NCBI RefSeq assembly: GCF_037081775.1
Contig: NZ_JBAMHQ010000001.1
Span: 1,054,001-1,118,000 of the forward strand
Source of the DNA: Haladaptatus sp. ZSTT2
GTDB lineage: Archaea; Halobacteriota; Halobacteria; Halobacteriales; Halococcaceae
Length of the DNA stretch: 64,000 nt
Direction: 5' to 3'
Shown here: positions 1 through 64,000 of the stretch, one piece after another
Layout: every line of letters starts with the position of its first letter
How positions within the stretch are numbered: the first letter of the stretch is position 1
Made by a program: the position numbers and the translations under genes
The notes under the pieces: generated by a model
What the model was told of the DNA's origin: nothing
Databases searched by the model: none
What the model saw: the letters and a program-made list of their open reading frames with translations, nothing else

Positions 1-683
1 ACACGCTCGATACGCCGGTGAGTCCCGCAGAACCCGCCCGCTTCCTCCAGTCGATTATCGAAGCGACCGGCGAGCGGGCACACAGACTCGCGGACGGACT
101 CAGCGGCGACCTCACGGATGACGAACGCGAGGAGATTACCCGCTTTACCGACAGTGTGACTGAAAACGCAGACGAGGTAGCAGACCGCCTCGACGACGCC
201 CAGTTCGGGACGTTCGACGTGCTCTCTGCGGCGCTCGACTTCAACTACTCGTGGAAGGTGTACGAGGCCCGACGCATCCAGAACACGTACGACGAGCAGC
301 TCGGCGAGGACGCAAACGACGCGCTTGACCAGCTCCGCGAGGCGCTCACCTTCTTCGGCCCTGCGCGTGAACACTTCAAGACGCTCTACTTTCAGTGGGA
401 ACTCATCAACCTCTCTCGCGCGATGCTGTACGCGGCCGTCCCCGCGCTCATCGTCGCCACAGCGTCGATTATCTATCTCGATGCGAACGCCGTGCTGGGG
501 ACGTTCCTCGGCCTCGACAATCTCATCTGGGTCGTGAGCGCGGCGGCGGCCATCTCGGTCGTGCCGTTCGTCATCCTGCTCGCGTTCATCATGCGAATTG
601 CGACGGTGGCAAAGCATACGCTCTCGATTGGCTCGTTCATCCTCAGAGACACCGAGGGCAGTCACAAAACGGGTGGCAACTAG
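1..683 (+). CDS. Haloarchaeal membrane protein, 3' part (5' end outside window)
   Basis: The reading frame is open from base 3 to a TAG at 681-683, giving about 226 visible residues. A GTG at 18 could start translation, but the frame is open to the window edge and the first residues look like the middle of a soluble domain, so I call the gene partial. The visible protein has an acidic, probably helical region of about 130 residues, then two hydrophobic segments (roughly residues 140-160 and 175-200 of the visible part) and a short polar tail. I do not recognise the family and assign no function. Its stop overlaps by four bases the stop of the convergent gene at 680. Confidence 0.75.
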   Translation, partial: TLDTPVSPAEPARFLQSIIEATGERAHRLADGLSGDLTDDEREEITRFTDSVTENADEVADRLDDAQFGTFDVLSAALDFNYSWKVYEARRIQNTYDEQLGEDANDALDQLREALTFFGPAREHFKTLYFQWELINLSRAMLYAAVPALIVATASIIYLDANAVLGTFLGLDNLIWVVSAAAAISVVPFVILLAFIMRIATVAKHTLSIGSFILRDTEGSHKTGGN

Positions 684-1141
684 GCGGCGACGGGTTCTCG
701 AAGCAGTTTTTCGAGTTCGTCCGCTCGACCGGCCGTGAGCGGGCCGGGGGCGTGCCACCGCACCTCGCCGTCACGCGCGACGAGGAAGGCGTGCATCGAG
801 TGTTCTGAGAGAATCTCTAACTCCCAGCGAAACGGTCGTTTGTCGATGAACGCCGTAATCGTGCGTTCGCGCATCGTTTCGTCGTCGGTGTCTGCGCGCA
901 GGCCGCCGCCGAAAAATGGGCGGACGAGGCGATAGCTGCGACTCAACACGGAGAGTTCGTAGGACTGGAACCTCTCGTGGGTCGCACGGAGATTTTCGAC
1001 GAACGGTTCCCAAGAGTCCACGTCTGCCTGCTGATCGCGGCTGAACACGACGAACACGAGGTTCAGGTCGCCCGCGAAATCTGCCGGCAGTCGAAACTCC
1101 TTGCCTGCTTCAGTTGATCCGGTTACGGTTGGAAATTGCAA
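680..1141 (-). CDS. Thioredoxin-fold (peroxiredoxin/ATP10-like) protein
   Basis: A 153-residue reading. The central part begins with a strand rich in V and F followed by SRDQQADVDSW, resembling the small haloarchaeal and ATP10-like thioredoxin-fold proteins. No CxxC active-site pair is present, so it is probably not a classical redox protein. Sequence conservation seems to begin at LQFPTVTG. No ATG or GTG lies there, so I placed the start at a TTG (1141-1139), which is uncertain; the frame also runs upstream inside thrS. It lies 79 bp after the thrS stop on the same strand and may share its transcript. It converges with the gene ending at 683 by a four-base stop overlap. Confidence 0.6.
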   Translation of the reverse strand: MQFPTVTGSTEAGKEFRLPADFAGDLNLVFVVFSRDQQADVDSWEPFVENLRATHERFQSYELSVLSRSYRLVRPFFGGGLRADTDDETMRERTITAFIDKRPFRWELEILSEHSMHAFLVARDGEVRWHAPGPLTAGRADELEKLLREPVAA

Positions 1142-1220
1142 CGCAATACACGTCGTGGCGGGGGTGCCAGACAGGTGAAGATTTGCGGGGAAACAGGATA
1201 AACGTGCCTGCGATTCGGAC

Positions 1221-3143
1221 TTACGCGAGGAAATCAGGTTCGAGGCGTTTTTCTTCCTGTTCAGATTCGAGGTGGGCTTGGAATTCTGCGAGTTCCACAC
1301 CATTGCGGTCGCGCTCTTTGCGGTCGCGCACGGAGATGGTGCGGTCTTCTTCCTCGTTGCCGCCGATGATGATTTGGTACGGCACGCGGTCGGTGTGGGC
1401 CTGCTGAATCTTGCGCCCGACCGTCCACGAGCGGTCTTCGATGGTGACGCGGAAGTCACCGAGGCGGTGTTTGAGTTCTTTCGCGTACGGGATGTTGTCG
1501 TCGCTGACCGGGAGGATGCGCACCTGCTCTGGGGCGAGCCAGAACGGGAACTTGCCGTTGTAGTGCTCGATGAGCACCATGAAGAAGCGCTCGAAGGAGC
1601 CGTAGAGCGCGCGGTGAATCATGACCGGCCGGTGGTCTTCGTTGTCCTCGCCGGTGTAGGTGAGGTCGAAGCGCTCTGGCATGTTGAAGTCGAGTTGCAC
1701 CGTCGGTCCGTCCCACACCCGGCCGAGGGCGTCCTCGAACGAGAAGTCGATTTTCGGCCCGTAGAACGCGCCATCTCCGGCTTCGACGCGGTAGTCGATG
1801 CCCGACTCGTCGAGCACGCTTTCGAGTTGCGTCTCTGCTTGCTCCCAAATTTCGTCGCTGCCGACCGATTTCTCGGGGCGGGTGGCGAGGGCGACCTTGT
1901 ACTCTAAGTCGAACGTTTCTAAGACTTCGAAGATGAGGTCCATCGTGTCTTCGACTTCGGATTTAATCTGGTCGGGGCGGACGAACAGGTGGCCGTCGTC
2001 GATGGTGAACGCCCAGACGCGCGAGAGCCCGGAGAGTTCGCCGCGTTGTTCTTTGCGGTACACCTTTCCGTTTTCTGCGTAGCGAACGGGCAGGTCACGG
2101 TAGCTCCACGACCCCTGCTTGAAGATGGTCGCGTGGCCGGGGCAGTTCATCGGCTTCAGGCCGTACTCCTCGTCGTTCACATCGAGGAGGAACATGTCGT
2201 CCACGTAGTTGTCGTAGTGACCCGACTGCTTCCAGAGTTCCGTGCGGAACAGGTGGGGCGTCTCAACGTAGTCGTAGCCGAAGCTCTCGTTCAGCGACTG
2301 GCCGTAGCCTTCGAGTTGTTGCAGAATTTTCTTCCCGTTCGGGTGATAGAGCGGGAGGCCAGGGCCGGTGACTTCCGGAATCGAAAAGAGGTCGAGTTCC
2401 TGGCCGAGTTTGCGGTGGTCGCGCTCTTTTGCCTCTTCGCGCTGTTCTAAGAATTTCGTGAGGTCTTTTTCAGACTTGAACGCCGTCCCATAGACGCGGG
2501 TGAGAGTGTCGTTTTCTTCGTCGCCGCGCCAGTAGGCCGAAGAGATGTTGAGGAGTTTGAACGCGCCGATTTCGCCGGTCGATTCGAGGTGCGGGCCTTT
2601 ACAGAGGTCTTTGAACTCGCCTTGCTCGTAAAAGGAGAGTGGGTCGTCGCCCGCGGCCTCGGTCTCCAAAATATCGCGTTTGTACGGGTTGTCCTCGTAC
2701 AGCGAGAGGGCTTCTTCCCGGGAGAGTTCGACGCGCTCTATGTCGAGGTCGTCTACGATGATGGAGTCGGCTTCCGCCTCGATGGCGCGCAGGTCGTCGC
2801 TATCGATGTCAACGCCGGTGATGTCGTAGTAGAAACCGTCGTCGGTCCACGGCCCGATAGTGAGTTTGGCATCGGGGTGGATGCGCTGGAGGGCTTGGGC
2901 GAAGACGTGGGCCGCAGAGTGGCGCAGGACGGAGAGGTACTCGTCGCTCTGGGGTGTGACGATGACGAGCCGGCAGTCTTCGGTGAGTGGCGTTTCTTTG
3001 TCAACGAGGTCCCCGTCAACGACGCCAGCGACCGTGTCTCGGCCGAGTCCGGGCCCAATTTCGAATGCCACGTCTTCGACCGTCGACCCCGACTCCATGT
3101 GGAGTTCGGAACCGTCGGGTAACGTGACGACGATTTCGCTCAT
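1221..3143 (-). CDS. thrS: Threonyl-tRNA synthetase, bacterial type, full length
   Basis: This enzyme charges tRNA-Thr with threonine using ATP. The 640-residue protein has the full bacterial-type layout: TGS domain at 1-63; second additional (editing) domain with the zinc-type motif H75xxxH79 and C181xxxH185; class II catalytic core from about 245; and an anticodon-binding domain after about 535. The catalytic zinc ligands fall at C334, H385 and H510, close to the E. coli numbering. I chose the ATG at 3143 because a TATA-like box sits 26 nt upstream and the TGS domain begins there; the frame extends 25 codons further without support. It stands head to head with a second, archaeal-type ThrRS at 3371. 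The sequence shows no damage, so both enzymes look functional. Confidence 0.97.
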
Positions 3144-3165
3144 GGCCGAGGTAAGAAAGAGACGG

Positions 3166-3172
3166 AAAATAA
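3166..3172 (-). promoter_or_regulatory. TATA-like box of bacterial-type thrS
   Basis: On the minus strand the box reads TTATTTT. Its centre lies 26 nt before the ATG at 3143, which predicts a leaderless transcript, common in haloarchaea. Confidence 0.55.
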
Positions 3173-3228
3173 GTGTGTTGAGACGCGGCCACGCCCAAAG
3201 CGTGCGAAAAGCTGTCAACCACGACAGG

Positions 3229-3234
3229 TTTATG
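3229..3234 (+). promoter_or_regulatory. TATA-like box upstream of leader ORF and archaeal-type thrS
   Basis: TTTATG lies 27 nt before the ATG at 3259, not before the thrS ATG at 3371. This predicts an mRNA that starts at the short leader ORF and carries about 112 nt before the synthetase. No better box is seen closer to 3371. Confidence 0.5.
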
Positions 3235-3258
3235 CCGGACGGTCAAGTTTGCCTAGCT

Positions 3259-3303
3259 ATGAGTGTGTTGTTCGGGACAACACGTGGACTCGCCTCCTTC
3301 TAA
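3259..3303 (+). CDS. Candidate 14-residue leader peptide before archaeal-type thrS
   Basis: The ORF reads MSVLFGTTRGLASF and ends at TAA 3301-3303. The two adjacent threonines are both written ACA (3277-3282), a codon that is rare in this GC-rich genome, where ACC and ACG dominate. These codons lie in the 3' arm of a perfect hairpin (3265-3283). A TATA-like box sits 27 nt upstream of its ATG, so it could be translated as a leaderless ORF. A 14-codon ORF can arise by chance, so this is only a candidate. Confidence 0.35.
   Translation: MSVLFGTTRGLASF
3265..3283 (+). promoter_or_regulatory. Perfect hairpin in the thrS leader
   Basis: GTGTTGT (3265-3271) and ACAACAC (3277-3283) are exact inverse complements around a TCGGG loop. 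Two further G-U pairs are possible at the base. The hairpin lies between the divergent thrS promoters and inside the leader ORF, so it could be an RNA structure or a DNA operator. Confidence 0.5.
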
Positions 3304-3370
3304 GTAGCTGCGCCGCTGGCTCGCCGTTTGCCACGACTGCCCACATCCACGTATCCAACCCAAACCACTA

Positions 3371-5206
3371 ATGAAACTCCTGTTCATCCACGCAGACCAC
3401 CTCTCGTTCGAGGCGAAAAAAGAAGCCGGCCGCGACATCGCGGAAACCGACGGCGTCCCCATGGAGGGGCGCATGGACGACTGCGTCACCGTGTTCATCA
3501 GCGTCGAATCCGGCGACGCCGCAAGCGTAGACGGCGTCGTCGAAAACGCCGCCGCAGAACTCCGCGACGTGACCCAGCAACTGAACGCGGACAAGGTCGT
3601 CCTCTATCCCTACGCCCACTTGAGCAACGACCTCGCGCCACCGGACGTCGCAAAGCGCGTCATGCAAGCACTCGAAGCCGAACTGAAAGACGACTACGAC
3701 CTGCTGCGCGCACCCTTTGGCTGGTACAAGGCGTTCGAAATCTCGTGTAAGGGCCACCCGCTCTCTGAACTCTCCAGACACGTGAGTGCCCACCGAGACG
3801 AAGAAGAAGACGCCGAACCGCGCGAACCGAGCGAGTGGCGCGTGCTCACGCCTGATGGCGAACTGCGGGACCCCGTAGGGGAAAAGGCCCAGTTCAGCGA
3901 GGACTTGCGGGCGCTCATCGCCGCCGAAGTCGAGGGCGTCACCGCGAGCAAGGGACAGGAACCGCCCCACCTCGCGCTGATGGCCGAGAAGGAGTTCGTC
4001 GGCTACGACGAGCTTTCAGATGTTGGCAACCTGCGGTGGTATCCGCGCGGGAAACTCGTGCGCGATTCGCTGATGCAGTACGTGTCTGACCTTGTTATCG
4101 ACTACGGTGGGATGCCCGTCGAGACGCCAATTATGTACGACCTCGGGGCGCGCTCGATTAGCGATCACGCAGCAAAGTTCGGCGAGCGACAGTACCGCTT
4201 CGAGTCGGGTGACCGCCGCATGATGCTCCGCTTTGCCGCCTGCTTCGGCCAGTTTTCAATTATGCGCGACATGCACATCGCAGCGAACGACCTGCCGCTG
4301 CGAATCTACGAGATGAGCACCTACTCGTTCCGTCGCGAACAGCGCGGCGAGGTGCTCGGCCTCAAGCGCCAGCGGGCGTTCACGATGCCCGACATGCACA
4401 CCGCGACGAAGGACATGGAGCAGGCCAAATCCGAGTTCGAAAAGCAGGCGAAACTCGGCTACGCGACGGGTGAGGACTTGGGCGTCTTCTACGAGGGTGT
4501 CTTCCGCATGACCCGCGCGTTCTACGACGAGAACCGCGCGTGGGTCGAGGGCGTGGTCGCAGACCTCGGCAAACCCGTGTTGCTCGAACTCCTGCCCGAG
4601 CGCCACCACTACTGGTCTGCGAAAATCGACTTCGCCGTCATCGACGGCCTTGGCCGCCCCATCGAGAATCCGACGGTGCAGATAGACGTCGAAAGCGCAG
4701 CACGCTTCGACATCGAGTACAGCGACGGCCAGCAAACCCACCACCCGAACATCCTGCACTACTCGCCAAGCGGGAGCATCGAGCGAGTGATGGCCGCCCT
4801 GCTCGAACACGCCGCGACCGAGAAGGTGCCGCGCCTGCCGACGTGGCTCTCACCGACGCAGGTCAGGTTCATTCCCGTGAGCGACGACCACGTCGCCTCC
4901 TGCGACGAGCTGGTCGAAAAACTGGCGGCGGCGAAGATTCGTGCCGACGTAGACGAGCGCGCCGAAACCGTCGGCAAGCGCATCGCAAAAGCCGAACGCG
5001 ACTGGGTTCCCTACTACGTCGTCGTTGGCGACCAAGAACTCGAATCAGGCGAGTTCAAAGTGAACCGCCGCGCAGCGGGCGACGAGGTGCGCCAGTCGTT
5101 CGCGGCGCTCCGTGAGGCAGTCGATGCAGAAATCGGTGACCGGCCGCGACGGCCGCGTTATCTTCCGGCGCACGTAAGCGCTCACCCGCACTTTACGGGT
5201 GCGTAA
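3371..5206 (+). CDS. thrS: Threonyl-tRNA synthetase, archaeal type with DTD-like editing domain
   Basis: This is a 611-residue second ThrRS. Residues 1-140 form the archaeal N-terminal editing domain, homologous to D-aminoacyl-tRNA deacylase and known in other archaea to clear Ser from tRNA-Thr; YPYAHLSNDL and APFGWYKAF are typical motifs. A low-complexity acidic linker follows (144-155), then the class II core (about 215-490) with motif 2 RREQRGE and zinc ligands C291, H343 and H463, then an anticodon-binding domain. All key residues are present, unlike the split editing-only or catalytic-only versions known in some archaea. The ATG at 3371 is the first in frame. It lies head to head with the bacterial-type gene, 227 bp apart. 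The last twenty or so residues are an unusual Arg/His-rich tail. Confidence 0.96.
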   Translation: MKLLFIHADHLSFEAKKEAGRDIAETDGVPMEGRMDDCVTVFISVESGDAASVDGVVENAAAELRDVTQQLNADKVVLYPYAHLSNDLAPPDVAKRVMQALEAELKDDYDLLRAPFGWYKAFEISCKGHPLSELSRHVSAHRDEEEDAEPREPSEWRVLTPDGELRDPVGEKAQFSEDLRALIAAEVEGVTASKGQEPPHLALMAEKEFVGYDELSDVGNLRWYPRGKLVRDSLMQYVSDLVIDYGGMPVETPIMYDLGARSISDHAAKFGERQYRFESGDRRMMLRFAACFGQFSIMRDMHIAANDLPLRIYEMSTYSFRREQRGEVLGLKRQRAFTMPDMHTATKDMEQAKSEFEKQAKLGYATGEDLGVFYEGVFRMTRAFYDENRAWVEGVVADLGKPVLLELLPERHHYWSAKIDFAVIDGLGRPIENPTVQIDVESAARFDIEYSDGQQTHHPNILHYSPSGSIERVMAALLEHAATEKVPRLPTWLSPTQVRFIPVSDDHVASCDELVEKLAAAKIRADVDERAETVGKRIAKAERDWVPYYVVVGDQELESGEFKVNRRAAGDEVRQSFAALREAVDAEIGDRPRRPRYLPAHVSAHPHFTGA

Positions 5207-5216
5207 GCGACGACGC

Positions 5217-6233
5217 TCAGACGGTGCGCCAGATGACGGATTCAGAATGCTCGCCGGTCCATGTTGGCTTCCCCCGCCGGTTGGTGAGCCGGCCCTTTTG
5301 TTCCCACTCCTCTATGATGTGGGAGAGGCCGTCGCGGTAATCACCAAAGTGGGGACGCCAGCCCGTTTCCTCGCAGAACGGTTCGTTCGTCGTCGGCATC
5401 GGGTGGCTGAAGAAGTCAACAGCCTCTTTCAGGGTGAAAAAGCGAGCAAACCACGCGGGGACGCGCCGTGGTTCCGCTGCGCCGAGCAAGCGCGCGAACT
5501 CACTGAGGTACGCAGCAGTCGTGACCGGGTTGTCGTCGGTGACGTGCCAGAGGCCGTTGGTTCTGCGATCGATAGCCGTCGTGAACGCGCGGGCGGCGTC
5601 GTCTGCGTGCAGACACGAGAGCGTTGCGTCTTTCCGACCGAGGAGGCCCCCACCGATTATCGGGAGTTCGCCTTCGAGCAGCCCTTGGGCGATGAGTTGG
5701 GTGTGGGCAGCATCGGGGGCGTACAGCCAGCCACAGCGCAGAATGCTCACGTCGTATGCGTACTCCATGCGCGCATCGATGGCGAGGCGCTCTGCATCGA
5801 CCTCTGATTGGGTAATCGCGGTTGGATTCCAGTCGTCTTCCTCCGAGAATTCCCCGCCATCCGGTCGGCGAGCAACCCAGACGAGGCTCTGTTGGACGTA
5901 CTGGTCTGCGCCGATGTGTCCGGCCGCTGCGGTGAGGTGTTTCGTGCCTTGGCGTCGAATCTTGTCGTTGCGCGCCCAGTCCTGTTTCGTCGGTGAGCGC
6001 GTCTTTGGAACTGCAGAGGCCGCGTTCACCACCACGTCCGCGCCGTCTGCGGCGGTGAGCAGCGAATCAAAATCAAGGACGTCTCCACGTCGTGGGTCAC
6101 CGCCGGCGTCACGAATCACCGCATCGTTTCGCGCAGACCGACTGAGGCCAACGACCTCGTGGCCCTCGCGGGCCAGTTCAGAGACGAGTCTCCGGCCAAG
6201 GACTCCGGTCGCCCCAGCAACGAAGACGTGCAT
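5217..6233 (-). CDS. NAD(P)-dependent epimerase/dehydratase (extended SDR)
   Basis: A 338-residue Rossmann-fold protein. It begins MHVFVAGATGVLGRRL, the glycine-rich dinucleotide-binding motif of atypical and extended SDRs (NmrA/NDUFA9/epimerase group). The second half contains short motifs for substrate binding, but I see no canonical YxxxK catalytic pair, so the reaction is unknown; a role as a binding or regulatory subunit is possible. I chose the ATG at 6233 because the glycine motif starts there and a TATA-like box is centred 24 nt upstream. It converges with archaeal-type thrS (10 bp between stops). Confidence 0.85.
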   Translation of the reverse strand: MHVFVAGATGVLGRRLVSELAREGHEVVGLSRSARNDAVIRDAGGDPRRGDVLDFDSLLTAADGADVVVNAASAVPKTRSPTKQDWARNDKIRRQGTKHLTAAAGHIGADQYVQQSLVWVARRPDGGEFSEEDDWNPTAITQSEVDAERLAIDARMEYAYDVSILRCGWLYAPDAAHTQLIAQGLLEGELPIIGGGLLGRKDATLSCLHADDAARAFTTAIDRRTNGLWHVTDDNPVTTAAYLSEFARLLGAAEPRRVPAWFARFFTLKEAVDFFSHPMPTTNEPFCEETGWRPHFGDYRDGLSHIIEEWEQKGRLTNRRGKPTWTGEHSESVIWRTV

Positions 6234-6252
6234 ACACGTGAATTGTGCTACA

Positions 6253-6260
6253 ATTATAAA
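6253..6260 (-). promoter_or_regulatory. TATA-like box of the SDR gene
   Basis: TTTATAAT on the minus strand, centred 24 nt from the ATG at 6233. It predicts a leaderless mRNA. Confidence 0.55.
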
Positions 6261-6429
6261 AACGCACACATTTCTCGAACTACCTGAAATGTCCAGCTAG
6301 AGGTGCTAATTCGAGTTAATAGATGTGTTGTCTGACACAGTATGTTGTTATCATTAAGTTACAGCCATAGTGACAGCAGTGTGTAACAACACCTGAAAGA
6401 GACGCAGGAAACCGAGAGAACGGTCGTGA

Positions 6430-7467
6430 TTAGTGGGGGCGTGCGCCTGTTCCAGGCCGTGTGGGGTCAAGTTCGAGTGTACCCGCGGGCATCGAAATCC
6501 CGTCATATCTATCTTCTGCAAGGAGCAGCGAGCCGTCTATGTCGGCGTAATCGAGCAACGGAGCCAACTGCGCCGCCGCCGCGATCGAAGCGTTCGACTC
6601 AATCATACACCCGAGCATCACTTCGAGGCCGTGGGCGCGCGCAGTGTGAATCATCCGCTTCGCTTCGCGGAGGCTACCACACTTCATCAATTTCAGATTC
6701 GCAATGTCCACGCGGTCTGCAATCTGCGGGATGTCCGCGAGGGTGATACAGGACTCGTCTGCGGCGATGGGGAGCGGCGAACGTTCGTAGACGAATTTCA
6801 GGCCTTCGGGGTCTTCTGCGGGAACCGGCTGTTCGACGAACTCGACGTCGTAGTTGTTGAGCACGTAGGTCATCTCGACGGCTTCACGGGGTGTCCAACC
6901 CTCGTTTGCGTCGACGCGAATCGTCGCGTCCGGGGCGGCCTCTCTGACCGTCTCGATGATCTCCTCGTCGCGGTCGGTGCCGACTTTGACCTTCAGGATA
7001 TCGTAGCCCGAATCGACGGCCTCGCGGGTCTTCTCGTGCATTCGCTCTTTCGTGTCGATGCCGATGGTGAACGACGTGTCCGGCGCGGAAGACGCGTCGA
7101 GCCCCCAGTACCGGTACAGCGGCAAGTCTGCGCGTTTTGCGGCGAGGTCGTGGAGCGCGATGCTCACCGCGACGCGGGCGGCCGGGTTCAGGTTCACGCG
7201 CGCCTGCATTTTTCGCTCGATTTCATCGAGGGCGTGGGGGTCGCCCACCTCCTCGACTACTTCGAGCAGCGTCGGGAGGACGGCTTCGACGGTGGCTGCA
7301 GTCTCGCCGTAGTGTTCGGACGGCGCAGCCCCTCCAACGCCGACGTTCCCCTCGTCGTCTTCGATGCGGACGATGACGTTCTCTGCCACCTCTTGGGTGC
7401 CCCGGGCGATGGTGAACGGATTTTCGAGCGGGAGCGAAACGCGCTCGAAGGAAGCGTCGAGGCTCAT
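6430..7467 (-). CDS. dgcA: Enolase-superfamily dipeptide epimerase / N-acetyl-D-glutamate racemase (DgcA-like)
   Basis: The 345-residue protein belongs to the muconate-lactonising subgroup of the enolase superfamily. It has the acid/base lysine motif KVKVG (near 160), metal ligands in RVDANEGW (Asp near 188), VEQPV (Glu) and ADESC (Asp), and a second lysine in NLKLMKCG. Relatives include L-Ala-D/L-Glu epimerases. In marine bacteria the homologue beside a DUF1611 gene, DgcA, racemises N-acetyl-D-glutamate. Here the start codon overlaps the stop of the upstream DUF1611 gene as ATGA, so the two are translationally coupled. Pairing and family support the DgcA role; the exact substrate is inferred. 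Confidence 0.85.
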   Translation of the reverse strand: MSLDASFERVSLPLENPFTIARGTQEVAENVIVRIEDDEGNVGVGGAAPSEHYGETAATVEAVLPTLLEVVEEVGDPHALDEIERKMQARVNLNPAARVAVSIALHDLAAKRADLPLYRYWGLDASSAPDTSFTIGIDTKERMHEKTREAVDSGYDILKVKVGTDRDEEIIETVREAAPDATIRVDANEGWTPREAVEMTYVLNNYDVEFVEQPVPAEDPEGLKFVYERSPLPIAADESCITLADIPQIADRVDIANLKLMKCGSLREAKRMIHTARAHGLEVMLGCMIESNASIAAAAQLAPLLDYADIDGSLLLAEDRYDGISMPAGTLELDPTRPGTGARPH

Positions 7468-8477
7468 AGGACCTCGTCTAAGATGGTGTCCGGGTCGAAG
7501 CGGACGGGGTCGGTCGCGGGTGCGTCGATGGCGTCTGCGAAGTCATCGACGGCGGCCTGTGCGTCTTCGTCTCCCTCGACAGAGCGCGTGTTGAGCGCCC
7601 CGGCGACGACCTCGGTCTCGTGAACCGGGCGCGCGAGGTCTTCGTAGAGCTGTCGGTAGGTGCTGAAGTCGGGGAGGGCAAAGGATTCGTAGCCGTGGAT
7701 GGCCTCGCGCCCGGCAGCGTGACAGAGGACGAGTTTGTCCGCCATCGAGCCGTGGAGGATGCCGCAGGTGACCGCGGAGTAGGCGGGGTGGATGATGGTA
7801 CCCTGCCCTTCGACGAACAGGTAGTCGTGGTCGTTGCCCTTTTCGAGAATCATCTCCTCGACTGCGCCCGCGGTGAAATCAGAGACGACGCGGTCGACGG
7901 GGTTGCCCCAGCCTTCGATCATGATGCCGGTCTGGCCCGTCGGGATGAACTCGGCGTCGATGCCGCGGTCTTGCGCCGCACGGGCGAGTTCGAGCGAGAC
8001 GGTCATTTTCCCCACCGAACAGTCGGTGCCGACGGTGAGGATGACTTCCGCATCCACGGAGTCTGCGATTCCCTGTGCGACGGTCAGGTCGTCGTGGGGT
8101 TTGCGCACGTCCCAGATGTCCGCGCCGTGTTCTGCGGCGAGTTGGGCGAACTCCTCGTCGTCTTCTAAGAAGTAGTGCAGGCCGGAGATGACGTCCTTGC
8201 CCGCTTTGAGCGCAGTGCGCACGTCGTCGCGCCACGTGTCGTCGAAGCCGCCGCCGATGGGCGCGATGCCGATGACGAGCGCGTCGTAAGAATCCACATC
8301 GTCGATGCTGGCGACGACGGGCGCGTCTTGCACGTCCGGCACCGTGTCGTGGACGCGCGTGCCGGGGCTGTCTCGGTCGAGGACGGCCACGACGGTGTCA
8401 TCCGAGTACCGCAGGATGCCGAGTGCAGTTTTCGCCTCGTCGGGGAACTTCTCGTGTGCGAGTAGGGCAATGTCCAT
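7464..8477 (-). CDS. dgcN: DUF1611 P-loop protein, DgcN-like (D-glutamate N-acetyltransferase)
   Basis: The 337-residue protein has an N-terminal Rossmann-like half (1-125) and a C-terminal P-loop-like half (about 140-310) with GTDCSVGKMT, which matches DUF1611. Members were long unassigned; the bacterial DgcN protein acetylates D-glutamate, and DgcA then racemises the product to N-acetyl-L-glutamate. The order here, dgcN first and dgcA overlapping by four bases, is the same as in those operons. The ATG at 8477 has a possible AT-rich promoter (GAATTAAGG) about 25 nt upstream. Whether a haloarchaeon uses it for D-Glu rather than another D-amino acid or dipeptide is inference. Confidence 0.85.
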   Translation of the reverse strand: MDIALLAHEKFPDEAKTALGILRYSDDTVVAVLDRDSPGTRVHDTVPDVQDAPVVASIDDVDSYDALVIGIAPIGGGFDDTWRDDVRTALKAGKDVISGLHYFLEDDEEFAQLAAEHGADIWDVRKPHDDLTVAQGIADSVDAEVILTVGTDCSVGKMTVSLELARAAQDRGIDAEFIPTGQTGIMIEGWGNPVDRVVSDFTAGAVEEMILEKGNDHDYLFVEGQGTIIHPAYSAVTCGILHGSMADKLVLCHAAGREAIHGYESFALPDFSTYRQLYEDLARPVHETEVVAGALNTRSVEGDEDAQAAVDDFADAIDAPATDPVRFDPDTILDEVL

Positions 8478-8537
8478 ACCGACTGTTCGTACGAGGGGTT
8501 CCTTAATTCTCGCGGAGACGGAGACAGGCGAGCGCGG

Positions 8538-9422
8538 TCAGACACTCGACAGTCTGGTCGTCCAAAAGTCGCGGAACGCGTCCGCGAGCGCCTCTTCGGG
8601 CTCGCCCGTGGCGTCGACCGTCCGCGTCGCGTCTGCGTGGGGCTTGAATTTTCCCAACACAGTTCGCTCGCCGACGACGATGAGGCGGTCTGCATCGGTC
8701 TGTTCGACCGCCTCCAAACAGCGTTCGACGTGGTCTGCAATCTGCCCCTCGCGGATGCGCTCGAACCGTCCCTGCGAGAAGCCACCCTTCGAGTGGTTGC
8801 TCTTTACGTCGGTCTCGAAGCCGGTGAGCGAGACGCGCTCGCGGCCCTCGTACTCACCGAGGGCGAACAGGTCAGACCGGACGAGCGCGAACGCGAAGGT
8901 TCCCGTCGGCTCGAACCATCCGCGGTCGAACGCGAAGTGGTCGTCCCACGATGTGCGTTCATCGGGTGAAAGCGGCGGTTCGAGGACGACGCTCACGAGG
9001 CCTGCATCGTCGCCGAAAAAGACGCAGGGAGCCGCCCGCGAGACGAGTGCGGCGCGGTCGCCGAGCAGGTCGGTGAGTTCAGTGGGCAAGTCGTCTGTCA
9101 CCACTGCAGAGAGCGCGCCCTCCGGCCCAGTCTCGACCGATTCGAGTCGAGTGAGCACCTCTGAGAGACGGTCGCCGCGGAGGCGCTCCGCTGTGCGAAC
9201 CGAGAGCGACTGCTCGCCGTCGGGTTGGCCGAGTTTGCCTTCGAGGCCCGCAATCTGGTCTTCGAGGCGGTTTACGCGCTCTTCTGCTTGCTGGCGGGCG
9301 TGGGAAGCGTCGGCGCGGCGTTCCTGTTCGGCCGAAAGCTGGCGTTCGAGGTGGCGTTTTTCCGATTCGAGTGCCTCGATTCGCTCCTTTAGCTCCGTGC
9401 GGCCGAGCAGGTCGTCAAACAT
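8538..9422 (-). CDS. Vms1/Ankzf1-like peptidyl-tRNA hydrolase (aRF1-related)
   Basis: The 294-residue protein starts with a coiled coil (about 8-65, heptads of Glu, Arg and Leu), followed by an eRF1-like domain. The diagnostic motif is GGFSQGRFERIRE at 213-225, the counterpart of the GGQ loop of release factors; eukaryotic Vms1/ANKZF1 and their archaeal relatives carry this GGxSQxR form and release nascent chains from tRNA on stalled ribosomes. By homology it should act in ribosome-associated quality control. The catalytic glutamine position and arginine are present. The ATG at 9422 opens the coiled coil. Confidence 0.8.
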   Translation of the reverse strand: MFDDLLGRTELKERIEALESEKRHLERQLSAEQERRADASHARQQAEERVNRLEDQIAGLEGKLGQPDGEQSLSVRTAERLRGDRLSEVLTRLESVETGPEGALSAVVTDDLPTELTDLLGDRAALVSRAAPCVFFGDDAGLVSVVLEPPLSPDERTSWDDHFAFDRGWFEPTGTFAFALVRSDLFALGEYEGRERVSLTGFETDVKSNHSKGGFSQGRFERIREGQIADHVERCLEAVEQTDADRLIVVGERTVLGKFKPHADATRTVDATGEPEEALADAFRDFWTTRLSSV

Positions 9423-9453
9423 CGGTCGAACTCGGGGACGAATCCCCTTAAAA

Positions 9454-9795
9454 TCAGGCGACTGTGCCGGCGATTCTGAGCAGTTGCTGGGCGCGCTCGC
9501 CGTGAGCGAGCCACACCTCGCGGCGCTCTGGTGGATTATCGAGTCTGAGTGCCTCGTTCAGCGATGCGGGCACGGCGAGGGTGTACTCCGGGACCCCCGC
9601 GTCTCCGTGAACCGAAAAGTGGCAGGTGCCGAGTTTCATGACGAGCGGGTAGTCTGTGCGGGCGACCCCCGCCGTCGCGTAGACCTGTTCGTTCACCTGC
9701 TCGTGTTGGGAGTGGTGCATCAGTGCAACGTCGCCGTCGTACGGTTCGACGTAGAGCTGGCCGACGTAGTAGCCACTTGAGAATCGCTCAAACAT
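9454..9795 (-). CDS. Small haloarchaeal conserved protein (probably DUF5802)
   Basis: The 113-residue protein starts MFERFSSGYYVGQLYVEP and continues with SQHEQVNEQ and a region containing PLVMKLG. This layout is familiar from a small soluble family found only in haloarchaea, which I recall as DUF5802. It has no signal or membrane segment and no obvious catalytic motif. I chose the ATG at 9795; an in-frame ATG at 9813 would add six residues. Function unknown. Confidence 0.8.
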   Translation of the reverse strand: MFERFSSGYYVGQLYVEPYDGDVALMHHSQHEQVNEQVYATAGVARTDYPLVMKLGTCHFSVHGDAGVPEYTLAVPASLNEALRLDNPPERREVWLAHGERAQQLLRIAGTVA

Positions 9796-9911
9796 ACTGG
9801 TATGTGTAATCATACCATAGTTTGGCTGATAAGTGTTTGCCGGCACGTTTATGTTGCCGTGCAAACACGGCACACGACACGCCTTTGACGGCGCGGCCCA
9901 CCACTTTGAGT

Positions 9912-10538
9912 ATGATTCCGGAGCGCTACGCGCGTTACTACCTCGAAAACGCGCCGAGCCTCACATGGCTCATCTTCGCCAACTCCGTTGCCATCCTCGT
10001 CGGCATCCGATTTTACGTCGAGACGATGCCCGACGTTTCGACCTTCCTCTGGCCGTTTTACACCGATTCGCCGGTCGCCGTGTTCTTCGCCACCCTCTCG
10101 CTCATGGCGCTCGTCCCGAACCTCGGCAAACGACTCGACGAGGCACCCCAAAACCTCGCACTGTGCTATCTGCACACGATTGCGTTCGTCTGGCTCGTCA
10201 AGTATGGCATCTGGACGGCGCTCGCACTGAATCTCGGCTTCTCCCAATACTTCCCCGAGGTGTGGGCGTACTTTGGCATCATTCTCACCCACCTCGGATT
10301 CGTCGGTGAGGCCTACCTCATGCCCCACTACGGGAAAACCACCCGCGGGGCGCTCGCCGCCGCCCTCGGGCTGATGTTCGTAAACGACTTCATCGACTAC
10401 GGGCTTGGCCTCCACCCGCCGCTTCGCTACGAACCCGGGCTTGCGTTGCCCGTGTTGACCGTGATACTGTCCGTGCTCACGGTCTGGCTCGCCTCGCGGG
10501 CGTTCGACCGGTACGACGCGACCGCAACCCAGCACTGA
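9912..10538 (+). CDS. DUF1405 membrane protein
   Basis: The 208-residue protein has five or six hydrophobic segments. It starts MIPERYARYYLENAPSLTW and includes the conserved run FVGEAYLMPHYGK (around 140-152) and NDFIDYGLGLHP, which match the DUF1405 integral membrane family of haloarchaea and Bacillus. No transport or catalytic role is established. It ends with a TGA at 10536-10538, 17 bp before the stop of the convergent, disrupted TrmB-like gene. Confidence 0.85.
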   Translation: MIPERYARYYLENAPSLTWLIFANSVAILVGIRFYVETMPDVSTFLWPFYTDSPVAVFFATLSLMALVPNLGKRLDEAPQNLALCYLHTIAFVWLVKYGIWTALALNLGFSQYFPEVWAYFGIILTHLGFVGEAYLMPHYGKTTRGALAAALGLMFVNDFIDYGLGLHPPLRYEPGLALPVLTVILSVLTVWLASRAFDRYDATATQH

Positions 10539-10555
10539 CGCCGTCGTCTCGTCAC

Positions 10556-10712
10556 TCACTCTTGTGGTAGTCGCTCTGTCGAAATGAGACGGTGGGCGAT
10601 AACGACTAATCCATTTCTCAGACCGCTCGCGTAAACCGCGTGCTCTTCGGTCGCGTCCACCCCCGTTTCTCCATCCGGCTGGATGGAACTCACGAAGAGG
10701 TTCGATTTATCG
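10556..10712 (-). pseudogene. 3' fragment of TrmB-like regulator split by the tnpB element
   Basis: On the minus strand the frame continues directly from the element edge as DKSNLFVSSIQPDG and ends HRLISTERLPQE with a TGA at 10558-10556, about 51 residues. Its content (SGLRNGLVVIAHRL) matches the usual C-terminus of haloarchaeal TrmB-like sugar-sensor regulators. It is in the same frame as the 5' part ending at 12224: joining the flanks restores GRLLLTDKSNLFVSS. Confidence 0.75.
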
Positions 10713-10713
10713 G

Positions 10714-12066
10714 TCAGTAACCCACGACTGAAGTCGTGGGCTTGTCAGTGGACTCCCCTTCTGACTCCGTAACGGAGTAGGCGTGGAAATCGCCATTCAG
10801 GTTCAGTGTCCCTGACGCTAGCGCACACTGACAGGGTGCGCCTCCACCCGAAGACTTCTGCCCCGAGTGGAGTTTCTTGAAAAGTTTGTGAGCGATGTTC
10901 TTGCTCGCGTTGTAATCCGCGTTCAGTTCGTACTCGCACTTCTGACACACGAACTGGTGTTTTGACCGCCGATTCGATTCATGCGTAAACCCACACGAAG
11001 AACACCGCTGAGACGTGTACGCAGGACTCACTTGTATGACCACGACACCGAGCATCTCGGTTTTGTATTCGACGTACTGGTAGAGGCGTCGGAACGCCCA
11101 CGCGTGGAATCGCTTTGCACCAACCATCCGTTTGCGAATATCAGTCAGGTTCTCGAACGCGATGTGCGTACAGCCGTGGTCGCGGGCTTCTTCGAGAATC
11201 TGAGTCGACGCTCGGTGTAACTCGTCTTGCATCCAACGGTGTTCACGGTCGTTCATCGACTGAATCGACAGGTGTGCGGACCGCGTACCTGTCTGTTGCA
11301 TCGACCCGCGAGTCTTCTCAAACTCTCGGCGTCGATGATTCATCTCGTCGGCGTTCCCGATGAACGCGCCAGTGGAAGTCACAGCAAGCGAGCCGTCCAC
11401 GTTCAGGTCAACACCAAGGACTGTTCTGTGCTTGGCGTCCTCAGAACGCGAAGCGTTCTGATGGGCTGCATCAGACGCTGTCTGATGAACGTCAGAAGAA
11501 TCAGCAGTGGACTGCTCGTCTGTGGTTCGGCGCATCCGTGCGTGGAGGTAGAACGACTCTGTGGGGCGGTCGTACTGCAACGTGGACATACGAAACTCGT
11601 AATCTTCGTTCAGCAGATATTCGCCAATCGGTGTTCCTTCGGGGTTGTCGGGAATCACGTAGTCGCACTCAACGCGACCGTTTACCGTTGAGAGGGAAAC
11701 GTGGTCGCGGTGGAACGTCGCACTTCGCTTGTCGTAGACGACGCTCCACGCATCGAAGTGTGGTTGGCTGGTGTTGTCGCCTTTCTTGAGGCGGGCGACA
11801 CCGCTTTTGGTGGCCTCGATAGCACGCCGAATCCCTTTCTGGAAGAGGTTTGCAGTCAACTCCGTCTCGGTTCGAAGTCGCTCGTAGAGGGCTTTCTCGG
11901 CTTTCTGTTTCGAGGTCACGCAGTAGTCGTTTGGGTGTCTCCACGCCCACTCTGCGGTGGTGTTCGCACAGTGGAGGAACTGATTTTTGGTCTGATGGAG
12001 GTCGTCGCACCGCTCGTTGGGTACGTCGAGTTTGACTTTGACGGTACGAATCACCTCCATCGTCAC
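10714..12066 (-). CDS. tnpB: TnpB RNA-guided endonuclease (IS605 OrfB family)
   Basis: The 450-residue protein has an N-terminal OrfB helix-turn-helix/WED-type part, a split RuvC nuclease with D220 (GVDLNVDG), E305 (FENLTD) and D384 (ADYNASKN), and a zinc ribbon C355xxC358...C374xxC377. All catalytic residues are present, so it should be active. TnpB proteins cut DNA next to a transposon-specific motif, guided by an RNA from the element's right end, and help keep the element in place. The stop codon is within the last three to six bases of the element. A second ATG two codons later (12060) may be the real start. The stretch 183-212, rich in D, S, A and H, is an insert between domains. Confidence 0.93.
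   Translation of the reverse strand: MTMEVIRTVKVKLDVPNERCDDLHQTKNQFLHCANTTAEWAWRHPNDYCVTSKQKAEKALYERLRTETELTANLFQKGIRRAIEATKSGVARLKKGDNTSQPHFDAWSVVYDKRSATFHRDHVSLSTVNGRVECDYVIPDNPEGTPIGEYLLNEDYEFRMSTLQYDRPTESFYLHARMRRTTDEQSTADSSDVHQTASDAAHQNASRSEDAKHRTVLGVDLNVDGSLAVTSTGAFIGNADEMNHRRREFEKTRGSMQQTGTRSAHLSIQSMNDREHRWMQDELHRASTQILEEARDHGCTHIAFENLTDIRKRMVGAKRFHAWAFRRLYQYVEYKTEMLGVVVIQVSPAYTSQRCSSCGFTHESNRRSKHQFVCQKCEYELNADYNASKNIAHKLFKKLHSGQKSSGGGAPCQCALASGTLNLNGDFHAYSVTESEGESTDKPTTSVVGY
10721..10740 (-). ncRNA. Right-end hairpin, probable 3' end of the TnpB guide RNA scaffold
   Basis: CCCACGAC and GTCGTGGG form a perfect 8-bp stem around a 4-base loop, at the end of the tnpB reading frame. In TnpB systems the guide RNA covers the end of the gene and the right end, with the guide copied from flanking DNA. 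Here the guide would begin CGATAAATCGAACCTCTTCG. Only the hairpin is seen directly; the RNA is inferred. Confidence 0.5.
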
Positions 12067-12162
12067 TTCACATATTGTGCTGTCTTTTGTAATTGTGCGG
12101 GTTAACGTGGGGGTGTCGGCTTGCTATCGCTCGTGGTTGGTAAAATGGATTGTCGGATTCCT

Positions 12163-12182
12163 CCCACTCCTAAAGGAGTGGG
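12163..12182 (-). repeat. Left-end hairpin of the tnpB element
   Basis: CCCACTCC and GGAGTGGG form a perfect 8-bp stem with a TAAA loop on the + strand. Subterminal hairpins of this kind are what TnpA recognises in IS200/IS605 elements. Confidence 0.65.
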
Positions 12183-12225
12183 CTTCCTCCTTGAATCTCT
12201 GTCGGATTCCTCCTTGAATCTCTGT
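12180..12225. repeat. 23-bp tandem duplication at the element's left edge
   Basis: TTCCTCCTTGAATCTCTGT occurs at 12184-12202 and again at 12207-12225, a period of 23. A shorter copy of the spacer (GTCGGATTCCTCC) also lies at 12152-12164. It may be a slipped or doubled left end. Confidence 0.7.
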
Positions 12226-12828
12226 GAGAAGGAGACGCCCAACCGCTGCTTCGCCCTCTATATGTGGGCCTGTCAGCCAGTCCAACCCGGATTCGAACAC
12301 GCGTATCGAGGGAAACTCTTCTGAGAGTTTCGCGATAACCGACGGTGAGGATCCCCCAACGATGACCATGACACCACGGTCTTGTGCCGATTCGAGGCGT
12401 TCGAACAGCCTGTGGGAGAGCATCGCTTCGTCAGCGAGCACGAGGACGATTTCGGCGTCCGCACTGTCGATGAGTTCGATTGTCCGAGATTCGATTGCAT
12501 TCCGATTGTTTAGCGTCCACACTTCCGCAGGTTCCGAGTCCGATTTCGTGACTGGTTTGCTGAGAGTGCTCAACGACTGTTGGAGCGTGTCGATTCGGTC
12601 CAGATACTGCAGTCGAAGGGTTTCGGTTGCCTCCACAACGGAGACGGCTCGAAAGCGGCGAGGATTGCCGTGTTGGACGGATACCAACCCCTCTGCCTCC
12701 AACACCCGAATCGCGTCGTACACTCGCGTTCGAGGGATGTCTGAGAGCTCGCTTATCTCCTTTGCAGTACCAGCAAGATTAGTGTGACTGTCACTGAGTT
12801 GCGTAAAATCCGGATTTGGGTGAAACAA
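12224..12828 (-). pseudogene. 5' fragment of TrmB-like HTH regulator, interrupted by the tnpB element
   Basis: About 201 residues remain, with the winged-helix motif GTAKEISELSDIPRTRVYDAI, a coiled-coil part (LQQSLSTL) and a sensor region like a PLD/TrmB effector domain (EIVLVLADEAML, RGVMVIVGG). The frame runs on into the element and ends in it at 12124, giving a foreign tail. The rest of the gene is at 10556-10712. The usual N-terminal helix (LGLxEYEAR) is missing: the frame opens at a TTG (12828) and upstream sequence offers no match, so the 5' end also seems eroded. Confidence 0.75.
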
Positions 12829-13156
12829 ACCCCTATAACGTGGGGCTGCAATGATCCATTGCGTACTCCGTCACAGGTGCGCATCTTCGACGTGGGGTCG
12901 AAGAGGGGGATTCGCTTCGGAGCAGAGGGGGTTAAAGAAGGGTATTCGCTTCGGAGCAGGGGGAGACACGGGGTCCACTGCTTGTCCACTGATTCACGCC
13001 GTGCGATCATCAGATGGTCGATTCGAGTGAATCGGTGGGCGTGTAATTCGTCAATACGTCAATGAGTTTGCGACTGCTACGCAGAGCGGTTCTACTCGCC
13101 GGACCGACTTCGGCGGTGAGGTATGCTTTTCCCCACAGGCTACCAAAGAGTTACTA
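12829..13156. other. 328-bp intergenic stretch with a short direct repeat
   Basis: No credible gene. ATTCGCTTCGGAGCAG is present twice (12910-12925 and 12944-12959, period 34), set in G-rich sequence. The end nearest 13157 may hold the promoter of the next gene (GTATGCTTTT at 13121-13130), 27-36 nt before its ATG. Confidence 0.5.
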
Positions 13157-13819
13157 ATGGACTCGGCCGCCCTGCTTGACTTACTCGGAAACGAAAATCG
13201 CCGGCGCATCCTGCGATTGCTCGCACGCAAACCGTGCTACGTGACCGAAATCAGCGAGTACCTCGGGGTCAGCCCAAAGGCGGTCATCGACCACCTCCGC
13301 AAACTCGAAGACGCCGGGCTCGTCGAAAGTCGCACCGACGACCAGCGACGCAAATACTTCCACATCGCCCGGAACCTCCGGCTCGAAGTGAACGTCTCAC
13401 CCTACAGTTTCGGCACGAAAAGCGCCTATCCAGCGAGTTCGAGCCTCGACATGACGACGACGTGTCGCCACCTCACCCTCGACGTGAAAACCGCGAGCAC
13501 GAACAGCGACACCTCGGTCGAAGAAGTCGTCTCGGAACTCGCCAGCTTAGAGCAATTAGAAAGCGAGCTGTCGATGGCCCAACGCTGGGTACAGGGCCGC
13601 CTCACCGACGTGATGGACCGGCTCTCTGAGTACGTCGGCGATGCGAACGCCCGGCTGTTTACCGACATTCTACGAGCGATGGCGGGCGGTGCGGACACGG
13701 TCGCCAAAATCTCGACCGTCATCGAAGCCCCCTACCCCATCGTCGAAGATTCGCTCTATCAGCTCAACGAGCGCGGCCTCGTGTACTTCGACAACGGCGT
13801 GTGGAAAATCGCGGATTAA
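13157..13819 (+). CDS. ArsR-type winged-helix transcription regulator
   Basis: The 220-residue protein begins MDSAALLDLLGNENRRRIL, followed by a classical winged helix (8-75) with recognition helix SPKAVIDHLRKLEDAGLV and wing TDDQRRKYFHI. The middle holds a coiled region (120-165). The C-terminus (170-220) looks like a second small helical or winged domain with ...ISTVIEAPYPIVEDSLYQLNERG. The family is conserved in haloarchaea and its effector is unknown. Its stop overlaps by four bases the stop of the convergent membrane gene. Confidence 0.88.
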   Translation: MDSAALLDLLGNENRRRILRLLARKPCYVTEISEYLGVSPKAVIDHLRKLEDAGLVESRTDDQRRKYFHIARNLRLEVNVSPYSFGTKSAYPASSSLDMTTTCRHLTLDVKTASTNSDTSVEEVVSELASLEQLESELSMAQRWVQGRLTDVMDRLSEYVGDANARLFTDILRAMAGGADTVAKISTVIEAPYPIVEDSLYQLNERGLVYFDNGVWKIAD

Positions 13820-14274
13820 AGCTCTCTTGTGAAGCCGTCTTTCAGGTCGCGTCCGACGTAGAAGCCAGCGATAGCGAGGCCGAAGCCCGCGCCAGCGCTG
13901 AACACCGCGAGCGGGACGCCAAGGCCCACCGCGGTCAGGAGTAGGTTTCCGAGAAGCGCACTCACGCCGGAGACGAGTGCCCCCGCCGCACCGATTTCGA
14001 GGTAGCGACGACCGTCTGCGAGAAGGCCGAGCACGAACGCGACGACTGTGAGTCCGGCGAGGCTTCCAAGCGGGCCAAACGGGAGGACGGCGCCGCCGAC
14101 GAACAGCCCAACGAGCGTGCCGACGAGTGCGAGGAGGAAGAATTTCGGGTCGAACAGCCGCGTGAGCCGGGGTGCGCGCGGGCGAAAGCGTGAGAGTCGA
14201 CTCGTGTCCGACTCTTCTTGCTGGCTCGCGCTTGTCGGGCGCGTTCGCGTGAGTTCGTCTGTACGCTCTGCCAT
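13816..14274 (-). CDS. Small multi-spanning membrane protein
   Basis: A 152-residue protein with a polar, Arg-rich N-terminus (1-42) and then four Gly/Leu/Val-rich transmembrane segments (about 45-64, 68-86, 94-112, 116-138), ending in RDLKDGF. Glycine-zipper-like pattern (GTLVGLFVGGAVL). I do not recognise a named family and assign no function. It converges with the ArsR-type gene. Confidence 0.75.
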   Translation of the reverse strand: MAERTDELTRTRPTSASQQEESDTSRLSRFRPRAPRLTRLFDPKFFLLALVGTLVGLFVGGAVLPFGPLGSLAGLTVVAFVLGLLADGRRYLEIGAAGALVSGVSALLGNLLLTAVGLGVPLAVFSAGAGFGLAIAGFYVGRDLKDGFTREL

Positions 14275-14556
14275 AGCGGGTGGTTCGCGCGCCGAGAATA
14301 AGGGCCTTGTGCGGCGGACGCTTGACGCGAGGCGTCCATAGTAGTAGTCGCATAACCGCTGGTTCTCGGCTGCCTACTAGTTGGAAGTTTGTAATTAACT
14401 AATGGAGCAGTCGTGGGAGTTGCGGATAGTTCCGCTCCGGAATCCACGAAGATGACGGCGTTAATGGGAGCTTTGACCGGACAGAGCCGGTTTGGAAGGC
14501 TCCTGCCGGGCCGAGAGAATATGTTGGGACGGATAGGGGGGAACTGGAGAACAACA

Positions 14557-15453
14557 ATGAATTTCACTCGACGGCAGGCACTCAAGGGTATCGGGATGGC
14601 AGGGATTGTGGGCGGCGTAAGTGCATTCGCACTGAGCGGCTCTGCAGCAGCAGCGATGACAAGCGAGATAACGGCATCGAATCCCGGCGTAGTTCGCAAT
14701 GATGACGGGAACATTACCGAGGTATACGTGGTTCCAAAGGTGTACACGGAGTGGCGCAACTTCGACGAAGTGCCACTGAAGCTCCGGTACATCCTAGAAG
14801 CAGGCATCGACGGGCAGGGCTACTCGCCCGTATATCGCGAGACGCCGTGGCTGTTTACGGATAACAATGACAAACTCGGCACCGCGACCCACAGCACCAC
14901 CGACCGATTCCCGGACGCAGGCCGCGTGCCGCTCGCAACGGGGAACTCTGCGTTTTACAACATCAACGGCAACGGCGACTTCGTCTCGCCTGACGACGGG
15001 AGCGTCATCGTCCCACCGAAAATCGTCCTCTACAAAGAAGGGGAGGGCGCGTACTACGACGAACCGACCGACTACGACGGGCACACCGGTGGATCCGGGA
15101 TGGACCACTGGACGGGGGCGAGTCTCGGCAGTGACTCAGGCGACTACGCCAACGGCAACTACGGCGTTATCGGCAATACGGACATGCTCGACCAAGACAC
15201 AGACGGCGACTCGAAGACGACGACCATCTGGCTCCGGTTCTCGACCGTTCTCCTCGACGGCGCGTCTGAGTCGCTGATGCAGGCTGAATATCCGGCGTAC
15301 AGCGGTTCTGCTGGCTACACCTACGAACGCCTTCGAAACATCGCCGGGAGCAACCCGTGTGTCTCCGTCTCGGAGACCTCGTTCGAGATAAGCGTCGAGA
15401 ACGAACCCGCGGAGATGGGAAGCAACGCAAGGGCGAATCCGGGCGTCAACTAA
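14557..15453 (+). CDS. Tat-exported protein of unknown function
   Basis: The 298-residue protein begins MNFTRRQALKGIGMAG, a twin-arginine signal followed by a hydrophobic stretch and an AAAA cleavage region near residue 29. The mature part is rich in Asp, Tyr, Gly and Thr, with a single Cys, and probably mostly beta. A DQDTDGD segment (around 211-217) looks like a calcium loop. I do not recognise the family. The frame is open back to a GTG at 14413, but that start would bury the Tat signal 48 residues inside, so I use the ATG at 14557. The likely promoter box (TTGTAATTAACTA, about 14389-14401) is well upstream, giving a leader of about 135 nt. Confidence 0.82.
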   Translation: MNFTRRQALKGIGMAGIVGGVSAFALSGSAAAAMTSEITASNPGVVRNDDGNITEVYVVPKVYTEWRNFDEVPLKLRYILEAGIDGQGYSPVYRETPWLFTDNNDKLGTATHSTTDRFPDAGRVPLATGNSAFYNINGNGDFVSPDDGSVIVPPKIVLYKEGEGAYYDEPTDYDGHTGGSGMDHWTGASLGSDSGDYANGNYGVIGNTDMLDQDTDGDSKTTTIWLRFSTVLLDGASESLMQAEYPAYSGSAGYTYERLRNIAGSNPCVSVSETSFEISVENEPAEMGSNARANPGVN

Positions 15454-15541
15454 CCGAACCAGCGGCGTTTTTCGGTCGTTTCTGTCCAGCCATCATGTGA
15501 AGATGGCAGGGTTCAAGTCCAGTCACGCGGTAGCGGGGCGT

Positions 15542-16783
15542 ATGAACCCAGGGGACCGCGTCCGTGTCGAACGCGGCGGCCAGACCTACGACGGTGTGTT
15601 GCTGCCATCGACCACCCACGAGACGCTCGTCGTCAAGCTAGACGGCGGGTACAACGTCGGTATCAACCGCGCAGACGCCGAAGTCGAAGTACTCGAATCT
15701 GACGTGTATCAAATCGAACCGGGCCAAACGAGCGACGTGTCCGAAGTCGAATTTGATGAGGACCTGCCGACCATCGCGCTCATCTCGACCGGTGGCACCA
15801 TCGCCTCGACGGTGGATTATCGCACCGGCGCGGTGACCGCCCAATTCGACGCAGAAGACGTGCTTCGCGCCGTCCCCGACCTCGCAGGCCGGGCAAACTA
15901 CCGCGGGCGCGTCGTCGCAAACATCCTCTCTGAGAACATGACGCCCGACGTGTGGCAAGACCTCGCCCACGCCATCTACGAGGAAATCGAAAACGGCGCA
16001 GACGGCGTCGTCGTCATGCACGGCACCGACACGATGCAGTTCACCGCGAGCGCGATGGCGTTCATGCTCGAAACGCCCGTCCCCATCGTCTTCACCGGGA
16101 GCCAGCGCTCTGCAGACCGCCCATCTTCTGATAACGTGATGAACGCCGTCTGCGCGGTCGAAGCCGCGAAAAGCGACTGCGCGGAAGTGCTCCTCTGTAT
16201 GCACGCGACCGAGAGCGACACGACCTGCGCGCTCCACGAGGGCACGCGCGTCCGGAAGAATCACACCTCCCGGCGCAACGCCTTCGAGACCATCGGCGCG
16301 GCCCCGCTCGGCGAAATCGACTACGACACAGAAGAACTCACCTTCCGCCGCGAGTACACGAAACGCGGCGAGCGCGACCTCGACATCGCGCCCGACATCG
16401 AAACCGACGTCGAACTCATCAAGTTCACACCGGGCATGGACACTGCCTTCCTCGATGTGTTAGAAGGCAAAGCAGGCGTCGTCATCGAGGGCACGGGCCT
16501 CGGCCACGTTCACACTGACTGGATCGACAGCATCGAGTCTCTCGTCTCCGACGGCACCGTCGTCGTCATGACCAGCCAGTGTCTCGCCGGGCGCGTCTGT
16601 GACCGCGTCTATGACACCGGTCGCGACCTGCTGGATGCGGGCGTCGTCGAAGGCGAAGACATGCTCCCCGGCACGGCCAAAGTCAAGCTGATGTGGGCGC
16701 TCGCCAACGCAGACGACGTGGCGGGCACGATGCAGACGCCGCTCGCAGGCGAGATTACGCCGCGGTCTGTGCCATGGAACTGA
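15542..16783 (+). CDS. gatD: Glutamyl-tRNA(Gln) amidotransferase subunit D
   Basis: The 413-residue protein starts with a beta-barrel (MNPGDRVRVERGGQTYDG, 1-70) followed by an asparaginase-like domain with ISTGGTIAST and VVMHGTDTMQF, the two catalytic threonine motifs, plus a conserved lysine further on. GatD releases ammonia from glutamine for the archaeal GatDE complex, which converts Glu-tRNA-Gln to Gln-tRNA-Gln. gatE is not in the window. I chose the ATG at 15542, where the barrel begins, over an in-frame upstream start at 15497. Its last 10 bases overlap the acetyltransferase gene. Confidence 0.96.
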   Translation: MNPGDRVRVERGGQTYDGVLLPSTTHETLVVKLDGGYNVGINRADAEVEVLESDVYQIEPGQTSDVSEVEFDEDLPTIALISTGGTIASTVDYRTGAVTAQFDAEDVLRAVPDLAGRANYRGRVVANILSENMTPDVWQDLAHAIYEEIENGADGVVVMHGTDTMQFTASAMAFMLETPVPIVFTGSQRSADRPSSDNVMNAVCAVEAAKSDCAEVLLCMHATESDTTCALHEGTRVRKNHTSRRNAFETIGAAPLGEIDYDTEELTFRREYTKRGERDLDIAPDIETDVELIKFTPGMDTAFLDVLEGKAGVVIEGTGLGHVHTDWIDSIESLVSDGTVVVMTSQCLAGRVCDRVYDTGRDLLDAGVVEGEDMLPGTAKVKLMWALANADDVAGTMQTPLAGEITPRSVPWN

Positions 16784-17682
16784 CGGTCAGAGGAATCCGC
16801 GACACCGACGTGGACGCCATCGTCGCATTCACCCAAGAGACGTGGGCAGACCGCGAGGTCGGCGACCACATCCCGCGCGTGCTCGAAGACTGGATTGACA
16901 CCGAGGGCGACACCCAGAAAACGTTCGTCTTAGACGCGGGCGACGACATCGCGGGTCTCTGTCAAGGCGTGCTGCTCTCGGACCACGAAGCGTGGGCACA
17001 GGGCATGCGCGTGAATCCCGAATTTCGCGGAAACGGCGTGAGCCGCACGCTCACGAACGCGCTGTTCGACTGGGCCGCACAGCAAGGCGCGACTGTCGCG
17101 CGGAACATGGTGTACTCGTGGAACATCGGCGGCCTCGGCCAGTCGCGCGCCACGGGCTTTTCCCCCGCCACCGAGTTCCGATGGGCGAAACCCGAACCCG
17201 ACGCAGACGCACAACCCGACCTCACCGTCGAAGCCGACCCGGCGGCGGCGTGGAGCTACTGGAACCGCTCTGAGGCGCGCACGCACCTCGTCGGCCTCGG
17301 TCTCGATTTGACCGAATCGTGGGCGGTCTCGGAACTCACGCTCGAAAAGCTGCGCACGCTCGCGTCCGACGACGCCGTCTTCGCGGTCAAAGAAGAGGGC
17401 ACGCGGGCGATGGCCTACCGCAATCGCACGTTCGAGCACACGACCGACGAGGGCGAAACCCGGAGTTACGCCGAGTACGGCGTCGGCGCGTGGGAGGACG
17501 CACAAGCCGCGCGCTCGCTGTTCGCCGCACTTAGCCGAGACGCTGCCCGACAGGGCGCGGACAACGCGCGCGTCCTCATCCCTGAAACCGTCCGTCACGT
17601 AAGCGACGTGGCGACCGCTCGGGTCCCGGTGAGCAGTGAACCTGATTTCGTCCTCGAAGCAGACCTGACTACCCGCCGCTGA
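16774..17682 (+). CDS. GNAT-family N-acetyltransferase, extended
   Basis: The 302-residue protein has a GNAT domain in the first half with the acetyl-CoA loop VNPEFRGNGVSRTL (about 86-99). The second half (about 150-302) has a weaker GNAT-like pattern and no clear second acetyl-CoA loop. Substrate unknown. The ATG at 16774 lies inside the end of gatD (10-bp overlap), so the two are cotranscribed and coupled. It converges with samp1 (14-bp overlap). Confidence 0.85.
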   Translation: MELTVRGIRDTDVDAIVAFTQETWADREVGDHIPRVLEDWIDTEGDTQKTFVLDAGDDIAGLCQGVLLSDHEAWAQGMRVNPEFRGNGVSRTLTNALFDWAAQQGATVARNMVYSWNIGGLGQSRATGFSPATEFRWAKPEPDADAQPDLTVEADPAAAWSYWNRSEARTHLVGLGLDLTESWAVSELTLEKLRTLASDDAVFAVKEEGTRAMAYRNRTFEHTTDEGETRSYAEYGVGAWEDAQAARSLFAALSRDAARQGADNARVLIPETVRHVSDVATARVPVSSEPDFVLEADLTTRR

Positions 17683-17947
17683 CCGGCGGGAACAGCGCGA
17701 GTTCGTCACCGGCTTCGAGCACGGTGTCGAGCCCTTCACTTTCTGCGAACGGACTCCGCCCGTTTCGCAACAGCCGAATGTGTTCGTGGAGCGTGCCGTC
17801 TTCGTCGTACACCTCCGCGCGGAGCGCCGGGTGCTGTTCGATGAGGGCGGTGAGGGCGTCACCGAGCGTGTCGCCGGGTTCGGTGGCCACGCTGACCTCC
17901 TTTTCCCCGGCGGCTTCTGCAAGATTCGCAAAGAGCTTCCACTGCAT
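17669..17947 (-). CDS. samp1: Ubiquitin-like small archaeal modifier protein SAMP1 / MoaD family
   Basis: The 92-residue beta-grasp protein begins MQWKLFANLAEAAGEKEV and ends LFPPVSGG, the exposed diglycine tail needed for adenylation and conjugation. Length and sequence agree closely with Haloferax SAMP1, which is linked to lysines of target proteins by the E1-like UbaA and also supplies sulfur for molybdopterin. I chose the ATG at 17947; an in-frame upstream start at 17974 would add nine residues not seen in SAMP1. It lies 48 bp after the stop of the TrkA-C gene on the same strand. Confidence 0.92.
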   Translation of the reverse strand: MQWKLFANLAEAAGEKEVSVATEPGDTLGDALTALIEQHPALRAEVYDEDGTLHEHIRLLRNGRSPFAESEGLDTVLEAGDELALFPPVSGG

Positions 17948-17995
17948 GCGGGTGTCTACCGGACGCGACAGCAAAAAGGCTCGCCGTCAGGGCGT

Positions 17996-19156
17996 TCACT
18001 GGGAGGGTTGTTTCGACGGGCCCGTGACCGCTTCGAGTCGCCGGAGTTCGTCGGGCCGGACGATCGCGTAGATGGTGTCACCGGCTTCGAGAACGTGACC
18101 GCGGGCGGGAATCGCCGTGACGCCACCGGACTGTGGTTTGACGGCGACGACGGTGGTGTCGAGGGTGCCGAGGGTCGTCCCGACGAGCGCACTCGACTCG
18201 TGGACGGTGACCGCCCCCATCGTCTCGTCTGCCACGCGAAGCAGGGAGGCGAACTCGCGGTCTGGCAACGGTTCGGATGGCATCGTGATGAGGCGATAGG
18301 ACTCCTCGGCCGAGAGCCGGTCTGTGTCCGCCGCGTCGACGACGACAGTGACGACATCCTCGACGGCGGCCCTGAGTTCTGCGGCCGTCACGAGTTCCGG
18401 TTCTGGGCCTGACTTCCAGATTTGGACGAGGTCGCCCGCGCTCGCGCCGTGGGCCGGGTCTGCGCGGATGGCGACGGCGGCTTTCCCCGGCGGTAAGGTT
18501 GGCCCGAGTCCGGCCGCTCGACTCCCGATGGCGAAGAACGTGACCGCTCCGCTTTCGTCCAACTCAATGTCGACGTGGCCGACGTTGTAATCTTCTTTCA
18601 GCCGGGAGACGAGACGGGTTTTCAGTTCACCAACGGTGAGCCGACGCGGGAAGACAAGTGAGATACCCGCGAGTTTCTCCTTGGTCGCGTCGTCTACCGG
18701 GTCGTAGCCCTCGATATCTTGGATGTCGTCCGGCAACGTGACCGTAATCGTCCGGCCGACCGATTGGACGAGTTGGCTCATCTCGCGGTTCAGGTCTTTG
18801 ACCCCCGAGATGGCGAAAAATCGCACGGCAAGGTCGTCGCCAATCTGGTGGCCAAGCGACGCGCCGAAGCCGCCGACGACGAACGACGCAATCGTGACGA
18901 TGGCGTTCGTTTCGAGGCCGTCTAAGTTGCCCGCGGTGATGACTTGCTTCAGCGCCAAGTCGGTGTTGAGCCAAAGCGACACCGCAGCGAGGCCAACGAG
19001 AATGGCGACGTTGATGGGGGGTTTCTGGCGGGAGTACCAGCGGTAGACAAACGTGAGCGCGAGCGCACTCGTGAGGGCAAGCAGCCCCATTCCGACGACC
19101 GATAAGAGCGCACTGAGGTCAAACAGCACCTCCAACAGCTCTGAGATGACCGTCAC
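17996..19156 (-). CDS. Membrane protein with C-terminal TrkA-C domain (paralogue 2)
   Basis: The 386-residue protein has three N-terminal membrane segments (about 12-34, 48-66, 84-104), a cytosolic middle domain (about 130-250) and a TrkA-C ligand-binding domain at 300-375 (LPDREFASLLRVAD...). There is no RCK-N Rossmann motif or pore loop, so it is not a channel by itself. The middle domain resembles that of the upstream neighbour (IEGYDPVDDATKEKL against MEGYPPLSADLRKTI), showing tandem duplication. Its start overlaps the neighbour's stop by four bases. A role in gating or sensing for cation transport is inferred from TrkA-C and from the channel next door. Confidence 0.85.
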   Translation of the reverse strand: MTVISELLEVLFDLSALLSVVGMGLLALTSALALTFVYRWYSRQKPPINVAILVGLAAVSLWLNTDLALKQVITAGNLDGLETNAIVTIASFVVGGFGASLGHQIGDDLAVRFFAISGVKDLNREMSQLVQSVGRTITVTLPDDIQDIEGYDPVDDATKEKLAGISLVFPRRLTVGELKTRLVSRLKEDYNVGHVDIELDESGAVTFFAIGSRAAGLGPTLPPGKAAVAIRADPAHGASAGDLVQIWKSGPEPELVTAAELRAAVEDVVTVVVDAADTDRLSAEESYRLITMPSEPLPDREFASLLRVADETMGAVTVHESSALVGTTLGTLDTTVVAVKPQSGGVTAIPARGHVLEAGDTIYAIVRPDELRRLEAVTGPSKQPSQ

Positions 19157-20403
19157 GCGGCCACCTCCGCGAACCCGGCGAGCGCGTCGCGGGTACCGAC
19201 GACGAACAGTTCGTCACCGGCGGCGAGCATCGTCTCGCCGCGTGGAGCGAACACCCACCCGCGTGCGGAGCCGTTGGTGTCCGCCTTCGGAGAGCGCTTG
19301 ACCGCGAGCACCGCTACGTCGTAGGTGCTTCTGACCGCAATGTCGCCAAGCGTCCGGCCGTCGAGGTCACCACCGGTTCTGACAGTGAGTTTCTTGAAAC
19401 GCTTGCCCGCCCGGCGGAGCAGGGAGACGAGTTCGTACTCCCGGCGGGTGCCGCGCGCTTGCGTGACGACGCGCCCGGTTTCGATGCCGAGCAGTTGTTT
19501 TGCGTCCGTGCGGTCTACCGCGACGGTGATACGGCCCTCACCGCCGGTCGTTGTCGGCGCGTGTGGCGCGGGAATCGGGGTTTCGTCGTCTTCTGCGGGC
19601 GTTTCACCCGGTGGCTGGTCGCTACCCCCGTCGGACTGGGCGGCGACGACTGGCCCGGTGACCGAGCCAGCGGTCGTCTGTAACACCACTTCGTCGCCGC
19701 GGGCGACGCCGGTCGGAAGCAGCGCCTCGATCGAGATGGCACGCTTGCCCTTTGGCACCCGGCGGGAGAGTCGGCCACTCGGTGGGGCGGCGTTCACGCT
19801 TGCTTTTGCATTCGCGTCGACGGTCACCGAGACGTCCGCGAGGTCGTGGTCGTTTCGCAGCCGGTCTGCGAGACGGGTTTCGAGTTCCGAGAGCGGGAGG
19901 TCTGGCGGAACGGTGAGTTTCGACTCTTTGATTGTCTTTCTGAGGTCTGCAGACAGCGGCGGATACCCCTCCATGTCGCCAACGGGGCCGACGATATCGA
20001 GTTGGATTTCGCCGCGAACGCCGACGCGATTGAGCACGTCGCGCGAGAGTTTCTGCTCGCGCAGGCGTTTAAGCGAGAGGCGCTTTGGGAACTCCGCGCC
20101 GAGTTTGTCGCCCATCGAGTGGGTGTAGAGCGTAATCATCATCACGACGATGGCGGCGACGAGCAACATTGGCGAACTCTGGACTGCCGGGTCGATAAGC
20201 CCGAGCAGGCCACCGTTGATACCGGCGATAGCAACCCCGAGGGTGACGACACCGAAGCCGGGGAGGGTGACGCCGGTGAAGTATTTGAACAGAAACCCGA
20301 GCGTGAAGGCAATGAGACCGGGAAGCAGTCCCGTCAAGAGCCCGAGGTAGATGCCAAACAGCACCTGAAGTGGAAGGGCCTGAACCATACGTGTCCCACT
20401 CAT
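19153..20403 (-). CDS. Membrane protein with C-terminal TrkA-C domain (paralogue 1)
   Basis: The 416-residue protein has three N-terminal membrane segments (about 10-40, 44-68, 77-95), a middle domain shared with the downstream paralogue (about 115-245), a Pro/Asp/Glu-rich linker (255-285) and a TrkA-C domain (about 320-412). It starts at the ATG at 20403, 82 bp from the ATG of the divergent potassium channel, so the shared spacer can control both. The linker is probably disordered. Function not established; association with the channel is inference. Confidence 0.85.
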   Translation of the reverse strand: MSGTRMVQALPLQVLFGIYLGLLTGLLPGLIAFTLGFLFKYFTGVTLPGFGVVTLGVAIAGINGGLLGLIDPAVQSSPMLLVAAIVVMMITLYTHSMGDKLGAEFPKRLSLKRLREQKLSRDVLNRVGVRGEIQLDIVGPVGDMEGYPPLSADLRKTIKESKLTVPPDLPLSELETRLADRLRNDHDLADVSVTVDANAKASVNAAPPSGRLSRRVPKGKRAISIEALLPTGVARGDEVVLQTTAGSVTGPVVAAQSDGGSDQPPGETPAEDDETPIPAPHAPTTTGGEGRITVAVDRTDAKQLLGIETGRVVTQARGTRREYELVSLLRRAGKRFKKLTVRTGGDLDGRTLGDIAVRSTYDVAVLAVKRSPKADTNGSARGWVFAPRGETMLAAGDELFVVGTRDALAGFAEVAA

Positions 20404-20452
20404 CGTGTCACTTTACCATTACCGGAACACTGCACCGAAACACAAGTCGAGG

Positions 20453-20460
20453 TTTATATA
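20453..20460 (+). promoter_or_regulatory. TATA box of the potassium channel gene
   Basis: TTTATATA is centred 28 nt before the ATG at 20485, a very good haloarchaeal promoter box for a leaderless transcript. Confidence 0.65.
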
Positions 20461-20484
20461 CTATCACGAAACAAACAACGGTAC

Positions 20485-21657
20485 ATGAACCGGAGGCGCT
20501 CGTGGTACAGCATTCGTCTTGCGATTTTGCTGACCCTCGCAGTGGCGTTGCTGTCGTTTGCGACGGGCGTGGCGAACATCGCGACGCCGACCGTCGTTCC
20601 CGGGCCACTCAGCCCCTACGTCCCCGACACCGTCCAGCAAACGACCGGATTTACGGGCGCGCTCACCGGGTTTTTACTGGTTCTCAGCGCCGTTGGCCTG
20701 CGTCGTGGACTCAGAGCCGCGTGGCTTTCGACGATGGTGTTTCTCCCACTCACCGCAGCACAGGGGCTCCTCCAGTCGAACTCGCTTTCTTTGCCACTCG
20801 TCGCGCTCTCGTTGCTCGCGCTGCCGGTCGTGGGGTTCAATCGAAAGCGCTTCACGCAGGACATCTCGCTGAGCACGACCCAACTGGGTGCGCTCACGGC
20901 GATTATCGGCGCACAGATTTACGGCACCGTCGGCACCTACGCCCTGCGCGAGCAGTTCGGCGGCGTCAACAACCTCACCGACGCCTTCTACTACACGCTC
21001 GTCACCGCGAGTACGGTCGGCTACGGCGATGCGTCACCGACCACGCAGGTCGCCCGCCTGTTCGGGATGAGCGTCATCGTCATCGGCACCGCCAGCTTCG
21101 CCATCGCGCTCGGGTCGGTGCTCGGCCCCGCAATCGAAGCACGCTTCAGCAGAGCACTTGGTATCATGAACGAATCACAACTCGCAACCTTAGAAGACCA
21201 CGTCATCGTCCTCGGCTACGGCGAACTGACCGAACCGATTTTAGAAGAATTACAGGAGACGACCGCGTTCGTCGTCATCGTCCCCGACAAAGAACACACC
21301 ACAGAACTCGCAGAGCGCGACTACAAAGTCATCACCGGCGAGCCATCAGACGAAGACGTCCTCGAACGCGTCGGCATCGACCGCGCGCGAGCGGTGGTCG
21401 CCGCGACCAACTCAGACGCAGAAGACGCCCTCTCGATTCTCACTGCGCGCCAACTCAATCCGAACATCAGAATCGTCGCCGCAGCAACCGAACGCGAGAA
21501 CATCCGGAAGCTAAAACGCGCCGGAGCAAACACCGTCATCAGCCCGGCGGTCATCGGCGGGCACTTACTCGTCCAGTCAGCGCTTGGCCAGCGCGGCATG
21601 GAGGACTTCGCAGACCGCATTCTGGACGTGGACGAAGAGCACACAGACGCCGTCTAA
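20485..21657 (+). CDS. Potassium channel with RCK domain
   Basis: The 390-residue protein has four hydrophobic segments before the pore (about 10-30, 55-72, 80-97, 104-118), an outer helix (135-155), a pore loop with the selectivity filter TVGYGD at 177-182, and an inner helix (192-217). The cytosolic RCK domain starts at VIVLGYGEL (240-248) and has the acidic strand end VVIVPD. The filter indicates K+ selectivity. The extra N-terminal helices are unlike a plain two-helix MthK channel. The ATG at 20485 fits the TATA box; the frame is open upstream for over 600 bases, but only antisense to the neighbouring gene. Confidence 0.93.
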   Translation: MNRRRSWYSIRLAILLTLAVALLSFATGVANIATPTVVPGPLSPYVPDTVQQTTGFTGALTGFLLVLSAVGLRRGLRAAWLSTMVFLPLTAAQGLLQSNSLSLPLVALSLLALPVVGFNRKRFTQDISLSTTQLGALTAIIGAQIYGTVGTYALREQFGGVNNLTDAFYYTLVTASTVGYGDASPTTQVARLFGMSVIVIGTASFAIALGSVLGPAIEARFSRALGIMNESQLATLEDHVIVLGYGELTEPILEELQETTAFVVIVPDKEHTTELAERDYKVITGEPSDEDVLERVGIDRARAVVAATNSDAEDALSILTARQLNPNIRIVAAATERENIRKLKRAGANTVISPAVIGGHLLVQSALGQRGMEDFADRILDVDEEHTDAV

Positions 21658-23135
21658 TCGAGGGCTGGCAACGGGTGCTTGCCGCGGTCGACGATGACGA
21701 CGTCACTTTCGAGTTCGTGAATCCGCTCGAACGTCGGCGGTGAGATGAGCCGCGAGGCCGCAGAGCGGTCGGTGCTCGCGCCGAGGAAAATCGCGTCGTA
21801 CTGCGGGGCGTTCGCCGCAAGGAAGGTTTCGATGGTCGCCCGCGAGACCCGCGTTTCGAGGTTGCCTTCGAAGGCATCGACGAGGTCTGCGAGCATGTTC
21901 TCTGCGGCGCGGCGTTGGTTGGGCGCAGTGATACAGTTAGCCACACTCACCCGACCCGTGCGCCCGGCCAACCGAAGGCCGAAGTCAATCATCGCGTGGG
22001 CCACGTCGCTTGGCTGGCGGATGGGGACGAGAATGTGCTTCCACCGGGTTCGCCCACCAACAGAGCGGTGGACGGCCACGTCAACCTCGCTGCGAAACAG
22101 TGTGCGGACGAACGGCGACAGCGCGCCGTGTCGCTCTTCGTAGGGCGTGACAATCAGGTCGCAGTTGGTCGATTGTGCCGTCTGGATGACCGTCTGTGCG
22201 GGCGAGTTGCCATCCACTGCGACGACGACTTCCACGGGAACCCCAACTTTCGTCCGGAGGCGATTCGCCCACGCCTCCAAGTCGGCCGCGGCATCGGTTG
22301 CGGCTTTCGTCTCCGCCTGTTCTTCGAGGCTCTGTTCTTCGCCGCCGTCGGTGAGCACCTGTGCGTCGTGGTCGAGCAGTTCGGCTTCGGCCGCCGCGAT
22401 GGCTTCGTCGTCCACGATATCGAGGAGAACGACCTTCCCCGCGTCGTGGGCCGCAGCGAGGCGCGCGCCGAACATGGCAGAGGTCTCCGGCTGTGCACCC
22501 CGCATCGGGACGAGAACGTGGTCGTCGCCTTTCGTCGATTGATACAGGAATCGGGCTCTGCGCTCGTAGAACTGCTGTTTCCAGAAGACGAACGCGAGGG
22601 CGACGATTGCACTGGAGGCGGCAACCGAGAGGACGTAATCGAACTGGGTCGAACCAGCGACGAGGGTGAGCAGCGCAGTCGAGAACGCAGAGGGTTCTTC
22701 GATGTCGAACACCCACGTCGAAAGCGCCGTGAGAAAGATGCCAAGCCCGGCGCTTATCGCACTGACCGACTGGCCAGTCGGCGCTGGCGTGAACGGGCTG
22801 ATGGCGACGAGTTCGAACGCGCCCCAGCCACAGAGCGCGCCGATGGTGAGTCCGGCGACGAACTTCCCGGGCTTCGAGTACTTTCCTTCGGGGTCTGCAA
22901 ACAGCGTGTAGGTGCCAGCGGCGAGTGGGGGGAACAGGAGGAACGAGAGTTGTTCGAGCGAGTTCGAGATGGCGGTAACGGTGGCAATGAGTAACGGGAC
23001 GAGGACGACAACCGTGAGGTGAATCAGGTTGCGCGTACTCTCGACCCAGCGTCTGAGGTCTCGAATCCGGCGGCGCTCTAACCGCCGAAACCGAGCGTAG
23101 TAGGTGGCAGCGCGTTTCCGCACCGTATCGAGCAT
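21654..23135 (-). CDS. HPP-family membrane protein fused to two UspA domains
   Basis: The 493-residue protein has a basic N-terminus, four or five membrane segments of HPP type (about 38-205, with FLLFPPLAAGTYTLF) and two universal-stress (UspA-like) domains at about 215-355 and 365-490. HPP proteins include nitrite transporters in plastids and cyanobacteria; the fused form is frequent in haloarchaea but its substrate is unknown. I chose the ATG at 23135 because the first helix follows it. It converges with the channel gene (stops overlap four bases). A role in ion or anion homeostasis under stress is inference. Confidence 0.85.
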   Translation of the reverse strand: MLDTVRKRAATYYARFRRLERRRIRDLRRWVESTRNLIHLTVVVLVPLLIATVTAISNSLEQLSFLLFPPLAAGTYTLFADPEGKYSKPGKFVAGLTIGALCGWGAFELVAISPFTPAPTGQSVSAISAGLGIFLTALSTWVFDIEEPSAFSTALLTLVAGSTQFDYVLSVAASSAIVALAFVFWKQQFYERRARFLYQSTKGDDHVLVPMRGAQPETSAMFGARLAAAHDAGKVVLLDIVDDEAIAAAEAELLDHDAQVLTDGGEEQSLEEQAETKAATDAAADLEAWANRLRTKVGVPVEVVVAVDGNSPAQTVIQTAQSTNCDLIVTPYEERHGALSPFVRTLFRSEVDVAVHRSVGGRTRWKHILVPIRQPSDVAHAMIDFGLRLAGRTGRVSVANCITAPNQRRAAENMLADLVDAFEGNLETRVSRATIETFLAANAPQYDAIFLGASTDRSAASRLISPPTFERIHELESDVVIVDRGKHPLPALD

Positions 23136-23172
23136 TGCCAGACGTTCGAAAGTGGCCTTGAAAGGCCTTTCT

Positions 23173-23898
23173 CTACAGCGAAGTCGTCGCGGTGAGCGCG
23201 ATGCGGATGGCGCGTTCGACGTTGTTTTTCGCCTTGTCAGGCAGTTCTTCGCCCTCGGTTTCGCCCTTCTGCGTGCCTTCGACGAGGTTGCCGTCCACCG
23301 TACAGATGGCTCCGGCGCGCAGGCCCTTGCGACGGGCGAGGGTGAACACGGCGGCGGCTTCCATCTCGACCGAGAGGAGGTTCGCGGCTTCCCACGCCTC
23401 GACGAACTCGTCGGTTTCTGCGTAGAACGCGTCGTCGGAGGCGATGGGACCGACGTGCACGTCTTCGTCGTTGGCTTCGGCAGCGTTGACGAGCTCCGTG
23501 AGCACGTCGTAGTCGGGGACGGCGGGGAACTCAACGTCCTCGTAGCGCTTTGAGGTGCCTTCGTTTTTCGCCGCACCGGTTGCGACGACCATGTCCCCGA
23601 TTTCGATTCCCTGTTGCAATGCGCCCGTCGTGCCGACGCGGATGAACGTCTCGACGCCGACGCGAGAGAGTTCTTCGACGGCGATTGCGGCGGAGGGACA
23701 GCCGATACCCGTCGAACAGATGGTGAGTTCGCGGCCTTCGAACTCGGCGTTTACGACCTTGTACTCACGATTTTCCGCGACGACTTCCACGTTCTCACAC
23801 TGCTTTGCAATCCGGTCTACGCGGCCCGGGTCGCCCGGGATGAGTGCGATGTCGGTCACGTCGCCTTCGGAAACGAGGAGGTGGGGCTGTTTTGCCAT
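23173..23898 (-). CDS. udp: Nucleoside phosphorylase (uridine phosphorylase type)
   Basis: The 241-residue protein is a PNP/UDP-family enzyme. It has ALIPGDPGRVD (phosphate loop, 18-28), STGIGCPSAAI (about 62-72), RVGTTGALQ (86-94) and SVEMEAAAVFTLA (about 175-187), the ribose and base site. It splits nucleosides with phosphate, giving ribose 1-phosphate. It is the last gene of a leftward run with the PfkB kinase and the ribose-1,5-bisphosphate isomerase further up, which together make a nucleoside-to-pentose-bisphosphate route. Base preference (uridine or guanosine) cannot be read from the sequence. Confidence 0.93.
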   Translation of the reverse strand: MAKQPHLLVSEGDVTDIALIPGDPGRVDRIAKQCENVEVVAENREYKVVNAEFEGRELTICSTGIGCPSAAIAVEELSRVGVETFIRVGTTGALQQGIEIGDMVVATGAAKNEGTSKRYEDVEFPAVPDYDVLTELVNAAEANDEDVHVGPIASDDAFYAETDEFVEAWEAANLLSVEMEAAAVFTLARRKGLRAGAICTVDGNLVEGTQKGETEGEELPDKAKNNVERAIRIALTATTSL

Positions 23899-23943
23899 AC
23901 GCGCAGTTTTTGTGGCGCGGCAAAAAATACGGCGGGTTCGCGC

Positions 23944-24813
23944 TCAGTGCGCGGCGAGGAATGCTCTGACGCGGGCTGGCGTGAGCGAGATGCGTGCGCC
24001 GACCTGCTGGCTCGCAAGCGCGCCACACGCCGCGGCGAATTCGAGCGAGTCGGGGAGCGAGGAGGCAGCCAGTTGCGAGTGGATGAACCCCGCGGCGAAC
24101 GCGTCGCCTGCGCCGGTCGAGTCGGTGGTTTCGATGTCGAAGCCGGGATGTGAGGCGAGTTTCCCCTCCGAGATGAGCTGTGCCCCGCCCTCTCCGAACT
24201 TGGTGACGACCACTCGGTCGGGGACGTTGAGATCGAATTTTTCAGAGGCTTGCTCCGCTTCGTGCCGGTTGAGAAAGAGGTAATCGACGTGCGGAAACGT
24301 CGCGGAGAAGTCACGAGAGGCGACGCGCCGACCCGGGTCGAAGCTGACGGGAACGTCCGCATCAGCCGCGAGTTCAGCGAGGTGGGCTGCGGTGTCCGGG
24401 CGCTGGCTCGTCAGGTGGAGGTGGTCTGCGCTCCTGACGTACTCGGCATCCACGTTTTCAGGCGTGACGGCTTCGTTCGCGCCCTTGTTGCCGAGTACCA
24501 TCACCTCGCCTGTTCGGTCGACGACGAGATATTTCACGGCCGTGTCACCCTCGACTGAAAGGAGGTGTGAGAGATCGAGACCGACCGCAGACAGTTCCTC
24601 GCGGGCAGCCACACCATTTTCGTCGGTGCCAACGCTGCCGATGAGTCCAGCGTCCGTGCCAAGCCCGGCGAGGGCGACTGCGGTGTTGGCCGCGCTCCCG
24701 CCGCCTGCCTTTTGTTGGGACTCGATGAGCGCCTCGCCGTCGGGTTCGGGGAGGCGGTCTACGCGCAGAGTCAGGTCCCAGTTTACGTGGCCAGCACAGA
24801 TGACGCGGGGCAT
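23944..24813 (-). CDS. PfkB-family sugar kinase, candidate ribose-1-phosphate kinase
   Basis: The 289-residue protein has both PfkB signatures: the N-terminal GGGSAANTAVALAGLG (about 37-52) and the C-terminal DSTGAGDAFAAGF (about 231-243) with the catalytic Asp. Its place between a nucleoside phosphorylase (45 bp downstream) and a ribose-1,5-bisphosphate isomerase fits the haloarchaeal ribose-1-phosphate kinase of the non-carboxylating pentose bisphosphate pathway. Other PfkB substrates (ribose, fructose 1-phosphate, adenosine) cannot be excluded by sequence alone. I used the ATG at 24813, as the first strand (PRVICAGHVN) follows it. Confidence 0.85.
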   Translation of the reverse strand: MPRVICAGHVNWDLTLRVDRLPEPDGEALIESQQKAGGGSAANTAVALAGLGTDAGLIGSVGTDENGVAAREELSAVGLDLSHLLSVEGDTAVKYLVVDRTGEVMVLGNKGANEAVTPENVDAEYVRSADHLHLTSQRPDTAAHLAELAADADVPVSFDPGRRVASRDFSATFPHVDYLFLNRHEAEQASEKFDLNVPDRVVVTKFGEGGAQLISEGKLASHPGFDIETTDSTGAGDAFAAGFIHSQLAASSLPDSLEFAAACGALASQQVGARISLTPARVRAFLAAH

Positions 24814-24851
24814 TAACACCGCCACTTCGGACGGTGAGACAAAAAACCTGC

Positions 24852-25679
24852 TTACCCGAGGACGGTGAACAGGAGTAGGTTGTGCGCGCCTGGGCCGAGA
24901 CCGACGGCGGCGATGAGCGCGAGCAACAGATAGCCCTCACGCGGGCTTTCGCGCACCGTCTCTGCAAGGAACGCGACGACGACGGTGGCGAGCGCGACCT
25001 TCACGAGGACGAACAGCCACACCGTGCCGAACAGGTCGGCCGTGGGCAGCGCGGCGGCGAACTCGATGATGGCCCGCGAAAGCGGCGTCTGCTCGCCAAA
25101 GCCGAGCGCGTCGATGCCAACGGCCGTCGAAACGCCGTCGAGCGTGTGGCCGAACACGACGAGCGCCCCCGCGCTCCCGGTGGTCGTGGCGATGTCGGGA
25201 AGCCCCACGCGAATGCCCGCCCAGACGAGCGCGGCGAGGATGCAGGTGATGAGGAGGCCAACGGCTGGCCAAAAGAGCATCAGCCCACCCTCACTCCCGC
25301 CAATAGCGAGGGTCGTTCCCGCGACGAGGACAATGCCGAGTTGTCCGGTTGCCGCGAGGATGCCCGGAGTCGAGCGCAGCGACCACTCGTCTGCGGGGCG
25401 GTCAGCCGAGACGGCCCAGATAGCACCCGCGATGATGAACGTCGAACCGTAAACGGTCGGTGAGCTAAACAGCGGCGCGATTGCTGAAGGCAGGCCCTCA
25501 ATCTGATAGAGGACGTACAGACTGGACCCCACGACCATCCACGGCGCGAAGGCGACGACGAGGTGGCGCGTGACCGGTGGCTTGCGCCGATAGAGCGCAC
25601 CGCCGACGATGGCGAGGGCGACGAAAAGAACCAACAGCACAGGGAGCGGCGGAATCGAAAACCCGTCCGGAAGTACCAT
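24852..25679 (-). CDS. DUF63 membrane protein
   Basis: The 275-residue protein has seven or eight membrane segments. It includes FGHTLDGVSTAVGID (about 175-189) and a C-terminal GLGPGAHNLLL, which are the conserved signatures of the archaeal DUF63 family. The function of that family is unknown. It lies in the nucleoside-catabolism run (38 bp before pfkB), so transport or membrane-bound metabolism of nucleoside-derived compounds is possible, but this is only context. Confidence 0.88.
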   Translation of the reverse strand: MVLPDGFSIPPLPVLLVLFVALAIVGGALYRRKPPVTRHLVVAFAPWMVVGSSLYVLYQIEGLPSAIAPLFSSPTVYGSTFIIAGAIWAVSADRPADEWSLRSTPGILAATGQLGIVLVAGTTLAIGGSEGGLMLFWPAVGLLITCILAALVWAGIRVGLPDIATTTGSAGALVVFGHTLDGVSTAVGIDALGFGEQTPLSRAIIEFAAALPTADLFGTVWLFVLVKVALATVVVAFLAETVRESPREGYLLLALIAAVGLGPGAHNLLLFTVLG

Positions 25680-25830
25680 AGCCACACTCGTGGCCGGGAG
25701 CAGTAAACGCGTTGCGGTCTTTTAGATGGAGTGTCGTCCCTGTTCAGCCAGCAGTTACCAAGTGTTCTGGATTCCAGGTGGCCGCGTTAGGAAAGAGACG
25801 AGAGGTCCCAGAGGAAAGACGAGACCCCTC

Positions 25831-26790
25831 TCAGGGTGCTTCCCATGGGTTGATGACACGCTCGCCAAACAGTTCGCGCATCAGGATGACGATGCTTTCG
25901 GGCGGGAACTGGCCGCGTTCGGTGACGATGGCATCGACGTAGCGCGGCGGTGTCACATCGAAGGCCGGGTTGTTGATATGAATATCACCAATCTCCGCGC
26001 GTACGTCGTCTGCGAGCACTTCGGTCGCGTCGCGCTCTTCGATTTCGACGGTGTGGCCGGTCATCGTCGCCGGGTGGAGTTTGATGGTCTGGGCGGCGAC
26101 CATCACCTGCGTCCCCATGTCGCGGGCGTTCACAGCGAGGCCGCTCGTGCCGATTTTGTTGATGACAGAGCCATCCGCGGCGATGCTGTCCGCGCCGACG
26201 AGAACGTGGTCGACGTCGTTCAGGTAGTGGCGGGCGGCGTTATCCACGATGAGCGTGACGTCGACACCCAACTCGGCCAGTTGGCGGGCGGTGATGTGGC
26301 CCTGATTTCGGGGACGCGTCTCTCTGACGTAGGCGGTGAGTTCTTTGCCGTCTTCGACGGCCGCGCGCACACAGGCGATGACGTCCGTCGAGTGACAGTG
26401 AGTCATGATAGTGTCGCCGTCGCGCAGCCGGTTGCCGCCAAAGCGCCCGAGGTCGTCTTGGGCGCGTTCGAGTTGTCCGCAGAAGGCGGCGACGCGCCGC
26501 TCTACTGAGGCTTTGAGTTCCTCGACCGTGGTTCCCTCCATTCCGAGCAGGACGTAGCGAAGCGCGTTCGGGAGGCTGACGGCGGTTGGGCGGGTGTCGT
26601 GGAGCACGCGTGCCGCGGCGCGGAGTTCGGCGCGAAACGCGTCGGGGGTGGTCGCGGTGCTCGCTTCTGCCTGTGCGCCGAGGGCGCGCGCGGCGGCGTC
26701 TGCGATGGTCGCTGCGCCGCGAATCTCCATCTCCGCGATGGCGGTGGCCGTTTCGGTCACCTCGGTGTGGAGCGTATCGGGCGTGGTCAT
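25831..26790 (-). CDS. Ribose-1,5-bisphosphate isomerase (eIF2B-like family)
   Basis: The 319-residue protein belongs to the eIF2B alpha/MtnA/R15P-isomerase group. The catalytic pair is visible: C132 in MTHCHS and D201 in VGADSI, together with RETRPRNQG (156-164) and NPAFDVTPP near the C-terminus, which separates it from MtnA and from true eIF2B subunits. It turns ribose 1,5-bisphosphate into ribulose 1,5-bisphosphate. No rbcL is in the window; in haloarchaea without RuBisCO the product is dephosphorylated and cleaved. I chose the ATG at 26790 over one 14 codons upstream. Confidence 0.92.
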   Translation of the reverse strand: MTTPDTLHTEVTETATAIAEMEIRGAATIADAAARALGAQAEASTATTPDAFRAELRAAARVLHDTRPTAVSLPNALRYVLLGMEGTTVEELKASVERRVAAFCGQLERAQDDLGRFGGNRLRDGDTIMTHCHSTDVIACVRAAVEDGKELTAYVRETRPRNQGHITARQLAELGVDVTLIVDNAARHYLNDVDHVLVGADSIAADGSVINKIGTSGLAVNARDMGTQVMVAAQTIKLHPATMTGHTVEIEERDATEVLADDVRAEIGDIHINNPAFDVTPPRYVDAIVTERGQFPPESIVILMRELFGERVINPWEAP

Positions 26791-26832
26791 GACATCTAAT
26801 TGGTATCCGGCGGGGAAAAGTCGATGGGGCAA

Positions 26833-26840
26833 TTTTTACT
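26833..26840 (+). promoter_or_regulatory. TATA-like box of deoC
   Basis: TTTTTACT, centred about 26 nt before the ATG at 26863. It lies in the 72-bp spacer shared with the divergent isomerase gene. Confidence 0.5.
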
Positions 26841-26862
26841 CCGAGGGCTTTTTTGGTGCACT

Positions 26863-27507
26863 ATGAACGCAGACCGCCTCGCCTCGATGCTCGACCACAC
26901 GGTACTTGGTCCGGAGACGACCTTCGACGACGTACTCGCCGTCCTCGACGACGCGCGCGAGTTCGGTATGAACGCCTGCATCCCGCCGTGCTACGTCAAA
27001 GAAGCGAATGAGTACGCCCCCGACGTGACGCTCGCCACGGTGGTAGGATTCCCCCACGGTCAGAACACGACCGTCGCAAAGCGCGACGAAGCCGAAGACG
27101 TGTGGGACGACGGCGCAGACGAGATTGACATGGTCATCAACATCGGCCGGCTGAAAGCCGGCGAGTACGACGCCGTTCGCGCCGACATCGCAGAAGTCGT
27201 CGCCGCCGTCCCCCTGCCGGTGAAGGTCATCATCGAGACGGCGCTACTCACCGACGATGAAAAACACAAAGCCTGCGAGTTGGCCAAAGAGGCAGACGCC
27301 GCCTACGTCAAGACCTCGACTGGCTTCGCAGATGGCGGTGCGACGGTCGCTGACGTGGAACTGATGGCCGAGTACCTCCCCGTCAAGGCGAGCGGCGGCG
27401 TCGGCAACTGGGAAGAGGCCAAAGCGATGATAGAAGCGGGCGCAGAGCGCATCGGGGCGTCCTCGGGCGTGGCCATCATGAAGAGCTACCTCGCCGCACA
27501 GGAGTAG
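26863..27507 (+). CDS. deoC: Deoxyribose-phosphate aldolase
   Basis: The 214-residue TIM-barrel enzyme has the Schiff-base lysine K150 in AYVKTSTGF, a conserved Asp in IDMVINIG (89) and the second lysine in VKASGGV (about 183). It cleaves 2-deoxyribose 5-phosphate into acetaldehyde and glyceraldehyde 3-phosphate, the last step of deoxynucleoside breakdown. It is divergent from ribose-1,5-bisphosphate isomerase, so the two branches, deoxyribose and ribose, sit side by side. The ATG at 26863 agrees with the family's N-terminus ([10 protein letters not shown]). Confidence 0.96.
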
Positions 27508-27559
27508 CCACGCAATCCGTCGCGTTTTTGCCTCCCCGGCCGTTAGCGTCGCCAAGCGA

Positions 27560-28813
27560 ATGGCCCGCTATCACATCGAGACGTACGGGTGTACCTCGAA
27601 TCAAGGCGAGAGTCGCTACATCGAGCAGGCGCTCCGCGACGGGGGACACTACCGCGCAGAGGGCCCCGAGGACGCCGACGTCGCCATTTTGAACACCTGT
27701 ACCGTCATCGAAAAGACCGAACGCAACATGATTCGGCGGGCGGAAGAACTCCAATCTACGACGAGCGACCTCATCGTCACCGGGTGTATGGCGCTCGCAC
27801 AGGGCGAGGAGTTCGAAGACGCCGGTATCGACGCCCAGATTCTCCACTGGGACGAGGTGCCAAACGCCGTGCTCAACGGGGAGTGCCCGACGCCGACGCC
27901 CGACTCGAAGCCGATTCTCGATGGGACGATTGGCATCCTCCCCATCGCCCGCGGCTGTATGAGCAACTGCTCGTACTGCATCACGAAGTTCGCGACGGGC
28001 AAAATCGACTCGCCTTCTGTCGAGGAGAACGTCCGCAAGGCTCGTGCGCTCGTCCACGCCGGTGCAAAAGAGATCCGCATCACGGGTCAGGACACGGGCG
28101 TCTACGGCTGGGACAAGGGCGAACGTCAGCTCCACACCCTGTTAGACGAAATCTGCCAGATTGAGGGTGACTTTCGCGTGCGCGTTGGGATGGCGAACCC
28201 GAAGGGCGTCCACGGCATCCAAGAGGAGCTCGCAGCCGTGTTCGCCAAACACGACAAGCTCTACAACTTCCTGCACGCGCCCGTCCAGAGCGGGTCGAAC
28301 GACGTGCTTGGGGACATGCGCCGCCAGCATCAAGTCGAGGAGTACGTCGAAGTCGTTGAGACGTTCGACGATGCCCTTGATTACTGGACGCTCTCAACCG
28401 ACTTTATCGTCGGCTTCCCGACGGAGACGGACGCAGACCACCAGATGAGCATGGCGCTCCTGCGCGAAACGCGCCCCGAGAAGGTGAACATCACGCGCTT
28501 CTCGAAGCGTCCCGGCACGGACGCCGCGAAAATGAAGGGCCTCGGCGGGACGCTCAAGAAAGAACGCTCGAAGGAGATGTCCACGGCGAAGCACGAAATC
28601 GTGGGCGAAGCCTACGAGGAGATGGTTGGGACCGTCCAACGTGATTGCCTCGTCGTAGAGCAGGGGACGGCCGACTCCGTGAAGTGCCGAGACGGAGCCT
28701 ATCGCCAGATTATCGTCCAGAATGCCACAGACCACGGTATCGAACCCGGCGACTTCGTGGACGTGGAAGTTACCGGACACCAGACGGTGTACGCCTTCGG
28801 AAAACCGCTGTAA
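27560..28813 (+). CDS. tRNA t6A37 methylthiotransferase (archaeal e-MtaB type)
   Basis: The 417-residue radical-SAM enzyme has the N-terminal methylthiotransferase domain with cysteines C11, C47 and C76 binding one iron-sulfur cluster, the radical-SAM motif C133xxxC137xxC140, and a C-terminal TRAM domain (about 350-417) for tRNA binding. It adds methylthio to N6-threonylcarbamoyladenosine at position 37 of tRNAs decoding ANN codons. The archaeal branch is related to human CDKAL1. The ATG at 27560 gives the right start (YHIETYGCTSN). Confidence 0.94.
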   Translation: MARYHIETYGCTSNQGESRYIEQALRDGGHYRAEGPEDADVAILNTCTVIEKTERNMIRRAEELQSTTSDLIVTGCMALAQGEEFEDAGIDAQILHWDEVPNAVLNGECPTPTPDSKPILDGTIGILPIARGCMSNCSYCITKFATGKIDSPSVEENVRKARALVHAGAKEIRITGQDTGVYGWDKGERQLHTLLDEICQIEGDFRVRVGMANPKGVHGIQEELAAVFAKHDKLYNFLHAPVQSGSNDVLGDMRRQHQVEEYVEVVETFDDALDYWTLSTDFIVGFPTETDADHQMSMALLRETRPEKVNITRFSKRPGTDAAKMKGLGGTLKKERSKEMSTAKHEIVGEAYEEMVGTVQRDCLVVEQGTADSVKCRDGAYRQIIVQNATDHGIEPGDFVDVEVTGHQTVYAFGKPL

Positions 28814-28833
28814 GTTTTGCTTAACAGACCGTT

Positions 28834-29754
28834 TCAATCGTCAAACCGCCGGAGCAGTCGGTTGGTTTCCTCGTCTTCCTTCCATTCCCCCAACTCTTTC
28901 GGGTCGATGTGGACGAACACGTCGTCAACCTGAGCAATGTCTCTGATTGAAGAGACGACGGCAGTCTCGATGTCGTGGGCTTCAAGCAGCGTCAGGTCGC
29001 CTTCGACTTCGATGTGCAGGCTCACGTCGATCTCCGGGCCGACGTAGTGGGCGACGACCTCGTGTGCACCAGATACTTTCGGGTGGGCGAGCGCCCGGCG
29101 GAGGATTTCGATGCGCAGTTCTTCAGGGGGAGCCGCGCCGACGAGGTAGGCGACGTTGTCACGGACGATTTCGATGCCGGTGTACAGAATGCCAATCGAG
29201 ACGAGGCCAGCGGCGAGCGGGTCTAAGATGGGGAAACCAATCGACGCGCCGACCACGCCCACGAGTGCGGCGCTCGCCGTGAGAATGTCGTTTCGGTTGT
29301 CGAGCGCGGTTGCGGTGACGGCGGGCGAATGATACCGACTGCCCACGTCGAGGCAGTAGCGGTAGAGGCCGAACTTGATGACCGCCGCCCCAGCGAGCAC
29401 CGCGATAGCGTAGGGGCCTGCGGGCGGTGAAACGGTGCCCATCAACACCGACGACACCGACTGGACGAGAATGAGCACACCTGCGACGAAGATGCCGATG
29501 GCGATGACGAGCGAGACGAACGGTTCGATTCGCTCGTGGCCGTGGGGGTGTTCGAAGTCAGGCGGTTGGGTGGTGAGATAGAGCCCGCCGAGAACAACCG
29601 CCGAGTACACCGCGTCTGCGAGACTGTTTACGGCTTCGGAGCCGACGGCCAGCGAGCCAGTCGAGTACCACACCGCCGCCTTCGTCGCCATGAGCAGCAG
29701 GTTCGCCCCCAGAATAACGAGGCCAACCCGGCGGATTGCGGCGGCGCGCGACAT
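28834..29754 (-). CDS. Cation diffusion facilitator (CDF) transporter
   Basis: The 306-residue protein has six membrane segments within the first 210 residues and a cytosolic CDF-C domain (about 215-290). Metal-site residues are visible in the second helix (SEAVNSLADAVYS, Asp and Asn) and in helix V (TALDNRNDILTA), and a short His-containing loop (FEHPHGHERIEP) follows helix II. CDF proteins export Zn2+, Fe2+ or Mn2+ in exchange for protons; the specificity is not readable. The helix V motif has N/D rather than the zinc H/D pair, which points to Mn or Fe. Confidence 0.92.
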   Translation of the reverse strand: MSRAAAIRRVGLVILGANLLLMATKAAVWYSTGSLAVGSEAVNSLADAVYSAVVLGGLYLTTQPPDFEHPHGHERIEPFVSLVIAIGIFVAGVLILVQSVSSVLMGTVSPPAGPYAIAVLAGAAVIKFGLYRYCLDVGSRYHSPAVTATALDNRNDILTASAALVGVVGASIGFPILDPLAAGLVSIGILYTGIEIVRDNVAYLVGAAPPEELRIEILRRALAHPKVSGAHEVVAHYVGPEIDVSLHIEVEGDLTLLEAHDIETAVVSSIRDIAQVDDVFVHIDPKELGEWKEDEETNRLLRRFDD

Positions 29755-29808
29755 GGAGTCGTGGTTGGCGACCCGAGCGTATAGTGGCTTCGGCGTGCGA
29801 TTGTGACC

Positions 29809-30351
29809 TTATTCGATGACGACGGGGCCGTTTTCGCGCTCGACACGTGTCCCGTCCTGTGCGGCGAACGCGTCGTGGAGATGGTCGTAGGTCTCGGAGA
29901 GAGCTTCGACGATGACTTTCGTGTCGCTCACGAGCGGCATAAAGTTCGTATCACCGTTCCATCGCGGCACGACGTGGGTGTGGAGGTGGTCGCCAATCGA
30001 CCCGCCCGCGGCGGGGCCGAGGTTGAGCCCGGCGTTGAACCCTTGGACGCCGCCCATCGCGGTTTCGAGTGCGTCGAACGTGCGCTGTTTGAGTTTGGCG
30101 TGGTCGAGGAGTTCTGCGTCGGTGAGGTCGCCGTAGTCGCCGGTGTGTGTGCGGGGAATCACCATCACGTGCCCCGGGTTGTAGGGGTAGTTGTTACAGA
30201 GGACGAACGTGTGTTCGCTCGCCGCGACGACCAGATTCTCGCGGGCGTTCTCACGGGTCGGGAGGTCACAAAAGACACAGCCATCTCCAGTGTCGCGCTT
30301 GTCCTCGCGTTTGATCCACTCGATGCGCCAGGGGGCAAACAGCTGTTCCAT
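29809..30351 (-). CDS. HIT-family hydrolase / nucleotidyltransferase
   Basis: The 180-residue protein has the histidine triad HLHTH at 122-126 with the following VV, the NPGHVMVIPRTH strand (58-69), and two cysteines (C25xxC28) of a small zinc site near the N-terminus. It resembles archaeal Ap4A phosphorylase-like HIT proteins, which hydrolyse nucleotidyl phosphates. Exact substrate unknown. A TATA-like stretch lies 80-105 bp upstream. Confidence 0.92.
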   Translation of the reverse strand: MEQLFAPWRIEWIKREDKRDTGDGCVFCDLPTRENARENLVVAASEHTFVLCNNYPYNPGHVMVIPRTHTGDYGDLTDAELLDHAKLKQRTFDALETAMGGVQGFNAGLNLGPAAGGSIGDHLHTHVVPRWNGDTNFMPLVSDTKVIVEALSETYDHLHDAFAAQDGTRVERENGPVVIE

Positions 30352-30442
30352 GCCGCTCGTGGTGGCGCAACCGGGTTAAATCCCCGGCAGAGTGGGCTCT
30401 GTCGATTGATTGCGATAGTGTAGCACACTGGCGGCAAAACGC

Positions 30443-30456
30443 CTATATAAATATTA
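30443..30456. promoter_or_regulatory. AT-rich TATA-like element and 10-bp palindrome between divergent genes
   Basis: CTATATAAATATTA at 30443-30456, followed by the palindrome ACCATATGGT at 30459-30468. It can serve the HIT gene (minus) or the zinc-ribbon gene (plus). A second box for the plus gene is TTTTTATG at 30595-30602, about 32 nt before its ATG. Confidence 0.4.
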
Positions 30457-30630
30457 CGACCATATGGTGTTTAACCACCCCCAAAACACTCTTAGCTCAG
30501 GTTGTAAACGCTCTAAAGGCCTATGGAACAGTCATTTGCCCCATTCGCCCCCCGTATGGCGAAAACCGTCTGAAACAAGGTGCAACAGATTGGGGTTTTT
30601 ATGCTCTCCCCGGTGCCAGTACAAGATACG

Positions 30631-30831
30631 ATGTCAACCCAGAACCGAACCCCAGGCGACATGACCGAAGATTGCAACGCGTGCGGTCGTGACACGCCCC
30701 ACAAAGTCGCCCTGAAGCTCCTCACAGAGAGCGACAAACCGGAGAACGCGAAATTCTCGCGCGAGCCCTACCGCGTGAGCACGTGCATGAACTGTGGTCA
30801 CGAGACCACGCTTCGGATGAACAACGCATAA
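30631..30831 (+). CDS. Small zinc-ribbon protein (probably DUF7835)
   Basis: The 66-residue protein has two CxxC pairs (CNACG near residue 14 and CMNCG near 54) and the conserved SDKPENAKFSREPYRV between them, ending RMNNA. This matches a haloarchaea-specific beta-ribbon family that I recall as DUF7835. Function unknown; an adaptor or nucleic-acid-binding role is possible. I chose the ATG at 30631 because conservation begins close after it. Confidence 0.85.
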   Translation: MSTQNRTPGDMTEDCNACGRDTPHKVALKLLTESDKPENAKFSREPYRVSTCMNCGHETTLRMNNA

Positions 30832-30884
30832 AAATCGATTCCTCGCTGACGAACGGTCCTCCAACCGTTCTACATCTTTCGAGA

Positions 30885-31775
30885 TTACGCCGTCGTAATC
30901 TCACACCCATCTTCGGTGACGATGATGGTGTGCTCTTTTTGACTCACGAGGTGACCGTCTGCTTCCTTGAGCACCGGGTAGCCGTGGACGATGCCGTTGC
31001 GCTTCAGGCGGCGGAGCGCCATCTCCGCGCGGTCGGTGTCGAGCCAGCGGATGGCAAAGGGAAGCGTGCGAAACTCTTCTGTAATCTGGTCGAGTGCTTG
31101 GCGAGCCTGCCGGTTGCGAATCGGGCGCTCGTGTTCGAGCGCGAAAATCTCCTCTTTGCTCCCTTCGCGCACCTTGCCGCTGCCGTCGGTGGCGAACGGT
31201 TCGATGGCGACCACGTCACCAACTTCGAGTTCGACGCCCGTCGAAACGGCCCGATTCGGAATGGTCGGCTGGGTGTGCTGTTGCCAGTGGTCGAGACCGT
31301 GACCCGTGAGATTCACGACGGGGTTGAACCCGTAGCTCGTGATGACGTCTTCAATCTCCGCGCCGAGTTCGCCCGTGCTGACGCCCGGCTCGACGAGGTC
31401 GAGAGCGGCTTCGAGCGCCTGCTCTGGGGCTTCTTTGAGGTCAGTGTGACCCGAAAGGTCAACAGTAATCGCCGTGTCTGCGAGCCAGCCATCGATGTGG
31501 ACGCCGATGTCTAAGTTAATCATCTCCTCGCCGAACACCGACTCGTCGCCGATTTTCGGCGTGGCGTGTGCGGCTTCCTCATCGATGCTGATGTTCACCG
31601 GGAAGGCAGGCTCGCCGCCGAGTTCGCGGATGCGATTTTCTGCGAACGTTGCGACCTCTAAATGTTTGACGCCAACTTCGACTTTATCGGCAGCCTCTTC
31701 GCGGACCTGCGCGAGGATGCGGCCTGCCTCTCGGTTCTTCTCGTACGATTCCGAAGAAAGGTCGATATCGCTCAT
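30885..31775 (-). CDS. map: Methionine aminopeptidase (type II, archaeal)
   Basis: The 296-residue protein has the pita-bread fold. Metal ligands are visible: D in INLDIGVHIDGW, D in LADTAITVD, H in NLTGHGLDHW, E in VAIEPFATDG and a C-terminal E in SQKEHTIIV. It removes the initiator methionine from new proteins. Length and absence of an N-terminal extension fit archaeal type II enzymes. Confidence 0.96.
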   Translation of the reverse strand: MSDIDLSSESYEKNREAGRILAQVREEAADKVEVGVKHLEVATFAENRIRELGGEPAFPVNISIDEEAAHATPKIGDESVFGEEMINLDIGVHIDGWLADTAITVDLSGHTDLKEAPEQALEAALDLVEPGVSTGELGAEIEDVITSYGFNPVVNLTGHGLDHWQQHTQPTIPNRAVSTGVELEVGDVVAIEPFATDGSGKVREGSKEEIFALEHERPIRNRQARQALDQITEEFRTLPFAIRWLDTDRAEMALRRLKRNGIVHGYPVLKEADGHLVSQKEHTIIVTEDGCEITTA

Positions 31776-31812
31776 ACCGGCTTTTCGCCGGAGCGGTCCA
31801 AAGGGTTTGCGA

Positions 31813-31935
31813 CTACTTGGTCTCGACCCACGAACACTCGTGGCACGTCATGAGCCCCTGTACGTTTACGAGTCCACTCCCGCAATCTGGACATGCTGTC
31901 CGCTGTTCCCCTCGTTTCACTGTTAGTTGTGCCAT
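31813..31935 (-). CDS. 40-residue zinc-ribbon microprotein
   Basis: The protein starts MAQLTVKRGEQ and has two CxxC pairs (CPDCG, CHECSW), ending VETK, a minimal zinc ribbon. A TATA-like box on the minus strand (31960-31967) is 28 nt upstream of the ATG at 31935, which supports a real leaderless gene. Function unknown; small zinc proteins of this kind are numerous in haloarchaea. Confidence 0.75.
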   Translation of the reverse strand: MAQLTVKRGEQRTACPDCGSGLVNVQGLMTCHECSWVETK

Positions 31936-31959
31936 GAGAGGAGGTATGAGATTCGTCGA

Positions 31960-31967
31960 TATTAAAA
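31960..31967 (-). promoter_or_regulatory. TATA-like box of the 40-residue zinc-ribbon gene
   Basis: TTTTAATA on the minus strand, centred 28 nt from the ATG at 31935. Confidence 0.5.
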
Positions 31968-32118
31968 CTGACCCACGACGATTGTCGATAGTCAATCACA
32001 GGTGGATGAGTGTCGAAATAAATGATGAGAGACCGTAGGGTTACGGTGGACGGAAGTCGTCTCAGAATATCTGTCAGTCGAATCAGAGCCCGGCGGCGAG
32101 GCAAAGACACGCGACTGA

Positions 32119-32976
32119 TTACTCGCCTGCTTCGCTCACCTGCATCGCGTCTGTGTTGTACGCGCTTCCGGCCGAACCGTCCGCACCGAGGACGATGACG
32201 CCCGCTTCCGAACCCGTGCGTTCTTCGAGTCCCTCGAGGGCCAGTTCGGCTGCATTTTGCGCTGTCTCACCCGCTTCGAGCAGTCCAACGGCCCGCCGAG
32301 TGAGGGTGACCTTCGCAATGTCTTCGCCCGCGCCCGTCGCGCTCGCGCCGCCTGCGGGTGAGGCGTAAAAGCCGCTGCCAATCTGGGGGACATCGCCAAC
32401 CCGTCCAGCGAGTGCGAGCCAGCGCCCGCCCGTCGAGGTTGCGGCGGCTACGCGGCCGTCTGCTACGGCGACCGCGCCCACAGTGTCGTGGCCACCGAAT
32501 TTTTCTTTACTCCAGTCGAGTTGTCCGCGAACGTCAGTGGCTTCGGGGACGTGTTCGAGCTCGGCCCACTTCTCGCGTGTTCTGTCGCTGCGGAGATCAA
32601 CCGCAGTCTCGATACCAAAGGCCGCCGCGAGGTCGACGGCGTGGACGCCCGAGACGAGGACGTGTGGCGTTTCTTCCATCACCACACGAGCCACGTCGAT
32701 GGCGTGGCAGACGCCGGGCATGGCCGCTGCGGCCCCGGCATCGAGCGTGTCCGTCATGAGACCTGCGTCCGTCCGGACGATGCCGTCTGACTGGATAGCG
32801 CCGCCGACGCCCGCGTTGAATCGGGGCGATGATTCGAGGATGTTGACGGCGGCGACAACGGCCGAAATCGGGTCTACTTCGGCTGCGCCTGCAGCGGCCG
32901 CTTCATCGAGAACTTGTTGGCGGCGGTCGGGTGCTTCTGGGGGGCTGCCAGCACCACCATGGACAACGATTCGCAT
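32119..32976 (-). CDS. Isoaspartyl peptidase / L-asparaginase (Ntn-hydrolase)
   Basis: The 285-residue precursor starts MRIVVHGGAGSPP, the hallmark of asparaginase_2 enzymes. The self-cleavage nucleophile is the Thr in GHDTVGAVA, and FNAGVGGAIQSDG and SATGAGEDI are conserved substrate-site parts. The loop that in E. coli reads GGMTNKLPGRVGD is here GGRWLALAGRVGD, so the TNK part is replaced while GRVGD is kept. It hydrolyses isoaspartyl dipeptides and asparagine. I used the ATG at 32976, five residues inside the longest frame. Confidence 0.93.
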   Translation of the reverse strand: MRIVVHGGAGSPPEAPDRRQQVLDEAAAAGAAEVDPISAVVAAVNILESSPRFNAGVGGAIQSDGIVRTDAGLMTDTLDAGAAAAMPGVCHAIDVARVVMEETPHVLVSGVHAVDLAAAFGIETAVDLRSDRTREKWAELEHVPEATDVRGQLDWSKEKFGGHDTVGAVAVADGRVAAATSTGGRWLALAGRVGDVPQIGSGFYASPAGGASATGAGEDIAKVTLTRRAVGLLEAGETAQNAAELALEGLEERTGSEAGVIVLGADGSAGSAYNTDAMQVSEAGE

Positions 32977-33041
32977 ACCCAAAACACGCACCCGGCGACA
33001 AAATCTCCTTGGCTCTCGCGGCGAGGCGAGAACAGCAGGGC

Positions 33042-33048
33042 TTTTACT
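33042..33048 (+). promoter_or_regulatory. TATA-like box of icd
   Basis: TTTTACT is centred about 28 nt before the ATG at 33073; predicts a leaderless mRNA. Confidence 0.5.
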
Positions 33049-33072
33049 GTACTAACCTGAGGCTTATGTGTT

Positions 33073-34326
33073 ATGAGCTACGAGAAGGTCGACGTTCCCG
33101 AAGACGGGGAGAAAATCACCGTCTCGGACGGCAAACTGGAGGTACCTGACAACCCAATTATCCCAATTATCCACGGCGACGGGATTGGGTCTGACGTCGG
33201 GCCAGCCGCGCAGAAAGTGCTGCAGGCTGCCGCACAGGCAACCGGTCGCGAAATTAACTGGATGCGCGTCTACGCCGGTGAGAGTGCACGCGAAAAGTAC
33301 GACGAGAACCTTCCAGACGACACCGTCGAAGCAATCAAAGAGTTCCGCGTCGCAATCAAGGGGCCACTCACCACCCCTGTTGGCGCAGGCTTCCGCTCGC
33401 TGAACGTCGCGCTCCGCAAGAAGCTCGACCTCTACGCAAACGTTCGCCCAACCTACTACATCAAGGGCGTCCCATCACCGGTCAAGCACCCAGAGAAGAT
33501 GGACATGGTTACCTTCCGTGAGAACACGGAGGACGTCTACGCCGGCATCGAATGGGAAGCGGGCACCGACGAAGTCGAAGAGGTCAAAGAGTTCATCGAG
33601 AACGACATGGGCAAGACGGGCATCATCCACGACGGCCCCGTCGGCATTGGCATCAAGCCAATCACCGAGTTCGGAACCAAACGCCTCGTCCGCGAAGCAA
33701 TCGAGTACGCCATCGAGGACGACCGCGACTCCGTCACCCTCGTCCACAAGGGCAACATCATGAAGTTCACCGAGGGTGCCTTCCGTGACTGGGGCTACGA
33801 ACTCGCAGCCGAGGAGTTCGGTGACGTCACCATCACCGAGGACGAACTCTGGGAGGAGTACGACGGCGAAGCTCCAGAGGACAAAATCGTCATCAAAGAC
33901 CGCATCGCAGACAACATGCTCCAGCAGATTCTGACCCGCACCGACGAGTACGACGTCGTTGCGACGATGAACCTGAACGGCGACTACATGTCCGACTCCG
34001 CCGGTGCACAGATCGGCGGCCTCGGCATCGCCCCCGGTGCAAACTTCGGTGACAAACTCTGTCTCGCAGAACCCGTCCACGGCTCGGCACCAAAATACGC
34101 CGGCATGGACAAGGTCAACCCAACCGCGCTCATCCTCTCGGGCCGCCTGATGCTCGAATACATGGGCTGGAAGGACGCCGCACAACTCGTCCGCGACGCC
34201 GTCGAAGAAGCCGTCTCCACCGGTCGGGTCACCTACGACCTACACCGCCAGATCGAGGGTGGCCAGAAGCTCGCAACGAGCGAGTTCGCTGACGTCATCG
34301 TCGAAGAAATAGAGAAGCTCGCGTAA
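33073..34326 (+). CDS. icd: Isocitrate dehydrogenase (NADP type)
   Basis: The 417-residue enzyme oxidises isocitrate to 2-oxoglutarate in the citric acid cycle. The substrate motif is seen as RSLNVALRKKLDLYANVRP (about 112-130), the metal-binding Asp in the NLNGDYMSDSAGAQIGGLG stretch, and NP and cofactor loop HGSAPKYAGMDKVNP (about 337-351). The KY/Y pattern in the cofactor loop is the usual NADP type, though cofactor choice was not tested. Start ATG at 33073 agrees with the haloarchaeal N-terminus. The gene stands alone. Confidence 0.96.
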   Translation: MSYEKVDVPEDGEKITVSDGKLEVPDNPIIPIIHGDGIGSDVGPAAQKVLQAAAQATGREINWMRVYAGESAREKYDENLPDDTVEAIKEFRVAIKGPLTTPVGAGFRSLNVALRKKLDLYANVRPTYYIKGVPSPVKHPEKMDMVTFRENTEDVYAGIEWEAGTDEVEEVKEFIENDMGKTGIIHDGPVGIGIKPITEFGTKRLVREAIEYAIEDDRDSVTLVHKGNIMKFTEGAFRDWGYELAAEEFGDVTITEDELWEEYDGEAPEDKIVIKDRIADNMLQQILTRTDEYDVVATMNLNGDYMSDSAGAQIGGLGIAPGANFGDKLCLAEPVHGSAPKYAGMDKVNPTALILSGRLMLEYMGWKDAAQLVRDAVEEAVSTGRVTYDLHRQIEGGQKLATSEFADVIVEEIEKLA

Positions 34327-34341
34327 GCTCACAGACTCACG

Positions 34342-34355
34342 TTTTCTTTTTATTT
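34342..34355 (+). terminator. T-rich tract after icd
   Basis: TTTTCTTTTTATTT starts 15 bp after the icd stop and is typical of intrinsic termination in archaea, which needs no stem-loop. Confidence 0.5.
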
Positions 34356-34492
34356 CACCGCTGAGCCGGTAGTGTGGCATTCAGAACGTCTAATGTGGGG
34401 AATCGAAAACGGATGCCGACAACTCTGAGGGATCTGTGTAGGTTCGCACAGCGGCGGCTGCCACCGAGCCTTCGAACCGTCGTGACGCTCAA

Positions 34493-34834
34493 CTAGTCTT
34501 CCATCCACGGCACGTCGAGGCGTGGCGGACTGAAGATGTCGAGGCCATCGACCGGCACGTCACCGCGATTCTCTGCGGCGTGGGGTTCGTCGCCGGGAAC
34601 CACGTAGGATTCACCCGCAGAAACCGAGATTTCTTCGCCGTCAATGAGGAAGGTGAGCGTCCCTTTCGTTACGTAGCCGGTCTGCTCGTGGGGGTGGCTG
34701 TGTTCTGGAACTTTTGCGCCGGGTTCGATGTGGAAGTGCTGAATGCTCATTTTCTCGCCCGCGGCGAGTTGTGCGAGGTGCACGCCGTCGATTGCTTCGA
34801 CTACATCGCTGTCTGAGAGGGAGACTGCGTCCAT
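34493..34834 (-). CDS. Single-domain cupin protein
   Basis: The 113-residue protein has a cupin barrel with the metal motif PEHSHPHEQTGYV (about 44-56) and the second motif PGDEPHAAEN (about 80-89). It ends with DIFSPPRLDVP, a C-terminal run shared with the cupin at 54480, so the two are paralogues. Substrate unknown; small haloarchaeal cupins often bind metal and may be dioxygenases or isomerases. The ATG at 34834 opens the barrel. Confidence 0.88.
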   Translation of the reverse strand: MDAVSLSDSDVVEAIDGVHLAQLAAGEKMSIQHFHIEPGAKVPEHSHPHEQTGYVTKGTLTFLIDGEEISVSAGESYVVPGDEPHAAENRGDVPVDGLDIFSPPRLDVPWMED

Positions 34835-34912
34835 GTGCGTGAGACGGTAGCAACCACCAAAAGCGTGGCCCCGGGCGGTGGATTCAACTGCCCGCACCGA
34901 GTGTGTGTTCAT

Positions 34913-35434
34913 ATGTATGCGGTCGTCGGCTGTAGCAACTGTGGCGCGCTGAAAGTCGTCGAGGGACGCCCGAAGACGACGAACTGCACGAGCTGTGGCA
35001 AACGCCTCCAGTACAAGAAGTTGAAGAAGTTTATTACGACCGACGACGCGAACGAGGCGCGCCAACACCGCGCCCAGATGCTCGCAAACCGCCAAGGCGA
35101 ATCAGAGGCGTTCGCCAACGTCGATTCCTTTGGCGAGATGGAGACTTACACGAACGAGGCGGTGGTCTCCGATGAGGAGTACCTCGAAGGCTCGGGACTT
35201 GACGCCGCAGAAATCACCGCAGCAGGCGAGCAAGCGACCGCGAAACGCGAGACGATGAGCAAGAAAGACACCGTGCTCGCGGCGCTCTCGGAACTCGACG
35301 CGCCCACCGAAGCCGACGTTGTCGAGTTTGCCGAACAGCACGGCGTCTCACGGGGCTACGTCGAGACGGCGCTCACCCGACTCGTACAGGCCGGAGAAGT
35401 GAGTGAAAATCGTGGAGTGTACCGGTTGTTATAG
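34913..35434 (+). CDS. Zinc-ribbon and winged-helix protein (DUF5817 type)
   Basis: The 173-residue protein has an N-terminal zinc ribbon with CSNCG and CTSCG (residues 7-30), a helical middle and a C-terminal winged helix (about 110-173; ALSELDAPTEADVVEFAEQHGVSRGYVETAL). The layout fits the haloarchaeal DUF5817 family, likely DNA- or RNA-binding. Function not known. I started at ATG 34913, where the ribbon begins. Convergent with a 41-residue gene (stops overlap). Confidence 0.85.
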   Translation: MYAVVGCSNCGALKVVEGRPKTTNCTSCGKRLQYKKLKKFITTDDANEARQHRAQMLANRQGESEAFANVDSFGEMETYTNEAVVSDEEYLEGSGLDAAEITAAGEQATAKRETMSKKDTVLAALSELDAPTEADVVEFAEQHGVSRGYVETALTRLVQAGEVSENRGVYRLL

Positions 35435-35554
35435 CTGGCCAACCGCCTGCCAGATGGTGACGGCCGTTGCGATGATGCCAAGCAGGAGCTTCAACAAGCG
35501 CAACAGGCGGTAGGCGCGCGATGCCGCTGGCTGGTCGGGACATGATTCGGACAT
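35429..35554 (-). CDS. Possible 41-residue single-span membrane protein
   Basis: Reads MSESCPDQPAASRAYRLLRL and then a hydrophobic helix (LLLGIIATAVTIWQAVG). Its composition (one clean membrane span with Arg in front) is what a small membrane protein would have, and its stop overlaps that of the DUF5817-type gene. No homologue recalled. Confidence 0.45.
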   Translation of the reverse strand: MSESCPDQPAASRAYRLLRLLKLLLGIIATAVTIWQAVGQL

Positions 35555-35666
35555 GGTTCGTACCTCTGTGGAAACGCCCGCTGGTGCTCGCCAGCAGGCG
35601 CTATTATTCCAATTTCGACTGTGGTACAATAAACGAGAGCCGTAAGCAGGGTGAAAGTGAAACTGG

Positions 35667-36878
35667 TTATCTGCCTAACTCGGCATGTGCCGAAGACAGG
35701 TGTCTCGACGCCAGTGCCGACAGAAGTGAAAGTTCGCCAGCCAGTGCGCCAGTGGCAATCACTTCCGCCAACGCGTCGGCGTTTGCGCCCGCCGGGTCGC
35801 CACCGCCGCGGAGGCCGAGCACGGAGAGGCCCTCTGCCTGCGTCGGGAGCTTTGTCCCGCCGCCGACGGTGCCGACTTCGAGGCTGGCGAGGCTGATACT
35901 CGCGTACAGTTCGTCTTCGCGGGCTTCTGCGGTGACAATCGCATTGGAGCCTTCGACCACCTGTGCGGCGTCTTGGCCGGTTGCGAGGAACATCGCGGCA
36001 ACCGTGTTCGCGGCGTGGGCGTTGAACCCGAGGCTTCCGGCTTTCGCGCTGCCCACGAGATTCTTCCGCGTGTTGACCTCGGCGATGGCCTCCGGCGTTG
36101 TTTTGAATCGCTCTTCGACCGATTCGCGCGGGATGCGCACGTCGGCGACGACGGTGCGCCCACGGCCCTCGATGGCGTTGATGGCGGCGGGTTTCTTGTC
36201 CGTACAGAGGTTGCCAGAGAGTGCGACGAGCGAGGCGGGCGTTTCTTCTTCGACGATGGCGCTCGCGGCTTCGGTGGCGATGGTCGCCATGTTCATCCCC
36301 ATCGCGTCTTTCGTGTCGTAGCCAAAGCGCAAGAAGACGTTGTCACCAACGACGTAGGGCGTCACGTCAACGAGTTCGCCGTGGCTCGTCGTCTCCTCTG
36401 CGGCGTCTTTCAGTTTGTTCTTGTTCGCGCGAACCCACTTGACGACTTCGACGGATTCTGCTACGTCCTGCACCCGAAACACGGGCGCACGGGTCATCTT
36501 CGACTTGATAACGCGGGCGGTCGAGCCGCCTGCGGCGCGGATGGCGGACAGCCCGCGATTGACGCTCGCGAGGAGTGCGCCTTCGGTCGTCGCAAGCGGG
36601 AGGTAGTAGGTTCCCTCGGCTGCGCCGCCGTTGATGGGCACGGGGCCGGCGACGCCGAGTGGGACCTGGATTGCGCCGACCATGTTCTCGATGGCCGATT
36701 CGGCGTCTTCGGCGTCGAAGGCGTACTCTCCAGCCATCGTGAGGTCTGCGCCGGTTTCTTCTTCGACGTACAGGCGGCGGGCGGCGGCGGCGGTGTCCGC
36801 GTCTGCGTGCTGTTCGAGTTCGTGAAGCCGAATGTCTCCGTCGCGGACGCGGGCGACGAGGTCGGCAGGCTCGGTCAT
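35667..36878 (-). CDS. hmgA: HMG-CoA reductase (class I, archaeal)
   Basis: The 403-residue enzyme makes mevalonate for archaeal isoprenoid lipids. Catalytic residues are visible: Glu in LATTEGALLAS, Lys in LCTDKKPAA, Asp near the C-terminal part, and the His in SAHAELGR near the end. The cofactor-binding motif DAMGMNMAT is present. It is a soluble form with no membrane anchor. I chose the ATG at 36878, near the usual N-terminus; the longest frame begins 20 codons earlier. Confidence 0.95.
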   Translation of the reverse strand: MTEPADLVARVRDGDIRLHELEQHADADTAAAARRLYVEEETGADLTMAGEYAFDAEDAESAIENMVGAIQVPLGVAGPVPINGGAAEGTYYLPLATTEGALLASVNRGLSAIRAAGGSTARVIKSKMTRAPVFRVQDVAESVEVVKWVRANKNKLKDAAEETTSHGELVDVTPYVVGDNVFLRFGYDTKDAMGMNMATIATEAASAIVEEETPASLVALSGNLCTDKKPAAINAIEGRGRTVVADVRIPRESVEERFKTTPEAIAEVNTRKNLVGSAKAGSLGFNAHAANTVAAMFLATGQDAAQVVEGSNAIVTAEAREDELYASISLASLEVGTVGGGTKLPTQAEGLSVLGLRGGGDPAGANADALAEVIATGALAGELSLLSALASRHLSSAHAELGR

Positions 36879-36958
36879 GTTCCTGCCATGACGGGCCGGG
36901 CGCGTAACGATTGCGCTTCGCCCGTAGATTTTTGTCACCGAAACCTGTCACTCAGTCT

Positions 36959-37465
36959 ATGTCCTCACCCGTCACCATCCGGGCCGCCGAACCGGAAGAC
37001 GTCGCCGCCATCCAGCGTGTGGCCCGCGCGTCCTACGAAGCCGCCTATCTGGAGATTATTGGGCAGGAAGAACTCGAAGCGGCGATGGACGCGTGGTACA
37101 ACCGCGAGAAGGTGCGCGATGCGATTGTAAATCCGGAGACGGTCTACGTCGTCGCCGAAGCCGACGAGGTGGTCGGTTATGCTTCTGGAGGCGACGCAAG
37201 CGAAGTCGCAACGGGCGAACTCTACAGCATCTACGTCCACCCCGACTGGTGGGGAAAGGGCGTTGGTACACAACTGCTCTCGACCATCGAAGCCGCCCTC
37301 CGCGAACAGGGTCTGTCGAAACTGCGCCTCGAAGTGTTCGCAGAAAACGACGTGGGACGCGCGTTCTACGAGGCGCGCGGTTTCGAGCGCGTCGGGGAGA
37401 AGGAGACTGACTTGTTTACGGGGCAGGTAGTGGGAATTGTCGTGTACGCAACGGCCCTCGACTAG
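36959..37465 (+). CDS. GNAT-family N-acetyltransferase
   Basis: The 168-residue protein is a single GNAT domain with VTIRAAEPEDVAAI at the start and the acetyl-CoA loop VHPDWWGKGVGTQLL (about 93-107), then ENDVGRAFYEARGFE (about 128-142). It looks similar to RimI/Ard1-like enzymes but the substrate is unknown. ATG at 36959. Divergent from hmgA (80 bp). Confidence 0.92.
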   Translation: MSSPVTIRAAEPEDVAAIQRVARASYEAAYLEIIGQEELEAAMDAWYNREKVRDAIVNPETVYVVAEADEVVGYASGGDASEVATGELYSIYVHPDWWGKGVGTQLLSTIEAALREQGLSKLRLEVFAENDVGRAFYEARGFERVGEKETDLFTGQVVGIVVYATALD

Positions 37466-37469
37466 CCCG

Positions 37470-37477
37470 ACTTTTTA
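37470..37477 (+). promoter_or_regulatory. TATA-like box of the amidohydrolase gene
   Basis: CTTTTTATC lies around 37470-37477, about 29 nt before the ATG at 37503. It also forms a T-tract just after the acetyltransferase stop, so it could end the upstream transcript. Confidence 0.45.
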
Positions 37478-37502
37478 TCGCCACGGCCACGGAACAGGAG
37501 GT

Positions 37503-39032
37503 ATGACCGAGGCAGCCGACCGCATTCTGATAAACGCGGAGGTTCACACGCTTACCGACCCGGACGAAACGACAGACGGCGTCGCCATCCGCGATGGACG
37601 CATCATCCGTGTCGACCGCGCCTACGAACTCGATTTTTTAGCTGGTGCGGAAACAGAGGTCATCGACCTCAACGGCGGCGTCCTCCTCCCCGGCTTCATC
37701 GACGCACACACCCATCTGAACATGGTGGGCCGCCGCCTCGTCCACGCCGATTTAGCGGGCGCAAACAGCCCCGCAGACTGTATTTCACTGCTCGCAGAAT
37801 CCGCCCGTGAATCGGGGTGGATTCTTGGCTACGGCTATGACGAAAGCGAGTGGTCGGAATCGCGCTATCTCACCCGCGAAGACTTAGACGCGGTGAGCAC
37901 AGAGCGCCCCGTCGCCGCCTTCCGCGAAGACTTACACGTCGCGTCGCTCAACTCCGTCGCCGTAGACCAGTTCCTCGACGCCATGCCCGCAGAAGACGTT
38001 CTCGCAGAGGGTGGCGAACCGACCGGTGTCGTCGTCGAATCCGCACTCGACGTGATTTTCGAGGCCACGGAACCGGACGCCGCGGAAATGCGCGACCTCC
38101 TCGAAGCAGCCCAGCGCCACGCGAACGCTCGCGGCGTCACGGGCGTCCACGACATGGTTCGAAAGTCGACCGCTCCCGAGGTGTTCCGCGACCTCGATTT
38201 AGAAGACGAACTCACCTTGCGAGTCCGGCTCAACTACTGGTCTGACCACCTCGATGCGGCCATCGAGACCGGCCTCCGGACGAATCACGGCTCCGAGATG
38301 GTCGAAACGGGAGCCATCAAGTCCTACACCGACGGGAGTTTCGGCGGGCGCACCGCGAAACTCACAGAAGCCTACGCCGACGCCGACACGACCGGCCAGT
38401 GGGTCGTCACACCCGACGAACTCGCCACCGTCGTCGGCATCGCAGACCGCGCTGGCTTCCAAGCCTGTGCCCACGCAATTGGTGACGAGGCGATTACGGC
38501 AGTGTTGGACGCCTACGAAGAACAGTCAGCAGACCCGGAAGCCGCCCGACACCGCGTCGAACACGCAGAACTGCTCACCGACGAGCACATCGAGCGATTT
38601 GCCGAGCTCGGTGTCGTCACCTCCGTCCAGCCGAACTTCCTGCGCTGGGCCGACGAAGACGGTCTCTACGACGACCGGCTTGGCGAAGAACGTCGCCGCC
38701 AGTCCAACCGCTACGCGGACTTACTGGACGCGGGCGTGCCACTGGCCTTCGGCTCTGACTGTATGCCCCTCGACCCACTGTTTGGCATCCACCACGCCGT
38801 GAACGCGCCAGACGCTGCCCAGCGCCTCTCGGTCACGGATGCGCTGCGCGCTTACACGTCGGGCGCGGCCTACGCCGGGTTTGCCGAAGACCGACGTGGA
38901 ACCATAGAAAAAGGAAAACAGGCAGACCTCGTCGTGCTCGACCGCTCACCATGGGAGCACGCAGACGCAATCGAGGACATCGACGTGACGATGACGCTCG
39001 TCGACGGCGAAGTGGTGTACGACGGTCGGTAG
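37503..39032 (+). CDS. Amidohydrolase_3 family protein (YtcJ-like)
   Basis: The 509-residue metal-dependent hydrolase has LLPGFIDAHTHLN (about 69-81; HxH metal site), a middle insertion, then HAIGDEA (about 335), HRVEHAELL (about 358) and GSDCMP (about 420), which are the remaining His and Asp ligands. It ends with the small beta-barrel (ADLVVLDRSPWEH). This subfamily includes N-substituted formamide deformylases and the exoenzymes 300-like YtcJ proteins. Substrate unknown. ATG at 37503. Confidence 0.9.
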   Translation: MTEAADRILINAEVHTLTDPDETTDGVAIRDGRIIRVDRAYELDFLAGAETEVIDLNGGVLLPGFIDAHTHLNMVGRRLVHADLAGANSPADCISLLAESARESGWILGYGYDESEWSESRYLTREDLDAVSTERPVAAFREDLHVASLNSVAVDQFLDAMPAEDVLAEGGEPTGVVVESALDVIFEATEPDAAEMRDLLEAAQRHANARGVTGVHDMVRKSTAPEVFRDLDLEDELTLRVRLNYWSDHLDAAIETGLRTNHGSEMVETGAIKSYTDGSFGGRTAKLTEAYADADTTGQWVVTPDELATVVGIADRAGFQACAHAIGDEAITAVLDAYEEQSADPEAARHRVEHAELLTDEHIERFAELGVVTSVQPNFLRWADEDGLYDDRLGEERRRQSNRYADLLDAGVPLAFGSDCMPLDPLFGIHHAVNAPDAAQRLSVTDALRAYTSGAAYAGFAEDRRGTIEKGKQADLVVLDRSPWEHADAIEDIDVTMTLVDGEVVYDGR

Positions 39033-39034
39033 GA

Positions 39035-40549
39035 TTACGCCAACAGCGACTCGCCGGTCATCTTTGCGGGTTTCTCGATGCCGATGAGCGAGAGCAGCGT
39101 CGGCGCGATGTTCGCAAGCGTGCCGTCCGCGATGACGGTGCGGCCGCCGTCGGTGTTCTCGGGCGTGAGGTAGATGAGCGGCACCGGGTTCAGCGTGTGT
39201 GCCGTGTCCGGGTTCTCGGAGGTTCCCATGTCGTCTGCGTTGCCGTGGTCTGCGGTGATGAGGACATGACCACCCGCCTGCTGGACGGCTTCCACGAGGC
39301 GGCCGAGTTGGGCATCGACGGCTTCGACTGCTTTCACGGCGGCGTCGTAGTCGCCGGTGTGCCCGACCATGTCGGGGTTGGCGTAGTTGCAGACGAGCAC
39401 GTCAGGGTCGTCGCTCTCGATGACCGAGAGGGCCGTATCAGTGACTTCTTTCGCGCTCATTTCGGGTTTTCGGTCGTAGGTCGGCACGTCCGGACTCTGG
39501 ATGATTTTCCGAATCTCGCCGTCGAACTCGACTTCACGCCCGCCGTTCAGGAAGTAGGTGACGTGGGCGTACTTTTCTGACTCGGCGAGGCGAAGTTGGG
39601 TGAGTCCCGCCGCAGAAACGACTTCTCCGAGCGTGTCATCGGGCTGGTTTGGCGGGAACGCCACGGGGACGGGGAACGTCTTGTCGTACTGCGTCATCGT
39701 GACGAGATACGTTTCTGGTGGCGTGGTCGCAAAGTCCCATTCGGGGCGGATATCCGCGAGCAGCCGGGTGAGCTGGCGGCCGCGGTCTGAGCGGAAGTTG
39801 AAGAAGATAACCGCGTCGCCGTCTTCAAGGGCGGGGCCACCCTCGATGAGGGTTGGCTCGACGAACTCGTCGGTATCCCCGCGTTCGTAGGAGGCTTCGA
39901 CTGCTTCGACGGGGGAGGCGGCGGTGTAGGGCGCGTCTCGGTTCACAATGGCGTCGTAGGCGCGGCGGGTGCGCACCCAGTTCTGATCGCGGTCCATCGC
40001 GTAGTAGCGCCCCGTGACGCTGGCGACGTCGCCGGTTCCGGCTTTCTCGGCGTGGGCGTCGAGGTCTGCGAGGAATCCTTTGCCACCCTTCGGCGCGGTG
40101 TCGCGCCCGTCGGTGAACGCATGGGTCACGGCCTCCAGTTCTCGGTCTGCGGCGATGTCGATGAGGGCGTGGAGGTGGCTCTGGGCTGAGTGGACGCCGC
40201 CGTCGGAGACGAGGCCCATGAGATGGACGCGGCCGCCCGACGCCTCGGCGTGGTCGAACGCGTCCTGAATCGCGTCGTTGGTGGCGAACGAGCCGTCCGC
40301 GATGGCGTCTTCGATGCGGGTGAACTCCTGCATGACGACCCGGCCCGCGCCGATGTTGAGGTGGCCGACTTCGCTGTTCCCCATCTGGCCTTCGGGGAGG
40401 CCAACCCGACGGCCGGAGACGGTCAGTTCGCCGTACGCGCCGGCTTGCTTGAGGCGGTCGAAGTTCGGCGTGTCCGCGCCTTTCACCGCATCCAGCCGGT
40501 CGTGGCTGCCGATGCCCCAGCCGTCTAAAATGATGAGCGCCGCTTTCAT
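39035..40549 (-). CDS. gpmI: 2,3-bisphosphoglycerate-independent phosphoglycerate mutase
   Basis: The 504-residue enzyme interconverts 2- and 3-phosphoglycerate using two Mn2+. The phosphoserine S59 in QMGNSEVGH, the first Asp in LIILDGWG (D9), HAFTDGRDT (about 148) and the C-terminal ITADHGNADDM (about 440) are all present. It is the bacterial/plant iPGM type, as in other haloarchaea. ATG at 40549 gives MKAALIILDGW. Converges with the amidohydrolase (2 bp). Confidence 0.96.
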   Translation of the reverse strand: MKAALIILDGWGIGSHDRLDAVKGADTPNFDRLKQAGAYGELTVSGRRVGLPEGQMGNSEVGHLNIGAGRVVMQEFTRIEDAIADGSFATNDAIQDAFDHAEASGGRVHLMGLVSDGGVHSAQSHLHALIDIAADRELEAVTHAFTDGRDTAPKGGKGFLADLDAHAEKAGTGDVASVTGRYYAMDRDQNWVRTRRAYDAIVNRDAPYTAASPVEAVEASYERGDTDEFVEPTLIEGGPALEDGDAVIFFNFRSDRGRQLTRLLADIRPEWDFATTPPETYLVTMTQYDKTFPVPVAFPPNQPDDTLGEVVSAAGLTQLRLAESEKYAHVTYFLNGGREVEFDGEIRKIIQSPDVPTYDRKPEMSAKEVTDTALSVIESDDPDVLVCNYANPDMVGHTGDYDAAVKAVEAVDAQLGRLVEAVQQAGGHVLITADHGNADDMGTSENPDTAHTLNPVPLIYLTPENTDGGRTVIADGTLANIAPTLLSLIGIEKPAKMTGESLLA

Positions 40550-40644
40550 GTGCGTGGAATTTTCGGCCACGGTAAATAGCGTGCTGGTCGGCGAAGGACT
40601 AACCTGTCGGCTATCGTAGCCAGTCCTATGCTGGAGGCTCGTGG

Positions 40645-41559
40645 GTGTTAGTCGAGATACTGCTGTTTCTCGGTGGCCTCGCGCTGCTCGTTTACGGCGC
40701 GTCGCGAGCCGTCGCGGAGGCGAGCAACCTCGCGCTCTACTACGGGGTGTCGCCGTTTTTCATCGGCGTCACGGTCATCTCGATTGGAACCTCGGTGCCG
40801 GAGATGGTCACGTCCGTCCTCGGGGCGCGACTCGGGGCGGGCGACATCGTCGTCGGAAACATCGTCGGCTCCGAAATCGCCCAGATAACCCTCGCCATCG
40901 GCATCGTCGCGCTGATTGCGCCCGTCCTCGCCACCCGCCGCGAGGTGCTCGTGTACGGCGGCGGAATGGTGCTCGCGATGGTCATCATGCTGCTCGCGCT
41001 CGACGACGGGGCGCTCACCTTCTCAGAAGGCGTCCTGATGATGCTCGCCTACGTCGAGTTCATCTACATCCTCTATACGAACGCAGGCGGCGAGGAGATT
41101 GCAGAAGAAACCGTCGAACGCCAGTCACCCCGCGAGACTATTCCGTGGATTGTCCTCGGCCTCATTTTCGTCGTCGTGGGCGGGCAGCTAATGGTCTCGA
41201 ACGCCATCTCGCTCGCCCGACTCGTTGGCATCTCCGAGTACCTGATTGGCCTGCTCACCGGCCTCGGCACGACCGCGCCAGAAATCGCCGTCGCGGGCAT
41301 CGCCGCCTACCGCGGGAACGGCGGGATTTCGGTGGGTGCACTGCTCGGGAGCAACATCACCGACCCCGTGTTCTCGCTCGGCGTCGGCGCGCTCGTCGCG
41401 GATGTAGTTGTGGACACAACTGCCATCTCGGCCTCGCTCATCTACATGCTCGGCGTCTCGATTCTCGTCCTCGCGCTCATGTACTGGCGGCGCGGTCTCG
41501 GGCGGTGGGAGGCGATTGTCTGTATTCTGCTCTACCCCGCGAGCCTCCTCTTTTCCTGA
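40645..41559 (+). CDS. Ca2+/cation antiporter (CaCA superfamily)
   Basis: The 304-residue protein has ten or so membrane segments in two inverted halves. The two alpha-repeats are clear: IGTSVPEMVTSVLGA (about 48-62) and GLGTTAPEIAVAGIAA (about 211-226). It exchanges Ca2+ (or another cation) for Na+ or H+ across the membrane. It starts at GTG 40645 (no ATG fits) with a GGAGG ribosome-binding site at 40633-40637. The cytosolic loop (about 140-165) is short. Confidence 0.92.
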   Translation: MLVEILLFLGGLALLVYGASRAVAEASNLALYYGVSPFFIGVTVISIGTSVPEMVTSVLGARLGAGDIVVGNIVGSEIAQITLAIGIVALIAPVLATRREVLVYGGGMVLAMVIMLLALDDGALTFSEGVLMMLAYVEFIYILYTNAGGEEIAEETVERQSPRETIPWIVLGLIFVVVGGQLMVSNAISLARLVGISEYLIGLLTGLGTTAPEIAVAGIAAYRGNGGISVGALLGSNITDPVFSLGVGALVADVVVDTTAISASLIYMLGVSILVLALMYWRRGLGRWEAIVCILLYPASLLFS

Positions 41560-41604
41560 GCGATTACCCCGGTGTTTTTCTCGCGGGCCGCAGATGAACG
41601 GGAT

Positions 41605-42843
41605 ATGACACTCGACCCGGTCCACTTCGACGGCATCGCCGACCTGGCCCGCCGGATCGAGCAGGACGTGGATGCGAGCGACCACCGCGCGTTCGCAGAG
41701 ACCGTCTGGAACGAGTTTTTAGACCCGCTCTGGGACGGCAACACCAAAGTCCTCGAACCGCTCGACGAGGTGGCCAGAAAGCGCGTAGACATCGCGGACG
41801 TTGCCCTCTGTGACGACCGCTTTCCCACCTGCCACGGCATCGACTCTGGCACCATCAACCCGACGACGTTCAAAAACGGGCTGGTCATCGACGTGGCCCA
41901 AGCCGCGATGAGTGCGGTTCCCTCGGATTTGGAACTGCACCGCTCGCGGACGATGGTCGCCACCGTCCACACGAACGACACGGCAGGCACCTTCGACGAA
42001 GACTGGTCGATGTTCGATGACGGCTACAGCCGCGCCCGCCTGTTCAAAGTCCCCCGCGTCAATCGCTACGAGGGAGCCGTCGTCCACGCCCTCGCGCTCT
42101 ATCTCGCAGAGAGCAAACACGCTCTGTTGCAAGCAGAGGTCGTCGAAGACTTACTCGTCCTCGATGGTCCCATCTACCCGAAAGGCCTGTTGAACTGGGA
42201 GAACCGCGACCCCGAACTGCGTGAGTTGCTCGTAGAGGACAAACGCCCGCGCGACGTGGTCGAAAACTACGTCCGATTGGTCGAGCGCTTTGCAAACCGC
42301 GAAATACCGCTCATCGGCTTCGTGAAAAACTCCTCGACAAAGGCCATCACGAACGCCGTCCGCGGAAAGGCAGAAGCTCCGTGGGTCAACGACGCCGCCT
42401 TCTTCGCAAAGGTGCTCGAACGCCTCGCAGACGGCGAGCGCCTGACCGATTGCCTGACGTTCACGAACTGGTTCGTCTCCCGCGGCGGTGCAGACGAGAC
42501 GTTTTCGGTGAAAGGCGACGCCCTCGGCATCGACCGCGACCGCCCGGACGAGGACTACGAAGTGACATTCTTCATCATCTACGACCCTCGCCAAGACATC
42601 GTCTACAAGGTGGAAGCACCGTACGCGTTCACGAAAGACGAAGAACTACGCGAGCGACTCACCATGCAGTTGCTCTGTGACGTGGCGCGCAATCGTGGGC
42701 CGCCAAAGGTCATCGGGAAGGCAGACGAGCTCGCACGCATCAGCCAACAGGAAAAAGAGTCGCTCAAACAGAAACTTGAACAGACGTTTCACGCAGACCG
42801 CGAGCGCACCTACGACGACGTGCGCTGGGGACTCGATTACTAA
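41605..42843 (+). CDS. nurA: NurA-family nuclease
   Basis: The 412-residue protein has the RNase-H-like NurA domain. A catalytic Asp is visible in CHGIDSGTINPTTF (about 78-91), with FVKNSSTKAI (about 243-252) and a conserved C-terminal Asp/Tyr segment. NurA is a 5'-3' nuclease that works with the HerA helicase in DNA end resection; herA lies 0.5 kb downstream on the same strand. Mre11 and Rad50 genes, which neighbour the pair in many archaea, are not in the window. The ATG at 41605 was chosen over one 11 codons earlier. Confidence 0.9.
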   Translation: MTLDPVHFDGIADLARRIEQDVDASDHRAFAETVWNEFLDPLWDGNTKVLEPLDEVARKRVDIADVALCDDRFPTCHGIDSGTINPTTFKNGLVIDVAQAAMSAVPSDLELHRSRTMVATVHTNDTAGTFDEDWSMFDDGYSRARLFKVPRVNRYEGAVVHALALYLAESKHALLQAEVVEDLLVLDGPIYPKGLLNWENRDPELRELLVEDKRPRDVVENYVRLVERFANREIPLIGFVKNSSTKAITNAVRGKAEAPWVNDAAFFAKVLERLADGERLTDCLTFTNWFVSRGGADETFSVKGDALGIDRDRPDEDYEVTFFIIYDPRQDIVYKVEAPYAFTKDEELRERLTMQLLCDVARNRGPPKVIGKADELARISQQEKESLKQKLEQTFHADRERTYDDVRWGLDY

Positions 42844-43178
42844 GTTTCCGGGCGGACTTTCGACAGTTCGAAGTCCACGTCGCTAGAGGAGAGACCGACT
42901 CGCGCGAACTGCGTGCGGATGTGGTCGTAAGCATCGCGGATGGCTTGCTCGCGCGTCTCAAAACCGTGTGGCGAGGGCGCTTCGAAGGCGACCCGGCGCT
43001 CTTCGTTGTTGATGGTTTGGACCTGTCCGCCGCTTTCGACCTCGTAGAAGGAATCACACACCCAGACGTAGGGCGCACCATCGTCCGGCGCACCGCGGTA
43101 GGTCGGCGGACGCTCGCCGCGCTCGTACAGCGTGCCGGTCAGCGTCGTCCCGCCTGCGTGGCCGCGAATGAGAAGCAT
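42840..43178 (-). CDS. Small haloarchaeal conserved protein (probably DUF7113), antisense between nurA and herA
   Basis: The 112-residue soluble protein begins MLLIRGHAGGTTLTGTLYERG and has PYVWVCDSFYEVESGG and a helical C-terminal half (ETREQAIRDAYDHIRTQF). I recall the family as DUF7113, restricted to haloarchaea. A TATA-like box (43201-43206, minus) is 25 nt from its ATG. Its stop overlaps that of nurA by three bases. Function unknown. Confidence 0.85.
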   Translation of the reverse strand: MLLIRGHAGGTTLTGTLYERGERPPTYRGAPDDGAPYVWVCDSFYEVESGGQVQTINNEERRVAFEAPSPHGFETREQAIRDAYDHIRTQFARVGLSSSDVDFELSKVRPET

Positions 43179-43200
43179 TAGATATGATAAGTTCTCGGAA

Positions 43201-43206
43201 CATATA
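43201..43206 (-). promoter_or_regulatory. TATA-like box of the DUF7113-type gene
   Basis: TATATG on the minus strand, centred 25 nt from the ATG at 43178. The herA ATG on the other strand is at 43318. Confidence 0.5.
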
Positions 43207-43317
43207 CGATTGGCTGTACCTCTAGGAAATAATGAATTGGATTTTTGAATCGTTACCACGGCTCACAGTCGGGACACGGTGGGAAACGGATTTGTGGGAA
43301 TGGTGTGATGGGGGCAT

Positions 43318-45108
43318 ATGACCGACCTCGGTGACTTCAACGAGTTTGACCCCGACGACGGGGACGTTGAAGCAACGACCGCGACGGAGAGCGATTTTGA
43401 GGCCGTGACCGTAGACGGCGTGGGGGCAGACCGTGGCATCGGCACGCTCGCCGTCTCTGCTGGCCTCTCGATTGGCGAAGACCGCGACGAGACGTGTCTC
43501 AGAGCCTACGTGACGGCGAAAAACCGCTCTGACGTGCGCATCGGGAAGTATCTCCTCATCTCCTACCCCGACGGCGAGAGCCTCTTTTGTCGGATTACGA
43601 CCCTCGAATACGCCCAGGAGTACTACACCGACGACGCCACCGAGATTCACGCCCGCCGCGCGATGCGCTCTTCTGGCATCGACGAACACGACTACAAGTT
43701 CATGGCCTCGCTCGAACCCATCGCCGTGCTCTACGAGGACGACGGCGAATTAAAGCGGCGAATGACCGACCGCGTGCCGAAGCCGGAAACCGTCGTGCGC
43801 GAGGCCACCGACCAGACCGAAATCAAGACGGGACTCAAAATCCCGGAAGAGGGTGTTTTCCTCGGCCACCTCTCGGTCGGTGGCGAGAAGGTCCGGACGG
43901 GCGCACAGCCGCCGACTATCGACTACCGCGTCAAGGACAACTACGAGTCGGGTGACCCGCTCGTGTTCCGCCACACGCTGATTGCGGGTGGGACAGGGTC
44001 GGGGAAGACCCACAGCGCGAAAAACGTGCTCCGTCAGTATCTGAGCGAGGCGCGCACCTACCCGGTCGAAGCCGGAAGTGCACAGGAACGCCGGATGGCC
44101 GTCGTCCAGTTCGACCCGCAAGACGAGTACGCCCAGATGCATGACGACAACCCAGAGATGACGACGGAGTTCGCCCGGCGGTGTGAACGCGAGAACATTG
44201 CCCACGGCGGCCACGAGGACACCATCGCGTTCATCCCGAAAGTCGAAGGGTCGAGTTACGCCGCAGACCACCACCGCGCAGAGCAAGTCGAGTTCACCAT
44301 CCCCTTCTCGCTCGTGCGCAACAACCGCTGGCTCGTCGCGGGTGGGAGTTTGAACGACAACCAGTACAACGCCCTCGACTTCCTCTTAGACCGTTACTTC
44401 CGAACCGGCTCTACGCACACCTATCGCGGCTTCCTCTCGTTCCTCGACGACCCGGCGCTGCGCGAGGAGTTAGACGAAAGCGGGCGCGTCCACGAGGCAA
44501 CCTTCGACGCCGTCCATCGCCGGGTGCGCTCGTCTGCGTTCAACAGCGTGTTCGATCAGGATGCAGAACCGATTACCGAGCAGATTCACCGCCTCGTCCG
44601 ACCGGGCGGCCTCACGGTGATTCCGACCTACCACGTCACCAACAGCCGGGCGACTGAGGTCATCGTCCTCGCTGTGGCGAGCCTGCTCATCGACCAAAAG
44701 CTCTCGAACGACCCGATGTTCGACCGCATAAAGGAGACGCCGCTCGTCGTTGGAATGGACGAGGCGCACAACTTCCTCGCGGACGCAGAGAGTGCCCAAG
44801 CGCGCAAGGTGATAGGCAAGTTCACCGAAGCCGCAAAACAGGGGCGCAAAGAGCGCCTTGGGCTGTTTCTCATCACCCAAGACCCACAGGACATCGCCGA
44901 ACCGGTGTTCAAGCAGGTGAACACGAAAATAGTGCTGAATCTCGGTGACGTAGACGCCATCAAGAGCGTGAACATCCCCGCGAACTTAGAGAAGAAAGTG
45001 CCCTACATGGAGAAAGGCCAGATGGTGATTTACTCGCCGGACAACTCAGAGCCGGTCGAGTTGATTGGCCTCTCTAAGTGTCTCACCCGGCACGGCCGGG
45101 GCGCGTAG
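43318..45108 (+). CDS. herA: HerA-family DNA translocase/helicase
   Basis: The 596-residue protein has an acidic N-terminus, a HAS-barrel (about 40-180) and a RecA/FtsK-like ATPase domain. Walker A is GGTGSGKT (224-231), Walker B VVGMDEAHN (about 476-484), and a sensor region LITQDPQDI follows; a C-terminal ...GLSKCLTRHG completes it. HerA hexamers drive NurA in double-strand-break processing. The genes are separated by the antisense DUF7113-type gene, so they are not in one simple operon. Confidence 0.94.
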   Translation: MTDLGDFNEFDPDDGDVEATTATESDFEAVTVDGVGADRGIGTLAVSAGLSIGEDRDETCLRAYVTAKNRSDVRIGKYLLISYPDGESLFCRITTLEYAQEYYTDDATEIHARRAMRSSGIDEHDYKFMASLEPIAVLYEDDGELKRRMTDRVPKPETVVREATDQTEIKTGLKIPEEGVFLGHLSVGGEKVRTGAQPPTIDYRVKDNYESGDPLVFRHTLIAGGTGSGKTHSAKNVLRQYLSEARTYPVEAGSAQERRMAVVQFDPQDEYAQMHDDNPEMTTEFARRCERENIAHGGHEDTIAFIPKVEGSSYAADHHRAEQVEFTIPFSLVRNNRWLVAGGSLNDNQYNALDFLLDRYFRTGSTHTYRGFLSFLDDPALREELDESGRVHEATFDAVHRRVRSSAFNSVFDQDAEPITEQIHRLVRPGGLTVIPTYHVTNSRATEVIVLAVASLLIDQKLSNDPMFDRIKETPLVVGMDEAHNFLADAESAQARKVIGKFTEAAKQGRKERLGLFLITQDPQDIAEPVFKQVNTKIVLNLGDVDAIKSVNIPANLEKKVPYMEKGQMVIYSPDNSEPVELIGLSKCLTRHGRGA

Positions 45109-45150
45109 GGGTAACGAGTCTTTTTGACGGCTGGGGACGTATCAGATGCT

Positions 45151-45579
45151 ATGGGAAAGCGCCTGCTGATTCCGATGGACGGCTCAGAGCAAGCCGTCCA
45201 CGCGCTGCAATTCGGGCTCAAAGAGTTCCCGAGTTCGGACATCACCATCCTCCACGTCATCAACCCGATGGACACCGGCTTTAGCCCACAGGCGTCGCTC
45301 CCCGGCTACGCAGAGGAGTGGTACAAACAAGCAGAAGAGACCGCAGACGAGATATTCGCGGAGGCAGACGACATCGCCGCCGAGTTCGACCGCGGGGTCG
45401 ATGCCGAACAGGTCGTCGGGCGGCCCGCCCGCGAAATCGTCACCTACGCGAAAGAACACGACATCGACCAAATCGTCATGGGCAGCCACGGACGGACAGG
45501 TGTCTCGCGCATCCTTCTCGGGAGCGTCGCAGAGAGCGTCGTCAAGCGGTCGCCGATTCCGGTGACTGTGGTTCGCTAA
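45151..45579 (+). CDS. Universal stress protein (UspA family)
   Basis: The 142-residue protein has the fold's first strand and loop KRLLIPMDGSEQ and the ATP-binding motif [20 protein letters not shown] (Gx2Gx9GS) near the C-terminus. It is a single-domain ATP-binding type. Very similar to the protein at 55077. Function in stress response is by family only. The ATG at 45151 was chosen because the first strand follows directly. Confidence 0.92.
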   Translation: MGKRLLIPMDGSEQAVHALQFGLKEFPSSDITILHVINPMDTGFSPQASLPGYAEEWYKQAEETADEIFAEADDIAAEFDRGVDAEQVVGRPAREIVTYAKEHDIDQIVMGSHGRTGVSRILLGSVAESVVKRSPIPVTVVR

Positions 45580-45588
45580 AAAGAGGAG

Positions 45589-46053
45589 TTACATCCCGAT
45601 TTTCTGCAGGTCGTCCGGGAGGACGCCGAGCTGTTGGGCGTAGTTCAAGCTGTCGTCGATGACCCAGAACTCCGCGAGCTTGCCGTCTTTGATGCGGTGG
45701 AACGCCACGCCAGACGAGCGGTAGTGCTTGCCGGTCGGGTCGATGCCCGCGAGTTCGCCACGGGTGAGTTCGCCGTTAAAGGTTCCCTCTTCCATGAATC
45801 GAAGGACGACGACGTCGTCTTCTGCGATGAGTTCTTTGGCTTCGACGGTGAAGTCGGGGAAGGCCGTCCGCCACGCTTCGATGTGTTTCCTGAAACCGTC
45901 CGGCCCGGTAGCGACCGTGTTGCCGTCGTCATCGAGGACGCGGATGTCGTCGTGGGCGAGTTGTGAAAGCGACTCGAAGTTCCCCTCGTTCCAGCACTCT
46001 TTGAGCGTGCGCTCTACGATTTGTTTGTTTTGTGCGGCTGTTGAAATTGCCAT
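45589..46053 (-). CDS. SnoaL-like / ester cyclase family protein
   Basis: The 154-residue protein has the NTF2-like cone fold of the SnoaL group, with KECWNEGNFESL (about 18-29), PDGFRKHIEAWRTAFPDF (about 51-68) and HRIKDGKLAEFW (about 120-131). Such proteins include polyketide cyclases and many uncharacterised relatives. Its stop converges with the UspA gene (9 bp). ATG at 46053. Confidence 0.87.
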   Translation of the reverse strand: MAISTAAQNKQIVERTLKECWNEGNFESLSQLAHDDIRVLDDDGNTVATGPDGFRKHIEAWRTAFPDFTVEAKELIAEDDVVVLRFMEEGTFNGELTRGELAGIDPTGKHYRSSGVAFHRIKDGKLAEFWVIDDSLNYAQQLGVLPDDLQKIGM

Positions 46054-46196
46054 ATTGTCCCTCCGACCGTCTCCACGGCGTGCCACATCCGCAGAGACGT
46101 ATAGGAGAGTTCGTCGGCTGAGACGATAGCCGTAATTCAGGGGTTTGGGAGGGTCACAGCGGTTGTCGCAAGCGATTCTTGAGGACGGATGTGTCG

Positions 46197-46631
46197 TCAC
46201 TCAAGTGTCGAAGAATTTCGTTCGAATAGTCGGCTCTGGCCCGCCAGTTCGAGCCGGGCAAGCAAAATACCCACAACCAATGGAAGCGGCCAGAGCGTGA
46301 TGTAGAAATAGAGGGGTTGCGGCGCTGTCCCCCATGCAGTATCACCCAGTGAGAGAATGTACTGCCATTGCCGGACCGTCGCCCACGTAAAAATCGTCGC
46401 AATGCCCAACGTGGGCGTGTAGAGTCGGTGCACGAGGAGGGTGTACGTTGCAAAACCACCGACGAGCGTCAAACCGGGGAGTGTCCACAGAATGAACAGG
46501 TCGAACACGGGCGTGTAGATGCCAAGGGCTGACCGAATCCAGAGGACACCGATGGCGTGGAGAAACCCAACGATTCCTGCAACTTCGATGAACCGCCGAT
46601 TTTCGGACGATCCACACAGGACAGTGAGCAT
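46197..46631 (-). CDS. Four-helix membrane protein of unknown function
   Basis: The 144-residue protein has four membrane segments (about 16-34, 42-66, 72-93, 107-127), Trp- and Tyr-rich, ending with a short polar tail. I do not recognise the family. A TATA-like box (46651-46658, minus) is centred 24 nt from the ATG at 46631, so the gene is probably real and leaderless. Confidence 0.7.
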   Translation of the reverse strand: MLTVLCGSSENRRFIEVAGIVGFLHAIGVLWIRSALGIYTPVFDLFILWTLPGLTLVGGFATYTLLVHRLYTPTLGIATIFTWATVRQWQYILSLGDTAWGTAPQPLYFYITLWPLPLVVGILLARLELAGQSRLFERNSSTLE

Positions 46632-46650
46632 ACAGAGAATTGTCGGTGTG

Positions 46651-46658
46651 TTAATAAA
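46651..46658 (-). promoter_or_regulatory. TATA-like box of the four-helix membrane gene
   Basis: TTTATTAA on the minus strand, 24 nt from the ATG at 46631. Confidence 0.55.
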
Positions 46659-46693
46659 TAGCTAGTCACACAAGCAGTATGGATACTAAAAAC

Positions 46694-46732
46694 TGGAGGG
46701 AGTTTTCGCTGTGCGGTTGCAGTCTCCCTCCA
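46694..46732. repeat. Hairpin 1 after the KaiC-like gene
   Basis: TGGAGGGAG (46694-46702) and CTCCCTCCA (46724-46732) pair exactly, with a 21-nt loop. Confidence 0.6.
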
Positions 46733-46741
46733 CCAGCGCAC

Positions 46742-46766
46742 CCGGAAACGCCGACGGCGTTTCCGG
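46742..46766. terminator. Hairpin 2, 11-bp perfect stem, terminator-like
   Basis: CCGGAAACGCC and GGCGTTTCCGG pair exactly around GAC. On the + strand it is followed by CCTTTTTC, which resembles a bacterial terminator, although no + strand gene ends here. Confidence 0.55.
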
Positions 46767-46778
46767 CCTTTTTCATGG

Positions 46779-46828
46779 AAGTTTTTGCCAGCGGGGGTCG
46801 CGGATGCGACCCCCCGCAGCAAAAAGTT
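46779..46828 (-). terminator. Hairpin 3, about 50 bp, just downstream of the KaiC-like stop
   Basis: Outer arms AAGTTTTTGC / GCAAAAAGTT and inner arms GCGGGGGTCGC / GCGACCCCCCGC (one bulged C) flank a GGAT loop. It starts two bases after the stop of the KaiC-like gene and is a likely mRNA end structure or processing site. Confidence 0.55.
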
Positions 46829-46829
46829 C

Positions 46830-47939
46830 CTAGAAGATATTCGCCTGCTGGTACACGCTAAGACCGGTGCCCGTAATCTCGTAGGGTTTGGTCTCCCGGG
46901 AGTGGTTCGCATTGCGGATTTTCTGGATTTCGACGGCCAGTCTGGTTTCACGGAAGTCGGAGGGCCGGACGTACTGGAGGATGAACACGGCGTCGGTGAG
47001 GTATTCGACGATGCCGTGGCGCGAGGCGTAGGGGTTGTCGTCGCTGGCTTCGCTCGTGAGCATCGTCGTGATACCGGCGTGCTTGAGCGCGCGGGTGAAG
47101 TTGAAAATCTCGGTGCGGCGCTTTGCCTGCTGGTCGTACATCATTTCGAGCAGAGAGACGGAGTCAAGGACGAACCGCGAGGCACCGAACTCGGAGATGA
47201 GTTCGGGGAGTTCAGACCGGATGTTGTCGAGGCTGTTTGCCATCTCGACGGGGTCTAAGTCGATGACGGCGAGTTGGCCGTTATCGACGTACGAATCGAA
47301 GTCGTAGCCCTTCTCGACGGCGGTGTTGATCACCTGCTCGCGGCTTTCTTCTAAGGTGATGTAGATGGCCTTTTCGTCGTTTTCGAGGCCGTGGTGGAGA
47401 AACTGGAGGGCGAAGGTGGTTTTACCCGTCCCGGCGCTCCCGATGGCGACCATCAGCGAGCTTTCGGGAACCCCGCCTTGAATCATGTCGTCTAAGCCGA
47501 GAATCCCGATGTCGATGCGCGGGATGTCCGAGTCGATGGCGTCGTCTTCGAAATCTGTGCCACCTGAGCCACCGGGACCGGGAGCGGTTCCGAAGGCGCT
47601 CGCAAAGTCGTCGTCGAACAGCGAGTCGTCGCCAAGCCCGAACGAATCGTCACCGCCCATGCCGAAGTCGGCGTCGCTGCCCATCCCGAAGTCATCGCTA
47701 TCCAACCCGAACTGGCCGTCTGCGCTCTCGGTCAAGTTTAAGCCGTCTGCGTCGTCCACCCCAAACGAGTCGGTTGCGGGAGGGGCGTCTTCGGGTGACG
47801 GGTCGTCTTGTTCGTCGGGTGTATCGTCTGTGGTGGTCGATTCGGTGGCTTCGTTCGCGTCTGTGTCGGCTGCATCAGCAGAGAGACCGCGTTCGAACCA
47901 GTCGTCATCCGCAGACTCAGGCTGTTCGTCGTCGCTCAC
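46830..47939 (-). CDS. KaiC/RAD55-like ATPase with disordered acidic N-terminus
   Basis: The 369-residue protein has an acidic, low-complexity head (1-135; rich in D, E, S, G with repeats such as DDFGMGSDADFGMGGDD) and one KaiC-type RecA fold (about 140-369). Walker A is GSAGTGKT (167-174); Walker B lies at SRFVLDSVSLL (about 258-268), with the catalytic Glu pair at YITLEESREQV. Single-KaiC proteins of archaea bind ATP and serve signalling (flagellar ArlH, phosphorylation circuits). I chose GTG 47939 because a GAGGTG ribosome site stands before it; GTG 47948 is also possible. Divergent from nadK (111 bp). Confidence 0.88.
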   Translation of the reverse strand: MSDDEQPESADDDWFERGLSADAADTDANEATESTTTDDTPDEQDDPSPEDAPPATDSFGVDDADGLNLTESADGQFGLDSDDFGMGSDADFGMGGDDSFGLGDDSLFDDDFASAFGTAPGPGGSGGTDFEDDAIDSDIPRIDIGILGLDDMIQGGVPESSLMVAIGSAGTGKTTFALQFLHHGLENDEKAIYITLEESREQVINTAVEKGYDFDSYVDNGQLAVIDLDPVEMANSLDNIRSELPELISEFGASRFVLDSVSLLEMMYDQQAKRRTEIFNFTRALKHAGITTMLTSEASDDNPYASRHGIVEYLTDAVFILQYVRPSDFRETRLAVEIQKIRNANHSRETKPYEITGTGLSVYQQANIF

Positions 47940-48050
47940 GAACACCACCTCATGACTGGCCGCTGAGACATACGCTGACCTCGCGCCGATGCCTGATTAA
48001 TGTTGCCCGAACGTGGGCAGATTTTTACACCGCCAGACGAATCGCCTCAC

Positions 48051-48875
48051 ATGAGAGTCGGTATCGTCGGCCAGCGCGGAAACCCACGGGCAGCGTCGCT
48101 CACCGACGAGATTCGAGAGAGCCTCCTCGCTGAGGGCGTCGGCGTTTGGGTTGACAAGGAGATGGCCACAGCCCTCGACATAGAGGGTCACGACATTCCG
48201 TCGATGAACGAGTGTGACCTCGTCGTGAGCATCGGCGGTGATGGCACGTTCCTGTTCGCCGCCCGCGGTGCCGAAGCCACGCCTGTCATGGGCGTGAACC
48301 TCGGAGAGGTGGGCTTTCTCAACGCAGTTTCGCCAGAGGAAGCAGTTGAGGCTGTCTCGAAAGAAGTCGCCCACCTGCGCGAAGCAGGCGAGATACGCAC
48401 CCGGTCGATTCCCCGCCTGCAAGCCGAGGGAGAGGGGTGGTCGCTCCCGCCCGCGCTCAACGAAATCGTCGTCCAAGGCGACCAACGCGGCCACGGACAA
48501 GGCCTCAGCATCGAAGTTCGAGTCGATGGCGCGCTGTACTCGGGCGGGCACGCAGACGGCGTGCTCATCGCCACGCCAACGGGGTCTACGGCGTACAATC
48601 TGAGCGAGGGTGGCCCGCTCGTCCATCCGTCTGTTCGGAGCCTCGTCGTGACCGAGATGTGTGCGACCGAGTCGATGCCGCCGCTCGTGGCGGACGTCGA
48701 AAGCGAGGTCGTGATTCGCGTCGCGGATGCGGACACCGCCGTCGTCATCAGCGACGGTCGGACGAAAGAGTACGTCACGCCGCCCGCAGAGATTCGGGTG
48801 TCGGTGGCGGAGAGTCCGATGCACGTCGCAGGGCCGCCACTCGATTTCTTCACGGCACTCGGCAAGCTCGACTGA
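48051..48875 (+). CDS. nadK: NAD kinase
   Basis: The 274-residue enzyme phosphorylates NAD to NADP. It has the catalytic GGDGT at 62-66, GEVGFLN (about 85-91) and [15 protein letters not shown] (about 177-191), all hallmarks of ATP-NAD kinases. ATG at 48051; the longest frame starts 17 codons upstream but without homologous sequence. Divergent from the KaiC-like gene, convergent with none. Confidence 0.95.
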
Positions 48876-48925
48876 GATGTCACCTATCGTAACCCATAAT
48901 CGCGCGCGGGTTCTTACTGCGGACA

Positions 48926-49855
48926 ATGGCCCATCAACTGCCTGACGTACAGGCGACAAGCCCGGACGTCACCGTGGGGCTGAATCGCGTTGGCGTTACT
49001 GGCGTCGAGAAACTCGTCAAACTCGCTCGGAAAGACAAGCGGCCAATCGTCCTGACGGCCGATTTCTCCGTGTTCGTAGACCTCCCGAGCTGGCGGAAAG
49101 GCGCGGATATGTCTCGCAACATGGAGGTGATAGACGAGGTGCTAGAACAGGCCGTGAGCGAACCGGCCTACCGCGTCGAAGACGTGTGCGGCGACGCCGC
49201 AGAGCGCCTGCTCAAGAAACATAAGTACACGAGTCGCGCCGAGGTGCATATGGAGGCCGAGCTCGTCATCCGTGACCGCACGCCCGCGAGCGACTTAGAG
49301 ACCCAGAGCACCATCGACATCATCGCGTCGGCGGAGGCGACAGAAGAAGGTACCTTCGAAGAAATCGGCGCGCGCGTTGTCGGCATGACGGTGTGTCCGT
49401 GCTCACAAGGCATGTCGGAATCGCGCGCCCGCGACACACTCGAACAGCTTGCCGTGGACAAGGACACCATCGACGCCTTCCTCGAAAAAGTTCCACAACC
49501 GGGCCACTCCCAGCGCGGGCACGCCACGCTGACCGTCAAATGCCGCGACGCGCCGAAAGTAGACCTCATGGATATCGTCGAGGTGGCGCGCGATTCGATG
49601 AGCGCGCGCATCTATAACCTCGCAAAGCGCCCGGACGAAGACCACATGACCTACGAGGCACACGCGAACGCGAAGTTCGTCGAAGACTGCGTGCGGGCAA
49701 TGGCAGAGGACGTGGTCGAACGGTTCGACCAACTCCCCGACACGACGGTCGTCACGATGAAACAGTCGAACGACGAGTCCATCCACCAGCACAACGCCCA
49801 CGCAGAACGGGTCGCAGAGATGGGCAGCCTCCGCGCAGAAGTAAACGGCGACTAA
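48926..49855 (+). CDS. mptA: GTP cyclohydrolase MptA (type IV)
   Basis: The 309-residue enzyme opens GTP to 7,8-dihydroneopterin 2',3'-cyclic phosphate, the first step of archaeal tetrahydrofolate or methanopterin synthesis. It is of the FolE2 family with conserved His/Cys residues in [15 protein letters not shown] (about 152-166), [12 protein letters not shown] (about 192-203) and [13 protein letters not shown] (about 291-303). Starts ATG 48926, 50 bp after nadK, likely co-transcribed. Confidence 0.95.
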
Positions 49856-49856
49856 G

Positions 49857-50483
49857 TTAGCGAATTTTTGCGACTCTGGCGTTGCCCGAGGTGGCGTCGA
49901 TGTGGACGTTGAACGTATCGCCATCGCTTTCGGCCCGCACAATCCACGTGCTGCTCTCTTGGTAGGGTGTCTCGGGGACCGTGGTGAGGGCGATTCCTTC
50001 GCGTTCGAGGGCGTCTCGCGCCACCTCGATGGCCTCGTCGTCGGTGGTCACGGCCTTGTTCGGACGCATGAGTTTCACGGTCAACACGGGCGTGTTTCCG
50101 GTGCGGATGACGCGCTCGGTCACGCTGCCTAGGAGATAGCGGTCGAACCCGCGCCGTCCGTGGGTCCCCATGACGATGAGGTCGGCGTTAATTTTGTCCG
50201 CGTAGGCGAGGATTTCTGCGTGCGGTGCCCCGCGAAGGACCGCCGTTGTGACCGCAACGTCTCGCTCTGCGGCGAGCCCGGCGACGCGCTCGGTCGCGGC
50301 CTCGGCTTCGTCTTCAAGCGACGAGAGCACCTGTTCTACGTTGCGCGCTGGAATGTCCGCATCGTCTACGACAAAGCAGGTGTAGAGTTCGCCGCCGCTG
50401 AGCACCGCAAGGTCGAGGGCGTATTCGACAACCCGAGTCGTGAGTGGGCTGCCGTCTGTGGGAACGAGAATTCGGTCGTACAT
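49857..50483 (-). CDS. Universal stress protein with C-terminal PepSY-like domain
   Basis: The 208-residue protein has a UspA domain (1-140; [13 protein letters not shown] and GTHGRRGFDRYLLGSVTERV) followed by an extra domain (about 142-208) with the pattern DDEAIEVARDALEREGIAL... and WIVRAESDGDTFNVHIDATSGNARV, resembling a PepSY or YpeB fold. Such a fusion is unusual in my recollection. Converges with mptA (1 bp). I used ATG 50483. Confidence 0.85.
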   Translation of the reverse strand: MYDRILVPTDGSPLTTRVVEYALDLAVLSGGELYTCFVVDDADIPARNVEQVLSSLEDEAEAATERVAGLAAERDVAVTTAVLRGAPHAEILAYADKINADLIVMGTHGRRGFDRYLLGSVTERVIRTGNTPVLTVKLMRPNKAVTTDDEAIEVARDALEREGIALTTVPETPYQESSTWIVRAESDGDTFNVHIDATSGNARVAKIR

Positions 50484-50644
50484 CACACTCACAGAGAAGC
50501 AGGCAGCGGACAAAACACAAGAAGACGATTCTCAGGCCGTAAGAATACGGGTAAACAGTTACGGTCTCAGAGAGTGACTATCAATATAGTTGTCATTCGG
50601 AGGGCCGCAGATGCGAGCAGTTCCGGAGGACACGGGGGAAGACA

Positions 50645-50866
50645 ATGACGAAATCACAACCGAAAGAGAACACGCACGCTGCAGGGGAGGGTGCGCTGTT
50701 ACCGGCGACCGGCATCGAATTCGACCTACAATCCGTGCTCGTGCGGTACCAGCACGCACCGGACGAACTGACCGTGTTTCCGCGGGACAGAAGCGAGGCA
50801 GACGTGTACACGACGTGGATTACGGCGAGCGAAGGGTCGTACGTCGACCTGAGCGAGATGTGCTGA
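50645..50866 (+). CDS. Small haloarchaeal protein (probably DUF7511)
   Basis: The 73-residue protein contains LVRYQHAPDELTVFPRD and the C-terminal TTWITASEGSYVDLSEM, a pattern shared by a haloarchaea-specific family that I recall as DUF7511. No membrane segment. An AT-rich box (TCAATATAG, about 50580-50588) precedes it by about 60 nt, and a purine-rich GGGGGAAG sits before the ATG. Function unknown. Confidence 0.85.
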   Translation: MTKSQPKENTHAAGEGALLPATGIEFDLQSVLVRYQHAPDELTVFPRDRSEADVYTTWITASEGSYVDLSEMC

Positions 50867-50877
50867 GTCTCGTCGCC

Positions 50878-51681
50878 TCAAAACGAGAGGGGACGCGCAG
50901 TCTCCCAACGGGGGGAGAACTCATTCGTGATACCGGTTGCGAAGCTCCGGTCTTTTAAATCTATCATCGCAAAGATTTCTTCGGTGTCGAGCGGATGGGG
51001 AACCTCGATGACGACTTCCGTGCCGTCGATGACGTTGAACGTCCCGCTCACGTCGTCGCTCGTCCGCACCTCGAAGTCGGGGTGCGAAGAGAGCGTGGCT
51101 GCATAGTGGTCGCCAACGGATTCCGGCAGGAGGTCGACCAGCTCGGGGCGCATCAACACCTTGACCGAAACGCCGCGGTCGAGGGCGTTTTGGAGTTGTT
51201 CTGCAACGAGTGCCCCGATTTCGCCGATGTCGAACTGCTGGCCGAGCGTTGAGGCGACGATGACGATGGTGTCGTCTGCGGCCGCGAGGCGTTCGAGAAG
51301 CAGGTCAATCGTCTGCGTCGGCCCGACCGCCGCCGTCCAGAACGTTTCTTCGACGGGTTCTGCGGCATCGAGTTCGTGGGCGAGTTCGTCGACAATGTCC
51401 TCGTACTGGTCTTTTTTCTGGTCGAGTTCGCGCTTTTTGTCATCGAGGAGTCGGTCGAGCGCGGTGGTCGGTTCGACGGCGACATACTTTTTCGGGCGAC
51501 TCGCGCTCTGGCTGCGCACGAGGTTGTACGTCTCGATGCTGTTCAGAATGTCGTAGATGCGACCCATCGGCACATCACTCGCCCGCGACAGTTCCTTTGC
51601 CGTGGTCGGACCGGTCTGCAAGAGCGCGCGATACGCCCGCGCTTCGTACTCAGACAGCCCCAAATCTCTCAGGCTCGCCAT
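50878..51681 (-). CDS. TrmB-family transcription regulator
   Basis: The 267-residue protein is complete, in contrast to the split gene near 12 kb. It starts MASLRDLGLSEYEARAYRALL, then the winged helix (TTAKELSRASDVPMGRIYDILNSI, about 26-49), a coiled coil (about 75-105, DKKRELDQKKDQYED) and a sensor domain of TrmB/PLD-like type (about 115-260). TrmB proteins respond to sugars or related ligands; target unknown. A TATA-like box (51708-51713) is 29 nt upstream of the ATG. Confidence 0.9.
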   Translation of the reverse strand: MASLRDLGLSEYEARAYRALLQTGPTTAKELSRASDVPMGRIYDILNSIETYNLVRSQSASRPKKYVAVEPTTALDRLLDDKKRELDQKKDQYEDIVDELAHELDAAEPVEETFWTAAVGPTQTIDLLLERLAAADDTIVIVASTLGQQFDIGEIGALVAEQLQNALDRGVSVKVLMRPELVDLLPESVGDHYAATLSSHPDFEVRTSDDVSGTFNVIDGTEVVIEVPHPLDTEEIFAMIDLKDRSFATGITNEFSPRWETARPLSF

Positions 51682-51707
51682 ATACACCCTGTTTTGGCGG
51701 GAGGGGG

Positions 51708-51713
51708 TATAAA
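51708..51713 (-). promoter_or_regulatory. TATA-like box of the TrmB regulator
   Basis: TTTATA on the minus strand, 29 nt from the ATG at 51681. Confidence 0.5.
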
Positions 51714-51725
51714 CGAAGGGGCAGT

Positions 51726-53357
51726 TTACTCTTCGTCAGTCTGATCAGTAGCCGTCACGGTGGCTAGCAACTCATCGGGGGTTTCGACGGTGTGGCTCTC
51801 GCCGTCGATGGTCACACGCGCCGTCCCCGGTGCAACATCACTCTCGGGGATAACGATTTTTTCGTGGTCGGGGAGTTGGAGTGCGGCGAGGTGCAGTGGC
51901 GAACCAACTGCGCCGACGGAGACGGTGAGCGGTGCGTCGGTGAGCCGAGCAGCCGTCGTCGCGTAGCCCGCGACCTGCACGTTCATGCGGTCTGCCGCCC
52001 CCGCGAACGATTCGATGGCTTCCCGAGCGACGGTTCGGTAGGTGTCGTTGTCGGTGAGGAGTGCGAGGTCGAGCAGCGCGTCTGCGAACTCGGCGTTCGC
52101 GTCGAGCGGGCGAAGCGGCAGCGAGAGCAAGCCAAGTCCGTCCGTCGGCCCATCGAGGAACGAGGTACCGTCGCGGCGGTGTTCGATGGTGTAGTCGGCG
52201 ACGGTGCGGGCGAGCGATTCGTACTCGCCGAGCACCTGCATCGCTGTGGTGAGTGCGTCGAGGACACGCGCCTGGTCTGCGAGCAGGCCACTCTCGCTTT
52301 CCTCGCCGTCGAAATGAGCGACTGCGCCGTCGTCTGCGATGAGGGTGTCAGAGAGGTAGCGAAGCGCGCGCTCGGCAAACGCCTTCGACTGCTCGTGGCC
52401 CGTCGCGGCGTAGAGCGTGAGCAGGGCGTCGATGGCGAGGCCGTTCCAGTCGGCGAACGCGGTCTCGTCAACCTGTGGCTCGTCGGCGTTCGCGCGGTCT
52501 TCGAGTGGCAGGCCGTAGTACTCGTCGTCCGGGCGCTGGCTCCCCGCAAACGCCTCGCCGTTCCAGAGCGTCGTCGTGAGGAACTCAGCCGAGGTTTCGG
52601 CCGTCTCCTTGTACTCCTCGTGGCCGGTATAGCGGTAGGCAGTGGCGAAAGTGCGCACGAGCGCAGCGTTCACGTCGAGGACTTTCTCGCGGTGTGGGTT
52701 GCTCCAGTCTACGTCCTCTGCAAAGCGGAAGAAGCCGCCATCGAAATCGTCGTAGAGGTGCGACTGGATGGCGTCTAAGGTGCGGATGGCCTGCTGTTGT
52801 TCGCGCTTTAACGCGAACTCGATGGTGCGCGCGAGCGGGAATTTGGGCGCGTCGCCCCAGCCGCCGTGTTCGGTGTCGAACTCGCCCGCGAGTTGGGCGA
52901 ACAGTTCGCCTTCGATGGTCGGCGAAAGCGGTGCCTGCGGCGTGTCTGCGTCCTGTAGCGCCCGCGGGACGCGACCGGCCGAGGTGCCCTTGCTGTCCCA
53001 CGCGCGGCGAACGCTGTCGAGCACTTGGCGCATGCCGCCTTGGGCGAGGAATCCGGCTCCAGAGATGAGTTTGCCCTCCGGGGTGAGGAACACGGTCGAG
53101 GGAAAGCCGCCCATGTTGTAGCGGTCGCGGATACGCGGGTGGCGGTCTACGTCCACGCGCATCGGCACGAAGCCGTCGTTCAGGTGGGCGGCGATGCGCG
53201 GCTCTGCGTAGGTCTCTGCGTCCATCTCGTGACACCAGTCACACCACGTCGCAGAGAGCGCGAGCAGGAGGGGCTTTTTCTCCTCCTTGGCCTCTGTGAA
53301 GGCCGCGTCGCCCCACTCGCGCCACTCGACCAGCGTCTCGACTGCAGGGTCGTCCAT
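51726..53357 (-). CDS. DUF255 thioredoxin-like/glycoside-hydrolase-like protein (YyaL/SSP411 family)
   Basis: The 543-residue protein has an N-terminal thioredoxin-like domain with C39xxC42 in SATWCDWCHEM, and RYNMGGFPSTVFL with the cis-Pro region (about 80-92). A long alpha/alpha toroid follows (about 160-540; AFADWNGLAIDALLTLYAAT). The family is widespread but its reaction is unknown. It is shorter than the bacterial members (about 680-700 residues). ATG at 53357, 76 bp from the divergent fxsA start. Confidence 0.92.
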   Translation of the reverse strand: MDDPAVETLVEWREWGDAAFTEAKEEKKPLLLALSATWCDWCHEMDAETYAEPRIAAHLNDGFVPMRVDVDRHPRIRDRYNMGGFPSTVFLTPEGKLISGAGFLAQGGMRQVLDSVRRAWDSKGTSAGRVPRALQDADTPQAPLSPTIEGELFAQLAGEFDTEHGGWGDAPKFPLARTIEFALKREQQQAIRTLDAIQSHLYDDFDGGFFRFAEDVDWSNPHREKVLDVNAALVRTFATAYRYTGHEEYKETAETSAEFLTTTLWNGEAFAGSQRPDDEYYGLPLEDRANADEPQVDETAFADWNGLAIDALLTLYAATGHEQSKAFAERALRYLSDTLIADDGAVAHFDGEESESGLLADQARVLDALTTAMQVLGEYESLARTVADYTIEHRRDGTSFLDGPTDGLGLLSLPLRPLDANAEFADALLDLALLTDNDTYRTVAREAIESFAGAADRMNVQVAGYATTAARLTDAPLTVSVGAVGSPLHLAALQLPDHEKIVIPESDVAPGTARVTIDGESHTVETPDELLATVTATDQTDEE

Positions 53358-53433
53358 GCGCGGGCCTTGGGAAGGGTTGGGCAAAGGGGTTCTCATCCGC
53401 AAGTATTTCACGCTGCCACCGTTATGCCAACCC

Positions 53434-53964
53434 ATGTTGCTGCGGATTGCAGCCGTCTTGCTGCTGATTCCCGTGCTCGACGCGATGCTACTGGTGGTTC
53501 TCGCCGGAGAAATCGGTGGCGTCGCAACCGTCGCGCTGGTCGTCCTCACCGCGCTCATCGGGATGCTCCTTGTGCGCGCCGAGGGCCGCCACACGCTCAG
53601 AAAGATAACCACCAAGCTCGAACGCGGCGAACCGCCGACAAACGAGCTGTTAGACGGCGGCCTCCTGCTCGTCGCGGGCGCGCTGTTGCTCACCCCCGGC
53701 ATCGTCACCGACCTCGTGGGCTTCATCTTCATCATCCCGATTACGCGCATCCCGATTCGGATGGCCGTCAAACGCTGGTTCGTGACGCCGTACCTCGACA
53801 AGCGCATGGACGGCTTCGTCACCGGGAACGTCTACACCGCTGGCTTCCCGAACGAAGACGACTTCGACGGGTCCGACGACGACACCGTGGACGTAGATGG
53901 GTTCACCGTCGAGCGCGAGGACGACGATGACCGGCGTTCCTCGGGAAGTCACGACGCCCCATAG
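53434..53964 (+). CDS. fxsA: FxsA-family membrane protein
   Basis: The 176-residue protein has three membrane segments (about 4-22, 26-46, 70-105) with GGLLLVAGALLLTPGIVTDLVGF, the FxsA signature; a basic RMAVKRWF follows and the tail is strongly acidic (DDDFDGSDDDTVD). In E. coli FxsA modulates phage T7 exclusion; in archaea the role is unknown. The ATG at 53434 directly opens the first helix. Confidence 0.9.
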   Translation: MLLRIAAVLLLIPVLDAMLLVVLAGEIGGVATVALVVLTALIGMLLVRAEGRHTLRKITTKLERGEPPTNELLDGGLLLVAGALLLTPGIVTDLVGFIFIIPITRIPIRMAVKRWFVTPYLDKRMDGFVTGNVYTAGFPNEDDFDGSDDDTVDVDGFTVEREDDDDRRSSGSHDAP

Positions 53965-53982
53965 GGCTGGAGAAAAGAAACG

Positions 53983-53989
53983 CTTAAAC
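53983..53989 (+). promoter_or_regulatory. Possible TATA-like box of tRNA-Ile
   Basis: CTTAAAC lies 37 nt before the first base of the tRNA, which would give about ten leader bases. Confidence 0.4.
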
Positions 53990-54022
53990 ACAACACCGCG
54001 CAACGATAAAATGCGCCAACCT

Positions 54023-54096
54023 GGGCCAATAGCTCAGTCAGGTTGAGCGCTCGGCTGATAACCGGGAGGTCCGCGGTTCAAATCCGCGTTGGCCCA
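54023..54096 (+). tRNA. tRNA-Ile (anticodon GAT)
   Basis: A 74-nt cloverleaf: acceptor GGGCCAA / TTGGCCC, D arm GCTC..GAGC, anticodon stem CTCGG / CCGGG with loop CTGATAA (anticodon GAT, 54056-54058), T arm CGCGG TTCAAAT CCGCG, discriminator A at 54096. CCA is not encoded. No intron. Confidence 0.97.
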
Positions 54097-54234
54097 CTAC
54101 GGGCGACATTCGTCGCCATGGTGGTTGGGCCGCAAACTCCCCAGCCACCTAACTTTCGGATACTACAACTTCGGTGAGTGAAGACGTCGTCAAATCGGAC
54201 GACAGAGTGCGACAATCCCGTCTATTCTGAACAC

Positions 54235-54378
54235 CTATCTCCGCGAGAAAAACACCGCAAGTCCCACCAGTAACAACCCTATTCCCCACCAGAGCGAGTC
54301 ACCCGGAAGTACCACGAGAAGGAGCGTCACAATGCCCGAAGAGATGAGCGACCAGCCAATCGTCGTTTGATACGACAT
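54235..54378 (-). CDS. 47-residue two-helix membrane protein
   Basis: Starts MSYQTTIGWSLISSGIV and ends AVFFSRR with two clean hydrophobic segments (about 7-25 and 28-44) and a positive C-terminus. The codon use (CTC, GTG, TCG) is like the neighbours. It is under 60 residues and easily missed. Unknown function; similar small two-helix proteins are common in haloarchaea. Sits alone between tRNA-Ile and the cupin. Confidence 0.65.
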   Translation of the reverse strand: MSYQTTIGWSLISSGIVTLLLVVLPGDSLWWGIGLLLVGLAVFFSRR

Positions 54379-54479
54379 AGGCCGTCAAGTGTCGCCAGCG
54401 CCATCCCTATTTGGCTTGTGTGTGCAAGGTCGTCTCAAGCCCGCTTTATCGCACCTCCAGCCGTAGTTTTCTAGGACAC

Positions 54480-54800
54480 ATGACAATCGTCAAAGCCGAA
54501 GACGCGAGAGCCGAATCGTTCCGGGGAACCAACTTCGAGGTGCTCGCGGTTGGCGAGAACTCGATGGTCACGAAGATGCACTTCGAGAAGGGGACGGACG
54601 TACCGACCCACAGCCACGAGAGCGAGCAGAGCGGCTACGTCGTTTCTGGAAAGTACCGCCTCACGTTCGGTGAGTACGACGAGGTACTCGAAGCCGGTGA
54701 CAGCTACTCGATTCCCGGCAACGTCGAGCACACCTACGAGGTGCTCGAATCGGGTATCGTCATCGACGTGTTTTCGCCGCCCCGCGAGGACTACGTCTGA
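54480..54800 (+). CDS. Single-domain cupin protein
   Basis: The 106-residue cupin has PTHSHESEQSGYVVSG (about 41-56) and PGNVEHTYEV (about 79-88), the two metal motifs, and ends VFSPPREDYV. It is a paralogue of the cupin at 34493, with the shared SPPR run near the end. Substrate unknown. A possible box (CTTTATC, about 54441-54447) lies 36 nt before the ATG. Confidence 0.87.
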   Translation: MTIVKAEDARAESFRGTNFEVLAVGENSMVTKMHFEKGTDVPTHSHESEQSGYVVSGKYRLTFGEYDEVLEAGDSYSIPGNVEHTYEVLESGIVIDVFSPPREDYV

Positions 54801-54838
54801 CCAAAACGTACGAATACCAACCCAACTTACACTCACGT

Positions 54839-55036
54839 ATGGCTTCAGGAACGTTTGGCTGGGTGGTCTGGGCACTGCTTCTCGTCCTCTCTGTGGCGTT
54901 CATCTGGGAAGATGCGGTCGTGTGGCTACGGCAGGGCACCCTCCCCGGAATCGAATTTTTCCTCGTGGGCCTCGTGAGCCTCGGGTTGTTGTTCGTGTTG
55001 CTCCGCGAGATGCCCCGCCCGGTAAAGCGCCGATAG
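54839..55036 (+). CDS. 65-residue two-helix membrane protein
   Basis: Two membrane helices (about 7-24 and 36-56) joined by EDAVVWLRQGTLPGIE, ending with a basic REMPRPVKRR tail. Lies 40 bp before the UspA gene on the same strand. No family recognised. Confidence 0.7.
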   Translation: MASGTFGWVVWALLLVLSVAFIWEDAVVWLRQGTLPGIEFFLVGLVSLGLLFVLLREMPRPVKRR

Positions 55037-55076
55037 CCTGGGCGACGGCTATAGTGGTCGGCGTCGTACATGACGT

Positions 55077-55514
55077 ATGGCAATCAACTCAATTCTCGTC
55101 CCGACGGACGGCTCGCCCATGGCCGAACGGGCGCTTCGACACGCGGTAGAGGAGTATCCCGACGCCGCAATCACCGCGTTTCACGTCCTCGATTTCCGCG
55201 GGAGCGACAGCTATCCCGGCGGCTGGGGTGAAGCACCCGGGACGTGGGAGGAGTGGCTGGAGCACGCCCGCGAGGAGGAGCAGGCGCTGTTCGAGCAGGT
55301 GCAGGCGGTTGCCGCGGAGTACGACCACGACATCGAGACGGATTCGATGGTCGGCCAGACGACGCGAGCGATTCTCGACTACGTCGAAACCCACGACTTC
55401 GACCTCGTGGTGATGGGCAGCCACGGGCGCACGGGCGTGTCGCGCATCCTCCTCGGCAGCGTCGCAGAGACAGTCACCCGGCGGTCGCCAACACCCGTGG
55501 TGGTCGTCAGGTGA
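55077..55514 (+). CDS. Universal stress protein (UspA family)
   Basis: The 145-residue UspA protein carries [12 protein letters not shown] and [23 protein letters not shown] near the end, nearly identical in this part to the protein at 45151. It should bind ATP. Its stop codon overlaps the GTG start of the following gene as GTGA, so both are coupled. Confidence 0.92.
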
Positions 55515-55984
55515 CCACGATTTCGGGGGCGTGGTCGGAAGCTGAGATTGCGGCCTTCCTCGCTGAGACGGTCGTGCCCGTCCGGCTCGCGTGTACCACG
55601 CCCGGCGGCACACTGTGGATGCTCTCGCTGTGGTTTCAGTATGAGGAAGGGATCTTCTGGTGTGCGACCGGGAAAGACGCAGACGTGGTTCGCTACCTCA
55701 ACTCGTCGCCCGAGGTCGCCTTCGAGGTGTCCACGAACGACCCACCCTATCGCGGCGTGCGCGGCCGGGGCGTGGCGACGATTACGCCGGATACAGAAAA
55801 ATCACTGCTCACCGACCTCTTAGTGCGGTATCTCGGCGGCACCGAGTCGTCACTCGCCCGGAAGTTACTCAGCGCAGCCCGCGAGGAGGTGCGCATCGAA
55901 ATCGTCCCGGAAAAACTCTATTCGTGGGACTACAGCGAGCGCATGGCCGATGCAGTGGACGCACAGTCGGAGAACTCGACGTGA
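55511..55984 (+). CDS. Pyridoxamine 5'-phosphate oxidase-like flavin-fold protein
   Basis: The 157-residue protein has the split-barrel FMN-binding fold: [34 protein letters not shown] in the first half and [18 protein letters not shown] (about 75-92) in the middle. This is the F420/PPOX-like group. Substrate unknown. It starts at GTG 55511, coupled to the UspA gene by a four-base overlap. Confidence 0.85.
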
Positions 55985-56060
55985 AATCGACTGCGCATCG
56001 AGTCAGATAGAAAACAAGTAGGTGAACTGTGTTTTTACCTGCTCCGGACGAACCCGAACT

Positions 56061-57356
56061 ATGGTCGTCATTACTGCGCTCACACTCGCAGGCCTCTTCG
56101 CAATTGTTGTGTTGGTGCTTGCAAGCGCATTCTTTTCGTCTGCGGAGATTGCTATCTTTTCGCTCGAAGACCACAAGGTCGAAGCCGAGGACGGAGCGCC
56201 TCCCGGCGACGAGGATACCCGAAAACGCACACTCAAGCAGTTGCGAGACAATCCACACCGGCTCCTTGTGACGATTCTCGTCGGAAACAACGTCGTCAAC
56301 ATCGCCACTGCGAGCGTGGCGACGGGGCTGTTGGTCACGTTTCTCCCGGCGGGGTCTGCGATTACCGTCTCCACCATCCTCGTGAGCTTCGTCGTCCTCG
56401 TGTTCGGGGAGATTACGCCGAAGTCCTACGCCATCACGAACGCCGAATCGTGGTCGCTCCGGGTGTCTCGTCCGCTTGCCACACTGCAAAAACTGCTCTA
56501 CCCCGTCGTCGTCAGCCTCGAAATGCTTACGAGCGCTATCGCCACCCTCGTCGGCGGGAGTACGGAGTACGAATCGCCCGCAGTGACGCGAGAAGAAATC
56601 ACTGCACTCGTCCGGTCTGCCGGTCGTGCGGGCGTTCTCGACAGCGATGAACAACAGATGATTCAGCGAATTTTCCGGTTTTCGAGCATCACGGCCCGCG
56701 AGGTGATGGTGCCGCGTGTCGAGGTCTTGAGCGTCCCGCTCGACACCTCGTGTGCGGACGTCGTTTCGCTCTGTGCGACCGAGCGGGTGACGCGCGTGCC
56801 CGTGTACGCGGACACCATCGACCACATCACCGGCTACGTTGACCTCCGCGACGTGGTCGGAAACCAAGACGAGGGAACGCCGCTTTCGACCTTCGTCAGA
56901 CCCGTTCTGCACGTCTTCGAGGCGCGAGAGATAGACGAAGTGCTCACCGACCTCCAAGACGAGCGACTGGAGTTGGCCGTCGTCATCGACGAGTTCGGGA
57001 CGACGGCGGGCTTGCTCACCGCAGAGGATATCGTTGAAGAAATCGTCGGTGAAATCTTCGACGCAGACGAAGAGCAAGCAATCGCCACCCTTCACCGCGG
57101 GTCGGTCACGGCACGTGGCGACGCGAAAATCGAAGACGTAAATCACGCTCTCGACGCACAGCTTCCGACCGAAGACGGGTTAGAGACGATTGCGGCGTTC
57201 ATCTACAACGAGCTGGGTAGACCCGCAGAATCGGGTGAGATACTCACCTACGACGGCCTCCGAGTGACGGTTGGGGCAGTCGAAAACAACCGCATCCTCC
57301 GCGTCAGAGTTGAACGAATAGCGACGGATGGGGAGAGCACGCAGACGCCGGAGTGA
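56061..57356 (+). CDS. CNNM/CorC-type membrane protein with CBS pair (hemolysin C family)
   Basis: The 431-residue protein has a CNNM (DUF21) membrane domain (1-190; ALASAFFSSAEIAIFSLEDHKVE and NPHRLLVTILVGNNVVNIAT), two CBS domains (about 215-335) that bind adenine nucleotides, and a CorC_HlyC domain (about 350-425). Members export Mg2+ or regulate its transport. The ATG at 56061 begins the first helix. Confidence 0.93.
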   Translation: MVVITALTLAGLFAIVVLVLASAFFSSAEIAIFSLEDHKVEAEDGAPPGDEDTRKRTLKQLRDNPHRLLVTILVGNNVVNIATASVATGLLVTFLPAGSAITVSTILVSFVVLVFGEITPKSYAITNAESWSLRVSRPLATLQKLLYPVVVSLEMLTSAIATLVGGSTEYESPAVTREEITALVRSAGRAGVLDSDEQQMIQRIFRFSSITAREVMVPRVEVLSVPLDTSCADVVSLCATERVTRVPVYADTIDHITGYVDLRDVVGNQDEGTPLSTFVRPVLHVFEAREIDEVLTDLQDERLELAVVIDEFGTTAGLLTAEDIVEEIVGEIFDADEEQAIATLHRGSVTARGDAKIEDVNHALDAQLPTEDGLETIAAFIYNELGRPAESGEILTYDGLRVTVGAVENNRILRVRVERIATDGESTQTPE

Positions 57357-57453
57357 GGCAGAGAGACACAGAAAGACACGGACACGCCACTCGAGCGAAT
57401 CGCTCTGACGATGCCGAACACAATGCGAGACGAGCGAAGGAACTGACCGAAAA

Positions 57454-59142
57454 TCAGACGCGCGGCGGGGCGATGACCTCTTCTGGGGTCATCTGGGATT
57501 CACTGGTCGAAAGCCGCATCCACCGGCTGATGTCGTTGATGCGGAGTTTCATCCGTACGGGCAGCGAGTGCACCGACGTGTAGCCGGGGAACAGCTTCTG
57601 GTCTAAGTTGTACCGGTCGTAGACGACGCGGCGGTCTGGCCACGGGTTGCCTGCGGCTTCGAGACCGGGGACGACCCGCCGGAGGAACGTCTCGACTTCG
57701 TTCAACTGCGAGGAGTCGTGTGGGCGGTCTGGTGGCCGGTGGTTCAGCATGTCCGGGTCAAGCTTTCGCAGCGCCTTCAGGTAGGTCTGCTCGTTGCGGT
57801 GTTCCGGCGGCGTCTTCAAGTGCCACTCGATGAGTTCCTTGTCGGCGGCGATGAAGGCGTCCAGATAGTTCGACGCGAGGTGCGTGTGGAACGCCTGAGT
57901 CGGCATCGCGCGGACGGTGAACAGTTCGATGGCGTCGTACACCGACTCACAGCGGTCGGTAAAGCGGCCGAACTCGGAGCGAATCTGCTCGCGGATGAAC
58001 GTCGAAGCATCGTTTGCGTCCACCGACGCGCTTGTGAGGTCTAAGCTCTCGTTGCTGCTGAACATCCCGAGCGTCGTGGCGAGGTGCTCGATGGGGTCTG
58101 GGTCGGGGTCGAGGCGCTCGCGTGGGACGGTTTTCCCGAGGATTTCGATACCGTCGCGGGGCAGGAAGTGCCCGCGCAGGAGGGTGTCGAACAACAGGCC
58201 GTGGAACAGCGTATCGACCTGCATCTCGTCGTCGTAGCCGCCGTGGTGGATGTGGAGCGACTCTTTGACGCCGTTGGTGTGCTTGATGACCTCGTCGCCG
58301 GTGTTCAGGTACTTGTCGTCGGTTTCGAGCACCGAGTGAGACGCGTCGTACTGGTCTGCGAGGCGTTTTGCCACCTCGACTTCGGGCGTCCCCGTCGTAC
58401 CGATGGTGAACGTCTCGTCGATTTCGGGCAGTTGCGAGAGGATACACCGCGAGTCGTAGCCCGCACTCAACAGGAGGCCCTTGCGGCCGGGCAGGTGCGA
58501 GCGCCGCCGAATCGCGCGCTGGAGGCGGCGGGCGAGTTCCTCTGCGTAGTCGAACTCCTCTGGCTCGTAGACGAATCGACGCAGGGTGTCGGTGCCCGTC
58601 TCGGTGAGGTAGCCATCGAAGGGCACCCGCCGGAGCTGGTCGAAGACGGTGCGACCGTCTAAGACGAAGCCGAGGTGGAGGAACTCATAGAGGGATTTCT
58701 GGGTGACTTCGGGCGTCTGGATGGGGCGGGCGACCTGCGAGGCGTCGGTGCCGAACACGCGCTTGCCGGGGGCGTCCGTGTAGAACACTTCCCACGAGCG
58801 AATGGTGTCAACGGCGATTTTCGCCTCGCCGTCGTGTTCGATGAGAATGACCGACGAGCCGTTGTTCTCGCCGAAGGCCTCGTCGCCGTCTTCCTTGTAC
58901 CGCTCGAACAGCCACTCGGCTGGCGGCTTCGTAACCGGGTTTGGTGGGAACACTTCCCCCCAGATGACACAGAGGCCGTCGTCACCGTTGTAGATGGATG
59001 TCCGGCCGTCGATGCCGAGGCCGATGTCTCTGACACCGACGGTGACGACGTCGCCACTCAGCACGCGGTCGAACTCGTATTCCGAGCGATAGCGCGTGAA
59101 GTCGTCCCGGTCACCGAACACACCGAATAGTTCTTTTTTCAT
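57454..59142 (-). CDS. Asparagine-synthetase-like protein lacking the N-terminal Cys
   Basis: The 562-residue protein has an N-terminal Ntn-like region (1-200) and a C-terminal PP-loop ATP pyrophosphatase domain with LLSAGYDSRC (SAGYDS at 226-231, the counterpart of SGGxDS). The catalytic Cys2 of glutamine amidotransferases is absent: the protein starts MKKELFGVFGD. It should thus use ammonia, another donor or act on a different substrate. It lies 28 bp downstream of glmS on the same strand, with a strong ribosome site (AGGAGGGA) before its ATG. A role in cell-surface sugar or lipid decoration is possible. Confidence 0.87.
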   Translation of the reverse strand: MKKELFGVFGDRDDFTRYRSEYEFDRVLSGDVVTVGVRDIGLGIDGRTSIYNGDDGLCVIWGEVFPPNPVTKPPAEWLFERYKEDGDEAFGENNGSSVILIEHDGEAKIAVDTIRSWEVFYTDAPGKRVFGTDASQVARPIQTPEVTQKSLYEFLHLGFVLDGRTVFDQLRRVPFDGYLTETGTDTLRRFVYEPEEFDYAEELARRLQRAIRRRSHLPGRKGLLLSAGYDSRCILSQLPEIDETFTIGTTGTPEVEVAKRLADQYDASHSVLETDDKYLNTGDEVIKHTNGVKESLHIHHGGYDDEMQVDTLFHGLLFDTLLRGHFLPRDGIEILGKTVPRERLDPDPDPIEHLATTLGMFSSNESLDLTSASVDANDASTFIREQIRSEFGRFTDRCESVYDAIELFTVRAMPTQAFHTHLASNYLDAFIAADKELIEWHLKTPPEHRNEQTYLKALRKLDPDMLNHRPPDRPHDSSQLNEVETFLRRVVPGLEAAGNPWPDRRVVYDRYNLDQKLFPGYTSVHSLPVRMKLRINDISRWMRLSTSESQMTPEEVIAPPRV

Positions 59143-59170
59143 TGTAGTCCCTCCTGAGAGCTTTTGCTGA

Positions 59171-60988
59171 TTACTCGACCGTGACGCTCTTTGCTAGGTT
59201 CCGTGGCTTGTCGATAGACCGGTCTAACGTTGCGGCCATGTGGTAGGACAGCAGTTGGAGATGGACGTTAGAGAGGAGCGCCGAGAGTTTCGGATGGGTG
59301 TCAGGTACGGCGAGGTGGGCGTCTGCGACCTCGATTTCGGCGCTTGGCTCCTTTCCGACGGTGATGACCGGCGCGCCTCGGGCGGCTGCCTCTTCTGCGT
59401 TCTGAATCGTCTTCTCGTCTTTCTCACCGGTAAGGATGGCGAACACAGGCGTTTTGTCTGTGACGAGCGCGAGCGGGCCGTGTTTGAGTTCGCCTGCGGC
59501 GAAGCCCTCTGCGTGCTCGTAGGTGATCTCCTTGAACTTGAGCGCGCCTTCTAACGCCGTCGGGTGACCAAGGCCACGGCCGATGAAGAAGAACGACTCG
59601 TCGTCGACGTAGTCCGCCATGAGCTGTTCTGCGCGGGTGGTCTCTAACACCTGGTCGAGGTGACGTGGGAGTTCTTCGATGCCGCGAAGCAGCTCCTTGC
59701 GGTCTGCGGTTGGCTCGCCGCCGTCTACGTCTTCGAGGATGCGCTCTGCGAGGAGTGTGAGCGTGACGGCCTGCGAGGAGAACGTCTTGGTCGCGGCGAC
59801 CCCAATCTCGGGGCCAGCGCGGATGAACAGCGCGTCGTCTGCCTCGCGGGCGGCCGACGAGCCGACGACGTTCGTCACCGCGAGCGTGCGGGCACCGCGC
59901 TCTTTGGCGAGGCGCAGCGCGCTCATCGTGTCTGCCGTCTCACCACTCTGGGTGACGGCGATGACGAGCGAGTCCTCCGTGAGGAGTTCTGACTGCCCGT
60001 TGTACTCGCTGCCGAGGAACGGCTGGGCGTGGACGCCGCCCTCTGAGAGCTGGTGTGCACCGTACATCGCAGCGTGATACGACGTGCCACACGCGACGAA
60101 CTGGATGTGGTCTACGTCCGAGAACGCGCCTGCGGGGAAGTCTTCGAGCGTGACCTGCTCGTTTTCGACGTCCACGCGGCCTTTGATGGTCTTCGAGAGG
60201 GCCTCAGGCTGCGTGAAAATCTCCTTTTGCATGTAGTGGTCGTAGCCATCTTTCTCTGCGTCCTCTGCGTCCCAGTCGACCTCTTCTACGTCGCGCTCGA
60301 TCGGGTTGCCTGCGAGGTCGGTTACTTCGACGCCGGCTTCGTTTACGATGACCACGTCGCCCTCTTCGACGAACATGACCTTGTCCGTGAAGTCGAGGAA
60401 CGCCGGAACGTCGCTCGCGATGTAGTACTCGCCGTCGTTGAGGCCGACGACGAGCGGCGAACCCTGTCGGGCGGTGTAAATCTTCTTTTCGCCCTCGGGG
60501 AGCATGGCGATGGCGTAGCTGCCTTCGAGTTTCCGGATGGTCTGGCGGAACGCTTCGTCCGTCGTGAGACCGTCTGCTTTGAACTCCTCGATGAGGTGCG
60601 GGATGACTTCCGTGTCCGTCTGGCTCGTGAACGTGTGCCCCTTCGCCTTCAGCTCGTTACGCAGGGCTTCGTAGTTCTCGATGATGCCGTTGTGGACAAC
60701 GGCGATGTCGCCCGTGCAGTCTTCGTGGGGGTGGGCGTTGTCTTGGGTTGGCTCGCCGTGAGTCGACCAGCGGGTGTGGCCAATGCCGACGTTGCCGTTC
60801 GGGGCGTTGTTCCCGATGAGGTTCTTCAGTTCCGAAATCTCACCAGCTTCTTTGCGGATTTTGATGCCCGTGCCGTTCTGGATGGCAATCCCGGCCGAAT
60901 CGTACCCGCGATACTCTAAGTTTTCGAGGCCGGTCAGGATGTCGTCGAATGCATCGTCGCTGCCGATGCGGGCAATAATGCCACACAT
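59171..60988 (-). CDS. glmS: Glutamine-fructose-6-phosphate aminotransferase
   Basis: The 605-residue enzyme makes glucosamine 6-phosphate from fructose 6-phosphate and glutamine, the start of UDP-GlcNAc synthesis for glycoproteins and glycans. Cys2 (MCGIIARIG) is the amidotransferase nucleophile; the glutaminase domain covers 1-225, followed by two SIS domains (about 290-430 and 460-590) with a C-terminal LAKSVTVE. A ribosome site (GGGAGGGT) lies before the ATG, which overlaps the stop of an upstream short ORF (TAATG). An Asn-synthetase-like gene follows. Confidence 0.96.
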   Translation of the reverse strand: MCGIIARIGSDDAFDDILTGLENLEYRGYDSAGIAIQNGTGIKIRKEAGEISELKNLIGNNAPNGNVGIGHTRWSTHGEPTQDNAHPHEDCTGDIAVVHNGIIENYEALRNELKAKGHTFTSQTDTEVIPHLIEEFKADGLTTDEAFRQTIRKLEGSYAIAMLPEGEKKIYTARQGSPLVVGLNDGEYYIASDVPAFLDFTDKVMFVEEGDVVIVNEAGVEVTDLAGNPIERDVEEVDWDAEDAEKDGYDHYMQKEIFTQPEALSKTIKGRVDVENEQVTLEDFPAGAFSDVDHIQFVACGTSYHAAMYGAHQLSEGGVHAQPFLGSEYNGQSELLTEDSLVIAVTQSGETADTMSALRLAKERGARTLAVTNVVGSSAAREADDALFIRAGPEIGVAATKTFSSQAVTLTLLAERILEDVDGGEPTADRKELLRGIEELPRHLDQVLETTRAEQLMADYVDDESFFFIGRGLGHPTALEGALKFKEITYEHAEGFAAGELKHGPLALVTDKTPVFAILTGEKDEKTIQNAEEAAARGAPVITVGKEPSAEIEVADAHLAVPDTHPKLSALLSNVHLQLLSYHMAATLDRSIDKPRNLAKSVTVE

Positions 60989-61125
60989 TATCCGACCCTC
61001 CCATCATGGGCTCGGACACGTGGCTGTCTCGACTGGGCTGTCAGAAGCTGCGGTGAGACATCGACCGCAGTCGTGGCGGAGGTTGGCTGTCGATTCATGG
61101 ATGAATTGGATGAGTTCATTTGCAT
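60988..61125 (-). CDS. 45-residue ORF overlapping the glmS start (candidate leader ORF)
   Basis: Starts MQMNSSNSSMNRQPTS and ends AHDGRVG, with its stop overlapping the glmS ATG as TAATG. It is rich in Asn, Ser, Gln and Arg and lacks the acidic character of haloarchaeal proteins, so a product function is doubtful; a role in translational coupling or as a regulatory ORF is possible. A TATA-like box (about 61181-61193 on the minus strand, CACTATACACC region) lies upstream. Confidence 0.35.
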   Translation of the reverse strand: MQMNSSNSSMNRQPTSATTAVDVSPQLLTAQSRQPRVRAHDGRVG

Positions 61126-61298
61126 GGTTGGGTGGGGCCAGTGGGCGACCCTTGAACTACCCTTCCGACTATGCCTCCCTTACTATACACCGGCTAAGCG
61201 GCCGTTTATTTATCATCTAAGCTTACCACTCGCGGGCGTGAAAGAGGCTATACATGAACAACGATGGTATTCAGACCGCAAACAGTCTCCAAAAACAG
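60989..61298. other. 310-bp leader region of glmS
   Basis: Besides the short ORF it holds an inverted repeat CTGCGGT / ACCGCAG (61048-61070, 9-nt loop) and AT-rich boxes at 61181-61193 and about 61204-61215. If transcription starts at either box, glmS has an untranslated leader of about 170-200 nt, long for a haloarchaeon. Confidence 0.5.
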
Positions 61299-62729
61299 TC
61301 AGTCTTCAAGCTGTGATTTTGCCGCATCGGGTTCGTGGCCCGAGAGCGTGACGATGTTGCCCCGCCCGATGCGGAAGCGGCTGATAGCGCCGTTTTCTTC
61401 CATCTTCGAGAGTTCGCGGCTGACTTTTGCCTTCGACCAGCCAGACTCGTCGACGATGTCCGTCTGTTTCATCTGCCCGCCACGCTGGGTGAGCAGCTGA
61501 TTGATGAACGTATCCGGCGGCACAAGGTCTGCATCCGGGATGGACGGTTCGGTCGCCTCCACAGGCTCTGGGTCGGAACCGGTGTCTGCGGCTTCTGTTG
61601 GAACTGCCCGACTGAACGCGTCTTTGGACGCGCCGACCGGAATCACTTCTTCGCGTTGCCACCATGCGAGGCCAGCGATGCCGCCAAGGCCAAGCAGCGT
61701 GCCGGTTCCGAGCAACCAGACTGTGAGGCCGTTGAGTGGGTCCGTCCCCCAGTCAACCTCGGTGCGGTCTGACAGCCCGTCGCCGTCGGTATCGGCGATG
61801 AGCAGGTTCGTCCCGAGTTTCGCTTCCACGCCGTCGGTGAGTCCATCGCTGTCGGTGTCTGCGTTGAGTGGGTCTGAATCGGTCTTGGCTTCAGTGGCGT
61901 CGTCAAGCCCGTCACTGTCGGTGTCAACCCGCGTCGGGTCGGTGCCGAGCGACTGCTCTTCGCCGTCGGTCAGCCCGTCATTGTCAGTATCTGGGTCAAG
62001 CGGGTCGGTGACCTCTAACTCCTCGCCGTCGGTGACACCATCCCCGTCAGTGTCGGGGTTGAGCGGGTCCGTTCCGCGCTGGAGTTCGATGCCGTCGCGG
62101 GCACCGTCGTCGTCTGAATCGTCTTTGTTGGCGATGGTCTGGTACTGCGTGACCTCCTCGCCGTCAGTGAGGCCGTCTTGGTCCGTGTCAGAGGCGGTGT
62201 AGTCGAGCCCGAGCGTGACCTCTTTTTCGTTGGTCAGGCCGTCGTCGTCCTCATCGCCACCTCTCTGCATCACGTAAATCGAGATGGATTTGCTGTCGAT
62301 GAGTTTGCGATCGAACGACTGGATGTTGTAGAGGTCGATTTTCAGGTCGTACGGCCCCGTCTTCTGGCCATTGAGGTTCGCCACCGACAGCGACACGCTT
62401 CCCGCAGCGTTCTGTGTTGATTTGTCTTTGCAGGCGAGTTCGGTCGTCGTGCCGTTGGTAGATTCGACTTGTGACAGACAGACTCGATAGCTCTGGATGT
62501 CCTGGCTCGGTGTAAAGGTCACGTTAATCGTCTGTGCATCCGCTTGCCAGACGTACGTCGTGCCGTTTTTCGTTTCGACGATTCCCGCGCCAGTGTGCGT
62601 TACGTCCGTGATGCCAGCGGCAGCGTCTTGTTGGTTGGTCGTGGCAACCGCACTCCCGGCAACGCTAGAGAACAGAACAGCACAGGCCACAAAAAGCAGC
62701 ACTACGTATCGCACTGACTCAGTTTTCAT
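61299..62729 (-). CDS. Secreted/membrane TSP3-repeat protein with cytoplasmic winged helix
   Basis: The 476-residue protein has a signal peptide (1-29, AVLFSSVAGSAVA), an extracellular beta domain (about 36-155), eight or so thrombospondin type 3-like calcium loops (about 158-333; repeats of DTDGDGLTDGEE), one membrane helix (about 334-357, TVWLLGTGTLLGLGGIAGLAWW), a linker rich in P, E and D, and a C-terminal winged helix (about 406-465; GGQMKQTDIVDESGWSKAKVSRELSKMEENG). The outside domain could sense calcium or a ligand and the inside domain could bind DNA. Similar membrane-bound HTH proteins occur in haloarchaea. Its function is not known. Confidence 0.85.
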   Translation of the reverse strand: MKTESVRYVVLLFVACAVLFSSVAGSAVATTNQQDAAAGITDVTHTGAGIVETKNGTTYVWQADAQTINVTFTPSQDIQSYRVCLSQVESTNGTTTELACKDKSTQNAAGSVSLSVANLNGQKTGPYDLKIDLYNIQSFDRKLIDSKSISIYVMQRGGDEDDDGLTNEKEVTLGLDYTASDTDQDGLTDGEEVTQYQTIANKDDSDDDGARDGIELQRGTDPLNPDTDGDGVTDGEELEVTDPLDPDTDNDGLTDGEEQSLGTDPTRVDTDSDGLDDATEAKTDSDPLNADTDSDGLTDGVEAKLGTNLLIADTDGDGLSDRTEVDWGTDPLNGLTVWLLGTGTLLGLGGIAGLAWWQREEVIPVGASKDAFSRAVPTEAADTGSDPEPVEATEPSIPDADLVPPDTFINQLLTQRGGQMKQTDIVDESGWSKAKVSRELSKMEENGAISRFRIGRGNIVTLSGHEPDAAKSQLED

Positions 62730-63099
62730 ACCCGGGCTGCCCTCCAGCGAAACAGCCTGCCCGCAGGCCGTCTCGACGCGGCGTCACCAACGAAAACCCG
62801 GCGCTCTTGGCGAACGTCAGACCCGTTCCAGAGTGCCGTGAATAGTGGTTCATTGTGTTTGTAATCTCGTCCACGCAACGGTGATTTTTGGCCCCTAAAT
62901 GTACCGTCCCCACGGCGGAACCGTTTATTACTGGTTCAAAGGTGGTGAGAGGTTAATATATTTCGTCTGGAAGCCCCAACCGTCACAGATTACAGATGGT
63001 CTGTTTCTCGTATTAGTCTTTTGGAAAATATAAGGAAACACGAATGTAATGATTAGTAGATATGAAAACGAAGAAAGTCGGCGCGAAAACAGAGAGCAG
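62730..63099. other. 370-bp intergenic region, AT-rich in its second half
   Basis: No gene supported. GCCTGCCCGCAGGC (about 62754-62767) can form a short hairpin. The part 62925-63070 is clearly more AT-rich than the surroundings (for example TTAATATATTT and GAAAATATAAGG) and may hold the promoters of the TSP3 gene, or curvature. Confidence 0.4.
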
Positions 63100-63735
63100 T
63101 TACGCGATTCGGGCCATAACCGCCTGCCCCGCCGCACTCAGGGCGAACGCGGCAACGACGAGGACAACTATCGCAAACTGAGGAATAATCGAAGCCGGAA
63201 TGAGGCCTGCAGAGGAGGCGAGCAGCGTGAGCGTGCTCAGCCCTGAGAGGCCGAGGTAGTAATCACTCCACTCGAACTCGTAGTCACCGAACGGTGCGGC
63301 GGACGACGTCGTTTCGACCGGGGCGGTGTCTGCCTCGGCTTCGGCTGCGAGCTGGGGGATGTCAATGTACTCACAGAGGTCTGCGACGTGGGGCGTCGTC
63401 TCGATGAGGCCGCGACTCTGGTTGTAGTTGATGACGCCGTCGTCGTCGAGCTTTGGGAGGTGGGTCTGGTAGAGGGCGATGTAGACGCGCTGGCGCTCGT
63501 CAGAGTGGAGTTGTTCGACCGTGGTGTCGTTTTCCCATGCTGCGACCTGCTCTGCCACGTCTCGCATCTCGACGGTGCCCGTCTGCTCGTTCAGGTACGC
63601 AAGGGCCATCCGTCGACGTTCGTTCTGGAGGAGGTGGAACGTGTTGTCTTTCGAGAGGGGAGCAACGGTCTCTGTGGGGTCGCCGCCGAATTCCGGAGAG
63701 AGAGCGGCGTCAGAGTTCTGGGGTTGGGTGCTCAT
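63100..63735 (-). CDS. Winged-helix protein with two membrane helices (DUF7344 type)
   Basis: The 211-residue protein has an N-terminal winged-helix domain (about 28-120; FHLLQNERRRMALAYLNEQTG, RQRVYIALYQTHLPKLDDDGVI) followed by a Pro/Thr/Ala-rich linker and two C-terminal membrane helices (about 160-180 and 187-207). It matches the haloarchaeal family that I recall as DUF7344, which tethers an HTH domain to the membrane. A TATA-like box (63764-63769) is about 31 nt upstream of the ATG at 63735. Confidence 0.87.
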   Translation of the reverse strand: MSTQPQNSDAALSPEFGGDPTETVAPLSKDNTFHLLQNERRRMALAYLNEQTGTVEMRDVAEQVAAWENDTTVEQLHSDERQRVYIALYQTHLPKLDDDGVINYNQSRGLIETTPHVADLCEYIDIPQLAAEAEADTAPVETTSSAAPFGDYEFEWSDYYLGLSGLSTLTLLASSAGLIPASIIPQFAIVVLVVAAFALSAAGQAVMARIA

Positions 63736-63763
63736 GGTTACTCCACTCTATCAGCGGTTCCAA

Positions 63764-63769
63764 GATAAA
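63764..63769 (-). promoter_or_regulatory. TATA-like box of the DUF7344-type gene
   Basis: TTTATC on the minus strand, about 31 nt from the ATG at 63735. Confidence 0.45.
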
Positions 63770-63989
63770 GGGGGTCGGTGTTTGCAGTAGGTTACGTCGT
63801 GTTTCAAGCGTTTAATTCGGTTGTAAAACCGTTGTTAAGCGTTCAAAACCCCAGAATTCGACATTGCCTGTTTTTAACCGGCAAATATTGCATTTATCGT
63901 GCGCAGGGATGGCTTACGGAGGGGCAAAGCCGCGGCATCCTCTCACACGGTCAGCGACTTAGCTGCCGTATAATAAGGAGGTTAGCCAG

Positions 63990-64000
63990 TTGAGCGAAGT
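63990..64000 (+). CDS. Start of a further gene (only first codons visible)
   Basis: AAGGAGGT (63975-63982) is a perfect ribosome-binding site eight bases before a TTG (63990) followed by AGC GAA, reading MSE. The gene continues outside the window. TTG starts are uncommon and only 11 bases are visible. The 250 bases before it show no other credible gene. Confidence 0.35.

Follow-up and report, generated by a model that had tools for sequence, protein, structure and literature searches.

Could an archaeal cell sense its supply of charged threonine tRNA through a mini-gene placed in front of a threonyl-tRNA synthetase (ThrRS) gene? This question is raised by a 14-codon open reading frame (ORF) that lies before an archaeal-type thrS gene in the window, that is, the whole stretch of 64,000 nucleotides of haloarchaeal DNA analysed here. 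In a sequence-only reading of the window, the arrangement was likened to amino-acid leader-peptide control. In E. coli, leader-peptide transcription attenuation operates at trpL, thrL and pheM of pheST; the trpL ORF is likewise 14 codons long and contains a tandem pair of cognate codons, and pheST carries the leader-peptide design on a synthetase gene. Control by a mini-gene with threonine codons is of a style so far described mainly in bacteria. Among open-licence papers, no experimentally described amino-acid-specific leader-peptide control was found for archaea, and a case published elsewhere is possible. The word attenuation is absent from a review of how transcription and translation are coupled in archaea (PMC8116511), and a tool paper mentions attenuation by upstream ORFs (uORFs) in archaea in general terms (PMC10219788).

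The window comes from a genome of 3.23 Mb, which is split into four contigs. Downstream of the leader, the gene at 3371..5206 (plus strand) encodes an archaeal-type ThrRS with the tRNA-Thr_ED editing domain, the catalytic core and the anticodon domain (NCBIfam NF003068, 826 bits; Pfam PF08915, PF00587 and PF03129). Back to back with it, and transcribed divergently, is a bacterial-type ThrRS gene (1221..3143, minus strand; TIGR00418, 663 bits; Pfam PF02824, PF07973, PF00587 and PF03129), whose product has TGS, SAD, core and anticodon domains. The intergenic region measures 227 bases, and the archaeal-type thrS is here a second ThrRS gene beside the bacterial-type one. The divergent pair (1221-5206) is linked in all three genomes of the genus. 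In the order, archaeal-type thrS was found in 46 of the 392 genomes, 26 of which carry a bacterial-type ThrRS as well. Other combinations were also seen: in each of two genomes of another family (G046 and G098) the bacterial-type ThrRS gene is present twice, the copies being 78-79% and 55-56% identical to that of the window, and G049, G087, G094 and G136 have a more distant archaeal-type ThrRS (42-46% identity) beside the bacterial type.

The leader ORF MSVLFGTTRGLASF (3259..3303, plus strand) consists of the codons ATG AGT GTG TTG TTC GGG ACA ACA CGT GGA CTC GCC TCC TTC TAA, and the letters and coordinates given for it in the sequence-only reading are correct. Its stop ends at 3303 and the thrS ATG is at 3371, which confirms the distance of 67 bases claimed for the two, as the profile match above confirms the type of the synthetase. 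Codons 7 and 8 (3277..3282, plus strand) are the tandem threonine codons ACA ACA. They had been called rare, and this is borne out by the long ORFs of the window, in which ACA accounts for 8.0% of the threonine codons, and ACA-ACA occurs once and Thr-Thr 94 times in 17,967 codons. The two codons fall in the 3' arm of a perfect 7-5-7 dyad (3265..3283, plus strand), found just as described, with the arm GTGTTGT at 3265-3271, the loop TCGGG and the arm ACAACAC at 3277-3283. How often would such a dyad arise by chance? Perfect arms of at least 7 bases with a loop of 3-8 were present in 0.9% of the shuffles of the 45-base leader, in 3.2% of those of 3259-3370 and in 7.0% of those of the 227-base intergenic region, and the dyad taken alone is weak evidence. 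Note that the dyad and the ACA codons cannot be counted separately, since ACAACAC is fixed by the left arm; the ACA codons, forced by the dyad, could be incidental. The genome has three tRNA-Thr genes, including one for tRNA-Thr(UGU), which is able to read ACA. The gene for tRNA-Thr(CGU) (C1:2737100-2737172) ends one base short of the end of contig C1. In addition, two tRNA-family matches of 103-107 bases (C1:1668240-1668346 and C1:2034441-2034543), uncalled by ARAGORN in its default mode, are perhaps intron-bearing tRNAs.

Where, then, would the transcript begin? The best TATA score between the two genes belongs, in all three genomes of the genus, to TTTATGC (3229..3235, plus strand), which starts about 30-31 bases upstream of the leader ATG in each of them. 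This supports the position of the promoter box that had been read as pointing to 3259. For other haloarchaeal thrS genes, of both types, the best TATA-like site lies 27-35 bases before the ATG in 64 of 65, mostly at 30-31, and in H. volcanii 72% of the protein-coding transcripts are leaderless, most of them starting exactly at the start codon (PMC4983044). A TATA spacing of -30 is typical of leaderless thrS genes. Therefore, the leader ORF is predicted to be leaderless itself and to form the 5' end of the thrS mRNA, with the uORF and thrS in one transcript under a shared predicted promoter in the three genomes. A promoter belonging to thrS alone was rejected, since there is no conserved TATA at -27 to -35 and CTTTCCA at -35 is present in G016 only. 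The other archaeal-type thrS genes have a TATA box directly before the gene and look leaderless. On the divergent side, the promoter block of the bacterial-type thrS (CTCAACACACTTATTTT on the minus strand, 3162..3187) also stands upstream of bacterial-type thrS in other haloarchaeal families, which do not have the leader. The extended block around GTCTCAAYACACTTAT, which is wider than the usual BRE/TATA, is common to bacterial-type thrS in several haloarchaeal families.

The comparison set consisted of this genome (G000) and two other genomes of the genus (G016 and G017), three in all, and the archaeal ThrRSs of the latter two are 90-91% identical to this one. The ORF and the dyad are present in both, with no sign of the loss in close relatives that had been named beforehand as evidence to the contrary. 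Compared with G016, the leader has 0 changes in 45 bases (four-fold-site divergence 0.41; binomial 5e-11), and compared with G017 it has 2 in 45 (four-fold-site divergence 0.29; binomial 5e-5), so that 2 of the 45 columns vary among the three genomes. On these figures, the conservation of the leader is far beyond chance. In G017, Gly6 is replaced by Arg, the only amino-acid change, which sits in the loop of the dyad; the loop base varies, and both arms are invariant in the three genomes. Given this change, the leader peptide itself is not strictly kept. No indel falls inside the leader ORF in the three genomes; indels occur near 3362-3370. An N-terminal extension of the ThrRS into the leader was ruled out by a TAG stop at 3305 in the thrS frame, and also by these indels, which shift the frame between species.

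The untranslated stretch from the leader to thrS (3304..3360, plus strand) is conserved as well, with 8 of its 57 columns variable. The variable columns crowd at 3234-3253 and 3361-3370, with few in between, and the conserved block extends from the predicted transcript start to about 3360, some ten bases before the thrS ATG. The constraint therefore follows the predicted transcript. In the upstream neighbourhood, the divergence of 3188-3222 and 3237-3253 is close to that of silent sites. Local rates are uneven in a sliding view of the four-fold sites, and the first 82 bases of the divergent coding sequence (3062-3143) are also very conserved, with 3 variable columns in the genus, silent sites included. 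Beyond the genus, a search of 391 genomes of the class that allowed up to 3 mismatches did not find the leader sequence, and a plasmid search gave no match. At the level of aligned sequence, the anatomy of the leader, its promoter spacing and the constraint along its transcribed part can be taken as established. The feature is real and conserved, and we consider it likely to have a function at the RNA level.

What kind of RNA function could this be? No intrinsic terminator or U-tract is present in 3144-3500, a search that does not bear on factor-dependent termination by FttA, which cannot be judged from sequence. The leader RNA does not exceed its shuffles in stability, with folding-energy z values of -0.55 for the leader alone and of +1.2 and +1.7 for long stretches, and base-pair covariation is absent among the three genomes, each pair being invariant or changed on one side only. 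A possible competing long-range helix is offered by ACGTGGA (3282..3288, plus strand) and its complement TCCACGT (3346..3352, plus strand), and it occurs in the minimum free energy (MFE) structure; its shuffle P is 0.12, and it too is without covariation. The helix and the dyad overlap by two bases, and the energies are not better than those of shuffles. In the MFE structure of G000, the bases just before the thrS ATG pair with the 5' end of the leader, and 3361-3370 is not conserved. Consequently, lacking a terminator, a covarying pair and any stability beyond that of shuffles, classical attenuation through a terminator fold is unlikely; the label is not supported and should be dropped. The part of the likeness to leader-peptide control that stands is the fit of a leader with threonine codons to a second ThrRS gene. 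As in E. coli trpL, thrL and pheM, the gene is preceded by a short ORF in which codons for the amino acid under control stand in tandem, and a promoter is located upstream of the leader ORF (here a predicted TATA in three genomes). In contrast to them, the host is an archaeon, the ORF is predicted to be leaderless, terminator and U-tract are missing and the alternative folds are hypothetical.

We suggest, tentatively, that the single most likely mechanism is a leaderless uORF that senses the charging of tRNA-Thr and acts on thrS translation. As there is no terminator, we favour control of translation over termination of transcription. The transcript would begin at 3259 or only a few bases away, and the mRNA would open with the leaderless 14-codon ORF. 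Ribosomes would load at the 5' end of the mRNA and would presumably use tRNA-Thr(UGU) to read ACA ACA. When Thr-tRNA is scarce, a ribosome would stall at codon 7 and cover about nucleotides 1-33, that is, both arms of the dyad and ACGTGGA. The downstream part (TCCACGT, CGTATCCAACCC) and the bases before thrS would then be left open, and thrS would be translated. When Thr-tRNA is plentiful, the ribosome would finish the ORF, the dyad hairpin and the 3282-3288/3346-3352 helix would form, and thrS translation would be low. Translation of the ORF, the stalling, the RNA switch and the direction of the switch are all steps that we infer. Coupling in H. volcanii fades past about 30 bases (PMC12548453), and termination-reinitiation across the 67 bases is therefore unlikely. 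No Shine-Dalgarno sequence was seen before thrS.

Another model for comparison is the ribosome-stalling translational attenuation of the ermC type (PMC10219788), in which, as proposed here, a ribosome stalled on a uORF would alter the RNA around the start of the next gene, and no terminator is needed. Unlike the ermC type, the inducer would be uncharged tRNA-Thr and not a drug, no Shine-Dalgarno sequence was seen before thrS, and the stalling is hypothetical. Sensing is favoured by the tandem rare codons, which match the amino acid charged by the synthetase downstream, the constrained leader and the leaderless TATA spacing; on the other side are the sample of only three genomes, the invariant dyad without covariation, the folding like that of shuffles and the P value of the long-range helix.

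The invariant arms of the dyad could also be explained at the DNA level. A dimeric repressor would bind the 19-bp dyad, at +7 to +25, and block RNA polymerase, and the ORF and its threonine codons would be by-products. A perfect 7-5-7 dyad just past the predicted start, with half-sites about one helical turn apart and a loop base that varies while the arms do not, would suit such an operator, and the divergent promoter has a repeat of AGTGTGTTG at 3173-3181. However, the constraint runs 77 bases beyond the dyad, to 3360, and the repeated 9-mer is part of the promoter block that bacterial-type thrS has in haloarchaea without the leader. A shared operator at the divergent promoter was rejected accordingly, the CTCAACACACTTAT block being the general promoter block of haloarchaeal bacterial-type thrS. 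In this genome, the dyad is the sole copy at fewer than two mismatches. Few copies with one mismatch occur across the three genomes of the genus; they are not shared, and their number is close to that of a reversed-pattern control, so that there is no conserved recurrence and a dyad regulon was rejected. No regulator gene was seen among the neighbours scanned. We regard the operator as unlikely.

Similarly unlikely in our judgement is a leader bound by protein, where the ThrRS or another RNA-binding protein would repress thrS translation and the mini-ORF would be incidental. Such binding would agree with a constraint on the whole transcribed leader, beyond the ORF, and autoregulation of synthetase genes is known in bacteria: the E. 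coli ThrRS represses the translation of its own thrS mRNA via a translational operator, which, as here, is a 5' leader before a thrS gene. Unlike the E. coli operator, the haloarchaeal leader precedes an archaeal-type enzyme and shows no likeness to a tRNA-Thr anticodon arm in an ungapped comparison with the three tRNA-Thr of the genome (best P 0.24-0.96). It has no Rfam match at the gathering score either, and the one sub-threshold match is on the other strand, outside the leader.

Could the mini-ORF simply be a brake? A leaderless mini-ORF would capture ribosomes and lower thrS expression constitutively, without sensing threonine. Archaeal 5' UTRs do contain uORFs, 10% of the unannotated sORFs in M. 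mazei Ribo-seq being located there (PMC11456600), and reinitiation over 67 bases should be poor (PMC12548453). However, plain damping leaves unexplained both the base-level conservation of the leader and the next 57 bases and the tandem rare threonine codons, and we consider it improbable. An ORF and a dyad that arose by chance, in a 5' UTR whose conservation has unrelated causes or stems from recent local recombination between species, are very improbable. The dyad has a chance of 1-7%, about 7% of ORFs of this size would have a Thr-Thr pair in their 13 adjacent positions and there are only three genomes, but the neighbouring stretches 3188-3222 and 3237-3253 have drifted at roughly the pace of silent sites, and a recent exchange of the whole region is therefore unlikely.

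Returning to the charging-sensing uORF, such backup control makes sense for the second of two ThrRS genes. The idea is familiar from B. subtilis, whose thrZ is a second ThrRS gene under the control of a T-box, a bacterial RNA family; in both cases, a backup ThrRS would be switched on by low charging of tRNA-Thr. The haloarchaeal leader differs in having no T-box, with no match at the gathering score or at E up to 5, and no other Rfam element at the gathering score. The feature is real and conserved, and the threonine-sensing mechanism is unproven. With some doubt, it may represent the first archaeal amino-acid-sensing leader peptide: a leaderless uORF with tandem rare ACA codons and no terminator that controls the translation of a backup ThrRS. 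If the leader ORF is indeed at the 5' end of the transcript, the mechanism would be novel in that ribosome loading needs no Shine-Dalgarno sequence. The element is compact, at about 110 bases. Even without sensing, an explanation is needed for a 5' leader that is specific to the genus, strongly conserved and attached to a second ThrRS gene, among haloarchaea whose thrS genes almost all look leaderless.

Follow-up and report, generated by a model that had tools for sequence, protein, structure and literature searches.

The window analysed here, a stretch of 64,000 nucleotides from a haloarchaeal genome of 3.23 Mb, contains two overlapping genes on the minus strand and, divergent to them, a potassium channel gene on the plus strand. 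We refer to the products of the pair as P1 (P0001) and P2 (P0002), and to P0003 as the channel. The open reading frames of P1 and P2 were recovered at the coordinates given by a first-pass annotation of this DNA, and the features of the locus are as follows.

17996..19156, minus strand: P2 (P0002), 386 aa, a paralogue of P1 with identical architecture
18023..18223, minus strand: P2 RCK-C, residues about 312-378 (Pfam 30.9 bits; VIA-align MthK and PH0236)
18278..18493, minus strand: P2 beta-barrel, RcpC-like, residues about 222-293 (VIA-align RcpC 9gzr_A)
18521..18757, minus strand: P2 alpha/beta domain with EGYDP...LKTRLVSRL, residues about 134-212
18809..19117, minus strand: P2 membrane part, three helices, residues 14-116 (AlphaFold2; charges)
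19153..20403, minus strand: P1 (P0001), 416 aa as read, with three membrane helices, alpha/beta domain, barrel and RCK-C
19159..19401, minus strand: P1 RCK-C (TrkA-C), residues about 335-415 (Pfam 46.1 bits; VIA-align KhtT)
19453..19749, minus strand: P1 beta-barrel, RcpC/CpaB-like, residues about 219-317 (AlphaFold2; weak RcpC Pfam matches in the family)
19786..20013, minus strand: P1 alpha/beta domain with EGYPP...LETRLADRL, residues about 131-206
20092..20376, minus strand: P1 membrane part, residues 10-104 (AlphaFold2 helices; charges that point to a C-terminus inside)
20453..20460, no strand assigned: TATA-like TTTATATA in the divergent spacer, conserved in a sister genome
20485..21657, plus strand: potassium channel P0003, 390 aa, with membrane helices, pore and RCK-N, no RCK-C
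21013..21030, plus strand: TVGYGD selectivity filter, residues 177-182
21202..21546, plus strand: channel RCK-N / TrkA_N, residues 240-354 (Pfam 110 bits)

P1 and P2 overlap as a pair, as had been claimed, by 4 bp (GTGA, 19153-19156). The spacer between P1 and the channel, previously put at 82 bp, measures 81 bp if the ORF limits are taken as read. The true start of P1 is probably Met6 (the sixth codon, 20388), because the sister genome, 92-94% identical, has no start codon upstream of that methionine; from this start the spacer would be 96 bp. The TATA-like element in the spacer is a possible shared promoter of P1-P2 and the channel.

We examined the pair in two samples of haloarchaeal loci, the first comprising 59 loci from 58 genomes and 43 genera, and the second 80 named loci from genomes shared in part with the first. 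P2 lies directly after P1 at every locus of both samples (59 of 59 and 80 of 80). Of the 136 junctions that could be read, 63 have a 4-bp overlap and 14 a 1-bp overlap. In a search of their own genome P1 and P2 matched each other (27%), and profile-profile comparison of the two families (29 P1 and 29 P2 homologues) gave a probability of 99.9% across 339 columns. Thus P1 and P2 are paralogous over their whole length.

TrkA_C, for which both proteins pass the cut-off of 27 bits, is the sole Pfam family above cut-off in P1 and P2; at E <= 10 it was listed for 29 of 29 P1 and 28 of 29 P2 family members. Neither protein has an Ion_trans or a TrkA_N match in Pfam. The AlphaFold2 models (mean pLDDT 82.5 for P1 and 89.0 for P2) begin with three membrane helices, at residues 10-43, 50-75 (broken) and 78-104 in P1 and at residues 14-42, 48-73 and 81-116 in P2, followed by a beta-beta-alpha-beta-alpha-beta-beta domain that carries the EGY motif, a beta-barrel, a helix and RCK-C. 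As the pTM values are low (0.39 and 0.44), the relative placement of domains in these models is unreliable. Pfam and AlphaFold2 agree with the order read in the first-pass annotation (membrane part, middle, TrkA-C, with no pore and no RCK-N), and its motif, EGYxP...LxTRLxxRL, is kept in both families as EGY(P/D)P...L.TRL..RL; what it described as a single new middle domain is in fact two, the alpha/beta domain and the RcpC/CpaB-like beta-barrel. Among the 29 members of each family, the loop between helices 1 and 2 and the segment after helix 3 are richer in K/R in both P1 and P2, the loop between helices 2 and 3 is richer in D/E in both, and the N-terminus is richer in D/E in P2 only. This distribution of charges fits a predicted topology with the N-terminus outside and the C-terminus inside.

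The C-terminal domain is readily recognized. P1 RCK-C matches KtrA 4xtt (6.8e-10), PH0236, KtrC, KhtT and MthK in sequence; its fold best matches KhtT (Z 14.2, rmsd 1.6, 84 aligned; VIA-align), and that of P2 RCK-C matches MthK and PH0236 (Z 12.0 each), such that the fold matches for the pair include KhtT, MthK and KtrA. Most of the RCK-type matches are limited to residues 319-416 of P1 and 295-383 of P2, and in MthK the match to the P1/P2 profile begins where the crossover ends and extends through RCK-C. By VIA-align, the P2 barrel fits onto RcpC of the Tad pilus (9gzr_A; Z 8.2, rmsd 2.1, 79 aligned, 23% identity). Weak Pfam matches to RcpC (PF16976) occur in 14 of 29 P1 and 4 of 29 P2 members, with best E of 0.0006-0.001; the family is not listed by Pfam for the P1 and P2 of the window, and the P2 profile also matches the SMUBP-2 barrel (2.7e-5). 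We treat the RcpC likeness as a lead, as a Z near 8 can reflect a common arrangement. No family was found for the alpha/beta domain, which was barely probed by VIA-align, the match lists being filled by RCK-C.

The channel facing the pair has the TVGYGD filter attributed to it earlier, and TrkA_N as well. Its Pfam content is Ion_trans_2 and TrkA_N, after which only a short tail follows RCK-N; the first-pass annotation was silent on the missing RCK-C. An RCK-C profile built from P1/P2 gave no significant match in any of 170 channels (best E 0.089), and TrkA_C was absent among the 25 families listed for 38 channels. We therefore regard the channel as RCK-N-only, whether or not a genome has the pair. 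P0003 itself, with a K+ filter and RCK-N and no RCK-C, is an RCK-N-only K+ channel; it scores 215.9 bits against NF007828 (Kch), below the equivalog cut-off of 425 bits. The RCK halves at the locus are thus complementary, the channel having RCK-N without RCK-C and P1/P2 having RCK-C without RCK-N. Convergent with the channel, with overlapping gene ends, is a gene on the minus strand (21654-23132) whose product joins an HPP-type membrane protein to a universal stress protein domain. A second channel paralogue, roughly 40-46% identical, is present in several genomes (e.g. at L246).

The channel is adjacent and divergent to P1-P2 in 53 of 59 loci of the first sample; the exceptions are L041, L046, L055, L081, L083 and L091, and the genome of L091 has, besides this second copy, one that is linked to the channel. 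In the second sample the channel lies beside the pair in 76 of 80 loci, including two with a broken channel ORF (L173 and L196); the exceptions are L124, L148, L195 and L198. The pair is therefore found mostly with a channel in other genomes, and in five genomes where it is unlinked the channel is located elsewhere in each. In two genomes (G001 and G007) the channel gene has the same orientation as P1 and is in tandem with it, with P2 next in G001; adjacency thus survives a change of orientation. Other neighbours in the 59 loci are MoaD (49), PNP (42), HPP-Usp (41), asparaginase (30) and GNAT (29), counts which are only partly comparable with that of the channel, as distant genes can fall off a locus.

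Across 242 genomes of the class, P1 matches at E <= 1e-5 were found in 211 and true P1 (E <= 1e-70) in 193; the genomes left out comprise nine with weak matches only (E >= 1e-11) and nine with only a second clade (E 1e-35 to 1e-51). A channel orthologue (E <= 1e-100) is present in 193 of the 193 genomes with true P1 and is kept in 44 of the 49 without it, where G130, which has only a 41% channel paralogue, was scored as having no orthologue (P = 2.9e-4 by Fisher's exact test, uncorrected for relatedness). Thus the pair goes with the channel, not the channel with the pair. Among the matches listed for 392 genomes of the phylum, those over the full length of the profile were all in the order of the window, and those outside that order were RCK-C-like stretches only. 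We conclude that P1, P2 and the channel constitute a real and widely conserved haloarchaeal system.

Within this system the pair is dispensable and has often been lost from genomes that retain the channel, as indicated by retention of the channel in most pair-less genomes and by repeated switches between presence and absence of the pair: on a channel tree of 103 of the 170 sequences, retained after clustering, such switches number at least 11 if supported branches are counted and 18 on the best tree. Remnants of P1 or P2 lie beside the channel in three genomes (G134, G123 and G072, at L114, L220 and L235); these may represent loss in place or contig-edge effects, an edge being possible for G123 and G072. 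At several pair-less loci MoaD adjoins the channel across a short gap.

About 30 of the 242 genomes (an approximate count) encode a diverged second pair, P1'-P2', away from P1-P2. In the nine loci with both of its genes (L202-L210), no K+ channel adjoins it; its neighbours include DUF7382, DUF7310, DUF7311, ATPases of the HerA/DUF87 and T2SSE types, or ParA/MinD together with DUF7125 and DUF7857. This is possibly a membrane or secretion locus. P1, P2, P1' and P2' form four groups in the tree, separated with the fewest possible changes. This fits duplication of the pair as a unit, which in turn argues that P1 and P2 work together. The second pair should also be taken as a warning that, as it occurs without a channel, the module is not tied to channels by nature.

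We searched for a specific tie between pair and channel at the level of sequence evolution. Among 206 channel positions scanned, none tracks the pair in phylogenetically independent comparisons. V173, L209, E218, A224 and P354 had appeared to be pair-dependent; the signal was due largely to a single lineage and was gone when independent pairs were compared. The mirror-tree correlation between P1 and the channel (r = 0.744) is close to that between P1 and HPP-Usp (r = 0.747), and thus carries no channel-specific signal. With PNP as control the partial correlation of 0.66 looks supportive, but not so with HPP-Usp, GNAT or asparaginase; against g24852, the P1-channel value is the higher (0.731 vs 0.570). 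We consider the mirror-tree outcome neutral overall. Of the earlier proposal that the proteins are a two-subunit membrane sensor or regulator of the channel, the two-protein unit and the linkage hold, and physical contact and regulation are putative; the regulator idea is plausible and stands up to the survey of gene neighbourhoods suggested with it, yet is unproven.

The analysis directly shows the domains of P1 and P2, their paralogy and obligate pairing, a strong link to the channel in gene order, and RCK halves that complement each other. The reading we prefer, to which we assign a probability of roughly 0.5, is that P1 and P2 form a heteromeric, membrane-anchored accessory regulator which offers RCK-C in trans to its neighbour, a Kch-like channel with RCK-N only. 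It is the simplest reading to fit the linkage, the one-way dependence and the complementary RCK halves. We infer heteromer, contact, regulation and direction of effect along the following lines. P1 and P2 would assemble into one membrane-bound heteromer, with the N-terminus outside and the C-terminal domains in the cytosol, their own helices anchoring these accessory subunits in the membrane. Their RCK-C, together with the helix found ahead of RCK-C in MthK, would dock against or beside the RCK-N layer of the channel and would change pore opening on a cytosolic cue, possibly a ligand in the RCK-C dimer or in the RcpC-like barrel, or osmotic or ionic strength. As many genomes keep the channel without the pair, the channel must also work alone. 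More tentatively, we envisage a split-RCK machine in which the channel gives RCK-N, the membrane-embedded P1/P2 heteromer gives RCK-C and an RcpC-like sensor barrel from the side, and the module has also been duplicated beside a locus of HerA/secretion-ATPase type. If so, a prokaryotic RCK channel would have in this pair an accessory subunit that is both optional and anchored in the membrane.

The first-pass annotation could not place the pair in a described system, which is too strong: RCK-C is an ordinary domain, and two-subunit rings and RCK-C-only regulators are known, in soluble form. P1 and P2 differ from these in having membrane helices. MthK resembles P1/P2 in that RCK-C and the preceding helix align, but combines pore, RCK-N and RCK-C in a single chain. 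Gating-ring proteins of the KtrA/TrkA type are soluble and carry RCK-N in the chain, whereas P1 and P2 have three predicted helices and no TrkA_N. With RcpC/CpaB of the Tad pilus there may be a likeness in the barrel, that of P2 superposing on RcpC; here, however, the barrel is predicted to be cytosolic, and no pilus genes were seen at the locus. E. coli Kch is like P0003 in having a pore and RCK-N and no RCK-C, although P0003 falls below the NF007828 cut-off, and we know of no comparable membrane RCK-C pair for Kch. Kch is described with free RCK domains in passages of PMC4565861, so an RCK-N-only channel is no proof of a missing partner. In TM1088A/TM1088B of Thermotoga maritima, an RCK-N-only protein and an RCK-N/RCK-C protein form one soluble TrkA ring, as passages of PMC4380455 describe. 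Similarities to P1/P2 are the two overlapping genes, control of K+ flow, and an RCK-N-only part with an RCK-C carrier (hetero-assembly being seen in TM1088A/B); on the other hand, according to the same passages, TM1088A and TM1088B are both soluble proteins, the latter bears an RCK-N of its own, and the pore belongs to a Trk transporter. At the present locus the channel protein takes the place of the RCK-N-only part, and RCK-C is carried by membrane proteins that lack RCK-N. KhtT (7agv, 7ahm), described in part of PMC10117811 as a soluble RCK-C regulator of an antiporter (the K+/H+ antiporter KhtU), is the best VIA-align match to P1 and likewise has RCK-C without RCK-N and is encoded with a transporter. 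It is, however, a soluble single protein with an antiporter partner and binds c-di-AMP, whereas P1/P2 have three membrane helices and no c-di-AMP signature.

Three other explanations need to be weighed against the accessory-subunit reading. It is possible, though on balance improbable, that P1/P2 work as a membrane sensor in their own right, for K+, salt or a nucleotide, act on another target, and share with the channel only promoter and regulation. Such a sensor would suit the diverged second pair, found away from K+ channels and near ParA/MinD, HerA or T2SSE-type genes, the persistence of the channel without the pair, the lack of co-variation between channel residues and the pair, and a barrel that resembles RcpC, itself no channel protein; it sits poorly with the 193 genomes in which true P1 never occurs without the channel, and with the adjacency kept after the orientation change in G001 and G007. 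We think it unlikely that P1/P2 are c-di-AMP receptors which relay a nucleotide signal to the channel, as KhtT does to KhtU. In fold and in sequence they come closest to RCK_C domains that bind c-di-AMP (KhtT, KtrA 4xtt, BusR, CpaA-type), and the host genome encodes a diadenylate cyclase domain; in Haloferax volcanii, according to passages of PMC6741144, DacZ and c-di-AMP are essential, with targets unknown. However, the signature of such RCK_C domains, given in part of PMC10117811 as (I/L)(I/L)x2DxRx5N(I/L)(I/L), was found in 0 of 142 P1 and 0 of 136 P2 homologues, with the KtrA positive control matched; the position of the signature Asn is Ala in 91 of 113 readable P1 homologues, and the Arg segment is absent from P2. 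Very unlikely, finally, is an inherited gene order without function, maintained by slow rearrangement of the three genes, for although MoaD, PNP and other unrelated genes are often nearby too, channel linkage (53/59) exceeds that of the next neighbour, MoaD (49/59, the counts being partly comparable), and adjacency is kept despite the change of orientation.

Haloarchaea balance molar salt with molar internal K+, and to our knowledge the control of their K+ channels is little described. If the accessory-subunit reading is true, a removable RCK-C pair beside an RCK-N-only channel would be a natural experiment on the role of each RCK half, and the pair would be a candidate for sensing osmotic or nucleotide signals in archaeal cells. 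A literature search, with most subscription papers outside its scope, found no description of the P1/P2 pair in haloarchaea; the main text of PMC8305020 makes no mention of TrkA or potassium, and the passages of PMC4339784 that report seven trkA-type genes in Haloarcula marismortui do not describe the pair.

Copy number and gene structure vary at a few loci. A P1-P2 fusion at L196 was considered as a sign of joint function and rejected: the start of P2 is missing and the channel in that metagenome contig is internally deleted, so the fusion looks like a misassembly. Local tandem duplication has produced P1-P2-P1-P2 beside the channel at L087 and, in the same arrangement, at L200 of Halorientalis salina (L088 was left out, being the same locus as L087), and in Salinigranum salinum (L180) the order is P1-P1-P2.
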